Of a stretch of DNA of 64,000 bases, positions 1 through 64,000 are shown one piece after another. The stretch comes from Arabidopsis thaliana (Eukaryota; Streptophyta; Magnoliopsida; Brassicales; Brassicaceae): assembly GCF_000001735.4 (NCBI RefSeq), contig NC_003075.7, positions 17,175,001 through 17,239,000 on the forward strand. Direction: 5' to 3'. Numbering within the stretch: position 1 is the stretch's first letter; each line of letters starts with the position of its first letter. The position numbers and the translations under genes were made by a program. The notes under the pieces were generated by a model that did not search any database, was not told where the DNA came from, and saw only the letters and a program-made list of their open reading frames with translations.

Positions 1-857
1 GCCGAAAGTGTATGGAACGTCAGGTCCAACCTTTGGAGGACTAGTGAAGGAAAATTGTCTAACGGATCCATCAGTTCCAACCTCATAGATGTATTTGGTA
101 TCATACTGCCGAAAAGATATAAGAAAGAAACTTTTATAAAAACTTTTGAAACAAGAAAGTGATGTTGTTACTTATATAACAAGTTAAATTATACAAATTA
201 CAAACCTCGAGTCCTTTAATTGTGGCGTGATGAAGAAAACCAGAAGTATAGTCATAAAATCGGTAAGACGAGGTAGAGGCATGACCTCTCTTCTTTTTCG
301 GTTTCACATCACCATCAACTGCCTTCCAATAAGTAACCACGTTTGAACCAGCTAGGTTTAAGGGGGTCACCCACGATATGATTATACCACGTCCATTGTA
401 ATCTCCTTGGACGATATGAACCTAGCCAAAGATACAAGAAATCAAGATGGATTAATTGTTTTGTTAAGATACAAAATATACAATCAGGGACTTCAACAAA
501 AAAGACAAAAATAATAATAGAAAAAACAACGTGTGGCCTCTGTACGTAAAACATAATTAATCGTTACTAATTATTCCCATGTGCAGACCTTACTGATATT
601 GATACTTTTAAATTCAGAAACTTAAACCCTAAATTACCAAACACAAATTTATGATCTAAGAACCAGAAAATCAAAAAGTAGAACTAAGAAATCAAAACCT
701 GTTCCGGAGCATTATGACCAGCCGGAGATGGAAAAGTTTCGAGAGACATCTCAGTTGATGGTTGAGCTGTGCGGACAAAGTTGCTTGTTGTTCCACTATT
801 GATTACAGTGGCAATGCTTAGAAACACAAAAACAAGTAAAATTTTGTTCATCCTCAT
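1..857 (-). CDS. PAP25: Purple acid phosphatase, 5' part (PAP25), truncated by the window edge
   Basis: N-terminal 160 residues of a secreted plant purple acid phosphatase, a dinuclear metal phosphomonoesterase that releases phosphate from organic esters outside the cell. Exons read as complement of 1-105, 206-421 and 699-857, all phase 0 with GT-AG borders. The start chosen is ATG at 857; a second in-frame ATG follows two codons later. A hydrophobic signal peptide (about residues 4-20) is followed by the purple-acid-phosphatase N-terminal fibronectin-like domain ([24 protein letters not shown]). The metal-binding catalytic half lies beyond base 1. Assignment to PAP25 (At4g36350) rests on its place next to BGAL3 and family resemblance; a closely related PAP cannot be excluded from this fragment alone. 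Confidence 0.85.
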
Positions 858-940
858 ATTTGATCTATGATCGTCGCTGCTTAAAAAGTTTTGAGTATGT
901 TTCTTTCTGTTTTCTGATTAAACGTATGGGTGACAACGTT

Positions 941-1014
941 TTATATAGAACTTAAATTGAAGTTTTTTTTTTTTTTGCAAAAGAAGAGATAAAGTTGGAT
1001 TTTAAAGAATATTC
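941..1014 (-). promoter_or_regulatory. PAP25 core promoter: TATA box and P1BS-like phosphate-starvation element
   Basis: On the minus strand a TATATAA box occupies 941-947, about 85 bp before the ATG. GAATATTC at 1007-1014 fits the palindromic PHR1 binding consensus GNATATNC (P1BS), about 150 bp before the ATG. P1BS is the known element for phosphate-starvation induction, which fits a scavenging phosphatase. The motif match is direct; function is inferred. Confidence 0.55.
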
Positions 1015-1839
1015 GAATAGAAATAGGATTCTTATAGCCTAGTTATAGATATTAAACGGTTATTGAGATTATCATGGTCGTATTTTCGAAACAAACTTTT
1101 TGGGATAATGTTGCATAATTAACCTCGTATAGCATAATTTTATCGCTTCTTAAAAGTCAAAATTTGGTTTCAAGTCATAAAGGTTTCATAATTTAGTTTA
1201 AGGGGAATAATTCAGTTATTTTTTACTTTATTGTAAAATATATATTGGAAAAATAGCTATTCTGCCGACAAAAAAAAAATAGCTATTCTAGGGTATTTCT
1301 CTCGATTTTTTTAATATTAAAGATTTTCTCCAATTTAACTTCGGAGAAAAAGCTTTTATAATTTACGAAGAAAAAATAGTTTATGAAACATAAATATTTT
1401 GTTAGATAAAAAGAAAAAGGGAAAATAGAACTAAATTAGAAAGTGAAACGACAATAGGTTTGAAAGAAATGGGTCACCATAGGATCTCCTTTCTCCTAAA
1501 CCTGAACCCTCTTTAGTTGATTACAAAGACAAATCAAAACCAAACCTTAAACTGACTTCATTCAGACCCACCAATCCCGGTCTCCATAACCGGTTAAAAT
1601 GGTCGGTGGTGACCGGTGGCCTGAACGTTTTTAATGAGCCACGGAATTGCCCGAGACTCATCACAACTCTACAGACTCTTCTCTCTTATCTATCTGAAAC
1701 TACTCTAACCCACAAATGTCTCTGTTCAAACTAACACACACACACACATATTTTAAACACAGCTTACAATTTCTTTTCTTCAACTCTCTCTGTATTGTTT
1801 GGTTATACATTTTGTAGACAAAGGGCTCAATGGTTGTCT
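1015..1839. other. Spacer: distal PAP25 promoter and BGAL3 3' region
   Basis: No coding exon seen. AT-rich DNA upstream of PAP25, then the 3' untranslated region of the minus-strand beta-galactosidase towards 1750-1839, including a short CA repeat near 1734-1747. Confidence 0.6.
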
Positions 1840-4800
1840 TTAAGGTCTCCAAGTGCTTACAGATGTCTCTGGGGCACAAACTGCTTCAACAGTCAACCGT
1901 TTCAGCACATTTGGACACGGGTCTTTCCCGAAATTGCTGTTGGATATCGTCACTGCGCATCTCGCTTTCCCTACACACTTCTGCATATATCAAAACACAC
2001 CGTGGTTAGAAAAAAAAAGAAGAAGAGTCTGATTCCAGTTTTAGCTGTGTAAAGATTATATCTTTTACCCTCTCTAAGATAGCGTATGAGGTAGCTGCGT
2101 GACACTCTCCTTGTTGGTAACTCCCGCAGGTTCCTAAAGGAGTTCCAAAGCTTGCAAATTTGATGGATGCAATTGCTTGACCTGGACTACATTTCAAATG
2201 AACCTTGGGTCTATGAAATGTCTGTCCCTTTCCGTAGCTTTCGATTTGCCAGTTCTTGATATTCGGGTGGTATTCAGAAACTTCAGCACAAACTCCTGAT
2301 ACTGATCTTTTGACCAAAGAGACAGTTGATGGGTTTCCACCAAGCTCCTCGAATATGACCAACAGATTTTGGCTCGGCTTTAACCAAGCTCTCGGCACAT
2401 GGTACCACCTTTGTGTAGGTTGACCACAGCCGGTTTGGCATTTGTTCGGTTTATATGTTCCAGTGTAGCTACAATGACTGCAGTCACCAGTCGCAAATGC
2501 TGTCCAGTATCTTCCGATGCTCTCACCGTTCACCCAAATCTGACCTTTTCCCATTCCTTCCATGTCCAAAGCAAGCGGCTCATTTCCTTCGGGCGCATCA
2601 AAATAAGTCTGAAATAAAACAAAATATACTCGTTAGTTCAGATTCTTAATTAGAAAAAAAGCTTTGTTGAGTTGTGTTGGATTCAATCAAACCTTGTGCC
2701 ATGTCAAAGGCTGAGGCTTTTGTACAGTTAAGGACGCATCCATCCATCCAATAGAGGGAGTGTTGGTTGGAAATGCAAGATTCATAGCTTCACCTTTCAG
2801 TCCCACCTGATGAAAACAGAGTTAAACAACTTAATACAGAAAAAAGGGATCAAAAGAGAGAAATCACGAGAAAATAGGATAGATAAAACACCTGGTATGT
2901 CCATTTCTGCCATGACAAATCCATTTTCCCTTGACTCAACCCATGCAATGCCACCGGACCCAAGATTCCAGTATTCCATGACTCAAAGTGTCCACCCACA
3001 TTCTTCAAAAACGAAAAAGAGGAAAGGGGTCAGGATAAGAGAAAAACGAAAAACATCGTTTACACGGAAGAGAGAAAAGACTACTAACTGGTAATCCAAC
3101 AGCAACACTCAGCAACGCAATTCTGTTAGTTCCAGAATGCAGATTGATCTTTCCCTGATAAGTAAATCTCCTGTTTTGCCTTGTTCCAAAGGCAGAACCT
3201 GCAATTCATATATTATAAGTTTGCATCAGAAATTCTCTAATAGAACAAATTAACAGGCCAAACTAGTGGAAGTATCATACCTGAAAGCTGTCCATTGACA
3301 AATATATGCACGGCATGGCCTGTAGATTGAATAATGAGAGTTGGTAGCTCTCCTCCATGCAAGAATGATTCACTGTCACCGATATCAACACTACATACCA
3401 ATTCCACATGTTTGTTAGCACGTGTCGAGAATCACTTTGAAGCTAGGGAAAGTTTACATTGTATAAGGTAGCAGACGGGTTTTTCTTTTACCTCGTCATG
3501 TACCAAAGATAATCGCTTGTGTCACGCGTGACATTTATCTGCTCCAAGAGTCCGTGAGTGGTGAATGTGGAGCTGTCATCTAGAGAAGAAAGATCTTCCA
3601 AATAACTCTCCCACTGGAAATTCTTTGTGTCTGTAGGCAACATTTCCATCTGGGATGTTTGAACTCCAACCTTAAATTAAACAAGAGAAATCCACAAGAA
3701 TCAGAAAAAACACAGAGAATTTGAGGAACCATAATTCTGAGTTTCAACCATATACACTTACCTTTGCAGTATTGAAGACTGCATTTCTACAGTCTGGAAG
3801 AATACTGATTGACCAAGGAGGTAAGTTATAATGAACGTTGTTAAACAAAACTCTTGCTGCCGATTCTGTATCATAGTTAGCTAGGAAAGCCGAACAATCT
3901 CCTGATTCTGCAGAGTATACATGAGCCTGGGAAAATAAAGTAGAAAAGAGGATATAATTTAGTAAAAGCTACAGAAAGTTTCTACAAGTAAACCAAAACA
4001 AATCTCTCATAATAAATCCATACTTGTTGCTTGTTTCCTATTGATGTAACAACGGGATCAGCTGACACCAGAGCCTTCTCACACATCTTGATAGCTCTGT
4101 GGAGTTCCTTTAGGTGACCATATTTAGGTTGTCTGATTAAACCTGTTTAACATTTAACAACGACTCACTTAGTACATAAAGCATTGCATCAACTTATATT
4201 TCAATGAATGTGTAGAAAGTTTTGTTCGCTGCTTGTCCTTACCATATTCGTCGATCGGAGCATCATAATCATAGCTGGTGGTGACAAATGGACCTCCGGC
4301 TGTTCTTCCAAAGTTAGTTCCTCCATGATACTGTTCTCAAGAAAAGACAATGGATCTTATATTTTAAAGATGCTCGATGATAACCAAAGCTTACAGTGTG
4401 TAAGGAGCTAGATGATTAACCAAAATGCTAAAGTGTACATACCATGTAGTAGTTAACAAAAGATCCTCCTTTTTGTATGAAACGTGCAACACCAAACGCC
4501 AGATCCTGAACTGGTCTATGGTGCATTGGCCCACCGAACTCAGTGAACCTGGTAATGCATTTCCAATTTACAGAATAAAAAAGGTTACCGATTTGAAGAG
4601 AACAAATCCATGTACAGATATAAAGGGAAAGCAAATGAGAATCTCTACCAGCCGCTCCATGCCTCTGTCCATATCAAAGGCTTGTATGGCTTGTTCGGAG
4701 CAAATGAATCACAGTAGAAACCGTTACATGTGTTTATCTGTCAACCAAAACCAATGAGTTAGAGTTCATTCTTCAAAGTCAAAGACATTCACCCACTCTA

Positions 4801-6143
4801 GACTCATTAATTAAGTTATTACAATGCTTATGCAATCAAAAGAAACTCACCACAGGGTCAGGGGCATCGTCTTCTTTGCACATGACCCACGGGACACCAG
4901 TCTCAGTTGCTATAGCCATTTTAGCTGCCCATGTCATGTAGTTGTGACCTTCAGCGCCCAATAACTGCCCTTGTCTTCCATACTCATTCTCAATCTACAG
5001 TCAAATGAAAGATGACACCTTTCTATTAACTCACATAGATCCCTAAAACCATAAATCTGCATGATCTCCAATCCGAGCACTAATCTTTTCCATTAAAGTT
5101 TTTACCTGAGAAAGGATAATGGGACCACCCTGGGACTCGAACAAGTTCTCACTCTTCATCAGCTCAACTATTCTCTCTGTGAATCCTTTCATAGCTCTCT
5201 GCAAACATTATCACAACAACATTCATATCACAAGTTTTAAGCTTCTAATAAAGTAAATGTTCTAAGAGGAAAAATTAGATAATGGAAACTCAAAGTGGAA
5301 GAAAAGAGACCTTAAAAGGCTCATTATCTGTTCTGAAGCTGATTCCAGGAACATACTTGAGCCAAACAGGGAATCCTCTGGTCATTCCAAAAACAAAAAC
5401 AAAAACTTTAGTGAGCAGAAACAGAAACTGAATTCATACACACATAAGTAGCCAAATCTAGAGGCGTCTGAAGCTGAAGAGACAAGAAAGGAAATTTGGT
5501 AATTACCCAAAATTCCACTCGGCGCAAACATAAGGTCCAATTCGAAGATGAGCATATAAACCAGCTTTGTGAATCGTCTTCACGAATCTCACCAAATCAT
5601 TTCTCCCTTCAAAATCGTACTGAGAGGAAGAAAGGAATCATCAATATTCAAAGAACATAATGTATAAAATTGGAACATAACTGAAGAAAACAAGTAAGAA
5701 AAAGTATACTTTTCCAGGAGAAGGCTCATGAAGATTCCAGAACACATACGTCTCAATCACATCAATGCCTCCATCTTTCGCCTTCTGAATCAAATCTTCC
5801 CACATCTAACAACAAGAACAACAGTTAAAATTAATAAAGCTAAAACCTTTTTGATAAATTGTATAAAACAGAACATAAAGGAAAGAAACATAGGGTCTTT
5901 TTGTTAAACCCAAAAGAAGAAAAAAGAGAAAAGTTTAGGGCTTTTGTTAAATCTTACATCAGGAGTGCTTCGAGGGTAATGTATGGAGCCAGAGAAGAGG
6001 ATTCGTCTCTGTCCATTAATGAGAAGTGCTTTCCGGTCATAAGTAACTCCACATTGCACAAATCCAACACCTAGAATCAAAAACCCTAAGCAGAACCAGA
6101 GAATCAGTCTCGAAGCAGAATCTCCAGTCCCCATCTCCCGCAT
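1840..6143 (-). CDS. BGAL3: Beta-galactosidase 3, GH35
   Basis: Cell-wall glycoside hydrolase family 35 enzyme that removes terminal beta-galactosyl residues from wall polysaccharides. Eighteen exons as complement of 1840-1980, 2069-2608, 2693-2806, 2892-3002, 3089-3198, 3281-3390, 3492-3670, 3762-3926, 4024-4142, 4243-4330, 4443-4548, 4649-4737, 4851-4994, 5106-5198, 5311-5377, 5507-5619, 5710-5805 and 5958-6143. They total 2571 nt, or 856 aa. A signal peptide precedes the N-terminal GH35 signature ([12 protein letters not shown]). The catalytic acid/base Glu lies in QIENEYG (about residue 189) and the nucleophile Glu in IWTEAWSGW (about 258). Beta-sandwich domains follow, with a C-terminal SUEL/galactose-lectin domain (about 765-850; [20 protein letters not shown]). 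Frame closes exactly at every border. Corresponds to At4g36360. Confidence 0.97.
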
Positions 6144-6290
6144 TCACCTTCACAAAGAGAAGAACCAAGCTACTTCTTCCGTGTCTGTGTTGGTCTTTCT
6201 TAATAAGGAGAGAGAAGGAAGGAAGAAGAAGAAGAAGAAGACGAAGGAGAAAGAGAGGAAGAAGAAGGGGGTTTTATTGCACTTCACAAG
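6144..6290 (-). promoter_or_regulatory. BGAL3 5' leader, CT-rich
   Basis: Read on the minus strand, the DNA just before the BGAL3 ATG is a pyrimidine run (CTT/CTC repeats; plus strand GAAGAAGAAG, 6205-6268). CT-rich stretches are typical of Arabidopsis leaders near the transcription start. Start site not determined. Confidence 0.5.
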
Positions 6291-9200
6291 TGTCTCTTAC
6301 TCGCATCATCACTGCGTGGCCGTGAGCTACCGACGCTTTCCCACCAATTTTTACGCATTTTTATTTATTGTTTTTATATCATATAACGGAAATATAAAAA
6401 AACGGGAAGATGTAAAGAAATAAAATAAAGTAAGAGTTGATTATGATATTAGGGTGAAAAAAGTGGCACGTTGATTGAATTAAAGCAGCTAATCACGCTA
6501 TATTTTATTTCAGTTTCGTTTTCTTTTTTTTGTTTGGTTGATTGATTTAGTGCGTCAGTCTAGTCACTAACTTAAAACATATTATGTGTTTATGGCTGAA
6601 TATTGTTATGGGTTTGAGTTAGTGATTAGTAGATGTTGAAATTTGATTTGGTCATTTAAACTGATATAAAAAGATAGAGTACGTGAAGTACTTTGGTTTA
6701 TTAGTGAGGAGTCTTGTGGACAGTCGTCAAAATGGATTCACATTGTACAAGTGTCTTCCACTTCCAAAATCACAGTGTACCTGTCATTTAGATATGTGTA
6801 CAGACTTTACCATACTTATTAAATTCACATTGTTCCAGAAATTGATTTTGTAGTTTTGTTTGGCCTATAGTTATTATATGGTCTTCTTCGGTGGAATTTG
6901 GTTTTAGTAGCCTTTGAACTTTGTAGATTTGGTGGATATGTCATATACTACTATTTTACAATTTATTTGGTAAGTTTCTTTGAAGATCGGTTGGATATAA
7001 TTTTGGGTTCTTGGATCTGATGAAAGTTCAAATTTATCAGCCCACTTGAGATTAATTAAGAGATGCTTCCTTAATCAAAGGATTAGCTGTAAGTTTGTAA
7101 CTGTCAAAAGAAAGAAGATATAAATCACACAAAAGACATAAACATGTGAATGAATGCTCTTTTGTTGCATATAGTGAAATTCCAGTTTTACCCTAAATCA
7201 TTTTACGCTAGTTTCACCCACCGACACCGACAGTAGTCTGCATTTATGGGTTTGACTCGTGAATTCACATTTTGACTAGGGGTATTTATGGAATATAACT
7301 GTGTAACAGTTGGGATAATTGAAGGAAAAAGAATAAATGAGAAGTGTCTATTAGAACTATCCCGGTACGTACGGTCCGACATTCAACTTCCACTTAAGCT
7401 ATCATCTCTTTTATTATTCCTAAAATATGTTTTCAATATTTTCGAGTTCTGGTCAGATTTGCAATCAGATGCGATATCAATCAGCTTTTCTAATTGTCGG
7501 AAACTTCCAAATTTTAATTTATGAGTCTTGTTTTTATCTATTTGTTTAATCAAATCAAAATGTTGTTTCTATTCGTTTCATTTACTCATTATTAAATCAA
7601 AATCGATGCATATTGAGAAATTCTTATACTATTTACTAAAATTTCATAAAGGTTATAATGAAAGTACTATGCTACTAATATTCTTATTTGATTTTAGTTT
7701 TTTTGTTTGTTTGTTAAAGTTATTTGATTTCAACAAATAATGATCATTATCGTGTAGTTTATTCAAGTTTGATCATGTACTATATATGTAACTATTTCCC
7801 TGGTAGAAAACACCATCCTTGATTTTCATACGATGGGACAATAACCAATATAAGATAATTTAATTTGTCTATTAGTGGACCTAAGTGGTCAAAATAAGTC
7901 TCATTATATAACTAGTTAACTAGTTAATTTATTTAAATTTGATACTTCAGTCATCAAATAAAGCTGATTGTCAAGATTTTTAGTCCTGGTGTCCACATGG
8001 GATGTTTTAATAATAAGGAAACGAGAGATTATGGATTTGTATTAAACCCTAATAAGGCTTCGACGGCGTGAAATGCGGAGAGAAAACGGGAAAGGATTGC
8101 ATCCACTCTTACTAAGCTTTACCTAAACAGCTAAACTATATAACTATTGGTTCTAATGTTAATTTCTATTTATTTGTATATGTTAAGTATTATTTTATAT
8201 AGTAAAATACAGATAGATGTTGCAAAGTAAACTACTTCGCCAAAATAACCATGTTTTATGCTAATGGTGGTTGAATTTTAGTTGGAGAATCAACAACTAG
8301 TTTCCACTAAAATATCGCTAACTCTGAAACTTTCTTTTGTTCCAAACTAAAGGATCAAAAAGGTTATAGTAGATTTAAATCATTAACCTTTTCGAAAATT
8401 TGTTTATAACAACTTCCTTCCCTTCATTTCAAAATAAAGAAAGAAAAAAAACATTACCCTTCCATTCACATGGTGAAATCTTCTTCTAATATTTTGTTGG
8501 TGGCTAAGTTTTCTCTCTTTTTTCTTTAGACATCACCATATTTCTTTTTATATTGGTGCAGAAACTAAATATGTTACCACCACTCTTTTTATAAAGTATA
8601 CTTTTTGATAATTCTAAACAATATACTTATATACTAAACACAACAATTCATCAAATCCATGTAAACGCATATACTATTTCATCTATGTGTTGTAGGCTGG
8701 TGCTTTAGGGTCCTACCTTCGTTACCACCCATCTTGGTTCTGTGTGAACGAAGACGAAACTCTTTGGCACGTGGGAAAAAGCTTCGGTGCACGTGTCTCG
8801 TATGAGTTTGTTCTTTTCTTAACCACACACACACAACACCGTTCGTTTCCTTCGATTATCATTGGCTTAGAACTCTCGAGAAACCAGATGATTTCTCACT
8901 CCGTTAATCGGACTCCGTTACGCTGAGTTGTTATTTTTCTTATTCTATTTATATCTTTTGTTTGATTACATTATGGGAGTGCATTTTATATTCAAGGAAA
9001 AAGGCAATTCTCACACGCCTCTCAGCGAATTAAGATTACGTCTGTCGGAGTTTCGATCTTTCGCTTGTTCCCAAGACAAATAAAGTTAGTTTTCATTCTT
9101 GTGCTAGCTATATCGACCTATGTGTAACGCTAGATCTAAATTCAGCATATCTTGAGAAGCATCAGATTTTCTTATGAATATGGCAAATTTTTCCAAAATC

Positions 9201-12200
9201 CATCAACTTATTACTTATCTATCACAAGACCACATATTTGTATAAAATGAATAGTATTGATTATTTATTTTGATACCAAAAAAATTAGATTAGTGATTAT
9301 TACCATTTGGAAAGAAAAAAAAGAGAGAGAATTTGATCATATTTAGAAGAAAAAAAAAACTCTTTAAATTGCAAGCTGAACGTCACGCACTCACGGGTCT
9401 GGACGTAATCAGAATACAAGATTCACTGACGCCAAAGTAACTGTAACTGTAACTTTTTCTTACCACTTGGTAAAACTAAAAAGGAATCTCGGTCGGATCC
9501 TGAGGCTTGATTTAGCGCCACGTTAGTCGTCAGTTAACTTTCGCGCCTTTGACTCTTCGTAGCGATCCTTTTCATGTCGCTTTTTTTCCTTTGTAACTTT
9601 TTTTGTTTTTGCTTTAAACATTTTTGTTTCTTTTTTACAACTTTTTCCATTAAAGAAAAAAACCTTTAACCAAACCCTTTACAACAATACAACATTATGG
9701 AAGTACAGGAGTTTATAATCATGTTTTATAAACATAATTATTGCTTACCAAATGAAATGAGACATGTCGATCAAATTACAATTTCTAATTGCCGTTATCA
9801 AAGGATCCACCTTTTTTTGTTATAAGCTTACCGTTGAGCTCATCATCTCATCAAATGATTAATTTCTGTTGACTGTTGATAAACTTTTACAACGAAACTG
9901 TCGACTGAATACCTTTTCGATGTCGCATTAACTGTATATATCTTCGTTATTAATACTATTTTAACAATTTTTACGGACCACTAGCTAGTACATGCAAATA
10001 AGGAAACTGATCTGTATAATTGATGGAGATCTTTTTGTATTAAAATTACAATGTTACCACACCTTACTTCGTAAATAAGAATTCATCATCTAGTACTTCA
10101 CATGTTCGATGGTTGAGTCAATCATAAATAATATAGATCCCCACACCAAAGGAGTCATTTGCGTTTCAAGGAAAACATTACATTAAATGTTGATAGTGCC
10201 ATGACTGTATTACCTCAAATATGGGGATGCAAAAATATCTACTATACAGAAATGTTTCTGTAACCTAATCGAAACTAAACTATATTTATAATATGATTAT
10301 ATGATCGTACCGATTTGAACTAATTGAACTATATATGAATACATAATATCATAACAAAAAAAGGTATTTGTAGAAAGTATAAAGAAAAAATTAAGCTTAA
10401 ATAAAACTTAAATTGTATTTAATTAGTATCAAACTAAATCAAATAGCGACGCCTGCAACTTAATTTATCAATCCCTCGCACAAAACATTCTTTCGGGATA
10501 ATAGAACATAATTAATGATATGCTATAATAACATCTATAATTTGGTTCAATTTTTGTTAGACAAAGGCTTCGCATGAAATGAATATAATAACGGTCATTA
10601 ACGAGACTTATGTTAATGACCTTCATGGAGTCATTATTAAAGCGTACATAATTTTAAAGAATTATTGCAAACCATTATATTGTTTTCTTTCTCCCATGAT
10701 CCGTGAACAAACATAACATAAATATTTAATATTATCTCTAGAATTTGTTGTTGGTCATGAAAGAAAAAAACATGATACGGACGGACCATGCCGTTGAACA
10801 TAGTCATCGAGATCGATGGTTGAATTGACCATACAAAGAGACATATATAAGCACGTAGCAATAATAGCTTTTTTAATATATACATATACTTACAAAGATA
10901 TAGTTATTATTTACAGTGGACATATACATTAATGTTCACCATAATTACTTGCTTGCTTAACATATATTTAATCATTCAGAACCTTAAACATTCTTATTGT
11001 TAATCATTCGTTGCCCATTTGGTCGAGACCCGCGATCAGATATTTTTATCTTTTTTTTTGTGTGCCAATAAAATATTTATATATTAAACGAACTTAGGAA
11101 CTTTTCCGATTTTAGACTTAAATCAATGTTCGAAATTCAATTCTCTATATCACTCAAATTACAAGGTTATAGACTTATAGTCAGGCCCGGCCCGCCGTAA
11201 AGTGTCGACTGACTATAGTATACTGTGAACTATTGATTGTATTACAAGTTTTCAACCATGCATATGGTTAGTACTTCGTTGTAACTGTAATTTTTTTTTA
11301 TCATTTTTTGTTTGTTTGGGCCTTAGTAGTACTTCTAGAATAATGGATGCATGATTCATGTGCCATTTCAAACAAAAATCATACATTGCTGAACGACAGT
11401 ACAAAAAATAAATAAAAGTAGGCAGGGGATGTTGGCTTTCGCAGAACTATTATTGATTTTGTTAAAGCATGAGCTTCACAATATAAGACGTTGTTGAAAC
11501 AGAAACAGAGGAGCTGGAACAGATACTCAAGCCAAAGCTAAATTCAGAATTTTTTATTAAAAAAAAACATAATGCCAATGTAAGATGCAGTTTTTACTGA
11601 ATCATATAAGCTTTCGAGACTTGGAGTCAGTTTGGGAACTAAGAATTATCACCTAGTTTTCTATATGTGAACCAACATATATAATAATTTCTTTTTATTT
11701 ACGGAGTGAAATAATAAATAAATTTTTATCTTGATCCATCAGAATTAGCTCGAGGGTGAACAATTGGTTAGAAATAAACGTGGGCAACCATGGGCCAAAA
11801 TAAGCTAAGTAAGGGCTTAATATCAAATATATCGGCCCAAAATGTTGTACTTATTAATGAATTCTAACATCACAATAAAACAGTTTAGTTTGATTTATCT
11901 CTTCTTTAAAACCTTCAATGTCAACACATGTGAATGTGATACAACTAAAACATTTTATTTTTTGGATAATATGGACAAAACAAGTTCTTAGTATAACTCC
12001 ACACTATCTAAAACAATTACAGTCATGCATGTGGAAATATAAATTTTTTTGCATTGATACTCCAATTTATGATTTGCAATTATATACATAAAAACTGAAG
12101 TCCTGGCATATACCTCTTCAGAAATACAGTTATTTAATCATTAATTTGCTTGTACATTGAATTAAGAACAATAATATATATTTATTAAGAACAATAATAA

Positions 12201-12972
12201 AGTAGACGAATAAAACCCATCGTTAAGTTAAAAAAAACAAAAAAAAATAATGCTGAATATCGGCGGTGTCGATGATGACATAGAAAGGCTCCACAAATTT
12301 GATAATAATGGAAATAATTATAAGGTGGGTCGACGTAAACAACATGCACGTGTATTCCCCATGGACCTGTTTCGTCTTTCGTGCATGGCATTGTCCTTAC
12401 TATGGCCGCCATAAATTTCCAATCTATTCTCATCATTACCCACCAAATTATACTCTTTTAATATAACATGTTATCATATAGTTGAACGTATATATTATGA
12501 TATCACGTCATCGCCCGTCGGTCGAAGTAAATGAAGTGATCATCATATTATCGATCGAGACTAGTCGTCGATTTTTCGATATATTTTCGTCTAAATTTTC
12601 TCGAGCATAAAACAAAAGCTAGATAGAGACGAGATAGGCATAATGTTAATAGCTGCCAAAAAAAGAAGAAGGTATATATTAATATACATATCTATCATCC
12701 ATATATATGGAATCATATCTCAACTTGCGTTTGGTACGATAAATAAAAGAGAAAGGGACAACCTAACCAACGCTTATAATTTGACATGACAAACAAAAAA
12801 AATTATAATTAGAATCTCTCATCTTTGAGCCATCACTAGCTGTACGTATGGCTCTTTCTGTCTTACCCACCAATCTTGTTTGCTTCTCTTCTCTACTATT
12901 TGTTAATAAGATCATTTGTTTACTTCTCTGCTTCCTCTTTGCACAAACAGTTTTGTTCTTTGAAATGATCTA
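6291..12972. other. Gene-poor spacer of about 6.7 kb between BGAL3 and ROT3
   Basis: No ORF here has the length, splice-linked neighbours or motifs of a convincing protein gene. ORFs such as 7288-7524, 7528-7740, 10637-10885 and 12185-12436 are low-complexity or lack similarity I recognise. Two less AT-rich islands stand out: about 8690-8935 with two CACGTG motifs (8769-8774 and 8792-8797), and about 9375-9600. TGGGCC/GGCCCA motifs occur near 11796 and 11834. Part must be the BGAL3 promoter and the ROT3 3' region. An unrecognised short or non-coding gene (possibly At4g36370) is not excluded. Confidence 0.6.
8690..8935. other. GC-richer island with paired G-boxes, possible small transcript
   Basis: This 245-bp stretch is much less AT-rich than its surroundings. 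It has a consensus-like acceptor (TTGTAG before 8697), two CACGTG boxes 23 bp apart and a plus-strand 60-codon ORF at 8744-8926. I do not recognise the peptide. It could be a promoter, a non-coding exon, or part of a small hypothetical gene annotated in this interval. Confidence 0.3.
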
Positions 12973-14037
12973 TTAATGATCTTCAAGTGAGATCGGAGAA
13001 GCACTATCATCTACAGTAGCCACTCGGATCGGGAGCCTCCGCTTCATCTTCACAGTCGGAAATGACACTATCTCGTCTTCCTCAGCCGTCCAACTACATG
13101 TACATTAGTACATAACAATTAGTATCATATATATATAATCACAAAGTATAACAAAATGCAGTTGAAAGTCGCAACATAGAGATGGTTAGGCTCAAATTCG
13201 GTAGTATATGTTTGCGAACTGTAGACCAAAAAAGACCTTAAACTTTTGTAGACCATTTCATATGGATCAGTCTATTTAAGACCAGCCTGTTAAAATCAGA
13301 CCTGGACTTATCTAGTCCATTACAGTATCCCTTGATACGTTATTGGAATGAATTATGTATGGCCCTTGGCCAACTCAAGATATCAATATGGACTAACACA
13401 AGTTATACTTAGTTGATGAAAAAACATTTTCAATATTAAATCATGGGTTTCTACCTGTACCGGGTTACAAGGTGGTGAAGAAAGATGGATATTTCGAGCT
13501 TCGACAGCTCTAAACCAGGACATAGCCTTTGCCCACCACCAAAGGGTGTGAAGCAAATACTGCTGTTTGCCGATCCATTAATTCTCTGTTACATAATAAA
13601 TTAAGACAAGTATTAGTAGATGAAATTTGATAAGAAGAAGCTAAACTAATGATCATGAAGTTAACTCTGAAGCAAAATAATTATACTAAAAGGAAATGGT
13701 GACGTACGTCCCATCTCCACGGATCGAATTGATAGGGATTATCATAAATGTCTTCATCCATGTGAACCGATATGAATGATGCCAATACACACCATCCTTT
13801 CGGTATTAAGTAACCTGCTCATTCACCCACCAAAAAATTATATAGTTTCATCACAAGGAAAATCAATTTATAGTTAAGAAATTTACCTTTAATTTCTACA
13901 TCCTTGAGAGCTTTCCTCCACACCCCGTTAATAATGTTAGCCATTCTAAGCGTTTCGTTTATCACCTGTTGTGTGATTACAAAAACAAAAATAAATTAGC
14001 TAGTATATTGTAACTAATCCCTTTCAATAACTAGCTA

Positions 14038-14073
<36 letters not shown>

Positions 14074-17000
14074 ATTGGTAGGTTTAAATTACATAACTAC
14101 GACTTACATTTTGAGTAAAAGAGAGAGACATATAATCGGTCCACTTGTATTCTTCTCCCAATTCCAATTTACGCCTCTTCATCTCCATATTCTCCTCCTG
14201 TAGATAAATAAATATAAAAATTATTATTTGAAAAAAAAAAAAAAAAATCTCTACTATAATGCGTTTTGATTGAAACAATAACGCGTTGAAAACAAAGCGT
14301 TTCTGTGACGCGAAACGCTATTTTTGAGTTTTGACAGGCGGTGTGGTCGCTCGTACAGACAAAGGCGTTAATACAAATCGTCCTGCTCTGACAGCCGTCC
14401 ACTCTGTTTTCTTAATCCTACGGCTAATATACTCTCACGTGTCTCTTCCCTTCCCACACGTGCGTGTACTCGTGTGTCCCGTCGAAAGACTTTCGACAGC
14501 GACTTGACTCGACACGGATGCAAAAGTCAAACTAGGTCCACCACTTCGAAAAATAACTAAATCTTAACCGTTAAAATCTCCTCACAAGACAAACATCTAA
14601 TCTAACGGTCCACAGACGTCGGCAATATGCATTAAAACGCACACGTGTGCTGTTGTGTAAGTAAGTCGTGCACATCAATACGTACCACGAGTTTGGCTAG
14701 AGCGACGGGGTTGTCACTTAAGAATTTGACAGCCAAGGTCATCGCCGTTGGCATTGTTTCCTCTCCGGGTATCATCATCTCTACGATCTTTCCGCTGACG
14801 AAATCTGACGGTTGAGATTGCTTCTCTGAATCACCACCGTCTCTTAGAAGTACGTCCACCACGTCATTTGCCGGAGACGTCGTTGTCATCGCCACTTGTC
14901 TCTCCTCCACAACCTTTTTTACCATCTTTATTAACCTCTCTTTCGCCTGCATGATTGAAGTATTAAACCCTAGTATTTACACACTAACAAAATGAAATCA
15001 GATATTGATATGCTCATGTATTATAAGGAAATATTTTACCTTTAAGGATTTGTAGAGTCTAGTGCCAGGGAATTTGATTGGGATACAAATCAAACCTTTG
15101 ATGAATTCTTCGAACTCAAGTTTGAGAATGTTCATATCTTCACCAGGAGATGTGCTCATCAACACTTTTACTAATATCTCAAACGTCATCTACAACAACA
15201 ACAACAAACATTCTACCAATTAAAAAATGTGTTATAGCATGTGACCTAGTACGTACGTGTGAGTTTGCTACTAATATATTTTCTAAGACAATACCTTTTT
15301 GATCTCATCCTGAACATGAACCAATGGAAGTTGAGCCCAAGACGCCAAAGTGAGAACAACCGAGGCCTCAATGTCTCGAGTGATCCGGTCTTTGAGGTGA
15401 GGAGATCTGAGGAACGCGCCAATGAGCGTGTGAAGCCTTTTTTGATGAGGTCCATTGATGCTGAGAATAGAGTTTTCTCCAAGTAGTTCCGTAATTGATT
15501 TAGGGTATGCAGGGACAAATGTGTTCCCATGGTTTTGGAGCACCACTTTATTCACCTCTGCATCGGTTGATATTATGATTGGTGTCCCTATTATGTTCGT
15601 TTTGAACACTTTCCCGTATCTATATTGTTAACATGTAAAAAAACTCGGTAAGAGATATATAACTGATACAATGATAGCAAAAAAAATTCCCATTTAATGA
15701 TTTTGAAAGATAGTGTATTAACCTAGAATTCGTATATATATATATATATATATATATTTTTTGTGTGTGTGAGTATGAGTTGGTATATTCTAATATTCAC
15801 ATCTTATATAACTTCTTTGGCTTAAATGAGATGATGAATTAAATGGAAAGCTGAAGTCTATGGAGAAGTAGGCTAGTGGTGTATGGCTACAAAAAGAAAT
15901 ATTTCGTCCCTGTCTATTTGCTGCCTTTTTATAATCTCTCTGCCTCGAATATCCCGAGGTTATAGGTATTGCCTTCTTCCTTTACTCACTACAATTTACT
16001 AATATTAATCATACTCGGAATAACATGATATAATCCTTATTATACATATGCTAGTTTTTGTAATTTTTGTTTTGGTCGTTGCTAGTTTTTGTAAATCTAA
16101 GACGAGCAATAAAGAAGCTAAGGATCCATGGACGATTATATATCATTACCACTGCACATTTATTATAAAATTATATATGGTGAAAACAAAAACGTGAAGG
16201 TGTCCGTTCTAAGAGAAAATAAATAATATAGGTAAACGATAAATCAGTGGGTATTCAAGAGGACCCATTTTGAAAAATTTATTAGTATACAAAAAATAAT
16301 AATGAATAGCAGAAGAATTCACATCAAGGACGTTTAGTGTATATTAAAATAATAATAATAACATTAGAAAATAATATAGAAAACAAAAGGGATAAAGATG
16401 ACACATGAAATGAAGTGAATTCAATCATCCCAAAAAAAAAAAAAAACAAGATCATCCGCTTAAACTATTTTGCCGTTGTATATGGCCAAGAACATGAAGA
16501 CAGGTTGGTTTTGTCAGTCTCTTCTTTTTAATTGAAATGATGTTATGTCCAAGAGTTTTAGTTTAACTATTTGCATCCCCAAAATTTTTATTTGTATAAA
16601 TTATCACTACTACATAACCACTGTACTTTCTTCTTTACCTAAAAAGGAGATCAGTTTGTTATAACCCCTAATACTAATGGTTACAATAGTTTTTTTTTTT
16701 TTTTTTTTTTTTTTGCTAATTCGATGGTGTTAGGTATTTTGTTACTAACTTATTTTGGGATAAACGAAAAATAAAATTATTTAATCTAGGGTTATTAAAA
16801 AGATGGACTTCGAATAAAATGGCGGAAATATATAAGAATTTGATAGAAAATGACTTTTCTAGTTAATAGGAATTAATAGAAAATGACTTACAAAGACTTT
16901 CGTTTGTCCATGAAGGTAACAGGCCGAGAAGAATAACCACAAGCGATGAAGTTTAGGGTTTCTCCGATCACCGGCCAGCCTAAGCTTCCGTTTGGAATCA

Positions 17001-17202
17001 TTCCCTTCTTCTTCTCCTCATTATCTTCTTCTTCATCTCCATCTTTCGTTTTCGAGTTTCGTAGACGTAACCAGAGCCATGGACGGAGAAGTATTCCGGC
17101 CGTCAAAACCAAGAAACCAGCGACCAAATAATCCATGTAATTATAAGGCCAAGGGAGATTTTCCGGCGACCGGAAAAGTCCTGCGCTTGCCGGAGGTTGC
17201 AT
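12973..17202 (-). CDS. ROT3: Brassinosteroid C-23 hydroxylase CYP90C1 (ROTUNDIFOLIA3)
   Basis: Cytochrome P450 of the endoplasmic reticulum that hydroxylates brassinosteroid intermediates at C-23 and promotes polar leaf-length growth. Nine exons as complement of 12973-13093, 13455-13585, 13708-13814, 13887-13965, 14108-14197, 14686-14946, 15040-15189, 15295-15619 and 16892-17202. They total 1575 nt, or 524 aa, the known ROT3 length. N-terminal membrane anchor about residues 24-45 ([15 protein letters not shown]), then a proline-rich hinge and GWPVIGETL. The I-helix oxygen-activation motif appears as PGEETMP, ExxR as NETLR, and the haem-thiolate loop is [10 protein letters not shown] with Cys463. 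Intron 1 is 1.27 kb with an AT microsatellite and a 25-T tract; intron 5 carries a G-box cluster. Corresponds to At4g36380. Confidence 0.97.
14039..14068. repeat. (TA)n microsatellite in ROT3 intron 4
   Basis: About 15 uninterrupted TA units within the intron 13966-14107. A likely length polymorphism. Confidence 0.9.
14436..14647. promoter_or_regulatory. Cluster of three CACGTG boxes and a 17-bp palindrome in ROT3 intron 5
   Basis: CACGTG occurs at 14436-14441, 14457-14462 and 14642-14647. The perfect palindrome GTCGAAAGACTTTCGAC lies at 14481-14497. All sit in the 488-bp intron 14198-14685, which is visibly GC-richer than the other introns of the gene. CACGTG is the core site of bHLH/bZIP factors including the PIF and BZR classes. 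Binding is not shown by sequence. Confidence 0.4.
15733..15757. repeat. (TA)n microsatellite in ROT3 intron 1
   Basis: About 12 TA units within the first intron (15620-16891). Confidence 0.85.
16690..16714. repeat. Poly-T tract in ROT3 intron 1
   Basis: Uninterrupted run of about 25 T on the plus strand (poly-A in gene orientation) within the first intron, about 200 bp downstream of exon 1. Could be a degenerate retroelement tail or slippage; no target-site duplication was recognised. Confidence 0.8.
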
Positions 17203-19745
17203 ACGTAAACAGTTAAACCGGTTTCTTGGGAATAACTATATGCCTAAGCACATGAATTGTGGATATAGCAAAATTTGTGATGAGATCGATAGAGAATTTT
17301 AAAAGGGTTTTCTCAATTCTCAAAAACCATGCAGGCAGAGAAAGTGAGAGAATAAATATTTGTATTTGTAGAGCTTAAAGCCATGGTGATGTCATTTTCA
17401 ATGGGGGAGAAACAGAGGAATTAATGATATAAAATCCACTTTTACCCGTATCTCACTATATACAATCCAAATATGTATTGCATATATACTTAAACTTAAA
17501 AACCCACTAAAAACAACTTAATTACCAAGCTAAAAAATCTAAAATAGTTTTATTTTCGTTAAATTCATCTTAAGTAGTTAATTACTAGTATAATCTTGAA
17601 TTTTTAGTATGTCAACAACTTAATAAGCATAATGACATTTTTTGGTCAACAGCATAATGACATATGTATCAATGTATTGATATTTTTCTGATTACCCATT
17701 CCATCTTTATAAGAAATTTGATATAGCTACAAAATCAATTTTTATGGAATTAAATATCTAATTCCTCTCATAAGCTAATTTTAGAATAGAAAATGATATT
17801 CTCTTGTAATATTTTTTTTTTTTGTTAAATAAGATTATTATTGTAACATTCTCTTTTAATAGAAACACATAATTAATTTTAGTGCTCTCTTATTTAATTA
17901 TTCATTGACTGTATCACACGGTAATTAAGTTGTCCATCATTATAAAGGTATTTACTACTAAATACTCCTAAATCAATAGGATCTTTTGGAACGACTAACG
18001 ATAGACAGTGATCAAATACAGTTTCACATATTTCTATATACAGAGTATTTTAATGGTATATTTTTGTATAAATTTACTTGATAATATTCTATTTTTATAT
18101 AGGTCTGATTATTTAGACAATGATTATTATTATGAAATTATTTTCCTACTTATTAGATGTATATATATAAATATTTGATTATTCATATTTCAAAATCATT
18201 AGAAAATCAGATTCATATGCATCTTTCATTTATTTGATCCATGAGTTATAAACATCGGATCCAAATTTCCAAAATTTGTAGCTTCAAGTCGACGTTAATA
18301 GTATTTAATTCTAAGATTGCAACAAAACAGAATTTTCAAAACAATAGTGAGGAATAAATGAGGGGACAGAAATTGGGAGCGGCTATTGCGCCACGCTTAG
18401 GCCGTTTTGTCTCGTCTCATTTTTAGATATTAGATAGCTACTTCTCACCCCCAACCAATTTTTATTTATTAATTTATTTTCTATTCATTTTTGGTTTATC
18501 CATTTATAGAAGAAAAAAATGAGTATAATTTCGTTATAGATTGACAGATAAAATGAGTTACTTAACACCAATAACGAATAATTATTATACTTGTGCATGC
18601 CTCAATATGTTTAAATCTCAATAATAGGATCCACTTCCCTGAACAAACATTGCTTATTGGTAAAGCATATGATTAAAAACAAAGTAAAACCCAAGATTGA
18701 TACTATAGGTCGAATTAAATATCATCAAGCGCATTGAAAAATATAAATATATATCGAGATCTGCTTTTAGACTTGGAAACAATGATGAACATAAGTTCAC
18801 TGATTAATCCATGATCTTATTATAATAAACATGTCAGTCACATAAATTATGATAATCAGTGTATTAAATATTTTATTTGCCAATGACACTAAATTATTAA
18901 ACTATGATTATCGATATCAGTAGAAATACAGTACTAATCCAAAACCTATATATTATATTAGGTTCTGGTTGTACTCGTATATTTCATCTTACAAATTTAG
19001 ATATGTGAATACCAACTTTGTTCTTGAGAAATACTAATCCAACTTTATTATTGGGGAGTGTGATTCCTACGACATGTGATTGGAGTTTTTTTCTTTCCCT
19101 TCTTTAAACTTTAGACTTAATATCCAAATTAATTAATCGAATATATGTCTCTGATAAAAAGCGGAGGTAGTACAAATGTTAATTAAAAGGTCGGTCCACA
19201 ACTAATTAATTGGAATGCTTTCTGCCTAACATATATGTATAAACATATTTAACAAAACATTGTTTGAATTTATAGATTTATATTACCATCAAAATAAACT
19301 GAAATAATTCAATTTATACTACTTTCTGCCGTTACACCTTTTTTTTTTTTTTAATAAATGCCTCGAGCTATGAACCTTTTTTTTCTTTCTAACAGATATA
19401 TATAAAATTACCATCGCATAGAGCATAGTGTTTATTGACTTGTCATAGTCAAATCATCACTAACCATCGCCATTGACGACGATCTCTCTTTCTGTTCATC
19501 GCTGACATTTTCAACACTGTTTCTCTACCTTTTTTTTGTCAACTTTATCGAAGAAACATGTCGTTGAACCAGGGGAGGAATACATGTATGCCCAAAAATG
19601 TTTCTCTATCCATTTCAGTTACAATTTGTGTTTTCAAAAAAGTAATAAAATTCATCTGTAAATAACTTATTTGGTTTAACTATGAAGAAAGTATACAGAA
19701 GAAAAAGTATAAAGGCTTTCGAAACAAAGAAAACGGAAGTTCAAC
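17203..19745. other. Spacer: ROT3 promoter and 3' region of the methylthiotransferase gene
   Basis: About 2.5 kb of AT-rich DNA without a supported gene. The right end (from about 19600) is probably the 3' UTR of the minus-strand gene ending at 19746; the left end holds the ROT3 leader and promoter. Confidence 0.6.
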
Positions 19746-22054
19746 TTAACTTGCACAAGACGCAACAACAGCATCGACGACACCAACATCGTGAAACAAG
19801 GACATTTTACTAATCGCGAGAGCTTCCCCAAACAACGATGCCCTCGTTGATTTCTCTATCTGAACCTCAACAAAATCCCCAATTCCAGGATTCCTCTTCA
19901 GATCATCACCATCAAGAAGACACGCTTTATCAAACAGAGGCTTCGTGACAAACGAAACTCTGTGTCCTTTATCAGTTTTTCCAATGAGTTCTGTCTCAGG
20001 CGCTCTCTTGTTTGGTCCTTCGACGAGAACTAACTGAGTTGATCCTACCTGAGAGTCATAACACGGACCTGTTGTTTCGCGGAATGCGTCGATGAGTTCT
20101 GTTAAACGTCTCTGTTTCACCTCCTCTGGAACGTCGTCTGTGTAGTTGCGATGAGCATGTGTCTTTTCTCTCATGCTGTATGCAAACATATACGCCATAT
20201 CGTATCCAACTGCTCTCACCAAGCTTAGGGTTTCTTGATGCTCTTCTTCAGTTTCTCCACAGAAGCCTATCAAGATACACAATTGCCTCTTTTGTATCAG
20301 ACAAGTTACATCAAGATTCTAAGTAAACCGATTCTAAGACAAGTTACATAAAGATTTTGAGTAGGCTTACCAGTTATAAAGTCGCTGGTTATAGCCACAT
20401 CTGGTATAATACTCCGAATCTTTTTAACAAGATCCAAATAAGCTTCTCTGGTGTAACCTCTACGCATTTGTTCTAGTATTCTGCTATTACCAGATTGTGC
20501 AGGAAGATGGATGAGATTGCAGATATTATGTCTATCTCTCATCAAATACAGCAACTCGTCAGGGTAATCTTTAGGATGAGGCGATGTAAACCTAAACCGC
20601 ATCTCTGGAAACTCTACAGAGAGTCGGTCCAAGAGATCAGCAAATCGCAAACCCATGTTTTTAACTTTACACCGGCTCGAGAATCCCTCACTGTATTCCC
20701 AGTTAGCACCTGACTCACGATCAGCTGAATCATCGTTATAGCTGTTCACATTTTGCCCTAAAAGCGTAACTTCTTTCACACCCGATTCCCACAACTCCCC
20801 AACCTCGCGGATTATAGATTCTACAGGACGTGATCGCTCTCTGCCTCTGGTAAACGGAACAATGCAGAAAGCACACATGTTGTTGCAGCCTCTCATAACA
20901 GAAACAAAAGCGGTAATTGAGTTTTCAGAGATTCGGACAGGGGATATGTCAGCATAAGTCTCTTCTAGAGAAAGAAGAGTGTTGATTCCTTTTTGACCAT
21001 AGTCTACTTCTTCCAATAGCCTCGGGAGATCTCTATAAGCATCAGGACCACAAACAACATCAACCATTTTATCAGAATCTAGAATCTTGTCCTTTAATCT
21101 TTCAGCCATACATCCCAAAACAACAACTTTAGGAGGTTTGAGAGATTTTGCTCTTCCTGTAGCAGCATTTACTTTCCATTCTCGTTTTAAGAACCAAAAG
21201 TAGTTAAGTCTTTGCCATACTCTTTGCTCTGCATTTTCTCTGATAGCACAAGTGTTTACGAAAATGACTTCTGCGCTCTCAGGATCCGTCACTACTTCTT
21301 TATAACCAGAGTTTTTCATTATCGCAAGGACTATCTCCATGTCGTTTATGTTCATCTGACATCCATATGTTTCGTGATAAATCCGACCTTTTGATGCAAT
21401 GTCAGAATCTAGTGTGCTTCTAAGAGCAAGAATGAATCCGAAAAGAAAAGTATTAGCATCTATATAAGCTATACAGCACAATCCACAATTTGAGAGTAAT
21501 CGCTTGTAAAAGATAGAACTGTGACTAACATAATCTTCTACAATCTATGGATTGATGAGCAAAGAGATTGACTTTAATGGTTCCTGGAACTTAATTAGCA
21601 CTCTGATTCCTTAAATTTCTAAACTTTAGGTTCTCTAACCAATGGCCAACACCAATTAAGTTATAAAAAGAACAATGGGGTTTGAAAAACAGAGGACTTA
21701 CTCAGATTCAGTTTCGGGAGTGGTAAGAGAAGCGTGTGCTTGAGCGTTGGAGACGAACTGGTGGAGGCTTGGACCATCAAACTTACCGGAACTAGCAATT
21801 TGAGAAATAGAGAAGCTTCTAGAAAGATTTAAGGAAAATCCCTTCTTCCTATTGATCGGTTTCTGTGTGAGACGATGGGTGCTGCTACGGCAACGAGGGA
21901 GAAGAGCAGAGGAAGAAGATGAAGAAGCATGGGTTGCTTTTGAGGAGAGGAATCTAAGAGCGAAACAACGTTGTGTAGAGGCTTTGAAACAGAGAGAGCA
22001 ACCATGAGGGTTACTGAGGATTGAGGAGAGAGACGAGAGAGAAGAAGACGCCAT
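19746..22054 (-). CDS. CDK5RAP1/MiaB-type tRNA methylthiotransferase, organellar
   Basis: Radical-SAM methylthiotransferase expected to convert N6-isopentenyladenosine to its 2-methylthio form in tRNA, probably in mitochondria. Exons as complement of 19746-20266, 20371-21419 and 21702-22054 give 1923 nt, 640 aa. The Ser/Arg-rich N-terminus ([11 protein letters not shown]) looks like an organellar transit peptide. The N-terminal MTTase domain has its three cluster cysteines in TYGCQMN (138), NTCAIR (175) and LGCMAER (221). The radical-SAM triad is CNNMCAFC (Cys296, 300, 303). A C-terminal TRAM domain carries [10 protein letters not shown]. An in-frame ATG 13 codons upstream is less likely because the second start begins the transit-peptide-like sequence. 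Shares a short bidirectional promoter with D2HGDH. Corresponds to At4g36390. Confidence 0.93.
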
Positions 22055-22264
22055 TGGAGAGATTGAGGAGCTCCAAAGTCTCCACCACAACAACGGAAGG
22101 CTCTCTCAAGCTTAGGGATTTTACAAAATCTACTCCACAATAAAACGCAGCGTTTAGTTATCCAAACTCAGGGGTAATATTGACATTCGCTCTCAGCTTC
22201 TGCTTTATCGCTTTTAACGAACATTTTGTTGGTAAGAACGAAGAAGACGTGGAGAAGTAGAAGA
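22055..22264. promoter_or_regulatory. Bidirectional promoter between methylthiotransferase and D2HGDH
   Basis: Only 210 bp separate the two divergent start codons, so both 5' leaders and both core promoters must lie here (unless leaders overlap coding DNA). No clear TATA box is seen in either direction, as is common in housekeeping bidirectional promoters. Confidence 0.7.
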
Positions 22265-25200
22265 ATGATGATGCAGAAATTGAGAAGATCGGGGGAGTTC
22301 ATAAGATTTGGATGCAAATCTCTAATTAGTAGCCGACCAAACAAGGACTCAGTGTCACGTTCTGTGTCAGGTTTGATCTCCAATTTGACTTTTGTAATTA
22401 GATTGAGAGATCAGAGATGGAAAAAAATTGACTTTGCTTTTGTAATTAGAATGAGAGATGAAAAAAATTGAACTTTGCTTTTGTAATTAGATAAAAAAAT
22501 ATTGATCTTTTCTTTAGAAACTTGACATTTTAGGATAAGATTATTTTTATTTTGGATATGTGTATCTTATTGGTTGAATTATGGGTTTAGGCTTTGTGAA
22601 TCACTACAAATCAAAAGGCAAGCTTTTTGAGCTAAGTGATGGGAACTATAAGACAGAGCTTCATCATCCATGTATTAGTAGAAATGTGGGGATGCTTCTT
22701 CAGCAGTATAAGTGTTTTGGATCATCAGCAGCTTCTTTAATTCAGAGAAACCCTTTGTTTTCGTCGTTGGATTCGAAAGATGTTAGCTACTTTAAGGAGA
22801 TATTAGGTGAAAAAAACGTGGTTGAAGATAAAGAAAGGCTTGAGACTGCTAATACAGATTGGATGCATAAGTACAAAGGATCTAGTAAGCTGATGCTCTT
22901 GCCCAAGAATACACAAGAGGTGTTTTATTTCTCTCTAGTCTCTACCGTATTACTTTGTTTGGATTGCGATGACTATTTGTGTTAAACATAGATTATTTTT
23001 AATGCAGGTGTCTCAGATACTTGAGTACTGTGATTCGAGGCGTTTAGCAGTTGTTCCTCAAGGAGGAAACACTGGTCTTGTTGGTGGAAGTGTGCCTGTC
23101 TTTGATGAGGTTCTATACTGTTTCTCTACTCATGTTGATTGGTGACTGTCAAAAATCTTGGATAGGTAGTGTAGAAAAGCGAGCAAAGAAAATTTTCAGG
23201 AATGTGAGAGATATACCGAAAGAAATGAAATCATAAACGTGACTAATTTGTGGCATCTTTTCAGGTGATCGTCAATGTTGGTCTGATGAACAAAATCTTA
23301 TCTTTTGATGAGGTAATTGGCAATCTTATATTTAGATCAACTGCTGCTTCATTGTTACTTTGAGCAATATAATTATATACTTGATGATGATACGATGCTC
23401 TATCTTCAGGTTAGTGGCGTCTTGGTGTGTGAAGCAGGATGCATATTAGAAAATCTGGCAACTTTCCTTGACACAAAAGGGTAATAGAACCATGTCTTCG
23501 TACCTTCTTTTAGCAACAATGAACTGAAAATTAATAGAAGAGTGTTTCATTATTACTCAACTAGCTCGGTTGTTTTGTCAGATGTAGCAACATAAATTTA
23601 TGCTTCCTCAGTTTTATTATGCCTCTAGACTTAGGTGCAAAAGGAAGCTGTCATATCGGTGGAAATGTTTCAACTAATGCTGGTGGTTTGCGTCTAATCC
23701 GTTATGGCTCACTTCATGGAACTGTATTGGGTAATGACTTACAGTTTTAGTTACTTTCGATCCATCTGAAAACATTTGGATTTCATGTTCTCATCATTTT
23801 TATTTTCTTCATCTCAGGTCTAGAAGCTGTCACAGCAAATGGCAACGTGCTTGACATGCTTGGAACTTTACGCAAAGACAATACTGGGTACGACTTAAAA
23901 CATTTGTTTATTGGTAGGTATTATATTGGCTTGTGCTTGTACAATGATTTCAAGTATCACTTCATCAGCAAAATAGACTAAATCATCTTGATTTTTTCTC
24001 TTTACTGGTTTCCACAGGTAGTGAAGGATCACTTGGTATTGTAACTAAAGTTTCTATTCTCACACAACCAAAATTGTCTTCTGTAAATTTAGCCTTCATT
24101 GCTTGCAAAGATTATCTCAGCTGCCAGGTTTAATACAATTTCTTTTGTACTCCTGTAATTGAATTCTATCTACAGAGGAGATAGTGCGTGAACTGTTATC
24201 TCTCATTGTGTTTCCTTTGTTTGCAGAAACTTCTTGTTGAAGCAAAGAGAAATCTTGGAGAGATACTCTCGGCTTTCGAGTTTCTTGATAACAATTCCAT
24301 GGATTTGGTAAGCTTTTAGGAAGTTACTAATAGGAACTGTTTGCATTCCTGACACTTTATCTTGTGCACAAGGCTTTGATTTTGCTAAACCCTTTCTGTT
24401 TTTAATTCATTCAACAGGTACTGAACCACCTAGACGGTGTACGTAATCCAGTTTCCTCTTCGGAGAACTTTTATATTCTGATCGAGACAACAGGGAGTGA
24501 TGAAACTAATGACAGGTATTGAGAATTTTCTGGTCTTTCTGTGACTTTCACAATTTTCCAGTACCATTTAAATGAATTCTAAGTATTTCAGATCCCTTGA
24601 GAGAGTTTTTGTCTGATTCAAAAACTAATGCAGGGAGAAGCTTGAAGCTTTCCTGTTGAAGTCACTGGAAAAAGGTTTAGTTTCTGATGGTGTAATCGCT
24701 CAAGACATTAACCAGGCATCCTCATTTTGGCGCATACGAGAGGTAAAACACTTGAGAGTTATTTCCTCTGAAAAAGCTTGATGGTACACGACGAATAAAG
24801 TCATAATCATAACCCTGCAGGGTATAACAGAGGCGTTACAGAAAGCAGGAGCTGTTTACAAGTATGACTTATCCTTACCGGTTGAAGAAATTTACAATAT
24901 TGTTAACGATCTTCGAGGGAGATTAGGTAAGATATATATCAATACATTGTCTCCTAATTACTTGAAACCGAAAGATTCAATGAAAACTGCAACCAAATAT
25001 GCAATGCTTCAGGTGACTTAGCAAATGTTATGGGATATGGTCACCTTGGAGACGGAAATCTACATTTAAACATCTCAGCCGCGGAATATAACGATAAGGT
25101 AAAATTCTGATATCCATATGAAACATTCCAAGATGTTCAAGTGATCATTCATTCACTCTTTTCTTGCAGCTTTTAGGTTTGATAGAGCCTTATGTCTATG

Positions 25201-25472
25201 AGTGGACATCAAAGCACCGTGGAAGCATCAGTGCGGAACATGGATTAGGTGTAATGAAAGCTAATGAAATCTTCTACAGCAAATCACCCGAAACTGTAAG
25301 TTAACAACAAACAACGTATGGAAACTATGTATAGAACTATCGTGTCACTCTATTCTTACCGGAATATAATATTATGCAGGTTGCATTAATGGCTTCCATT
25401 AAAAAGTTGCTGGACCCAAAGGGAATTCTCAACCCTTACAAAGTTCTTCCTCACTCTCTCTTCTCCAACTAA
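22265..25472 (+). CDS. D2HGDH: D-2-hydroxyglutarate dehydrogenase, mitochondrial
   Basis: FAD enzyme oxidising D-2-hydroxyglutarate to 2-oxoglutarate in mitochondria, passing electrons to ETF during lysine and related catabolism. Fifteen exons: 22265-22370, 22591-22919, 23008-23109, 23265-23312, 23410-23480, 23612-23730, 23818-23913, 24018-24127, 24227-24307, 24418-24515, 24634-24742, 24821-24926, 25013-25098, 25170-25295 and 25380-25472. Total 1680 nt, 559 aa. The start is the first of three consecutive ATGs (22265); an Arg/Ser-rich transit peptide follows. The vanillyl-alcohol-oxidase-type FAD-binding domain shows [12 protein letters not shown] and [10 protein letters not shown]. The C-terminal FAD-oxidase domain shows [13 protein letters not shown] and [10 protein letters not shown]. 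Corresponds to At4g36400. Confidence 0.97.
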
Positions 25473-26968
25473 GGTAAAAGATTATTATGCTTTATGATTA
25501 CGCACCGAAATTATTGAAAGCATCTATCTTTCTATCTATGAATGCTCTTCCAACGTCAAAAGTGAAGAATCATCATCTTTTACTTTGGAATCATTGACAT
25601 TCTTTTTTCGGCGAATGCAAGGGTGGTGATGAGATGATTCTTCAAACAGGAATTTGGAACATGAGCAGCCAAGTTTGAGCGATATGATTGATGCAAAGGA
25701 ACAAAAATACAAGTGCTGATTAAAAAGTCTTTAAACTCAAAAGTGTATATGCTTCGCTTCTTCTTCTTTGTTGTTGTTGTTGTTGTTACCTTGTTTTAAT
25801 ATCTTTTTAGTAAAGGATAAGAAAGAATCTAAACCTATTGATCTTACGTGTATTTAAAGTTAAAATTTGCAGTGTATGTAGACCAAAACTCGAAAAGATA
25901 ATCTATAATAATAGTATTTTCAAGAATCTTCACATAATATCTTTCTATTCTTGGAATTTCTGTTGTAATGGATTTTCTTATTTTGTTCACAAAAAGACTT
26001 TATTTTTATTTTTCCCCATAGTTCTGTTTTTACTTCATGTATTACCTTTCTTTAATGTCTTACTAGGAGAAACCAGATCGGTCAGATAAACCGGAATAAT
26101 ATCTGGTCCGATTGATTTGTATAAGTCTAACTAACTTCTCTAATTTAAGAGATAAGCTATAGATTTTAACATATTTGTTCTAAGTTCTACCAAGTATATA
26201 TTCTTCTGAGACCTAAGTTGGACCTAACTAGATAGGAATATAAGATCCGTATTACCATAGTTCATAGACCATAGTTTCCATGGAACAAATGTGTACAAGT
26301 TTTGGTTTAAGGTGAAGCCAATGCATACAACAACATCATGCATCATAATTGTAATTATGACTAGTCAGTTTTGATATATAATCAAGTTGCTTACAACTTT
26401 TGTAACCATCGATCCATTCAAAATAATCAGAAGGACAAGGGCAATAAGACAATGAAAGCAATATATCATCGCTAAAAATCCAAGGCATCGTTGAATGATG
26501 GATCCATAAACCGGAAATAAATTAAAATAATGTTACAAGCCAACTTTTACCTGATGCATGTATCAATTCTTATTTTTGGTTAATATCAATAATATGCATG
26601 CATCAGTTTGGTTATCCTAAAATTTACATAACTCAGATATTCATAATGGTATGAGATTTTTAATTTAAGAAATTTGGTTTTCCGAAATAGATATTGGAAT
26701 GTTTTATGATAATATTCCTAACTGGTTTGATCATGATCGCGAGAGTAGCAAAAGCGTGTAAGATTCGCTTCTCCAACACAAGTGGAAAGTCCCGGATTAA
26801 AGAGAGCCGACACAATAAAAACGACGTCGGATTGATGACTGGACATAGACCCAAACGCTTTAGACACATTGCAAAGATGATAAGACACTATAAAAAGCTC
26901 ACTGGATATGGCTAAGGAGACAAAACACACACAATCTCTCTCTCTCACACTCACTGTAATAAACACAA
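25473..26968. other. Spacer: D2HGDH 3' region and UBC17 promoter
   Basis: A GTT/TTG repeat (25770-25787) marks the D2HGDH 3' end. No supported gene follows. The plus-strand ORF at 26694-26915 is basic but unrecognised and lies directly in the UBC17 promoter, so I treat it as chance. A CT repeat (26934-26944) lies just before the UBC17 ATG. Confidence 0.6.
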
Positions 26969-27890
26969 ATGACGAGTTCTTCTGAATCAACTCGCAAGGT
27001 TGGTTAATTGTTTCTTTAACTAAATATAACAGTACCTTTTTGGTTATAATTCCATTGTTGTCTTTGGTTTGATCATCTCTCTCTTGTTCTTACTATGTTA
27101 GGGTCTGACCAAAATCGCCACGAACCGGTTGCAGAAAGAGTTCATGGAGTGGCAAACCAATCCTCCTTCTGGTTTCAAGCACAGAGTCTCTGATAATCTC
27201 CAACGGTACATAATCATTTTATTGTCTTTCCTTCGAATATTGATAATCGGTGATGTAATGTTGAATTGTTGGTGTAAACAGATGGATCATTGAAGTGCAT
27301 GGAGTTCCAGGAACTCTTTACGCCAATGAAACTTACCAACTTCAAGTTGAGTTCCCTGAGCATTATCCTATGGAAGCTCCACAGGTTCGTCCTCTAACTC
27401 CTTTTGTTAATACTTAACGATACTTAATCATCGCATCAATCTCATAACCCGATGGTTCCACATATAAAACAGGTTATCTTTCAGCATCCAGCTCCACTTC
27501 ATCCTCATATTTACAGCAACGGTCACATTTGTTTAGGTAAGTACATACAAACACAATGACTCACTCTGTTTCAAAGTCCAATGACAAGACCCTTCTATGT
27601 GTTCTTTTGATTATGCAGATGTCTTGTATGATTCGTGGTCACCGGCGATGAGACTAAGTTCCATCTGTCTCAGCATTCTCTCAATGCTCTCCAGCTCATC
27701 CGTGAAGGTTTGTGTGTTTTATCTTCTTCTCATATTTCAAAGGCTTTCACAGAATAATCTTCTTCTTATGATGTTTATTGTTCTCTCCTTACAGCAAAAG
27801 CCGAAAGACAATGACCATTACTTGAAAAACTGCAAACATGGAAGATCTCCCAAAGAAACTAGGTGGCGTTTCCATGACGATAAAGTATAA
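26969..27890 (+). CDS. UBC17: Ubiquitin-conjugating enzyme E2 17
   Basis: E2 enzyme that accepts ubiquitin from E1 and passes it to substrates or E3 ligases. Exons 26969-26998, 27102-27205, 27282-27384, 27473-27536, 27619-27707 and 27795-27890 give 486 nt, 161 aa. One UBC fold covers most of the protein; the catalytic Cys99 sits in SNGHICLDVLYD after the HPH motif. The C-terminal region SMLSSSSVKQKP places it in the Arabidopsis UBC15/16/17/18 subgroup. Border phases all close. Corresponds to At4g36410. Confidence 0.96.
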
Positions 27891-28717
27891 CATCTCCTAT
27901 AATATTGTGATTACAAACGAATTGTAAGATCTCAGGTCGAGTTCTTGATCTGTTGCTATCTTTAAAACAAGAACAGCTTCTTTCTACAGTTTAACCATAC
28001 GAAAAGCTTGAGCATAAAACTTGAAAATTTGGAAATAACATGATTCATTATTATATGAAAGAAATCATCAACTGTTAGTACAAACCAAGAACTGAGAGAA
28101 TGATTGATCCAAAGAAGAGAGAACTTTGCTTCTAACAAGCCTTCGTGTATATTTGATAGAAGACAAAAATCTGTTTCTATCTCTAAAGAAAAGAGCTGCT
28201 GATGACTTTCCATCACATCTTACATTTGTAATAAACACTAGGAAGGACTACTCAGCAGAAGCTTCATTTGTTCTTGCTCATGCTCCATTTTAATAACACC
28301 TGCAATGTCAAAACCTAAAGCTTAAGCATATGAAGCAAACACGAATCATACAGATGCTAGAATACCTACTAAAAGTGTTTATAGACCAAGCAATTTCACA
28401 TGTTTCCCAATAGACTACAAAAGCTATTCTAATTGCTCTTGCTCTGTACATTTCGACAAGAAACTTCAAAGGCCCTTCATGAAACTCAACGTCAAGCTCA
28501 GAACTTTACTCCCCTTACAAAAACAAAGCAAGCAACTTTATGCAATTCCAGAATCAAATTAATGTTCATTTCCAATTCTCAAACCTAATAAGCACTAACA
28601 ATTCAACACCAAGCTCACACAATCTCAAAGCTTGTTTATTCCCATAATCAAACAAACTAAAGCTAGCTAATCCATCTGCTTAGGAGCAATCGAAAGTATA
28701 GAGGTACCTAAAAATGG
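27891..28717. other. Convergent 3' regions; probable 3' UTR intron of the L12 gene
   Basis: 3' UTRs of UBC17 (plus) and of the L12 gene (minus) meet here. On the minus strand an AG|GTACCT donor follows the L12 stop codon by about 10 nt (exon ends 28708) and a TTGCAG|GT acceptor lies at 28300/28299. A spliced 3' UTR ending between about 27960 and 28240 is therefore likely. The intron is inferred from consensus only. Confidence 0.45.
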
Positions 28718-29257
28718 TCACTCCATAGCAACTTTAGCTCCAACAGCCTTCAACTTCTCAATGATCTTCTCTGCTTCTTCCTTACTAACTCCTTTCTTCA
28801 ACAATGTTGGAGCTTTCTCCACCAAATCTTTCGCTTCCTTCAACCCCAATGCCGTAATCGTTCTCACTTCTTTAATCACCTTTATCTTCGACACTGCATC
28901 GTACGCTTGAAGCATCACATCAAACGCAGTCTTTGCTTCCTTCTTCTTCTCTTTCCCTTCTCCGCCGGCGGATTTACTAGCTCCAGATCCCGGTAATGAC
29001 ATCCCTGGCATCATCGCCGCCATCACAGGCAATTCACTGATGTTTAGCTTCTGCCTAAGGATCTCAGTAAGATCCATTGTTTCCAAAAGAGTGAGATTCG
29101 ATAGCTCATTGACGATTTTGGACACGTTCTCCGATTGCGTCGCCGGAGATGAGTAGCTCCGAGATTGGATCGTGAATAATTGAACGGAACTTGAGCGTGT
29201 CTCGGTGGATTTCAAAACTCGTGAGAAGTGAGAGGAGATGATTCGCAGATTCCTCAT
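28718..29257 (-). CDS. Mitochondrial ribosomal protein bL12m (L7/L12 family)
   Basis: Component of the L7/L12 stalk that recruits translation factors to the large subunit. Intronless coding region. From ATG at 29257 the product is 179 aa; an in-frame ATG three codons upstream (29266) would give 182 aa. The Arg/Ser-rich N-terminus ([16 protein letters not shown]) is a typical mitochondrial presequence. The N-terminal dimerisation region carries [18 protein letters not shown]. An Ala/Gly/Lys hinge follows, then the C-terminal L12 domain (about 108-178) with [22 protein letters not shown] and [19 protein letters not shown]. Promoter carries a telo-box and site II elements. Corresponds to At4g36420. 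Confidence 0.93.
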
Positions 29258-29342
29258 AGTTTTCACTCTCTATCGAATTGATCTTAGCTTCGTTGAGAAT
29301 TCATGTCAGTGCATCTGAAGCTGAAATGTGAGAAGAAAGCAT

Positions 29343-29443
29343 AAACCCTAACTAGTGGGATGTGAAATGGGCCTTTATGGGCCTATCAGTTTTAAGATTT
29401 AGTGTTTTCTGAATTCATAAATTATTAGGTTCGGTTAGGCCCA
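29343..29443 (-). promoter_or_regulatory. L12 promoter: telo-box and site II (TGGGCC) elements
   Basis: AAACCCTAA at 29343-29351 is a telo-box. TGGGCC at 29368-29373 and 29378-29383, and GGCCCA at 29438-29443, are site II elements. This combination is known in Arabidopsis promoters of ribosomal-protein and mitochondrial genes and is bound by TCP-type factors. Confidence 0.75.
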
Positions 29444-29647
29444 ATAATAGTTTAAAGTTTATAATTTCAAAATATTTCCTCGTACAAGTTTTATAAATTT
29501 CAAACTTATGTCTTAACACAACGCAAATAACACGAAATAAAACTTCCAAATGACAGAATTGAAAAAAACAAACAAAACACACTCCAAAGTAAAAGTAAAT
29601 GTCTCACATTTGTTCCACAAGATATAAGAAGAGTTTTCTTGTTTCAA

Positions 29648-32212
<2,565 letters not shown>

Positions 32213-34873
32213 TTAGATCGCACCATATGTTCTTTCACTTGGTCTCTGTGTTGTTGTCGCTTGAGTAGAAGATGCGGAAGAGCGGTCCCATGAGACTTCA
32301 TTGGCAAAAGCATTGTTGATGTCTTCAGTTCTTGAGTAGCTTTGTCCACTTCCACTCACCTGTTTATCAAGACCAAAATCAATTAGCTTACATAGCATTT
32401 GTCTCTTGAGAGATCCATAAATTGTAACCAAAGACCACAGTGAGCTTTCTCTTAGATTTTGCATAAATGGAATCCTTTTGAGTTTTCTTGTAATACTTAC
32501 AGTTTCTAGTAAGCCCGATAGAAGTGACATCCCCGGCAATGCATCAGTTCCACGCTGCATCCATACGAGTACATCAGTGATTGAGTGTGTGTATATCACG
32601 TGAGAGAATAATTAGAGAATGGAAGTGGAATTGTAGAAAGATATGAAGATTACCACACGCTCTACTCTTGTTTTATAAATAAAGCCCCCACAGCAGAAAA
32701 GTGCAGATGCAACGAGGAATCTGATCAGAAGAAACACACCAGAACACAATGAGTTGAGTTTATTCTTCAGTTATATGTCCGCATGGAAGATCACAAAGCA
32801 TTACTTACACGCAGGAAAAAACTCCAAATATAGCCCATCCTTTCGCTGATCCTCCTTCGTTACCTTGATTGTATTCTGAAATGATATCAAGCAATGGAAA
32901 TATTTAGCTCAAGGGGAATGCCTTGTGGATGATCAAGCCGAGTCTATAATAAGCTCACCGCAGAGTTTTGTAAGGAAAAACTGAACAGGATCATAACCAT
33001 CCACTGGGATGGTGACATTGACTTCATATGGAGTTCGCCGAGATTTCTCACCTTTGAAATTTCCAGGAGAAAAAAAGTAAAGGTTACAGATTAAGTAACA
33101 ACAAAGATCAAAGGCACAATGCAAAAAGTAAGATAACAGGAATTATTACAATTCCAATCCAGTACTAAAGTTGACGGTGATAAAGTTGTTGGATGATTCC
33201 CAGTCAAGGAAGAACCAGCTATCTTAACATCAAGACCATTCTCTGGGGAAACCTTGATGATAGGCTTCCCTACCAATGTTGAAAGAGAAGCAATTGCAGT
33301 CATATAGAGAGTGAGATGAGTCTGCTCGGTCTTGAAGCTACAAATCAGAAACACTTCAGGATGTAAATACACAGCAACTCAAACATGAACAAACAAAGTT
33401 CTTGATTTCATACCTAAACTCACGACGGGGCTTATCAAATCCAAACTGTGTCATCCCATTATAGATCTGCAGGTGAAAAATCCAATTTTAAGTTTATGTT
33501 CAGTTTGAAGAAAAAGCTGTAACCAGAAAATTGGGATTGTTCGTTTCTTACAATTTCCCATGAGCGAGGATGCAAACCGACTGTAAATCCCTTAAACACC
33601 CGCGGACCAGGTTTCTCACATGGAATAGCCAAGTCGACAGTAACTCTGGACCAGTGGGAAAGAGCAGGAATTCGTTGTAAGAACAATCGACTATACCAAG
33701 AGACAATAGACAATAGTAGCAGACAGACCTACAAGTTGAATCTTGGGTGACACTACATATGCATCCAAGTCCACCTGATATAGGAAAAGAAAGAATAAAA
33801 ATGAATAGCTTTCCAAGAATTGGAAGCATTTTGGATGTTGATGAAGCAAAACAAACAAAAAAGAACCAGAAGCAAACACACCTTTACACCGTCCATCACT
33901 ACAGTTCCCACAAATAATATTAACCTGAAAAAACATAGAAACCATACTCAAAAGACAAGAACCACAAAAAAGCTCAAAAAGTAAAAACTCTTGTGTAGAT
34001 GATATCTAACCTGTGCTGTACGTCCAAGTTTGTCATAACTCTGTTCACAATTTGACAGGTCGCCATGGTAAACCCTATATTTATATATACTAACAAATGA
34101 ATCCATGTTCCGAGGATAATATCATAATACTAGTCTACCAAATGCAACAATTGGTTCTGATGCCTGATCCCAAAGAGCAAAGCAAAGAAGTGAAAGCTCT
34201 TACTTGCACGAAATCGAAATTTTCAGAACTAGAAACAAAGTAGCTTAACGGGTCAAATCGTCCAAAATCAACATATCCCTGCACGCAAGAAAACGCACAT
34301 TAGTGGAATCTAGAGTAGAAACAAAAAGCTTTTGAATTTGATGATATAGAAATATTTTACCGCCTGCCCTCTTGTTTCCACATCCTTGCAAAATCTAACC
34401 ACCAAATCAAATTCCTGCATCAAAAAACACATACCAACTCAACCCCAAAGTCCTTAAAACTAACTCTCAACACTAAAAAATGAGAAACATATACACAACC
34501 TTGCCATCATATTCAAATGGATGACCGATCCAGCTGCTCTGATCAAACCAAGTTAAAGGAAGCAGCTTTACAAGACACGAAATCAAACCAATGCAACAAA
34601 AAGCAAACTTTTTTACTAAGAATTGATCCTAAGCTTTAATAAAATAGAAAGAGGATACAAAATCGACAAGACGACTTGAATTGTCGAGAGCGTAGCAATT
34701 AGAATCAGGTACAGGTACAGACGCAGCACCAATTACAAAAGCTGCAGCATTTCCCAAAAGATAAAATTTCAAAAGCTCAAAAATTCGAGAGAGGGCAAAT
34801 TCGTGCGACGAGGATTTTTACCAGATATGAAGAGAAATAGAATGAAACTATGCTCTCTTGATGGTATCTGCAT
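32213..34873 (-). CDS. Type I membrane protein with lumenal MRH/Atg27-like region
   Basis: About 405-aa protein, probably At4g36440. Exons as complement of 32213-32359, 32501-32554, 32654-32720, 32809-32875, 32959-33051, 33150-33337, 33414-33466, 33552-33645, 33729-33774, 33882-33924, 34011-34074, 34204-34278, 34361-34414, 34500-34538, 34659-34741 and 34822-34873. A signal peptide (FILFLFISAFVIGAAS) precedes a Cys-rich lumenal region with NCYALDNSS, GRTAQVNIICGNCSD and DWNCEKSRRTPYEV, resembling mannose-6-phosphate-receptor-like (MRH)/Atg27 folds. One transmembrane helix (GVFSCVFLVASALFCCGGFIY) leads into a Ser/Thr-rich cytosolic tail. The listed exons sum to one base over a multiple of three. 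The conflict is at the 34204/34074 junction, which needs two more bases or one fewer. Function unknown; a trafficking role is inference. Confidence 0.82.
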
Positions 34874-35244
34874 AGTTAATAGCTGGAACTCGGGTCTTCG
34901 TCGTCTCCGACTCGGATTTTTGATTATTCTATCAATAAGGGAACAAAGACGACTGGAACCATCTCGCCGGCAGATTCCGATTTGCGACGGATCATATCAC
35001 TGAAGAGAGAGTCAAAACCTTCTCCATAGTTCCGAAGGTCTCTCATACGAGGGGAGTAAACCGGATCCGGTATAAATCAAATAACCAGACCAAATTTCAA
35101 TAACCGAAAGTCTACTTTGACGCATACATCTCAATGACATTCCGCACAAAACAACGTAACAAAGAAACATGGAAGACGAATACAAGTTACCACAAACTAA
35201 AGTTATAAACAAGTGTTAGAGAGATGATTTTACAAAATATTGAT
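34874..35244. other. Spacer between membrane-protein promoter and MPK14 3' end
   Basis: Holds the 5' leader of the gene starting at 34873 and the 3' UTR of MPK14. No coding exon seen. Confidence 0.6.
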
Positions 35245-36413
35245 TTAAGCTCGGGGGAGGTAATGAAGCATCTCTTCCCACATCATCTCCCTGATCATAT
35301 CTCCTTCCATGTTCTCATCTATCTCCAAACTACTGACCGGAACATTTTCCGACGGGTTACATTCCGGTTCCAACAGTCCCTCCATGTAGGGGTGTAAAAG
35401 CGCATCGCTGACCGATATTCTCTTGGTTGGATCAAACACAAGCATCCTCTGTAACAAATCTATCGCCAGCGGATTTGCGTGCGGGTAAATATGAGAAAAG
35501 TGAGTACCCTTTGAGAAAGGAAGAGACTTTATAAATCTCCTAGCTTTCTGGTTATCTATGAACTGGAGATCCCAGTCTTGTTGGCTACCAACAACATTTA
35601 TGATTAGCTTTAGTTGGTTGAGACATTCTGTTCCCGGGAATATCGGTTTTCTTCCAAGAATCTCTGCGAATATGCATCCTACCGACCAAACATCAATGGA
35701 GGTTCCGTAGTTATCACAACAGAGAAGAAGCTCAGGTGCTCGGTACCAACGAGTGACCACATACTCTGTCATAAACTGTTCATAAGTTCTCGCAAGCCCG
35801 AAATCACAAATCTTTAGATCACAATTAGCATTCACTAAGAGATTCCCTGGCTTTAAATCGCGATGAAGGATGTTTGCTGAGTGAAGATACTTCAATCCTC
35901 TTAGCAACTACAATGTCGACAAAAAGATACAATTCAATCATCAAACCAAAGCTTAACAAGAGAAACAGAAAATGTATCGAACCAACGTACCTGAAACAAG
36001 AAGTACTTGCAGTGATCATCGGAGAGAGACTGAGAGGATTTGATGATCTGATTCAAATCAGAATCCATAAGCTCATAGACCAAATAAACATCTCTGAAGC
36101 TGTACCTGTGAGTAGGCAGCATAACATCCTTAAGGGAGATAACGTTTTCGTGTCTCACATGCCTTAAAAGCTTAAGCTCTCTCAATGTTCTCAAAGCATC
36201 GATGCGATTCTCAAACACATTGTGGATCTTCTTAATAGCAACTCTCTCATTGGTTTCGCTGTTGATTGAAGAACAAACCACACCATAAGCTCCTCTTCCA
36301 ATCGGCTTAATCGGAACATACTTAGTGTCGATTTCGAATAATGTTTGCCACATCGTGTAGTAATGTTTCCCTTCTTGTCTTATCCCATTTGGAGGATCAA
36401 CTAGCATCGCCAT
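35245..36413 (-). CDS. MPK14: Mitogen-activated protein kinase 14
   Basis: Group C TEY-type MAP kinase, the final kinase of a three-tier phosphorylation cascade. Two exons, complement of 35245-35907 and 35991-36413, give 361 aa. Gly loop [14 protein letters not shown] lysine, [10 protein letters not shown] (catalytic Asp158), DFG Asp176, activation loop T188-E-Y190 in [14 protein letters not shown], and a C-terminal acidic common-docking-like region. The two-exon layout and short length match the group C kinases MPK1/2/7/14. Corresponds to At4g36450. Confidence 0.95.
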
Positions 36414-37067
36414 TCCTCTTCTTCTTCTTTGCTAAAAAATGACCTAACAAAAAACAGAGTACAGAACAGAGTTTTGTGAAAACAATTAGTGGAATCGAAA
36501 AGGGTTTATAGTAAATTTTCTTCTTTCTTCTGGTCTAATCCACAGAATTTGAAAAGGGTTTATAGAAAAGTTTCCACGTTGTGTTTTTTTGTTTGGAGGA
36601 ATTTAAAGAATCGAAGCTTGCTTCCCGACAATAAGTGGAGCTTTTTGCTCGCTTACGTTATTCCTCTTGAAAAACAAGCCAGAGAAATCTTGGCTTTACT
36701 TAGCTATCAATCTTAATTACTAGACGACTACCAAAAGCAGAAGAAGAGAAGAAGATAAAGTAAACTTTTTTCAAGAGTCATTATCATCAAACACTTAACG
36801 AATTAGTAAACTAGCAAAAAACCAAACAAAAATAAAGTCTCAGAATCGTCAATTCGTCGTTATCCAGAGATTATTATGGATCAGATAAGTACAAAGGCAA
36901 AGATATTTTGAGAGAGAAATCGTGAGCGGCCCATACCAGAAAACGTTACAAGGGAGAAGAAGAAGAAGAAGACGGAGCCTAATACGTTAATCTTCTCCTA
37001 ATTGTTCTATTAATTCGATTTACTGAGAAAATACAGTTTTATTCATAAAATATTGATATTTAACTTA

Positions 37068-37107
<40 letters not shown>

Positions 37108-37661
37108 AAGATGGATTAGGAGCCTATTAAAGACGGACATTTAATTATTTAAAAATTCCTAATTAAAAACTTGAATGGTAAATTTACATAATAATAGAAA
37201 ATATAAGTTGAATGTTTGGAATCGCTAACGACTAATATTAGATCCAAAATCCGGTTAGAATTTTTATCATTATGTAAATTTAGAATCCAACAAATAAAAT
37301 TTTCAAAAAAAAAAAACACAAAATAGGTTTTAAAATTCCCAATAATAAACAAAATCAAAAATTTAAAACAACTTTTAAAAATTCTAATCAAAAATTTGAA
37401 TGCTAAATTTAAATAATAATAATAAAAAAACAAGTTGAATGTTTACAATCGCTAACTACTAATGATAGATCCAAAATTAAGTTAGATTTCATATCATTAT
37501 TTAAGATTGTACCAATCATTCGATTTCTATCTAACCTTTTTCATGCGATCTACAAAGAATATAATTGATTTTAGCATAGTTAAGTTTTGGAAACCTCCAT
37601 AGCAATGCAACTTCATTATGCACCTACAACAAACAAAACAATGTTAATATCTCTAAACTAG
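36414..37661. other. Spacer: MPK14 promoter and AT-rich DNA with microsatellite
   Basis: MPK14 leader and promoter, then AT-rich DNA from about 37000. A near-duplicate pair of sequences lies at about 37140-37255 and 37374-37487 (each with AAACTTGAATG-like and GTTGAATGTTTxxAATCGCTAAC strings). No supported gene. Confidence 0.6.
37071..37101. repeat. (AT)n microsatellite
   Basis: About 15 AT units in the spacer upstream of MPK14. Confidence 0.9.
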
Positions 37662-38250
37662 TTAGTAGAAGAAGATAGACCATGTTAATATTACCTTAAC
37701 AATCCAAAAAAACAGCAATACATGAACGAAGTCATCCGACATCACAATTTCTTCATAGCGGTTGGACAAAATAAATAAATACCAAGCAGCAAATACTTCT
37801 ATCTTGTCGTATATCCCCATCTCAAACTTGTTGTACAACAACCACACAGTTATAATCGACGTGATGGTGGACGCAACAACAGTCGTTGCACTGCCAAAGT
37901 CTTCATAAGGCTCAAATTTTTGGTAAGTGACTAGACACACAATGCGCAGGCAGACATTCACAAGATACAACACATTCTCACGGAAACCGGCATTCACTTT
38001 GCCTTTTCCATCCAAAAAAGATTTGATGATCCTCCCAACTACTCCAATAACTTCTTTTTCTCCATCAAAGCTAATAATTTTCAACTCTTCAGGAACCATC
38101 TTAGCATCTCGATCGAGTAATCTTTTTGATTCACCAAACTCAAACAGATTTCAGCTTTTTCTAGACAAAGATTCATTGATTCAACATCGCAAGTCCATAT
38201 TGAAAATTTTAGTTTTCTTAAAACTAGTGTTCAACGCAATTTGATCATAT
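37662..38250 (-). pseudogene. Hypothetical hydrophobic protein, degenerate 5' half
   Basis: A 145-codon frame (37662-38099) starts MVPEELKIISFDGEKEV and has about four hydrophobic segments (LVNVCLRIVCLV, ATTVVASTITSIITVWLLY, FAAWYLFIL, VLLFFWIVKVIL). I do not recognise it. Upstream on the same strand, a different frame encodes TCDVESMNLCLEKAEI, which matches ACDVEAMKVCIEKPKI encoded at about 52662-52718 on the plus strand. The coding similarity therefore continues past a frame change, which suggests a decayed or mis-split gene. It could instead be an expressed species-specific gene whose exon structure I cannot read. Confidence 0.45.
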
Positions 38251-38508
38251 CAAATTTATCTAGAGATTTACCCAACTTTCCCTAAACCAACTTCAATGTA
38301 GGTCTCGAAATATCTAAAGGCTAGTGTACAAAAAATGTATATATGGACATTGACAAATAACCTTTAATAAATCTTTCAATAGCATTTACCTCTTTACTCT
38401 TCTCCCACCCAAAAATCCAAAACTCCATTAACCAAAATCAAGATTAACTACCCATGATAAAAATTTGTCTTCAAAATAGATTTTTTTTTGTTTTTTGTTT
38501 TTTTTTGT

Positions 38509-38841
38509 CATCTTCAAAATAGATTTACTTATCATCTCTTTTTAACAAATATAAATCTTATTAGAAACAAAAAACAAATATATATCTAAAAAAGTTTGAA
38601 AAATCAGAAATACATCTTTACAACTAGATGACAAATACTACTTTTTCGACAAAAAATATAAATTCCATAATCATGCTATTCAAAAAACAGCCGACATATA
38701 CTTTTAAAAACTTTTAAATTAGAATTTTTTAACATGTTTTTAAATACAATGTTTTCTTAATAAAATGCTATTCATTTATTTGACCCACTTTGGACAATAA
38801 TGTCGAGTTCTAATTTTCTAAACAGGACGTTATTATTTATT
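38509..38841. repeat. 330-bp direct repeat, unit 1
   Basis: CATCTTCAAAATAGATTTAC through AGGACGTTATTATTTATT. Nearly identical to 39108-39436 at a 599-bp offset, differing by scattered substitutions and small indels. Confidence 0.85.
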
Positions 38842-39107
38842 TTAGGCCCGTCTCAATTTTTTGTGGGCCTTTGGTAAAATTCAAAAAAAATTTTAAAACC
38901 TCTTAGTATATTTTTTTAATATAAAAGTGGGCCTTTTTCCTTTTTTTTTTTTTTTGAATTTTGTAATGAACCCATGGCATTTGCCCTACTCTGCCATTGG
39001 TCAGAGACATAATAAAAATCTTCAAAATAGTTTATTTTTTTATAATAAAAATCTTCAAAATAGACATAATAAAAGTTAATTTGTCTTCAATTTTTTTTTT
39101 TCTTTGT

Positions 39108-39436
39108 CATCTTCAAAATAAATTTATTTATCATCTCTTTTTTAACGAATATAAATCTTATTAAAAAAAAAATGTAGATCTAAAAAAGTTTGAAAAATCA
39201 GAAATATATCTTTACAACTAGATGACAAATACTACTTTTTCGACAAAAAATATATTCCATAATCATGCTATTCACACAAACAGCCGACATATATTTTTAA
39301 AAACTTTTAAATTAGATTTTTTTAATATGTTTTTAAATACAATGTTTTCTTAATAAAATGCTATTCATTTATTTAACCCACTTTGGACAATAATGTCAAG
39401 TTCTAATTTTCTAAACAGGACGTTATTATTTATTTG
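39108..39436. repeat. 330-bp direct repeat, unit 2
   Basis: Second copy of the 38509-38841 unit. The intervening 38842-39107 piece has GGCCCG/TGGGCC motifs and T-rich runs. A third, inverted copy lies at about 52000-52340. Confidence 0.85.
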
Positions 39437-40127
39437 ACGAGTTTGAACAAAATAAACATCATCTAGTCAGATTTTAATACAAACCAAGTGTCGTGGAGGT
39501 TCCTTGATTTGTTTAATTCTCCTCTAGTTAGATTTTAATATATAAACCGAGTGAGACTCGTCACTCGTGGTCCGTGCCTCCGTGGAACCCATGATAAACT
39601 TATAAACTTACTCGTGGTCGTGTGTTTAACTTTATAGTCCAGCCGAAACGATGCCGTTTAATGGGAAAATATCAATAGCTTATCTCCGTTAGTTTACGTG
39701 GAGCTTAAGGGAAACTTCCCCAATCGGAAAATTCCAAAAACCCATAATAAATAAATCAGATTTGCAGGATCTCTTCTTACTTCGTCGAACTGTGACGTCA
39801 TCTTTAGTTTCCGATAAAATTTTCATCTTCTCCGGTTAAGAAATTAGGTTTTCGAATGTCGAGAAAGGTAAATGTTTTCTCTACCGAATAAGCTCTGTTC
39901 TTTACTCAAGTTGATTGTATCTGGATTTGAAACTACTAAACTTGGTATACAAGAACCAAGACAGAGCAATTCAAGATTTGTTCTGCAATGGTGTAGGAGT
40001 TAAACAAAATTCAGACCCAAATTCAGTTTCTTCTATCGAGTATCTTTCACATTTGATTGCTAGGAACCAAGAAAAGCTGATTGGTTTTGGAATAAACGCT
40101 ACATACATATGTTGCAGTGTTTCAGTT

Positions 40128-41475
40128 TCAGAGCTTCTTTCTTAGGACAACAACAAATGTGATGGGTCTTATGTCTTCCTTAGCTAACTCATCGTCAACC
40201 ATTCTACAATATGTATCAAAGAGCTTGTCAAGAATCTTTTCCCCAAAGTGTTGAACAAGCATTGATTCTTGAACTGCTCTTACCGTCTTTGCAACCGCCT
40301 TACCATAACTTATATCACCCTCGGTATTCCCTTTGTCCTTCTTCACTTCTAACATCTCTAACCTCTCTAATTCAAAAGACCCTTCTTTGTCCACTTCACC
40401 TTCTATCTCATCAGCACTCGGAGCGTAGAAGTGCATATCGTAAGAATCAAGCTTCTCTTCCTCAGTCTCTCCCTACAAGTAAAATGGAAATTAAGTTTCA
40501 TATTTTTTGCAAAAATCAGCAGACGTATCTATCTATAGTACCTGTGCAACAAGATCTGCTATGGATCTTGAGAGAAGTTCCCAAAAGAAAGAGTTTCCTC
40601 TATCGACATGATCAGGACCTTCTCTTCCGAGTATAATAAGCACCATTCTTCCTGCAGAAACCATCTCTTTTGATCTACACCGGAGGAAAATGGAGAAATC
40701 TTCCTTGAATTGACTGCAGTAAGCTTTGGAAACAGCTTCAGAGCTTAAGGAGCAGATACTAACACAACCTTTGTTTATGGACTTGCCTTGCTCGTCATAT
40801 AAAGCTGTAGGAACCTGCAAAGACCAATAGACACAACTCAGTATCTGTATACAAACATCTAAACGTATCTCTCTCTACATCAATATATTAACCTTGGAAA
40901 GCCAGTGTAAGCTATGAGAGGCATAGACAAAGTGGATGGTGTTTTCAGGGAAGAGTCTTCCATAAAATGACCCAGGGTAAGCTGCAATGAAAACTGAAGG
41001 GCAATCACCATTGTTGTTGTCTCTCTTGAGCTCTATGTGAAAGTCTGGTAATGACTTGAATATGAAGTTGAAATCATTTCCAGGGAGATCGTTAAGGAAG
41101 ATGCTGAATTCTGGTAAGGGCTGGATTGGGATCTCGCGGTGGTGAGCAACTTGGACGGTTTTGATGAAGTCTGTAATGGTGGAGAGAGTGTTTGGTCCTG
41201 AAGAACATCCTAGATCAGCTATTCCTAAACTCTTTGGTCTTGTCTCTTTGTAGAGTTGTTGAAGTGTCTCTAGTGTTATGTGCTTTGCCGTATCAGATGC
41301 TTTCTTCTACAAGATTAAAACAGGAAAAGTGGTTATAGAGAGTCAAAATTATGAACTAAGTGAAGATATGTGGGAAATCTCAAGAACCTACCTGGAGGGA
41401 AGAGTTTCTGGCATAACTAGTTTTTCCATCTCCTCCTGTCATGTAAAACTCTCTCTCCATATCCTTCTTATCCAT
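40128..41475 (-). CDS. SABATH-family S-adenosylmethionine-dependent carboxyl methyltransferase
   Basis: Methylates the carboxyl group of a small acid (the family includes salicylate, jasmonate, IAA and farnesoate methyltransferases). Exons as complement of 40128-40472, 40542-40814, 40893-41306 and 41392-41475 give 1116 nt, 371 aa, the usual family length and four-exon layout. The N-terminus has [16 protein letters not shown], where the Ser/Tyr/Asn bind cosubstrate. SAM motif I is [11 protein letters not shown], followed by [11 protein letters not shown] and [12 protein letters not shown]. The aromatic residues that set substrate choice cannot be read reliably by eye, so no substrate is named. 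Corresponds to At4g36470. Confidence 0.92.
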
Positions 41476-42039
41476 CACAATAACAATAAAAGTGAAGAAA
41501 TTTAGTATAATTTTGGGTTAGGGTTTGTTCTTTTGGTGTTAGAATTTGCTTTTCTTAAAGGAGAAATCTTTGGCCTGTCACTTCATTCTTCCATTACCCT
41601 ACCTTTTTTTTTGTGTGTTTACTTTTCCATCTATTTTCTTTCTTGAAAATACGATGTGGGATTCGTTCATCATTGGTCATGATTCAACGAAAATAAATTT
41701 TTCTTTGGTTGGATGAATTTAGTTTAAGGAGAAATGGCAGGTGTAGTCCAAAGTGACCAAAAATAGGAATAAACAAAGTAGAGGATAATGTTTCATGTAA
41801 ATATAAAGGATAAATTAGTCAAACAACATCATGATGGCTTCATGTAATGTTTGTACTTTCTTTACTCTGTTCTTGCTATCAGTGCTAGACTCTGTTCTTG
41901 CTTTGCGTGGTGGACTCTATTGCCATTTCTTGTTTAAGGACTTTTATTCGTTTAAACATAAACTAAATTTCATTAGAAAAATTACCCTTGCTAGAATCTA
42001 TTTGGTGATTTATATGAAAAATCGTGGAATAGAATATGG

Positions 42040-42310
42040 ATGATATTTTTAATTGTAATGTAAATGTTTCAAAACATACAAAAAAGTATAGGAAACTTTG
42101 GGAGATAGGAGGAAGAAGACTGATTGACTTTTGAAGGTAGAAAAAGCTATACAAGAATGAGTGATGATGATTGGTGTGTGTGTGTGTGTGACCACCATTT
42201 CCTTCTCTTTTTCTCTCTTTCTCCTTACCGTAAGGCTTTTTTAGTAATCTTCTTTCTCTCTCTGCCTTGCCTTCAAGATTTTAGTGGTGGTCATGAATGC
42301 TTGTTGCGTC
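42040..42310. repeat. Diverged tandem duplication, unit 1
   Basis: Shares with 42705-42945, in order: AAACTTTGGG, CAAGAATGAGTG, TGATGATTGGTGTGTG, TGACCACCATTT, TCCTTAC, TTTAGTGGTGGT and ATGAATGCTT. Similarity continues into a later TTGGGCCTCT...GCCCATAT block at 42563 and 42968. Confidence 0.8.
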
Positions 42311-42704
42311 ATAAGGGTAGTGTAAATGCTCTGTTAGGTGAGAGAGACTGTGTGTTGGTACTTGGTATGATAAGGTTTTTGTGGTTAGAGAGAGGGCCGA
42401 GGGGGACGCACGCGTGTCGCTTGAGGGATTAATGCAAAACCGTAACGTATCAATCTTTTTTCTTCATATAATCTCTTCTTCAACCATGATCGTCTCTCTC
42501 TTGTTGCTTACGTTTTGTTTTTTCAAGTGTGGTGAAAAGTTAATCACTTAAAAGTTAGTCATTGGGCCTCTAACAAAGCCCATATTTAAAACCTAAGACC
42601 GTTCCATTAAAATGACGTCGTATCTAAGCAACTAATTCGTGAGATGTAAATATGAATATGATATGATACTATGGTTGAACAGAATAGGAATAATATATGT
42701 ATAG

Positions 42705-42945
42705 TGTAATGTAAATGCTACAAAATATTACAGAAAAAGTAGGGGGAACTTTGGGGTCGAATATGATTACAAGAAGGTTAGAAAAAAGCTAAACAAGAAT
42801 GAGTGGTGATGATTGGTGTGTGTGACCACCATTTTCCTCTTTCTGTCTCTTCCTTACCTTTAGGCTTTAGTACTCTTTCTTTCTCTCTTTGCATTGTCCT
42901 TTAAGACTTTAGTGGTGGTGATGAATGCTTACTAGTGACTGTGTC
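42705..42945. repeat. Diverged tandem duplication, unit 2
   Basis: Second copy, offset about 630 bp at the left end and about 405 bp at the GGGCC block, so unit 1 carries extra sequence or unit 2 a deletion. No coding frame is conserved between the units, so a promoter or non-coding origin is likelier. Confidence 0.8.
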
Positions 42946-43597
42946 ACAGTGTGTGCTGTTGAAACATTGGGCCTCTAGGCCCATATCTAACACTTAAACG
43001 GCGTCGTATCGATGAACCAACACACAGATCTGGGCCCAGGATTCTACTGACGTATTACGAACATAGACAGATCCGCTCGTCTTCTTCTTTTACTTTTTTT
43101 TTTTTCTCTCTGAAATTGATTTTTTTTTTTTGCCGTCTGCGTTATCAAAAATCTCGAAAAAACGTTGAAAGTCAATCTTTTTGCATCGCCGAATTTGAAC
43201 AACACTCCTCGTGTGTTTGACACTCTTGTGGGCACGATACCTTCTGCTCCTTGTCCATTTTGCCACCCAAAATCCAATTGGGATCAGGTAACGTTCCTCG
43301 TTTATTTGTCGGATCTATTTGTAATCATATATACTTTCTTAATCTGTTCTCCGAGATTTCGATTTCTCGTTGCTCAGTGATCCGATGCCAGATCTTTCCT
43401 GATAGTTTTTTTTTGGGTCGAATTTGGATTCAAAATTGCCACTTTTTGTTGTGAATTTTGAAAATTTGTAATACTAATTGAAGATTGGGTTTTGTAGGTT
43501 TTCCCAAAGTTGAGCTAGCTTCTCTTATGCTCGATTCGTCGAGCAAATTAATACTATAGAAGAAAAAAGTACAGAGCTTTATTAAAGCAAATTAGCA

Positions 43598-46124
43598 ATG
43601 GCTTCGAATCTCGTGGAAATGTTTAATGCTGCTTTGAATTGGGTTACTATGATTCTGGAGAGTCCTTCAGCTAGAGTTGTCTTGTTTGGTGTCCCAATCC
43701 GAGGTATAGATTTGAAGAAACAACTTTAAGTGAACTTTGTCTGTCTATCCAAGTTTGTTGGTTATTTGAGATTACTAAAGATTTCAACTTTTTTGTTTTT
43801 GTTTTCGTTTTCCAGGGCACTTCTTTGTGGAAGGGTTGTTGGGTGTTGTCATTATCATTCTCCTCACTCGGAAGAGTTATAAACCTCCCAAGCGACCATT
43901 GACCGAGCAGGTTCTGTCTCAGATCCTTTCTTGATATTGGTTTGATAGATCACATAGGATTTGGTTCGTGGTGACATCTTTGATGTGTGGTATAGTTGAA
44001 ATGTATTGAGTTTTCGGGGTTTTTTATTACTCAGGAAATAGATGAGTTGTGTGATGAGTGGGTTCCTGAACCTCTTATACCGCCAATTACTGAAGACATG
44101 AAGCATGAGCCACCAGTTCTTGAAAGGTAACGTAGAAGACTTCTATGTAGTTCGTTGTATAGCCTTATTCTGTGTTATGCTTAAAGATTTTGTTGGGTCC
44201 ATACAGTGCTGCTGGACCGCATACAACAGTTAATGGAAAAGATGTGGTGAATTTTGCCTCAGCTAATTATCTTGGGCTCATTGGCCACGAGAAGTTGCTG
44301 GTAACGTGAAGCTACTTTGTTTTCAATACAATCTCTCTTCTGTTTGAATAGTTTTATTTAAGATTTGTCTTATGCCAGGAATCATGTACTTCTGCATTAG
44401 AAAAATATGGGGTCGGTTCTTGTGGGCCTCGTGGATTCTATGGTACAATTGGTAAGAAGACAATAATTTTCTAAATAGATACTTTGGTTCATCCATTGGC
44501 TCGCTTGGAAAGGGTTCTTACTGTTTGATTACTTCTCTTGACTAGATGTCCACCTTGACTGCGAAACCAGAATATCCAAATTTTTGGGTACTCCTGATTC
44601 AATCCTTTACTCTTATGGACTTTCCACAATGTTCAGCACAATTCCTTGTTTCTGTAAGAAAGGCGATGTCATTGTTGCGTAAGTACACAATTTCTTATAA
44701 CATCGTTCTACTTATTAGATTACGTTAGTAGAAATCCCAGGATTACATTGAACATCTTTGTTTGAAACTTTTTTATCTCGATATTAAACTCATTCTTGTC
44801 TTTTCTATTTTCTTAGTGATGAGGGTGTTCACTGGGGAATACAAAATGGACTTCAGCTTTCAAGAAGTACAATTGTGTACTTCAAGCACAATGACATGGA
44901 ATCCCTTCGAATTACCCTTGAGAAAATCATGACAAAGTACAAGCGCTCAAAGAACTTGAGGCGTTATATTGTAGCTGAAGCTGTATATCAAGTACCTGGC
45001 AGTTTTCTTTCTTCTCCTGCTTCCATATTTTGAAAATTCTCCCTGAACTGTGATGCTTACCCATTTGCCTTTGGGTATGTTAAAATCTACAGAATTCAGG
45101 TCAAATTGCGCCTCTGGATGAGATTGTAAAACTAAAAGAGAAGTATCGGTTTCGTGTTATATTGGATGAAAGCAACTCTTTTGGTGTGCTTGGCCGTTCT
45201 GGGAGAGGTCTTGCAGAGCATCATAGTGTCCCTGTAAGTATGATTGACACACATTTTAGTAGTGTTCTCATTTGCCAAACCTGATGCTAAAAATTTCACG
45301 GCGGTTTATCTTTAAACAGATTGAGAAGATAGATGTTGTGACTGCTGCAATGGGCCATGCATTAGCCACAGAAGGTGGATTTTGCACTGGGAATGCCCGC
45401 ATCATCGATTACCAGGTAAACATCGATCATGCTGATTAACTAATTACAAACAAAATTAAAAAACTACCGATAATAGAAACTTTTCTCTGGGACGCTCAAA
45501 TGCACAGAGACTTAGCAGTTCAGGATATGTGTTCTCTGCTTCTTTACCACCATACCTTGCAAGTGCTGCTATCACCGCCATTGATGTCATTGATCAAAAC
45601 CCTGATATGTTAGTTAAGCTGAAGCAAAATGTTGCTCTGTTATGGAAAGGTTTGATCTTCAAGTTTTAATCTAATCTAGCAACAATTAGAGTTTGATTTA
45701 GTTTGTTATCTTCCTCTAATTGAAAAAGAAATGCTGGGAACAACGCAGGATTGTCAGATATCAAGGGGATGTCATTAACAAGCAACCGGGAATCACCTAT
45801 TGTTTTCTTAAAATTAGAGAAATCTAGCGGTTCAGCTAAAGATGATTTGCTTCTACTTGAGAAAATGGCTGACCGTGTAAGTTCATTGTTTCTTTGCAAA
45901 ACCAAATCTAGACCCTGTCCCCGTTTCTTGACATGACTAGATGCATGCAGGCTCTGAAGGAAGACTCATTGTTGGTTGTGAGTTCTAAAAGATCATTTCT
46001 TGATAAATGCCGGTTACCTGTGGGAATCAAACTCTACGTCTCAGCGGGACATTCGGAATCCGATCTTCTTAAAGCGTCGGAGTCACTGAAGAGACTTGCT
46101 TCAGAGCTTCTACTCAAGTCCTGA
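43598..46124 (+). CDS. LCB1: Serine palmitoyltransferase subunit 1 (long-chain base 1)
   Basis: Subunit of the ER heterodimer that condenses serine and palmitoyl-CoA to 3-ketosphinganine, the first step of sphingolipid synthesis. Twelve coding exons: 43598-43703, 43816-43910, 44035-44126, 44207-44300, 44379-44451, 44546-44678, 44817-44991, 45093-45233, 45320-45415, 45508-45649, 45749-45876 and 45951-46124. Total 1449 nt, 482 aa. A transmembrane helix (about 40-58, [10 protein letters not shown]) precedes the PLP-fold aminotransferase domain. As in all LCB1 proteins the Schiff-base lysine is absent: the matching region reads [14 protein letters not shown]. Cys144 in [12 protein letters not shown] is the residue matching human SPTLC1 C133. 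Must pair with LCB2 for activity. Corresponds to At4g36480. Confidence 0.97.
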
Positions 46125-46554
46125 AACACCGAAACTCTTTTTTCTTCAAGAACAACAACACTGAAGGGAACTCTTTGAACACATCCGTGTGAGATAGTAG
46201 ACAACAGAATCCGCAGAGTCAGTAGCTTGAAGATGTTCATAGCAGATTCCTAAACTGGTTCTCCACTTTCAGTGATGGGCTTGTGGTTGATCTGAAGCTC
46301 AATTGACGAAGGAGGATTATCGAAGACAATGGCTTCTTGTTCTTACATTTATTTCATTTGATCATCTGAGTTCTTTTTTTTTTTTTCCTACTCATACCCT
46401 TCAATGATCAAGTAGCTTAGTGTTGTTGCCGAAATTCAAAAACTTTCAATTTATGGGAAACAAAAAAGTTCATGTGCTGACATCAGCCTCTTAAGGCTTT
46501 CTGAGTTTCTTGCGGTAAAAGAAAGTGTTTTTGCCTCTCTCAAATCTCAATAGT

Positions 46555-46614
46555 ATTGACACGTGTCAGTATAACACTCGTGCATAATTGACACGTGTCA
46601 GTATAACACTCGTG
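46555..46614. repeat. Tandem 28-bp repeat with palindromic G-box upstream of SFH12
   Basis: Two perfect copies (46555-46582 and 46587-46614) separated by 4 bp. Each carries the 10-bp palindrome GACACGTGTC followed by AGTATAACACTCGTG. The ACGTGTC core is the ABRE/G-box. They lie about 130-190 bp before the first upstream ATG of SFH12, so proximal promoter is the natural reading. Confidence 0.8.
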
Positions 46615-46742
46615 GGCGGTATAATGTGAACGAAAGAGCGAGGGACAGGTAATCTCTCTTCCTCTGTTTCTAAGTTTGTATAATTAGAACTGCATAACGA
46701 AAAACAAAAACAAAACAGTGACCAAAAAAAGAAGAAGAATCA

Positions 46743-47024
46743 ATGGTTGGGGAAAGAGAGAATATGAGGTGGAGCTTTACCTCGACGTTAATGGAGTTGA
46801 GAATCCAATGGAACGATTTTGAGAGATTTTCGGAGCAATCTCACTCTCCTTTTATCTTTCTCCTTCCTCTCATTTCCTCTTTGCAGAGGTAATTTATCTT
46901 TTAATTGTCTCTCTGTTTTGTTCTGTTTTCTTAACTTCATGTTCATCGTTATCGTTGTTCGAATTTGATTTGTAATTAGGGAATGTGAATTTCTTACAGG
47001 AATTTGGCAAAGGGCATTGGCTAA
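46743..47024 (+). other. Spliced upstream ORF in the SFH12 leader
   Basis: ATG at 46743 opens a frame through 46888, where an AGAG|GTAATT donor occurs. After the TTACAG acceptor (leader resumes at 47000) the frame continues to TAA at 47022-47024, giving 56 codons plus stop. The main ATG is 75 nt downstream at 47099. The peptide begins MVGERENMRW and is rich in aromatic and hydrophobic residues. The transcript is inferred, not shown. Confidence 0.5.
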
Positions 47025-47098
47025 AAATAATAAGACACTCGTTAGAGTGCTCGTCCCTCGTGCCCTTACCTGCCTAATTCCAACTATCTGGCAAAATC

Positions 47099-49808
47099 AT
47101 GACTTTGATCCAAGGTATAGTAAACAAAAATGAAGAGATTTTTTAGTTCTCTGTTTTGTTATCTTCTTGTTCTTGATGTTGTTTTGTGTTTAGATGCCGA
47201 GTTGAAACCAAGGATGGGTTCTTTTAAGAAGAGGAGCTCTTCTAAGAATTTGAGGTATTCAATGACAAAGAGAAGAAGAAGTAGCAAAGTGATGTCTGTG
47301 GAGATCATCGAAGATGTGCATGACGCAGAGGAGTTGAAAGCCGTTGATGCTTTTCGCCAATCGCTTATTCTCGATGAGCTACTCCCGGAGAAACACGATG
47401 ACTACCATATGATGCTTAGATTTTTGAAGGCTAGAAAATTTGATCTTGAGAAAACCAAACAGATGTGGACTGAAATGCTTAGATGGAGGAAAGAATTTGG
47501 TGCTGATACTGTCATGGAGGTATGATTATTATTCTAGAGGAACGTTTTGCAGATTTGAAAATGGTCTCTTTGAGTAGTACTAACATTCTCTTCTTTGGTT
47601 TTGTATATTTTTAAGGAGTTTGATTTCAAGGAAATTGATGAAGTGTTGAAATACTACCCTCAAGGACACCATGGAGTTGACAAGGAAGGACGACCTGTGT
47701 ACATTGAGAGGCTTGGTTTAGTAGATTCTACCAAGTTGATGCAAGTCACAACCATGGATAGGTATGTCAACTACCATGTTATGGAGTTTGAGAGGACCTT
47801 CAATGTTAAGTTCCCAGCGTGCTCTATCGCCGCGAAGAAGCACATTGATCAGAGCACAACTATTCTTGATGTCCAAGGAGTGGTATGTAAAAAACCTATG
47901 TGAGAAGACCTTCAATGCTTTTCCAGTATGTGACTAAACATGCCTTTCCTTGTTTTTGTTATAACAGGGACTGAAAAACTTCAACAAGGCTGCTAGAGAC
48001 TTGATTACTCGTCTTCAAAAGGTCGATGGTGACAACTATCCTGAGGTGTGATTTATATCTCTGCATGCTCAATTCTTTTCCACTGGTCTATGAACCAGTA
48101 GTTTAACTTTGTAACGACTTTGGATCAGACCTTGAACAGGATGTTTATCATCAATGCTGGCTCAGGATTCAGAATGTTGTGGAACACGGTTAAGTCCTTC
48201 CTTGACCCGAAGACTACAGCAAAAATCCATGCAAGTATTCAAAACCTTTTACTATTGAATCTTCTTCTGAATGATAATTAGTTTTCACAATTTAAGTAAT
48301 TATACTTTGTTTGAATACCAGGTTCTTGGCAACAAGTACCAAAGCAAGTTGCTTGAGATAATTGATGAAAGGTGAGCTATGCAAGACGATTAGCATACAA
48401 ATTAATCTATGTTATATATTATATAACATGAAACTGATTCTTATTAATTTGTGACCAGTGAACTTCCTGAGTTTCTTGGAGGTTCATGTACTTGTGCTGA
48501 CAATGGTGGCTGCATGCGCTCTGACAAAGGCCCATGGAAAAATCCAGAGATCATGAAGGTGAATGATTCTTAAGACAACTATAGTGACAGCAACATAAAT
48601 GACAAGAGTGAACTTGATTTTTCATTTTTTCTTACAGAGAGTTCACAATGGTGATCACAAATGCTCAAAAGGATCCCAAGCTGAAAACTCTGGAGAGAAG
48701 ACCATCCCTGAGGTCTTTGCTTACTTTGAGCTTATCTATATCTCTTGAATAGTTTCCTTTACCTGAATCTTGATCACTCCTTCCAATGCTAATTATATTC
48801 AATGATCTTCCAGGAAGATGACTCTACAACAGAGCCGGCTTCTGAAGAGGAAAAGGCTTCAAAAGAGGTCGAAATTGTAAGAATGGCCAACCTCTAAACT
48901 CTTGATATCAAGTTCGCTTTTAATACTTAATCGTTATTCGTTTCTCGAGACTCAGGTCCCGGCCGCTCACCCAGCTTGGAACATGCCAGAAGCTCACAAA
49001 TTTTCCCTCTCAAAGAGTAAGATGATGACTCTTGTGCATCTCTTTTTCTTGCAATATGGTTGTTGTATGTTAAAGCTAAGACATATGGAGCTTTAACGCT
49101 TCTTGTACTTTCTCTTCTAAGCAGAAGAAGTTTACGCCATTCAAGAGGCGTGCAACAACGCTACAACAGAAGGAGGGAGGTCACCTATTTTCACAGGGGT
49201 CATGGCTCTTGTGATGGGTGTTGTCACTATGATTAAAGTGACTAAAAACGTCCCAAGGAAACTAACCGAGTCAACCTTGTACTCGAGCCCCGTGTACTGC
49301 GATGATGCATCAATGAACAAGAGTGCGATGCAGTCAGAGAAAATGACTGTACCTGCAATCTCAGGGGAAGATTTCATGGCCATTATGAAACGAATGGCTG
49401 AGTTGGAACAGAAAGTGACCGTCTTAAGCGCGCAGCCAACAGTTATGCCTCCGGATAAGGAAGAGATGCTTAACGCTGCCATTAGCCGGTCCAATGTATT
49501 GGAGCAAGAGCTTGCTGCCACCAAGAAGGTACATACATTCTGAATCATTAAGATAAACTTCCTCCATTAAAGTTCTTTTTAATACTAATTTTCGTTACAA
49601 TGCAGGCTTTGGATGATTCTCTTGGTCGTCAGGAGGAGCTTGTGGCGTACATCGAGAAAAAGAAGAAGAAGAAGAAGCTGGTAAGTCTTTCTTTCATTAG
49701 ACTCTTGGAACTTGAGACACAAGCCATCAAGTCTTGTGCTTTTTTCACATAACCTCTATGACTGATCTTTTGTTCTGCTTGTTCTTGGAACAGTTCAACT
49801 ACTGGTGA
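47099..49808 (+). CDS. SFH12: Sec14-nodulin phosphatidylinositol transfer protein SFH12
   Basis: Phosphatidylinositol/phosphatidylcholine transfer protein of the COW1/SFH1 class, which couples lipid exchange to PI-kinase signalling. Exons 47099-47114, 47194-47519, 47616-47882, 47968-48045, 48129-48230, 48322-48371, 48459-48558, 48638-48712, 48814-48876, 48956-49016, 49125-49528, 49606-49680 and 49794-49808 total 1632 nt, 543 aa. First coding exon is 16 nt (MTLIQ). CRAL-TRIO N-terminal region about 60-115 ([12 protein letters not shown]), lipid-binding Sec14 domain about 140-300 ([25 protein letters not shown]). The nodulin-like C-terminus has a coiled coil and a basic [12 protein letters not shown] end that can bind PI(4,5)P2. 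Intron 48231-48321 begins GCAAGT (GC-AG). Corresponds to At4g36490. Confidence 0.95.
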
Positions 49809-50307
49809 GAGAAGAACCATGAAGCGAAGGCTTAGTGGTGGCTTTATTTGTTTGATTGTATCCAAAATATCTCTGACCAAAATCATCAAAGCCAAGCTTA
49901 TTGTAAAACCAATTTCTTGTGTTTCTTATTATTAAAGAATGGTGAAAAGAAAGAAAGTTTTGTTCTTTCTCTTGTGTATATTATCAAAATACCATGTACA
50001 TCAAATTGCAATTTTCTTTTGTAGTTTCCTACTAGTTTAACTCACAAGTATATAATCAGAAGCGGTGGTTTAGTAATTATCAAATAAACCCATGAGTGAA
50101 AAAAAGGAAACAACGCATAAGAGTTTTTTTAAAAAGGACCGTTACGTTGAACCCTAATCACATGTGGAAAAAGGAAACAACAGAAAAAAGGAAATCCCTA
50201 ACACATCATTAATGTTTATAAAATAGCCTCATCGTTTAAGTATCTTCGATCGATCATCACAAACAAAAACCTAGAGAAACAAGAAATACAGAGAGAGAGG
50301 GCTAATT
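49809..50307. other. Spacer: SFH12 3' region and left edge of the duplication mosaic
   Basis: SFH12 3' UTR to about 50000, then AT-rich DNA with no supported gene. An imperfect repeat, AAAAGGAAACAACxxA, occurs at 50102 and 50169. Confidence 0.55.
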
Positions 50308-50437
50308 GCTGTAACTTGTCTGGATGAACACAAAGTGTAGCTTTCCTGTAAGCTCGCTTCACGGCTGCTGAAGTTATGACTTCTGTTAACGGTAACGGTT
50401 GCCAACCGCTCTCGGAACAGAGGATCTGGTTTACAAA
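50308..50437 (-). pseudogene. Truncated copy of the auxilin-like J-domain exon
   Basis: Nearly identical to 55779-55908 in the auxilin-like gene. On the minus strand it encodes [21 protein letters not shown] and [15 protein letters not shown], including the HPD motif, and keeps the exon's acceptor side. It diverges right after DKLQQ and lacks the flanking exons. A few substitutions (for example GPES to CSES) are visible. It is too short to be functional and is a duplicated fragment. Confidence 0.85.
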
Positions 50438-50460
50438 CAATCAAATGTGAAAGATACTCT

Positions 50461-50880
50461 GTCTAGAAGAAACTGATTTGGTTCTGATTTTGTTTAATTT
50501 CCTACACCATTGCAGACCCAAATCTTGAATTGCCCTCTTGGTTCTTGTATACCAAACCAATTTTACTACTTTCAAATCCAAATACAATCAACTTGAGTAA
50601 ATAAAACATTGAATCTAATTCGGTAGAGAAATCTTCTCTTGACATTCGAAAACCTAATTCTCTAACCGGGGAAGACCAAAGATGGAAACTTTCTGGGAAA
50701 CTAAAGATGACGTCATAATTCGACGGGTAAAGCTGATTTCTTTATTTCTAGGGTTTTTGGAAATTTCCGATTGATGGAAAGTTTCCCTTAAGCTCCACGT
50801 AACCAACGGAGATAAGCTATTGAGATTTTTCTACTAAACGGCATCGTTTCAGCTGGACTACCAAGTTTGACTGTTGACTT
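50461..50880. repeat. Inverted segmental duplication, copy B left block
   Basis: Reverse complement of about 39640-40040. Shared: CCTACACCATTGCAGACC-like start, TACTCAAGTTGATTGTAT (inverted), GATGACGTCAT core, TTTCCCTTAAGCTCCACGTAA and AACGGCATCGTTTC. Confidence 0.75.
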
Positions 50881-51138
50881 TTTTTTTTAATTTCGACTCG
50901 TCTAAGACATTGCTTTCAAACTCAAAATCATTTCCAATCAAAATGTGCTCAAAAGCATACAATTTTGTTTCCAATACTTGTAATATGCTTATAAAACATA
51001 ACAATATTGGATCGTTGAAATATATATACAAATAATATCATCACAAATTGAAGAAGATTTGAACTAAACAAATAAAAGAAAACTTTCATCACCCTCTCTC
51101 TTTCTTGATTATTTGTTTTAACAAATTCATATATCGAT

Positions 51139-51507
51139 CTACTTGTAATAGATAACAGGCGCATTAGCTCTGGCATCCCACATACCACCTTCCTTTAAAT
51201 ACTCAAGATACCTAGAAAACTCAGGCTTCGTCGTCGTCGACTTCTTCTTCTTTCCGTAGAAAAGACTAAAGATTGGGTGACTAAATTTGCCTGTTGGTTT
51301 GACTTTCTTTGATTTCTGACGAGGAAGCTCCTCAAGAATGGTCGGAACACCACCAGCTCCAAGCTTTATAGATGGTGCGTAGTAAGGAACACTCGTCGAT
51401 CTCCTTAGCTTTGCTCCGAGTAAACTGAAAGTTGAATCATCACTCACTCTCTCGTATCCTCCACGACGGCTTCTTGTCCTCGTGCTCAAGCTTCTTAGCA
51501 TTTGCAT
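51139..51507 (-). CDS. Small basic protein of unknown function
   Basis: Intronless 122-aa frame starting MQMLRSLSTRTRSRRGGYE and ending ARANAPVIYYK; a second in-frame ATG (51501) would give 120 aa. Lys/Arg/Ser-rich, no signal peptide or membrane segment. Conserved-looking strings are RRSTSVPYYAPSIKLGAGGVP and SRYLEYLKEGGMWD, a pattern seen in plant proteins of unknown role. A coherent composition, a plausible TATA region upstream and an isolated position between two duplicated blocks support a real gene, probably At4g36500. Function not known from sequence. Confidence 0.78.
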   Translation of the reverse strand: MQMLRSLSTRTRSRRGGYERVSDDSTFSLLGAKLRRSTSVPYYAPSIKLGAGGVPTILEELPRQKSKKVKPTGKFSHPIFSLFYGKKKKSTTTKPEFSRYLEYLKEGGMWDARANAPVIYYK

Positions 51508-51859
51508 CTTTAAACTGTGTATATAAAGAATTCAAGAAAGATGATGTGAAGAGAGAAGTAAAGAGATGATTGTTGTTGTTTGTTGGAATGAGAGAGAGTT
51601 TGATCAATGTGTTATAATTTATACTTAGAGAGATGTGATGAGATTTTATGGTTGTTGTATCTTATTTAATTTCAAGTGGAAATGGTCAGACTTTGGTTGC
51701 TAGCTAATTTGAAAAGTCCGACAATTGTAATGTTTAATTCTGAAAATAAAATAAAAAATAATATGTGAAGACAAGGATGGTTTCGACGAGCTTTCTTTGA
51801 CTTTTCAAGTCTTTTCTAACGCAATAATTGACCTCATGCTCATCAAAGGAACTTCCACG

Positions 51860-52520
51860 AGCTGAGTGACGAGTCTCTCTCGGTTTATATATTAAAATCT
51901 AACTAGAGGAGGATTAAACAAATCAAAGAACTTCCACGATACTTGGTTTATATTAAAATCTGACTAGATGATGTTTACTTTGTTCAAACTGGTCAAATAA
52001 ATAATATCGTCCTGTTTACAAAATTATAGAACTCGACATTATTGTTCAAAGTGGGTCAAATAAATGAATAGCATTTTTTTTAAGAAAATATTGTATTTAA
52101 AAACATGTTAAAAAACATCTAATTTAAAAGTATAAAAAAACATGTCGGCTGTCTGTGTGATAGCATGACTGTGGAATATATATATTATTATTTTTGTGTC
52201 GAAAAAGTAGAATTTGTCATCTGGTTGTAGAAATATATTTCTAATCTTTCAAACTTTTTAAGATCTACATTTGTTTTTTTATTTTTAATAAGATTTATAT
52301 TCTTTAACAAGAGATGATAAATAAATATATTTTGAAAACTAATTTTTATTTATAGATATTTAATCTCGATTTTGGTTTTTTGAGTTTTCGAATTTTAGTT
52401 GGGAGAAGAATAAAAAGGTAAATACTATTAAAAGATTTATTAAATATTATTTGTCGATGTTCACATGTACATTATGTGGTAATCTTTAGATATTTCGATA
52501 CCTACATCAAATTTGGATGT
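51860..52520. repeat. Inverted segmental duplication, copy B right block
   Basis: Reverse complement of about 38250-39590. Shared: TATATTAAAATCTAACTAGAGGAG, TCTGACTAGATGATGTTTA, AAAGTGGGTCAAATAAATGAATAGCATTTT and GAGATGATAAATAAAT (each inverted in copy A). Separated from the left block by the gene at 51139-51507. Confidence 0.8.
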
Positions 52521-53195
52521 TGAGCTTCTTCTTAAGTCCGAGAAGAGTAAAGAAATTAGTGAGCGTGCTATTAAATATTGCTGGACAGCTGATGAAGTTT
52601 CTTGAGGAATCTGACGAGCTCCGATTGCGTGCTTTTCTTACTCTCAAAAGATTTAACACTTCTATATTGGCTTGCGATGTAGAAGCCATGAAGGTATGTA
52701 TTGAAAAACCGAAAATCTAAGATTTCTATTCGTTAATAAGAAATGATAAGTAAATTTATTTTGAAGATAAACCTTTATTGTGGGTATTTAATCTTGATTT
52801 TAGTTTTTGGAGTTTTGGATTTTTGATTGGGAAAGAATAAAAAGGTAATGCTATCAAAGGAAGCCACTCTCGGCACAATTGAAAGATTTATCAAAGATTG
52901 TTTGTCAATGCCCACATGTACATTCTGTGCACTAGCCTTTAGATATTTCTACCACTACATCAAATTTGGTTTAGGGCAACAACCCATGCTCTTAGAAAAA
53001 CTAAATACTATCTTTATATGAAGTTGCAATGTCGAAGTAATGAAGATTTATGTTGAAGAAATTTTTTTTTGGTTTAGACTTATTAAATCAATATGCTAAG
53101 ATGGGGTAGTGAAGATTTCAATCTTATGACTTTTGATGGAGAGTAAAGAGATGATAAGTAAAAATCTATTTTGAAGATAAATTTTTATTATGGGT
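52311..53195. repeat. Three tandem, diverged copies of a roughly 420-bp unit
   Basis: GAGATGATAAATAAAT...TATTTTGAA...TTTTTAT...GGTATTTAATCTTGATTTT recurs at 52311, 52740 and 53149 (periods 429 and 409). In the first two the unit continues through AAGAATAAAAAGGTAA, AAAGATTTAT and ACATGTACATT. The same unit lies inverted at about 38270-38540. Confidence 0.7.
52525..53021 (+). pseudogene. Gene fragments related to the 37.7-38.2 kb hypothetical
   Basis: A frame at 52517-52720 encodes RRVKKLVSVLLNIAGQLMKF and ACDVEAMKVCIEKPKI. The latter matches TCDVESMNLCLEKAEI encoded on the minus strand at about 38150-38205. A second frame (52827-53021) encodes ERFIKDCLSMPTCTFCALAF. No complete ORF or clear splice chain joins them. 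Probably decayed duplicates of one family; a hypothetical gene may be annotated here. Confidence 0.5.
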
Positions 53196-54251
53196 ATTTA
53201 AACTTTATTAAATCAAAATTATTTAGTGGCACATATCAATAAAAATCGAAATTTATCCATTTTGTTTTATAATTTTCAATCCACACTGTAAATAGCGTAA
53301 GATATCTGTGATTAATTACAAACCGAATATGAATCAAATTAAGATTCTATTACACCTAACGATTATTATAAATAAAATATATACTTTACAAAGAAAAAGC
53401 GGTAATCCTCGAAGGTATTCATTGAGATTGTTAATATTAATAAAATAATTTATTTTACCATTTAATTTAGTTATAAATTTTAATCCAAACCATAAATGGT
53501 ATCGACTTGTTTGGACCTTGAGGGAAAGGTCTAAATTTCTATAATTCGCATGAATTTTTAAACTAAATACATGGAATTCACTAAGAGAATTACCTAGAAC
53601 CTGATTTATTTCAAAAGTGGACTATCAAAGTGAGATTTTATTACGTCAAACTTCGAATTACAAAAAAAAAAAAAAGAACATCATTTTCACTTGTAGGTAA
53701 AAAGAGGTATATCAATATTTTAATTAATTTATCATATGTCCCTCTTTTGCTAATTATTATTTTAATTTATGATCCGATGATGCGAGAAAACTTTCAGGTA
53801 ATGAGAGAGCTGTTTGAGTTCGCCGCCCTTAAGACGGGAAATTTCTTGCTAACACAGATTAATGGCCAATTTCTTAAAATCAACGCATTAATGGCGGGTG
53901 GAGTTTTGGTCGGTCACATTGAGTGTGGTATGGATTTGAAAATTTTTGAATTCGATATTTTTTTGTCGGTCGGTCAACGCATTAATGTTATTTTGTTTGA
54001 TCTACCAGAACGCTAAACTTGGTTTGTAATTTATTTGAAACCTCTATTTTGTGTGTTAACTAACTCATGTCAAGGCCGATGGATCATCTTGACGCATGTA
54101 TTGAATTTTAAGCTCATTAGACAGAGTCCTTATTTCATGATTTTCCTTTTTGGAGGCTCTCGTATTACCATGATGATCCAATCAATTGTCGTGATTTCCT
54201 GCCCCGGTTAACTTCTTCTATCTATGATCCAAACACTGCTATGTTTATATC
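53196..54251. other. AT-rich spacer with one unrecognised ORF
   Basis: No gene I can support. The plus frame at 53771-54016 (MMRENFQVMRELFEFAALK, NALMAGGVLVGHIECGMDL) has protein-like composition but no motif I know and no splice partners; it may be another decayed fragment. Confidence 0.5.
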
Positions 54252-54431
54252 AGGGCTTACTAGAAACTGTCAAGTATTACAAGAAAGAAAACTCAAAAGG
54301 ATTCCATGTGGAATCAAGGAGTAAAAGCCCACCGTTGGTCTTTGGTACAAAATGTATGCTAACTGCGGTTGGTCTTGATAAACAGGTGAGTGGAAGTGGA
54401 CAAAGCTACTCAAGAACTGAAGACATCAACA
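54252..54431 (+). pseudogene. Duplicated tail fragment of the 32.2-34.9 kb membrane-protein gene
   Basis: Matches the minus strand of about 32320-32510. It covers the end of the penultimate exon (GGGCTTACTAGAAACTGT), part of the intron (AAACTCAAAAGGATTCCAT, TGGTCTTTGGT) and the start of the last exon (GTGAGTGGAAGTGGACAAAG through GAAGACATCAACA). It then breaks off. Retained intron sequence shows a DNA-level, not RNA-mediated, copy. Internal changes remain in the intron part. Confidence 0.85.
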
Positions 54432-54877
54432 AAAAGACTAAGCCTGAATGATAACAATCTTTTTCAACTTTGCGATGTAAGGAAACAAATGTGAAATCAT
54501 ACAAGTGGATTTGCAGTTAAGAAGAGTTGAGACTTGAGATAGTTGTTGCAATTCCACGAGATAGTTTTAGATTTACTCAGATTACTACATCACGTTCGTG
54601 AGATACAATTATGGGAAGTTAGTTCTACAGATCCCAACTCAGGTAAGAACATAAATACATAAAAAGCGAAAGAAACAAGCAAAAGCCATTACGATTGATT
54701 CCTTCATTCTCTCTTGTCTTGGGAAGTCGTCGACGACTGAAACGATGATCATGTTGATACATGAAGATCCAACTAGTGGGTTTTGAAAATAAAATCCAAA
54801 AACAAACTATTTTCTTTCTTTTACCTCGCCAAGGGAACCAGAAGCAGAAGCATGATGATCTTCTTCCCGGCTACGAA
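54432..54877. other. Spacer and 3' region of the small gene
   Basis: No coding exon supported. Probably the 3' UTR of the small minus-strand gene from about 54650, possibly with a 3' UTR intron. Confidence 0.5.
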
Positions 54878-55259
54878 TTACATACTCATGGCGTATGACG
54901 TGTAAAAGACTGCCCCTTTAAATACGTAACTGGCAAAACCACGATTCGCCTCTTGAGCAAAAACAATAAGACATCACCACACCAAAAAGCAAACCGAAGA
55001 TGAAACATATGGCAATTGTTAGACCCAAAATAAACAAAAACAAAGAAAAACATGAGTAATGGCAAAAATCTTGCTGACTCACCCATCTGATGATTCTCTG
55101 AAGGTAACTCTCGAGATGATGACATCCCTCTTCGACAGTACTGCAAATTGACGCAATTGCAATCAGCCAGAGACATTTGAATCAAAGCAGGAGAAATTCA
55201 TATGAATAAATCGGTTCAGCTACCTTAGCAAACGCGGATCCACCACCCCGTATCATCAT
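54878..55259 (-). CDS. Probable three-exon gene for a 55-aa protein
   Basis: Exons as complement of 54878-54951, 55083-55140 and 55224-55259 join in frame (168 nt). Donors AAG|GTAGCT and ATGG|GTGAGT and acceptors TTGCAG and CTCAAG are consensus. Product begins MMIRGGGSAFAK, continues YCRRGMSSSRELPSENHQM and ends FKGAVFYTSYAMSM. It is a small basic protein with a short amphipathic or hydrophobic C-terminal stretch, of the size of mitochondrial or membrane-complex accessory proteins. The spliced frame reads straight through three exons, which is unlikely by chance. Probably At4g36515; function unknown. An alternative is read-through of exon 2 into the intron. Confidence 0.65.
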
Positions 55260-55588
55260 GGCTTATCGCTGCCCTTTCCTCCCGACCGCGGAAAAGGTTT
55301 GTCCAAAGTATCCCCCTATATTTCTTCATTATCTAATAGCCCGATAACGCCTAATCCAGCCCACTTTTTCCGGCCCATCATATCTAGTCGATGTGATCTA
55401 TAACATTTTGCATTTTACATATCTTTTGTTAGCTAAGCTAATTAGTTCAAATTTACATGTGTAGACTTGCGAGAGAATGGAAGAACGTGGACTAATACGA
55501 TACGAACGTGGACTAATAATATAGAGGATATATACTCAACTAATCAAGCACAACTTTACAAAAAATTAAAGAAGAACCATATATCACA
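55260..55588. other. Spacer: promoter of the 55-aa gene and auxilin-like 3' region
   Basis: GCGGCCGCGG-like GC-rich DNA just upstream of 55259 (plus strand CCCGACCGCGG), then AT-rich DNA leading to the stop codon of the auxilin-like gene at 55589. Includes a short repeated string GAACGTGGACTAATA at 55484 and 55503. Confidence 0.55.
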
Positions 55589-58500
55589 TCAACGTCCTTC
55601 TGAGTTGAATCTGTTCCAAGCTTCCTGGATATTAATTAGAACATTAAGACAATTCCAGATTCTTGAATGAGCAATTCAGAGACTGTGTAAAAAGGTGTAA
55701 CAGAACATGAACCAATACCTTAAGAAGATCGAAGACCTTTTCGCAGATATATTTCTGATGAATGTTTGCACCTCTTTGCTGTAACTTGTCTGGATGAACA
55801 CAAAGTGTAGCTTTCCTGTAAGCTCGCTTCACGGCTGCTGAAGTTATCACTTCTGTTAACGGTAACGGTTGCCAACCGCTCTCGGGACCGAGAATCTGGT
55901 TCACAACAAACAAAGACAAAGAAAAATCGATTTGAGAAATAGCTTTTAACTATCTAACTTTGATCTCTAGCTATGTTGTTCGGTAAGGAAACGTTACATA
56001 TTGTAGTGTTGAGAGTAATGCTCTTATGTTTCCTTCTTTTCCACTCGACCATCTTTTTACTTCGGTGTCTAAGGTTTCAGCAATTCTCTGTGGGAAACAT
56101 AAACAAAAATGTGATTATTGAAAAGAAAGGAAGGCTTTAGTGAAAATATAGGAAGGAGTTCAGTTTGGTGGTTGTACAATTCTCTCTGCTTGTTCTCTCT
56201 GAGCCACGAGATCACGCATGTTCTTCTCTGCTAAAGCTTTAGCCTGTTAAGAATTCAATATGCCCGTTAACTAACATCATCAATGGTGTGGATTTCAAAA
56301 CGAGTATTGAAGCATCAGTTACCACACGATCAGCCGTTCTTTGATGCCTTTCTAATCTTGATGTATACCTTTGAGGCGATTCACCTTCAGTACCTTAAAA
56401 GACAAAAGAAACGAAAATGGGTTAAGCACTTAAGCTAATAGGGGTATGCAAAAATAAAACCACTAGAGAGTTTTCAGAGTATTTTTACCATGAGAATCTT
56501 GATATCTTGAAGCACCAAAAGAGACTGAATTTTGAAATTGCTTATCAGAAAGTGATATTTCCATTCGTTCACCAAAGAAACCTGAACTCTGAGATTGCTT
56601 ATCGGAAACCGATCTTTCCATTCGCTCTCTTGCCTCAAAAGCAGCCTTTTCAGCTGCACGGTCACGAGCTTCAGAGGTTGCTCTCTCCACTGCTGCCCGT
56701 TCTGCTCTAAGTCGAGCCTCCATCGATAACTTATCAGGCAAAGACTTCTCTCTGGCCTCAGCACATGCTTTCTCCAATCTTTCACGTGCATCAGCCAATG
56801 CTCTCTGGTCAAAAGCCATTCGATCCTTCTCCCTCTCTCTTTCCCTCTCCCTTTCTTCTTCTACCTTTCTTAATTGCTCCATCTCTAAGTCTCTTTCTCT
56901 CTTTAGTCTCTCTGCTTCTTTCTCACGTTGCACAGATACTCGAGAAGGCAATGGTCTTTCTACTTTTGCATCTTGATTTAAACCTGCTTGCGTCTCATAG
57001 ATATTTCCTCTTTCCTGCTGATGGGTGAATTTATATTCATGGTTTCTGAAACCATAGGATGTTTTGGGAGCGGACTTACTTTCCTCTGGATTCCTTTGAT
57101 CACGACCAACACCTACAACGTCTTCTAATCTTTCTTCAACTTCAGTTTTCAACCCACTGACTCGTTTGAGAACTGAGGCATCTTTGGAGGTTTCAGAATT
57201 TTTACTCTTCTGTTCGAGCTTCCCTCCTATAATATTCTCAGTGACAGATGTGGATTCCTCACCTGATTCTCCATTTTGTTGGTTACATCCTCCATTCTCA
57301 CCCAGCCGTGGTGTCTCTTCATTCCTCTCAAACAACCTGGTGTCAGCATCCATCTCATTAGTTCCTTCCTTTTGGCTGGCGTCTTTGAGGGTCTTCTCAA
57401 AAACCTTCCAAGGACAGGTTTCTGCGGACATAGATTCTCTCTGCCTTGTCCCTTCTTCTTCTTTCTTTTGTTTGTTCACTGATACGTCGTTGTCTATACT
57501 CTCATTCTCTTCTAGAGTGTCGCTAAGACTTTCATTTGATGATTGCTCTCCATGAGCCTCTTTGGTGGTTTCACAGGTTTTCTCCATTTCACAAGCATCT
57601 CTTTCTTTCTCGTCACTTTCTTCTCCTGAATATTCATGTTGTTTTCTTTCATTTTCCTGATGCTCTTGATTTTCTCTATGTAGTCTTTCTCTTTCCTTGG
57701 CTTCTTGCAGCCTCATCCTCATCTCTTCCTGTTCAAGATCCTCTTTCAGTCTTCTCTCAATCTCTGCCCTCTCAAAAGCTTCTATCAGTCTTTTTTCTTT
57801 CTCTTCTAGCTCAATAGCTTCTCTCAGTTTCTTCTTATTCTCCTCTTTTTCACGTGTCTCTTTCAGCCTTCTTTCGTTCTCCTTTTGCTCGAGGGCTTCT
57901 TTCAACTTCCTCTCATTCTCTGCCTGCTCAAGAACCTCTTTAGCTCTCCTCTCATTTTCTTCTCTCTCTTGTCTTTCTTTAATCTGCCTTTCCTTCTCTT
58001 CTTGTTCAAGAGTTGCTTTCAGTCTTTGCTCCAGCTCTGCCTTCTCACGTGCCTCCTTTATTCTTCGCTCGTTTTCTTCTTTTTCACGTGCTTCTTTTAT
58101 CCTTCGTTCCTTCTCTTGTTCAAGTGCAACTCTCATTTTTTCTTTCATGCTCTGCCTTCTCACAGGCCTCTCTCATTCTACGGTTCTCTTCTTCCTTTTC
58201 AAAAGCTTCTTTTAGCTGCAATTCTAACTCTTGTTGTTCTTTCATTTTCCTTTCTTGTTCTGCCTTTTCACGAGCCTCAACAGCTCTTCGTTCATTCTCT
58301 GCTTTTTCACGAGCTTCCTTAATCTTTCTTTCCTTCTCTTCTTGCTCCAACGCAGCCTTTAGTCTTTTCTCATTTTCTGCCTTCTCAACAGCTACTCTTT
58401 CTCTTCTGTCATTTTCTTCCCTTAGACGAGCCTCTTTAATCCTAGTTTCCTCCTCCATCCTCTTCAAGGGCTCATTCAGTTTAGTCTCACTTTGGCTACG

Positions 58501-60435
58501 CATTTCCATTTTTTTACCATTTCCATTCAATTCAACGGAAACCTCTAGCGTACTTTCATTACCAAGAGCTTCCCTGAGCTTTCTCGCATTTTGTTCCCAA
58601 TCATACACGCATTCCTGGTTCGTTTCAGCTGCTTTCTGATGTGTTTTTTTATCCAACTGTTGATTTTGAATGCGTTTTGTTTTCTCTTCACAGAGCAATT
58701 CCTTCTTTTGTTTCGCAGGCTTTTCAGTAAAGAGCTTGTTTTCTTCTGGTTTGAGCAGATTTCTGTGTTTCACTATCCCACCATGATCAGGTAAATCGTT
58801 GCCCATCTCAACATGTCTCGATTTCTCAATCTTTGGCTCTTCAGGAGCCTTTTCAGCAAGCTTGTTCTCATGTCTCTTATGCCTAGATGATAACTTTCTC
58901 GTTCCAGAGTGTTTTGGCAATTTCCTAGCTTCATGATCCTCCCTATCTCCTTTTGCTCTCCTCCGTTGTTTCTCCCAGTCAACATTGCCTGCCCATGTCA
59001 GCTCCTGATCGAAAAACTCAGCATTAAGAGGAATAGAAACATCTTTTCCACCACTGTTCTCATCAGCATTTCTTGGTAGCTCTGTTCTCACCAATTCAAC
59101 ATATTGATTATTAGCTTCTTTCCATTCATCATTTCCATCAGAGGTTGCTGACCCTTGAGAAGACAGAGACTTGCTTCCACGCTTATCCTTCAAAGACTTT
59201 CTTGCTACATCAATATTACTCTTAACAACTGGCAAACCAGCTGCATAGCTCGATTTCCCTTCCTCTTTTATTCTATTCTTCGTGGAGGATGGCGTTGAGG
59301 TGGTCCGTGCCACATCCCTCTTCCTTTCTAACAGCTCTTTTGCACTTTTTAATTTTGCCTCAGCTTTTAGCATAGCTTCTCTCACAGCAGCTGAATTAGC
59401 ATCAACCTCTACATCAAAGAACGTTGGAGAACTACTACTATCTACAGATCCTTGTGATCCAGTGGTTTTAGAATTAGAAGCCGAACTTCTAAAATCACTC
59501 TTCAATATAGGAGCTGCTCTCGATGGAGGTGGTATTCCAGTAGGATGAGTCTTCAAACCAATCTCAGAAACAGTAACAAAAGGTTCACTACTGTAATACT
59601 TGTCTTCAAAGACAAATCTACTTGTACCTCTACCAACAGAAGATGGCCCAGTCACCTTGTTAAGCTTTGTTGTTCCATCAACTGCGACAGTGTAACCAGG
59701 AATAGCACCAAGATCAGCTACACGTATCACACCACTTGAGGACATATTTGTCTCACCGCCGCTTATCTGACTAGCTTTGTTATAAGAAATGTTGAACTCT
59801 GTACTTCCATCAATGGAATCATATGAGTCTCTACCATTAGAAAAGCAAGGACTTTTGCCAGAATGTTCTGTACCACCTGAGCATGACTCTACTTCCTCAG
59901 GAGTCCTACAAACAAAATAAAGCTCAATTCTTAAAAAAGAAGGCTCTTTTCCACAAATTGAATCATAAAGTTTCGATTTTTATCAGTACCAAGCATCGTC
60001 GGAGGAATCACCATCACCAACCACCGTAGTAGACTTCTGCTGCAAAAACAGTTCTTCATACGACGGAGCTAAATCGAGATCGTTAAACCCTCCGAAGACT
60101 TCACGGTAGTCAAAACCTTGACTCCGAACATCGAAGTAGACATCTCTATCATCAACAAGTGGAAGATCGAGTACCGGAATCGAAGAAACGGCGGCGCGTG
60201 AGGAGCCGTTGAAACCGGAGAAAATCTCGCAATAGTCTTCGAGACGAGGAGATAAAGTCGGAGCTCCGAACCTAGGTGGACCACCAAAAACGTCGTCGTA
60301 TGTAGTAGTGGTGGTTGTATTAGCCGTTTTGCCGGAGTTGTAGCTAAAACCTCCGGTGGTGTTATTGCCATTGTAAGGTTTCTTAGGTAATGAAGAAGAC
60401 CTGTTTGGATTCCGAGAATGAGAGAGATTTTCCAT
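55589..60435 (-). CDS. Large auxilin-like J-domain protein with an apparent frameshift
   Basis: Auxilin-type co-chaperone, expected to recruit Hsc70 for clathrin uncoating. Exons as complement of 55589-55624, 55719-55895, 55998-56087, 56178-56243, 56323-56393, 56489-59905 and 59990-60435; about 1430 aa if read through. Start at MENLSHSRN (60435) because family members begin this way; an upstream in-frame ATG exists. The N-terminal region has a [10 protein letters not shown] motif, then a very long charged coiled coil of REKAENERR-type repeats (about 560-950). The C-terminal J domain carries [18 protein letters not shown] and [11 protein letters not shown]. At the six-T tract 58136-58141 the frame shifts by one: frame A stops at 58120 about 9 codons later, while frame B continues the same coiled coil. 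Corresponds to At4g36520. Confidence 0.88.
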
Positions 60436-63400
60436 GAGAGAGTCAATCAACAAAAACGATTCTTGGGGGTTCGCAAATATTTCTCCTTTCTTCTTCAATC
60501 TCTCCGGCTCTCTCCGTTGTTGAGAGTCTGAAACAGCAGAAGTCAAGCGGACGGAAAAAGCGAAAATCAAAAGAGGAAAAATGTCTCAAAAAGAAACTCC
60601 AAAATGACGAAAAAGGACCTCTTCAGCTTTAATTTGAAATCTAATTCGAGTCGTCTTTATTTCAAAAGGGTATATAATATTCCCATCTCTCTACATCGTA
60701 CAAAAAGAGAATTAATTCTATTTATTTTAGGTTAATTCATAATTTTGTAATATGTCAAAATTATTATTTAATAGTAAAAAAATAAGAACGTTAGGATTTT
60801 TCTGTTTAACTTATTGCTTGTTGTCTCCATATAATACTAAAACAAATAAAAAATTTTGATTGATTGTTAATAAAAAAAAAGAGTTCTGAAAACAGTCGTG
60901 CTGCTGCAATCGTAACGGCCGGCGCGGCGGCAACTAATTAAATACAGTAACAATTTTTAGTATTTTAATAAGACTTGTTTTATTTTATTTGTGCTATTAA
61001 TTTTATAATGAAATGATGAAACCGATATATAGGAGGACAGGTGTAGCCGGTAAGCCGGTGAAGACGCGCGAAACGAAAAGGAAAGGGTAAAATAGGAAAT
61101 ACACAATACTCGTTGTTGTCACTTCTTCGTCTCCGGTGGGTCCGACTATTGCAGCACACTATCTTCATCACTTTCCATGAAAAAATAGGAAAATAATTCT
61201 CTCTTTGATAATTATAACGTTAGAATGAATTTATAAAAATTAAATTACAGATACGCAGGAATCTCATAGTTTTAATATTATACTATAGTAGTACAAAACT
61301 TGGATTATTCGGACCTGGTCTAGTCATCTAGATAAAAAGTATAGATATACCAGTGTCGTTTTTTGCAAGGCTATAAAAAACCAAACTAAAATATACGGAC
61401 AAAAACAAAAAGAATAATAAAAGAGTGATAATAAATGTAAGAAGAAGAAAATAAAGGTTCCCAAGAGGGAAACAAATGTAGTGAAAATGGTAAGAGTAAG
61501 AAACTGTGGAGTTGCCTCGGCCAATGAATCAGTTACAAGTGTAACGCACTCTTACTTGTACTACTATTTCCCATTTCTTTCCTTTTTGTTCAAATTCTAG
61601 CATTAGCATTTTCTAATTGATGTGTATATATGTATCCAATGAAAGATATTTGGTGACAAAACGAGTAATTATAAATTCGCTAGCAGTTTTTAACCACTAG
61701 TTATGAATACATTTACATGTGTATTAAGCTATGATTGTAAAACTTTAGCTAAAAGCCAACAGTATTATTTGACAAAAGTAGTCCTCGCTCTTTGACAAAA
61801 AAAAAAGTAGTCCTTGCTTGAAACTAGTAATTTAAATCATAAATTACAATATTGACAATATATTTGATTATCCAAATAACTTGATTAAACATATGTAATC
61901 TACAAAAACTCCTAGTAAAAACAGGTGAATCATTGGCATTTTGTAAAACTGTTCTGACGTTTCCAATAATAGCCTGAAAATGACACTGTTGGTGTAGTTT
62001 AATCAAGATTTGAGCATATAAGTATTAATCCAAATTTGGCACCATTCCTCCAGATCATTTTTATAAGAAAAAATCAAATTAAAAAGGGACACTAATTAAG
62101 TCACGAATAGGACAGCCTAAACCGTTCCAGATCATATTGAGTATCCTTTTTTTTTGTTTTTTTCTTCTCACAAGCATATATAGTCCATTGCAAGTCGAAA
62201 TTTATAATTTCATTACACTTATAATTAAGTACGACGCAAGTATGGTGCATATACAACATATTTATTCCTTATACGTATTATTATCACCCTAATAAAATAG
62301 AATAAATACCGATTCGCTAGTGTAACGATTTGGTGTCCACAATCGATAACGAGATATATCGTGGCATGCATGATTAATGATTTGAACCATTTATTAATTT
62401 GTTGACAACTCATATGATTATCACTCTACGTTGCCCCTCTTAAAGTCGAAATTGAAATTTAGAAGATAATTAATATTTGTTCATATATGGGTAGTTGGCT
62501 TCCCATATTAAGTTGTATAGCATCAATTAATGTACATGTATGTATTCGATTTTTTTTTGGTACTCATTAACTATGAAATCAATTGATATATATCTATTTT
62601 GTTAATTATGATAGTGAAAATTTACCTGCACTAGGGCTATTACGACAAAATAATTCATTGTGATATGAACGAGTGCAAGCATATTAAATCATTAGTTAAT
62701 GACAACACCAACTTTTTCTACAAGTTAGATTCGGAATTTAATCAGTTAATTTTAGTTTTAAAATGAATTTCAATTGTGTACCCTTACCTTTTTGGTTTAG
62801 AGCCAAATATAAATTCAAATTCGTTTTCTGTTTAGTAAAATTTCATTCAAATAAAATTAGCTGGATTTATTCGCGCTTCAAACATGTATATAGATATGTA
62901 AACGTGTGGGTGTGTATACGCGTGCTTGCTTAAAACTCCGTGCCTTGTAAAGCATGCATGAACCCTAGATGATAAAAAAATATATAAAAGACGAATTCAC
63001 ACTTTGATCAATACTATAGTCTCTTATAGTTTGAATAGCTATATTAGTAAAAATAACTTCGCAAATAAAAACATGATTAAATATTATGCTTCGAACATAA
63101 TGATGGCGGTGATAACCATGCTTGCCCTACTTACAAGATTCACTTATTCCGTCATCGGTGTATTCACTTATTCGTTTCCATCATCGGTGTATTTAAATAG
63201 TTACTACTAGCTATTATATCTGATTTTCTAGATCATAATTCATAAGCACATTGTCTAGAAAAACTATGCGTATTAAACAGAAATATATCTTTATATTTTG
63301 AGTAACTAGAGATAAGTTTACTGGACGATATCTCTATTGGGTTGTTTTCAACTATAATTTTTTGGATGTTGTCCCAAATTTGGGTAGTTCTGCAATTGAA

Positions 63401-64000
63401 TAATATCAATCTTGACCAATAAGCTACGATCTGAGTATCCGTATGTAATATGTTAACTTAAGAGACACGCCTATATCTGTCTCTGATCGTGTTGGACAGG
63501 ACTATAAAGTCTATTTATACGTTTTAACAATATAACAATACACTGTATATGTCTATATAAAGACCAAATTAAATACTAGGTTTTACATATTCAAATGCCC
63601 ATTTTCATTTTTCGTTTTTAGTTTATATTTTTCCATTTTCACTCGATTGGATATATTCCTTGCAGCCTACAGTTAGATCAATCTGGATGTTAATTGGACC
63701 ACTTTTCTCTTTTCGCGTAATTTTTAGTTTATTTAATTGAATATTATGTATAGGTACATGATAAAGTTATGCTAAGGAAGATTGTGTTCATTTTATATCT
63801 TTTTCTATGTTGAGATGTGGAAACTCATGCATATAGTTGATAAAATTGTCAAATAAAGCAAAAGAAAATCAAAAACCACACAAGATATGATTCTAAATGT
63901 TTGCCGCTTATCATTGTTACAGAAAACAATAGTTTATTTAACCAGATTATTCAAATTTCTATCTAGGTACTTTAAATCGAAAATAAAATTTTAACACAAA
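60436..64000. other. Upstream region of the auxilin-like gene and AT-rich spacer
   Basis: Leader and promoter of the auxilin-like gene, then about 3 kb of AT-rich DNA. A GC-rich patch (ACGGCCGGCGCGGCGGC) lies at 60914-60930 and a second at about 61040-61075. Small ORFs at 61324-61524 (MAEATPQFLTLTIF then a hydrophobic stretch) and 63004-63210 are unsupported. A CATGCATG RY-type motif at 62953-62960 is followed by a TATAAAAG at about 62983; a TCATCGGTGTATT string is repeated at 63153 and 63180. No gene called. Confidence 0.55.

Follow-up and report, generated by a model that had tools for sequence, protein, structure and literature searches.

Is one auxilin-like protein without its J domain in the sequenced line of Arabidopsis thaliana, or does the reference sequence miscount a base? 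The question arises in the window, by which we mean the whole 64,000-nt stretch of DNA analysed here, where an auxilin-like gene begins in one reading frame and reaches its J domain in another. The window spans C4:17175001-17239000 and very probably belongs to the Col-0 reference.

A frame change inside an otherwise undamaged auxilin-like gene

We modelled the gene as seven predicted exons, setting the introns by their GT/AG ends and by agreement with P0001, a protein record from another A. thaliana assembly. From its coordinates, we take the gene to be At4g36520, AUXILIN-LIKE4. The listing in PMC9798423 gives AUXILIN-LIKE4 as At4g36520, and the accessible text of that review marks the role of At4g36520 in clathrin uncoating as predicted by similarity. 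The features of the gene and of the frame change are as follows.

60435..55589, minus strand: auxilin-like gene, from ATG 60435 to stop 55589
59990..60435, minus strand: predicted exon 1, starting with ATG 60435; protein in agreement with P0001
56489..59905, minus strand: predicted exon 2, in which the charged coiled coil lies and the frame changes
56323..56393, minus strand: predicted exon 3
56178..56243, minus strand: predicted exon 4
55998..56087, minus strand: predicted exon 5
55719..55895, minus strand: predicted exon 6, with the bulk of the J domain, including the HPD motif
55589..55624, minus strand: predicted exon 7, with the end of the J domain and the normal stop
58120..58172, minus strand: overlap of the two open frames (ORFs 58120..59979 and 56463..58172)
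58136..58141, minus strand: run of six A (T on the plus strand), the one-base frame switch, placed by ungapped comparison with P0001
58120..58122, minus strand: TGA closing frame A, five codons past ...EHERK

Frame A, which carries the start codon, runs through the coiled coil to ...EKAEHERK and then reads NESCT before the stop; the minus-strand bases at the site are GAG CAT GAA AGA AAA AAT GAG AGT TGC ACT TGA. Frame B has no stop between 58172 and 56463, which is beyond the end of exon 2, and it continues across the later predicted exons as far as the stop at 55589. It resumes the same coiled coil directly after the six-A run, and ends in an auxilin-type J domain. Because frames A and B overlap only in 58120-58172, the switch must fall there. 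A previous reading, made from the sequence alone, had placed the TGA and the six-A run at exactly these positions, and its estimate of about 1430 codons up to the J domain agrees with the 1,433 codons that we count when the frames are joined across the A run. It had set the truncation near residue 737; the last in-frame residue is 738, and the product as written has 743 aa from ATG 60435, including five out-of-frame residues. A runs at least as long occur three more times in the coding sequence (two of seven, one of six), none with a frame break, so the length of the run is by itself no explanation for a slip at this one.

The remainder of the gene is undamaged: its six introns are all GT...AG, 79-102 nt long and 34-44% U, the downstream half is open, and the HPD motif is present, encoded in exon 6 as VHPDK, as expected of an auxilin-type J domain. 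In phmmer searches, the C-terminal 129 residues gave 2.1e-36 with PDB 3ag7 (F9E10.5) and values from 2.6e-17 to 9e-15 with five auxilin sequences, 1xi5 and 1n4c being among the structures matched. Arabidopsis F9E10.5 is presumably JAC1. The Pfam DnaJ model scored P0001 at 17.8 bits, under its cut-off of 27.8. Thus, the C-terminus of the window gene is alike in sequence to the J domains of bovine auxilin and F9E10.5 (1n4c, 1xi5, 3ag7); unlike theirs, its J domain sits past a frame break. The J domain is in frame with the start codon in P0001 but not in the window, where that frame ends at 58120.

Relatives read through the junction

Arabidopsis AUXILIN-LIKE4 and its Brassicaceae orthologues resemble the window gene in having a long charged coiled coil followed by a C-terminal auxilin-type J domain; compared with the orthologues, the window copy is one base out of frame halfway along. 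We searched with the 1,433-aa read-through, which found 248 proteins, of which 120 were listed and P0001-P0026 aligned. The homologues are predicted proteins, compared at the protein level. P0001, itself 1,433 aa long, aligned to the read-through ungapped and with only 8 differences (identical at 1,425/1,433), confirming the earlier proposal that the frame switches with the coiled-coil register kept after the A run; this record is the representative, and the one member compared, of a cluster of 33. Residues are present on both sides of the junction in 25 of the 26 aligned homologues (the best 26 of 248). Eight of the 26 retain a close junction pattern, [RK]K|M[RK]VA[LF]EQEKERR; the remaining aligned homologues have substitutions or gain and loss of coiled-coil repeats at the junction, and their register is less sure. 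A further record, the 678-aa Arabis alpina P0127, begins on the upstream side of the junction and likewise has ERKMKVALEQ. Given the ungapped match to P0001 and the 25 of 26 homologues with residues on both sides, we conclude that, as far as protein comparison can tell, the gene is ancestrally a single frame, from which the window departs by one base. The difference would be one surplus A in the window: judged from frame and residues, the relatives would have five A's, and one in-gene repeat copy, which reads GAAAGGAAAATG in frame at a comparable place, fits this count.

The coiled coil near the junction differs among relatives through gain and loss of repeat units. In the window, the gene has tandem repeats at 57721-57846 and 56513-56624, whose repeat periods (39 and 57 nt) are multiples of three.

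The A. suecica record P0012 is open at the site and identical to the read-through at 694 of 695 residues over the downstream half. Y1106 is common to the window and P0012, against P0001 and P0003 (described below), and is the only one of three downstream-half differences between the window and P0001 that looks derived on the window side. A near-identical downstream half, sharing Y1106 and open at the site, therefore exists without the break. Of the first 738 residues, 400 are missing from P0012, and what it has of the upstream half is divergent; with a near-identical downstream half beside it, the record looks as if it were chimeric or recombined.

We also looked for records that stop where frame A stops. 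None among the matches listed for the 743-aa product or for the 695-aa tail ends at TGA 58120-58122, and no A. thaliana record beyond P0003 was among the matches listed (743-aa query, 21 at 1e-50 with lengths 409-1300 eligible; 695-aa tail, 48 at 1e-80). The protein database holds cluster representatives only, and may hide a shortened record.

The one aligned homologue that skips the junction region is P0003, an A. thaliana model of a different assembly with non-Col residues, in which 271 codons of the coiled coil are skipped over the junction. The corresponding stretch in the window is:

57729..58542, minus strand: stretch skipped in P0003, with GT...AG ends; 814 nt in the window

Since 814 nt is a multiple of three plus one, a skip of the P0003 type would restore the window frame too. 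The skip could reflect a frame error in that assembly, a frameshift shared with the window, or real splicing. It counts against a slip confined to the window, because an annotator would hardly need a skip if that assembly were open there.

Neither splicing nor recoding is a likely route to full-length protein

If the six-A sequence is correct, the J domain might still be reached through removal of a short intron. We scanned 58000-58300 for frame-restoring GT/GC...AG stretches between 20 and 250 nt long, and took only the shortest further.

58130..58163, minus strand: 34-nt GT...AG stretch, an improbable intron; splicing it out would give one frame of 1,422 aa

Among the frame-restoring GT/GC...AG stretches of 20 nt or more at the site, none is shorter than this one, whose donor is GTGAGA. 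The resulting 1,422 aa is what we take to be the length of the reference gene model; if so, the match would mean that the annotators used the 34-nt intron. However, splicing of 58163-58130 in Col-0 to give a 1,422-residue protein is, in our view, very unlikely. At 34 nt and 9% U, the stretch is far from the 79-102 nt and 34-44% U of the six introns of the gene, and plant introns are defined by AU-rich sequence, according to the accessible text of PMC2682935. P0001 and seven other close records retain the residues that its removal would delete. Moreover, the scan found 129 frame-restoring stretches, so the existence of any single one means little, and we rejected such introns as an explanation.

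A second route would be a +1 shift of the ribosome, or slippage of the polymerase, within the A run, yielding some full-length protein from a six-A gene. The geometry allows this to a degree, as a tRNA reading AAA could re-pair one base onward inside the run, and +1 is the right direction. Against it, a -1 slip at A AAA AAT runs into a TGA at once, only +1 (or -2) enters frame B, and no stop is located at the slip itself. The 81 nt downstream fold at -5.5 kcal/mol (z -1.22), with 29 of 200 shuffles folding equally well; we saw no notable structure that might stimulate a shift. Above all, the relatives have an open frame and need no recoding, 25 of 26 having residues on both sides. We consider recoding very unlikely too, and set aside programmed events of either kind on the grounds of the read-through relatives, the +1-only geometry and the unremarkable downstream structure. 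The sequence-only reading had offered three explanations (an assembly or sequencing slip, a truncating allele, and a programmed or corrected event), and had named a frame-restoring intron, seen in cDNA, as something that would refute it. Its one-base difference in a normally open gene is upheld by P0001 and the Brassicaceae relatives; its programmed event is not, since those relatives require none; and the one intron candidate followed up is unlike the introns of the gene and would remove residues that eight close records keep.

A slip in the reference or a truncating allele

We reasoned that the frame break is likely to be a base-count slip in the reference sequence, rather than a property of the plant, a reading that we hold with modest confidence. 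According to this reading, an auxilin-like J-domain gene whose single frame is intact in another A. thaliana record would be broken in the window by one base at the six-A run; the plant itself would carry five A's and make the full 1,433-residue protein, which would serve clathrin uncoating with Hsc70, as predicted for the auxilin-like family. We favour a slip because no listed record ends at the stop, because P0012 is open there, and because the base accuracy of Chr4 in TAIR10.1 is the lowest of the five chromosomes, at 99.996611% (QV 44.70), or about one discrepancy per 30 kb (PMC9510872, accessible text). Taken at face value, this rate would put about 0.15 discrepancies, whatever their nature, in a 4.3-kb coding sequence, the published accuracy counting all k-mer discrepancies and not errors alone. 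The single-base break in the window resembles the base-level errors of TAIR10, which are isolated discrepancies at published QV values of 44.70-52.30 (PMC9510872, accessible text). From the literature on reference errors, introns and auxilins, the accessible text of PMC6529160, PMC5053417, PMC11118573, PMC8348815, PMC11096106 and PMC5762160 does not mention the site; the papers found under the locus name At4g36520 do not concern its reading frame.

The priors for a slip and for a true allele are close, and a young true allele would look just like a slip. A plausible, if less probable, alternative is that the sequenced line truly carries a frameshift allele, which gained one A and encodes a protein ending at residue 743 without the J domain. 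The message of such an allele would likely be a target of nonsense-mediated decay, and other auxilin-like genes would cover the loss. Consistent with this, the stop is followed by 1,631 nt of exon 2 and then by five introns, an arrangement that commonly triggers decay. P0003 may signal a second affected assembly. Six other genomic loci match the J-domain region, so the loss may be borne.

C1:28265811, C4:7506931, C4:7516286, C1:7608386, C1:28191247, C1:10662975: six loci at 38-68% identity to the J-domain region

Disruptive alleles are also common among A. thaliana accessions: the accessible text of PMC3521719 gives a mean of 930 genes per accession with disruptive changes relative to the reference, against 27,133 annotated. 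The natural pseudogene alleles described there, at 7,546 loci in 80 accessions, are small changes that disrupt otherwise intact genes, as in the window; they were called against the reference, whereas in the present case it is the reference that deviates. In cucumber, natural frameshift alleles remove the J domain of another auxilin-like gene and accompany upward pedicels (PMC6485165, accessible text). Against a true allele, no A. thaliana record among the matches listed, which are cluster representatives only, ends at the stop; the downstream half has no second lesion, and P0012, with which it shares Y1106, is open.

Either way, whether slip or true allele, we regard the case as an ordinary one. 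If a slip, the preferred reading, is correct, then the reference protein is incorrect midway along the coiled coil, any artificial intron in the gene model should go, and constructs and peptide searches built on the reference protein are affected. It is possible, and we advance it only tentatively, that Col-0 is instead a natural truncation mutant, without the J domain of one of seven auxilin-like proteins, and that other accessions keep that domain. If so, function studies in Col-0 have been done in a mutant background, and the absence from Col-0 of a J domain that other accessions have would be relevant to knock-out studies of plant clathrin uncoating and to redundancy among the seven genes.

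Related sequences elsewhere in the genome

We considered, and rejected, a second intact copy in the genome: in a search of the 119.66-Mb genome (7 contigs) that skipped simple repeats, the 301 nt around the site matched this gene alone, together with its weaker internal coiled-coil repeats. An Rfam search over the window gave no match. Searching the genome with the J-domain region returned 24 matching places, among them the exons of the gene itself and, at C4:17225291, a fragment. Among the six loci at 38-68% identity, two reads cross a stop, and some loci have a second exon in the match list. Nine weaker J-domain matches (35-41%) lie on C1, C2, C3 and C5, for example C2:5971167-5971337. Eight of these nine are in open frames of exactly 93 codons, and look like one repeated family with a J-like piece.

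At 50306-50445 (minus strand), the window also contains a 140-nt partial copy of the auxilin-like gene, 95% identical to it, which runs from the last part of intron 5 into the first part of exon 6 and includes the HPD motif. This copy lies about 5 kb downstream of the auxilin-like gene on the same strand, and looks recent, with 36 residues still encoded. Because it includes intron sequence, it arose by duplication of DNA.
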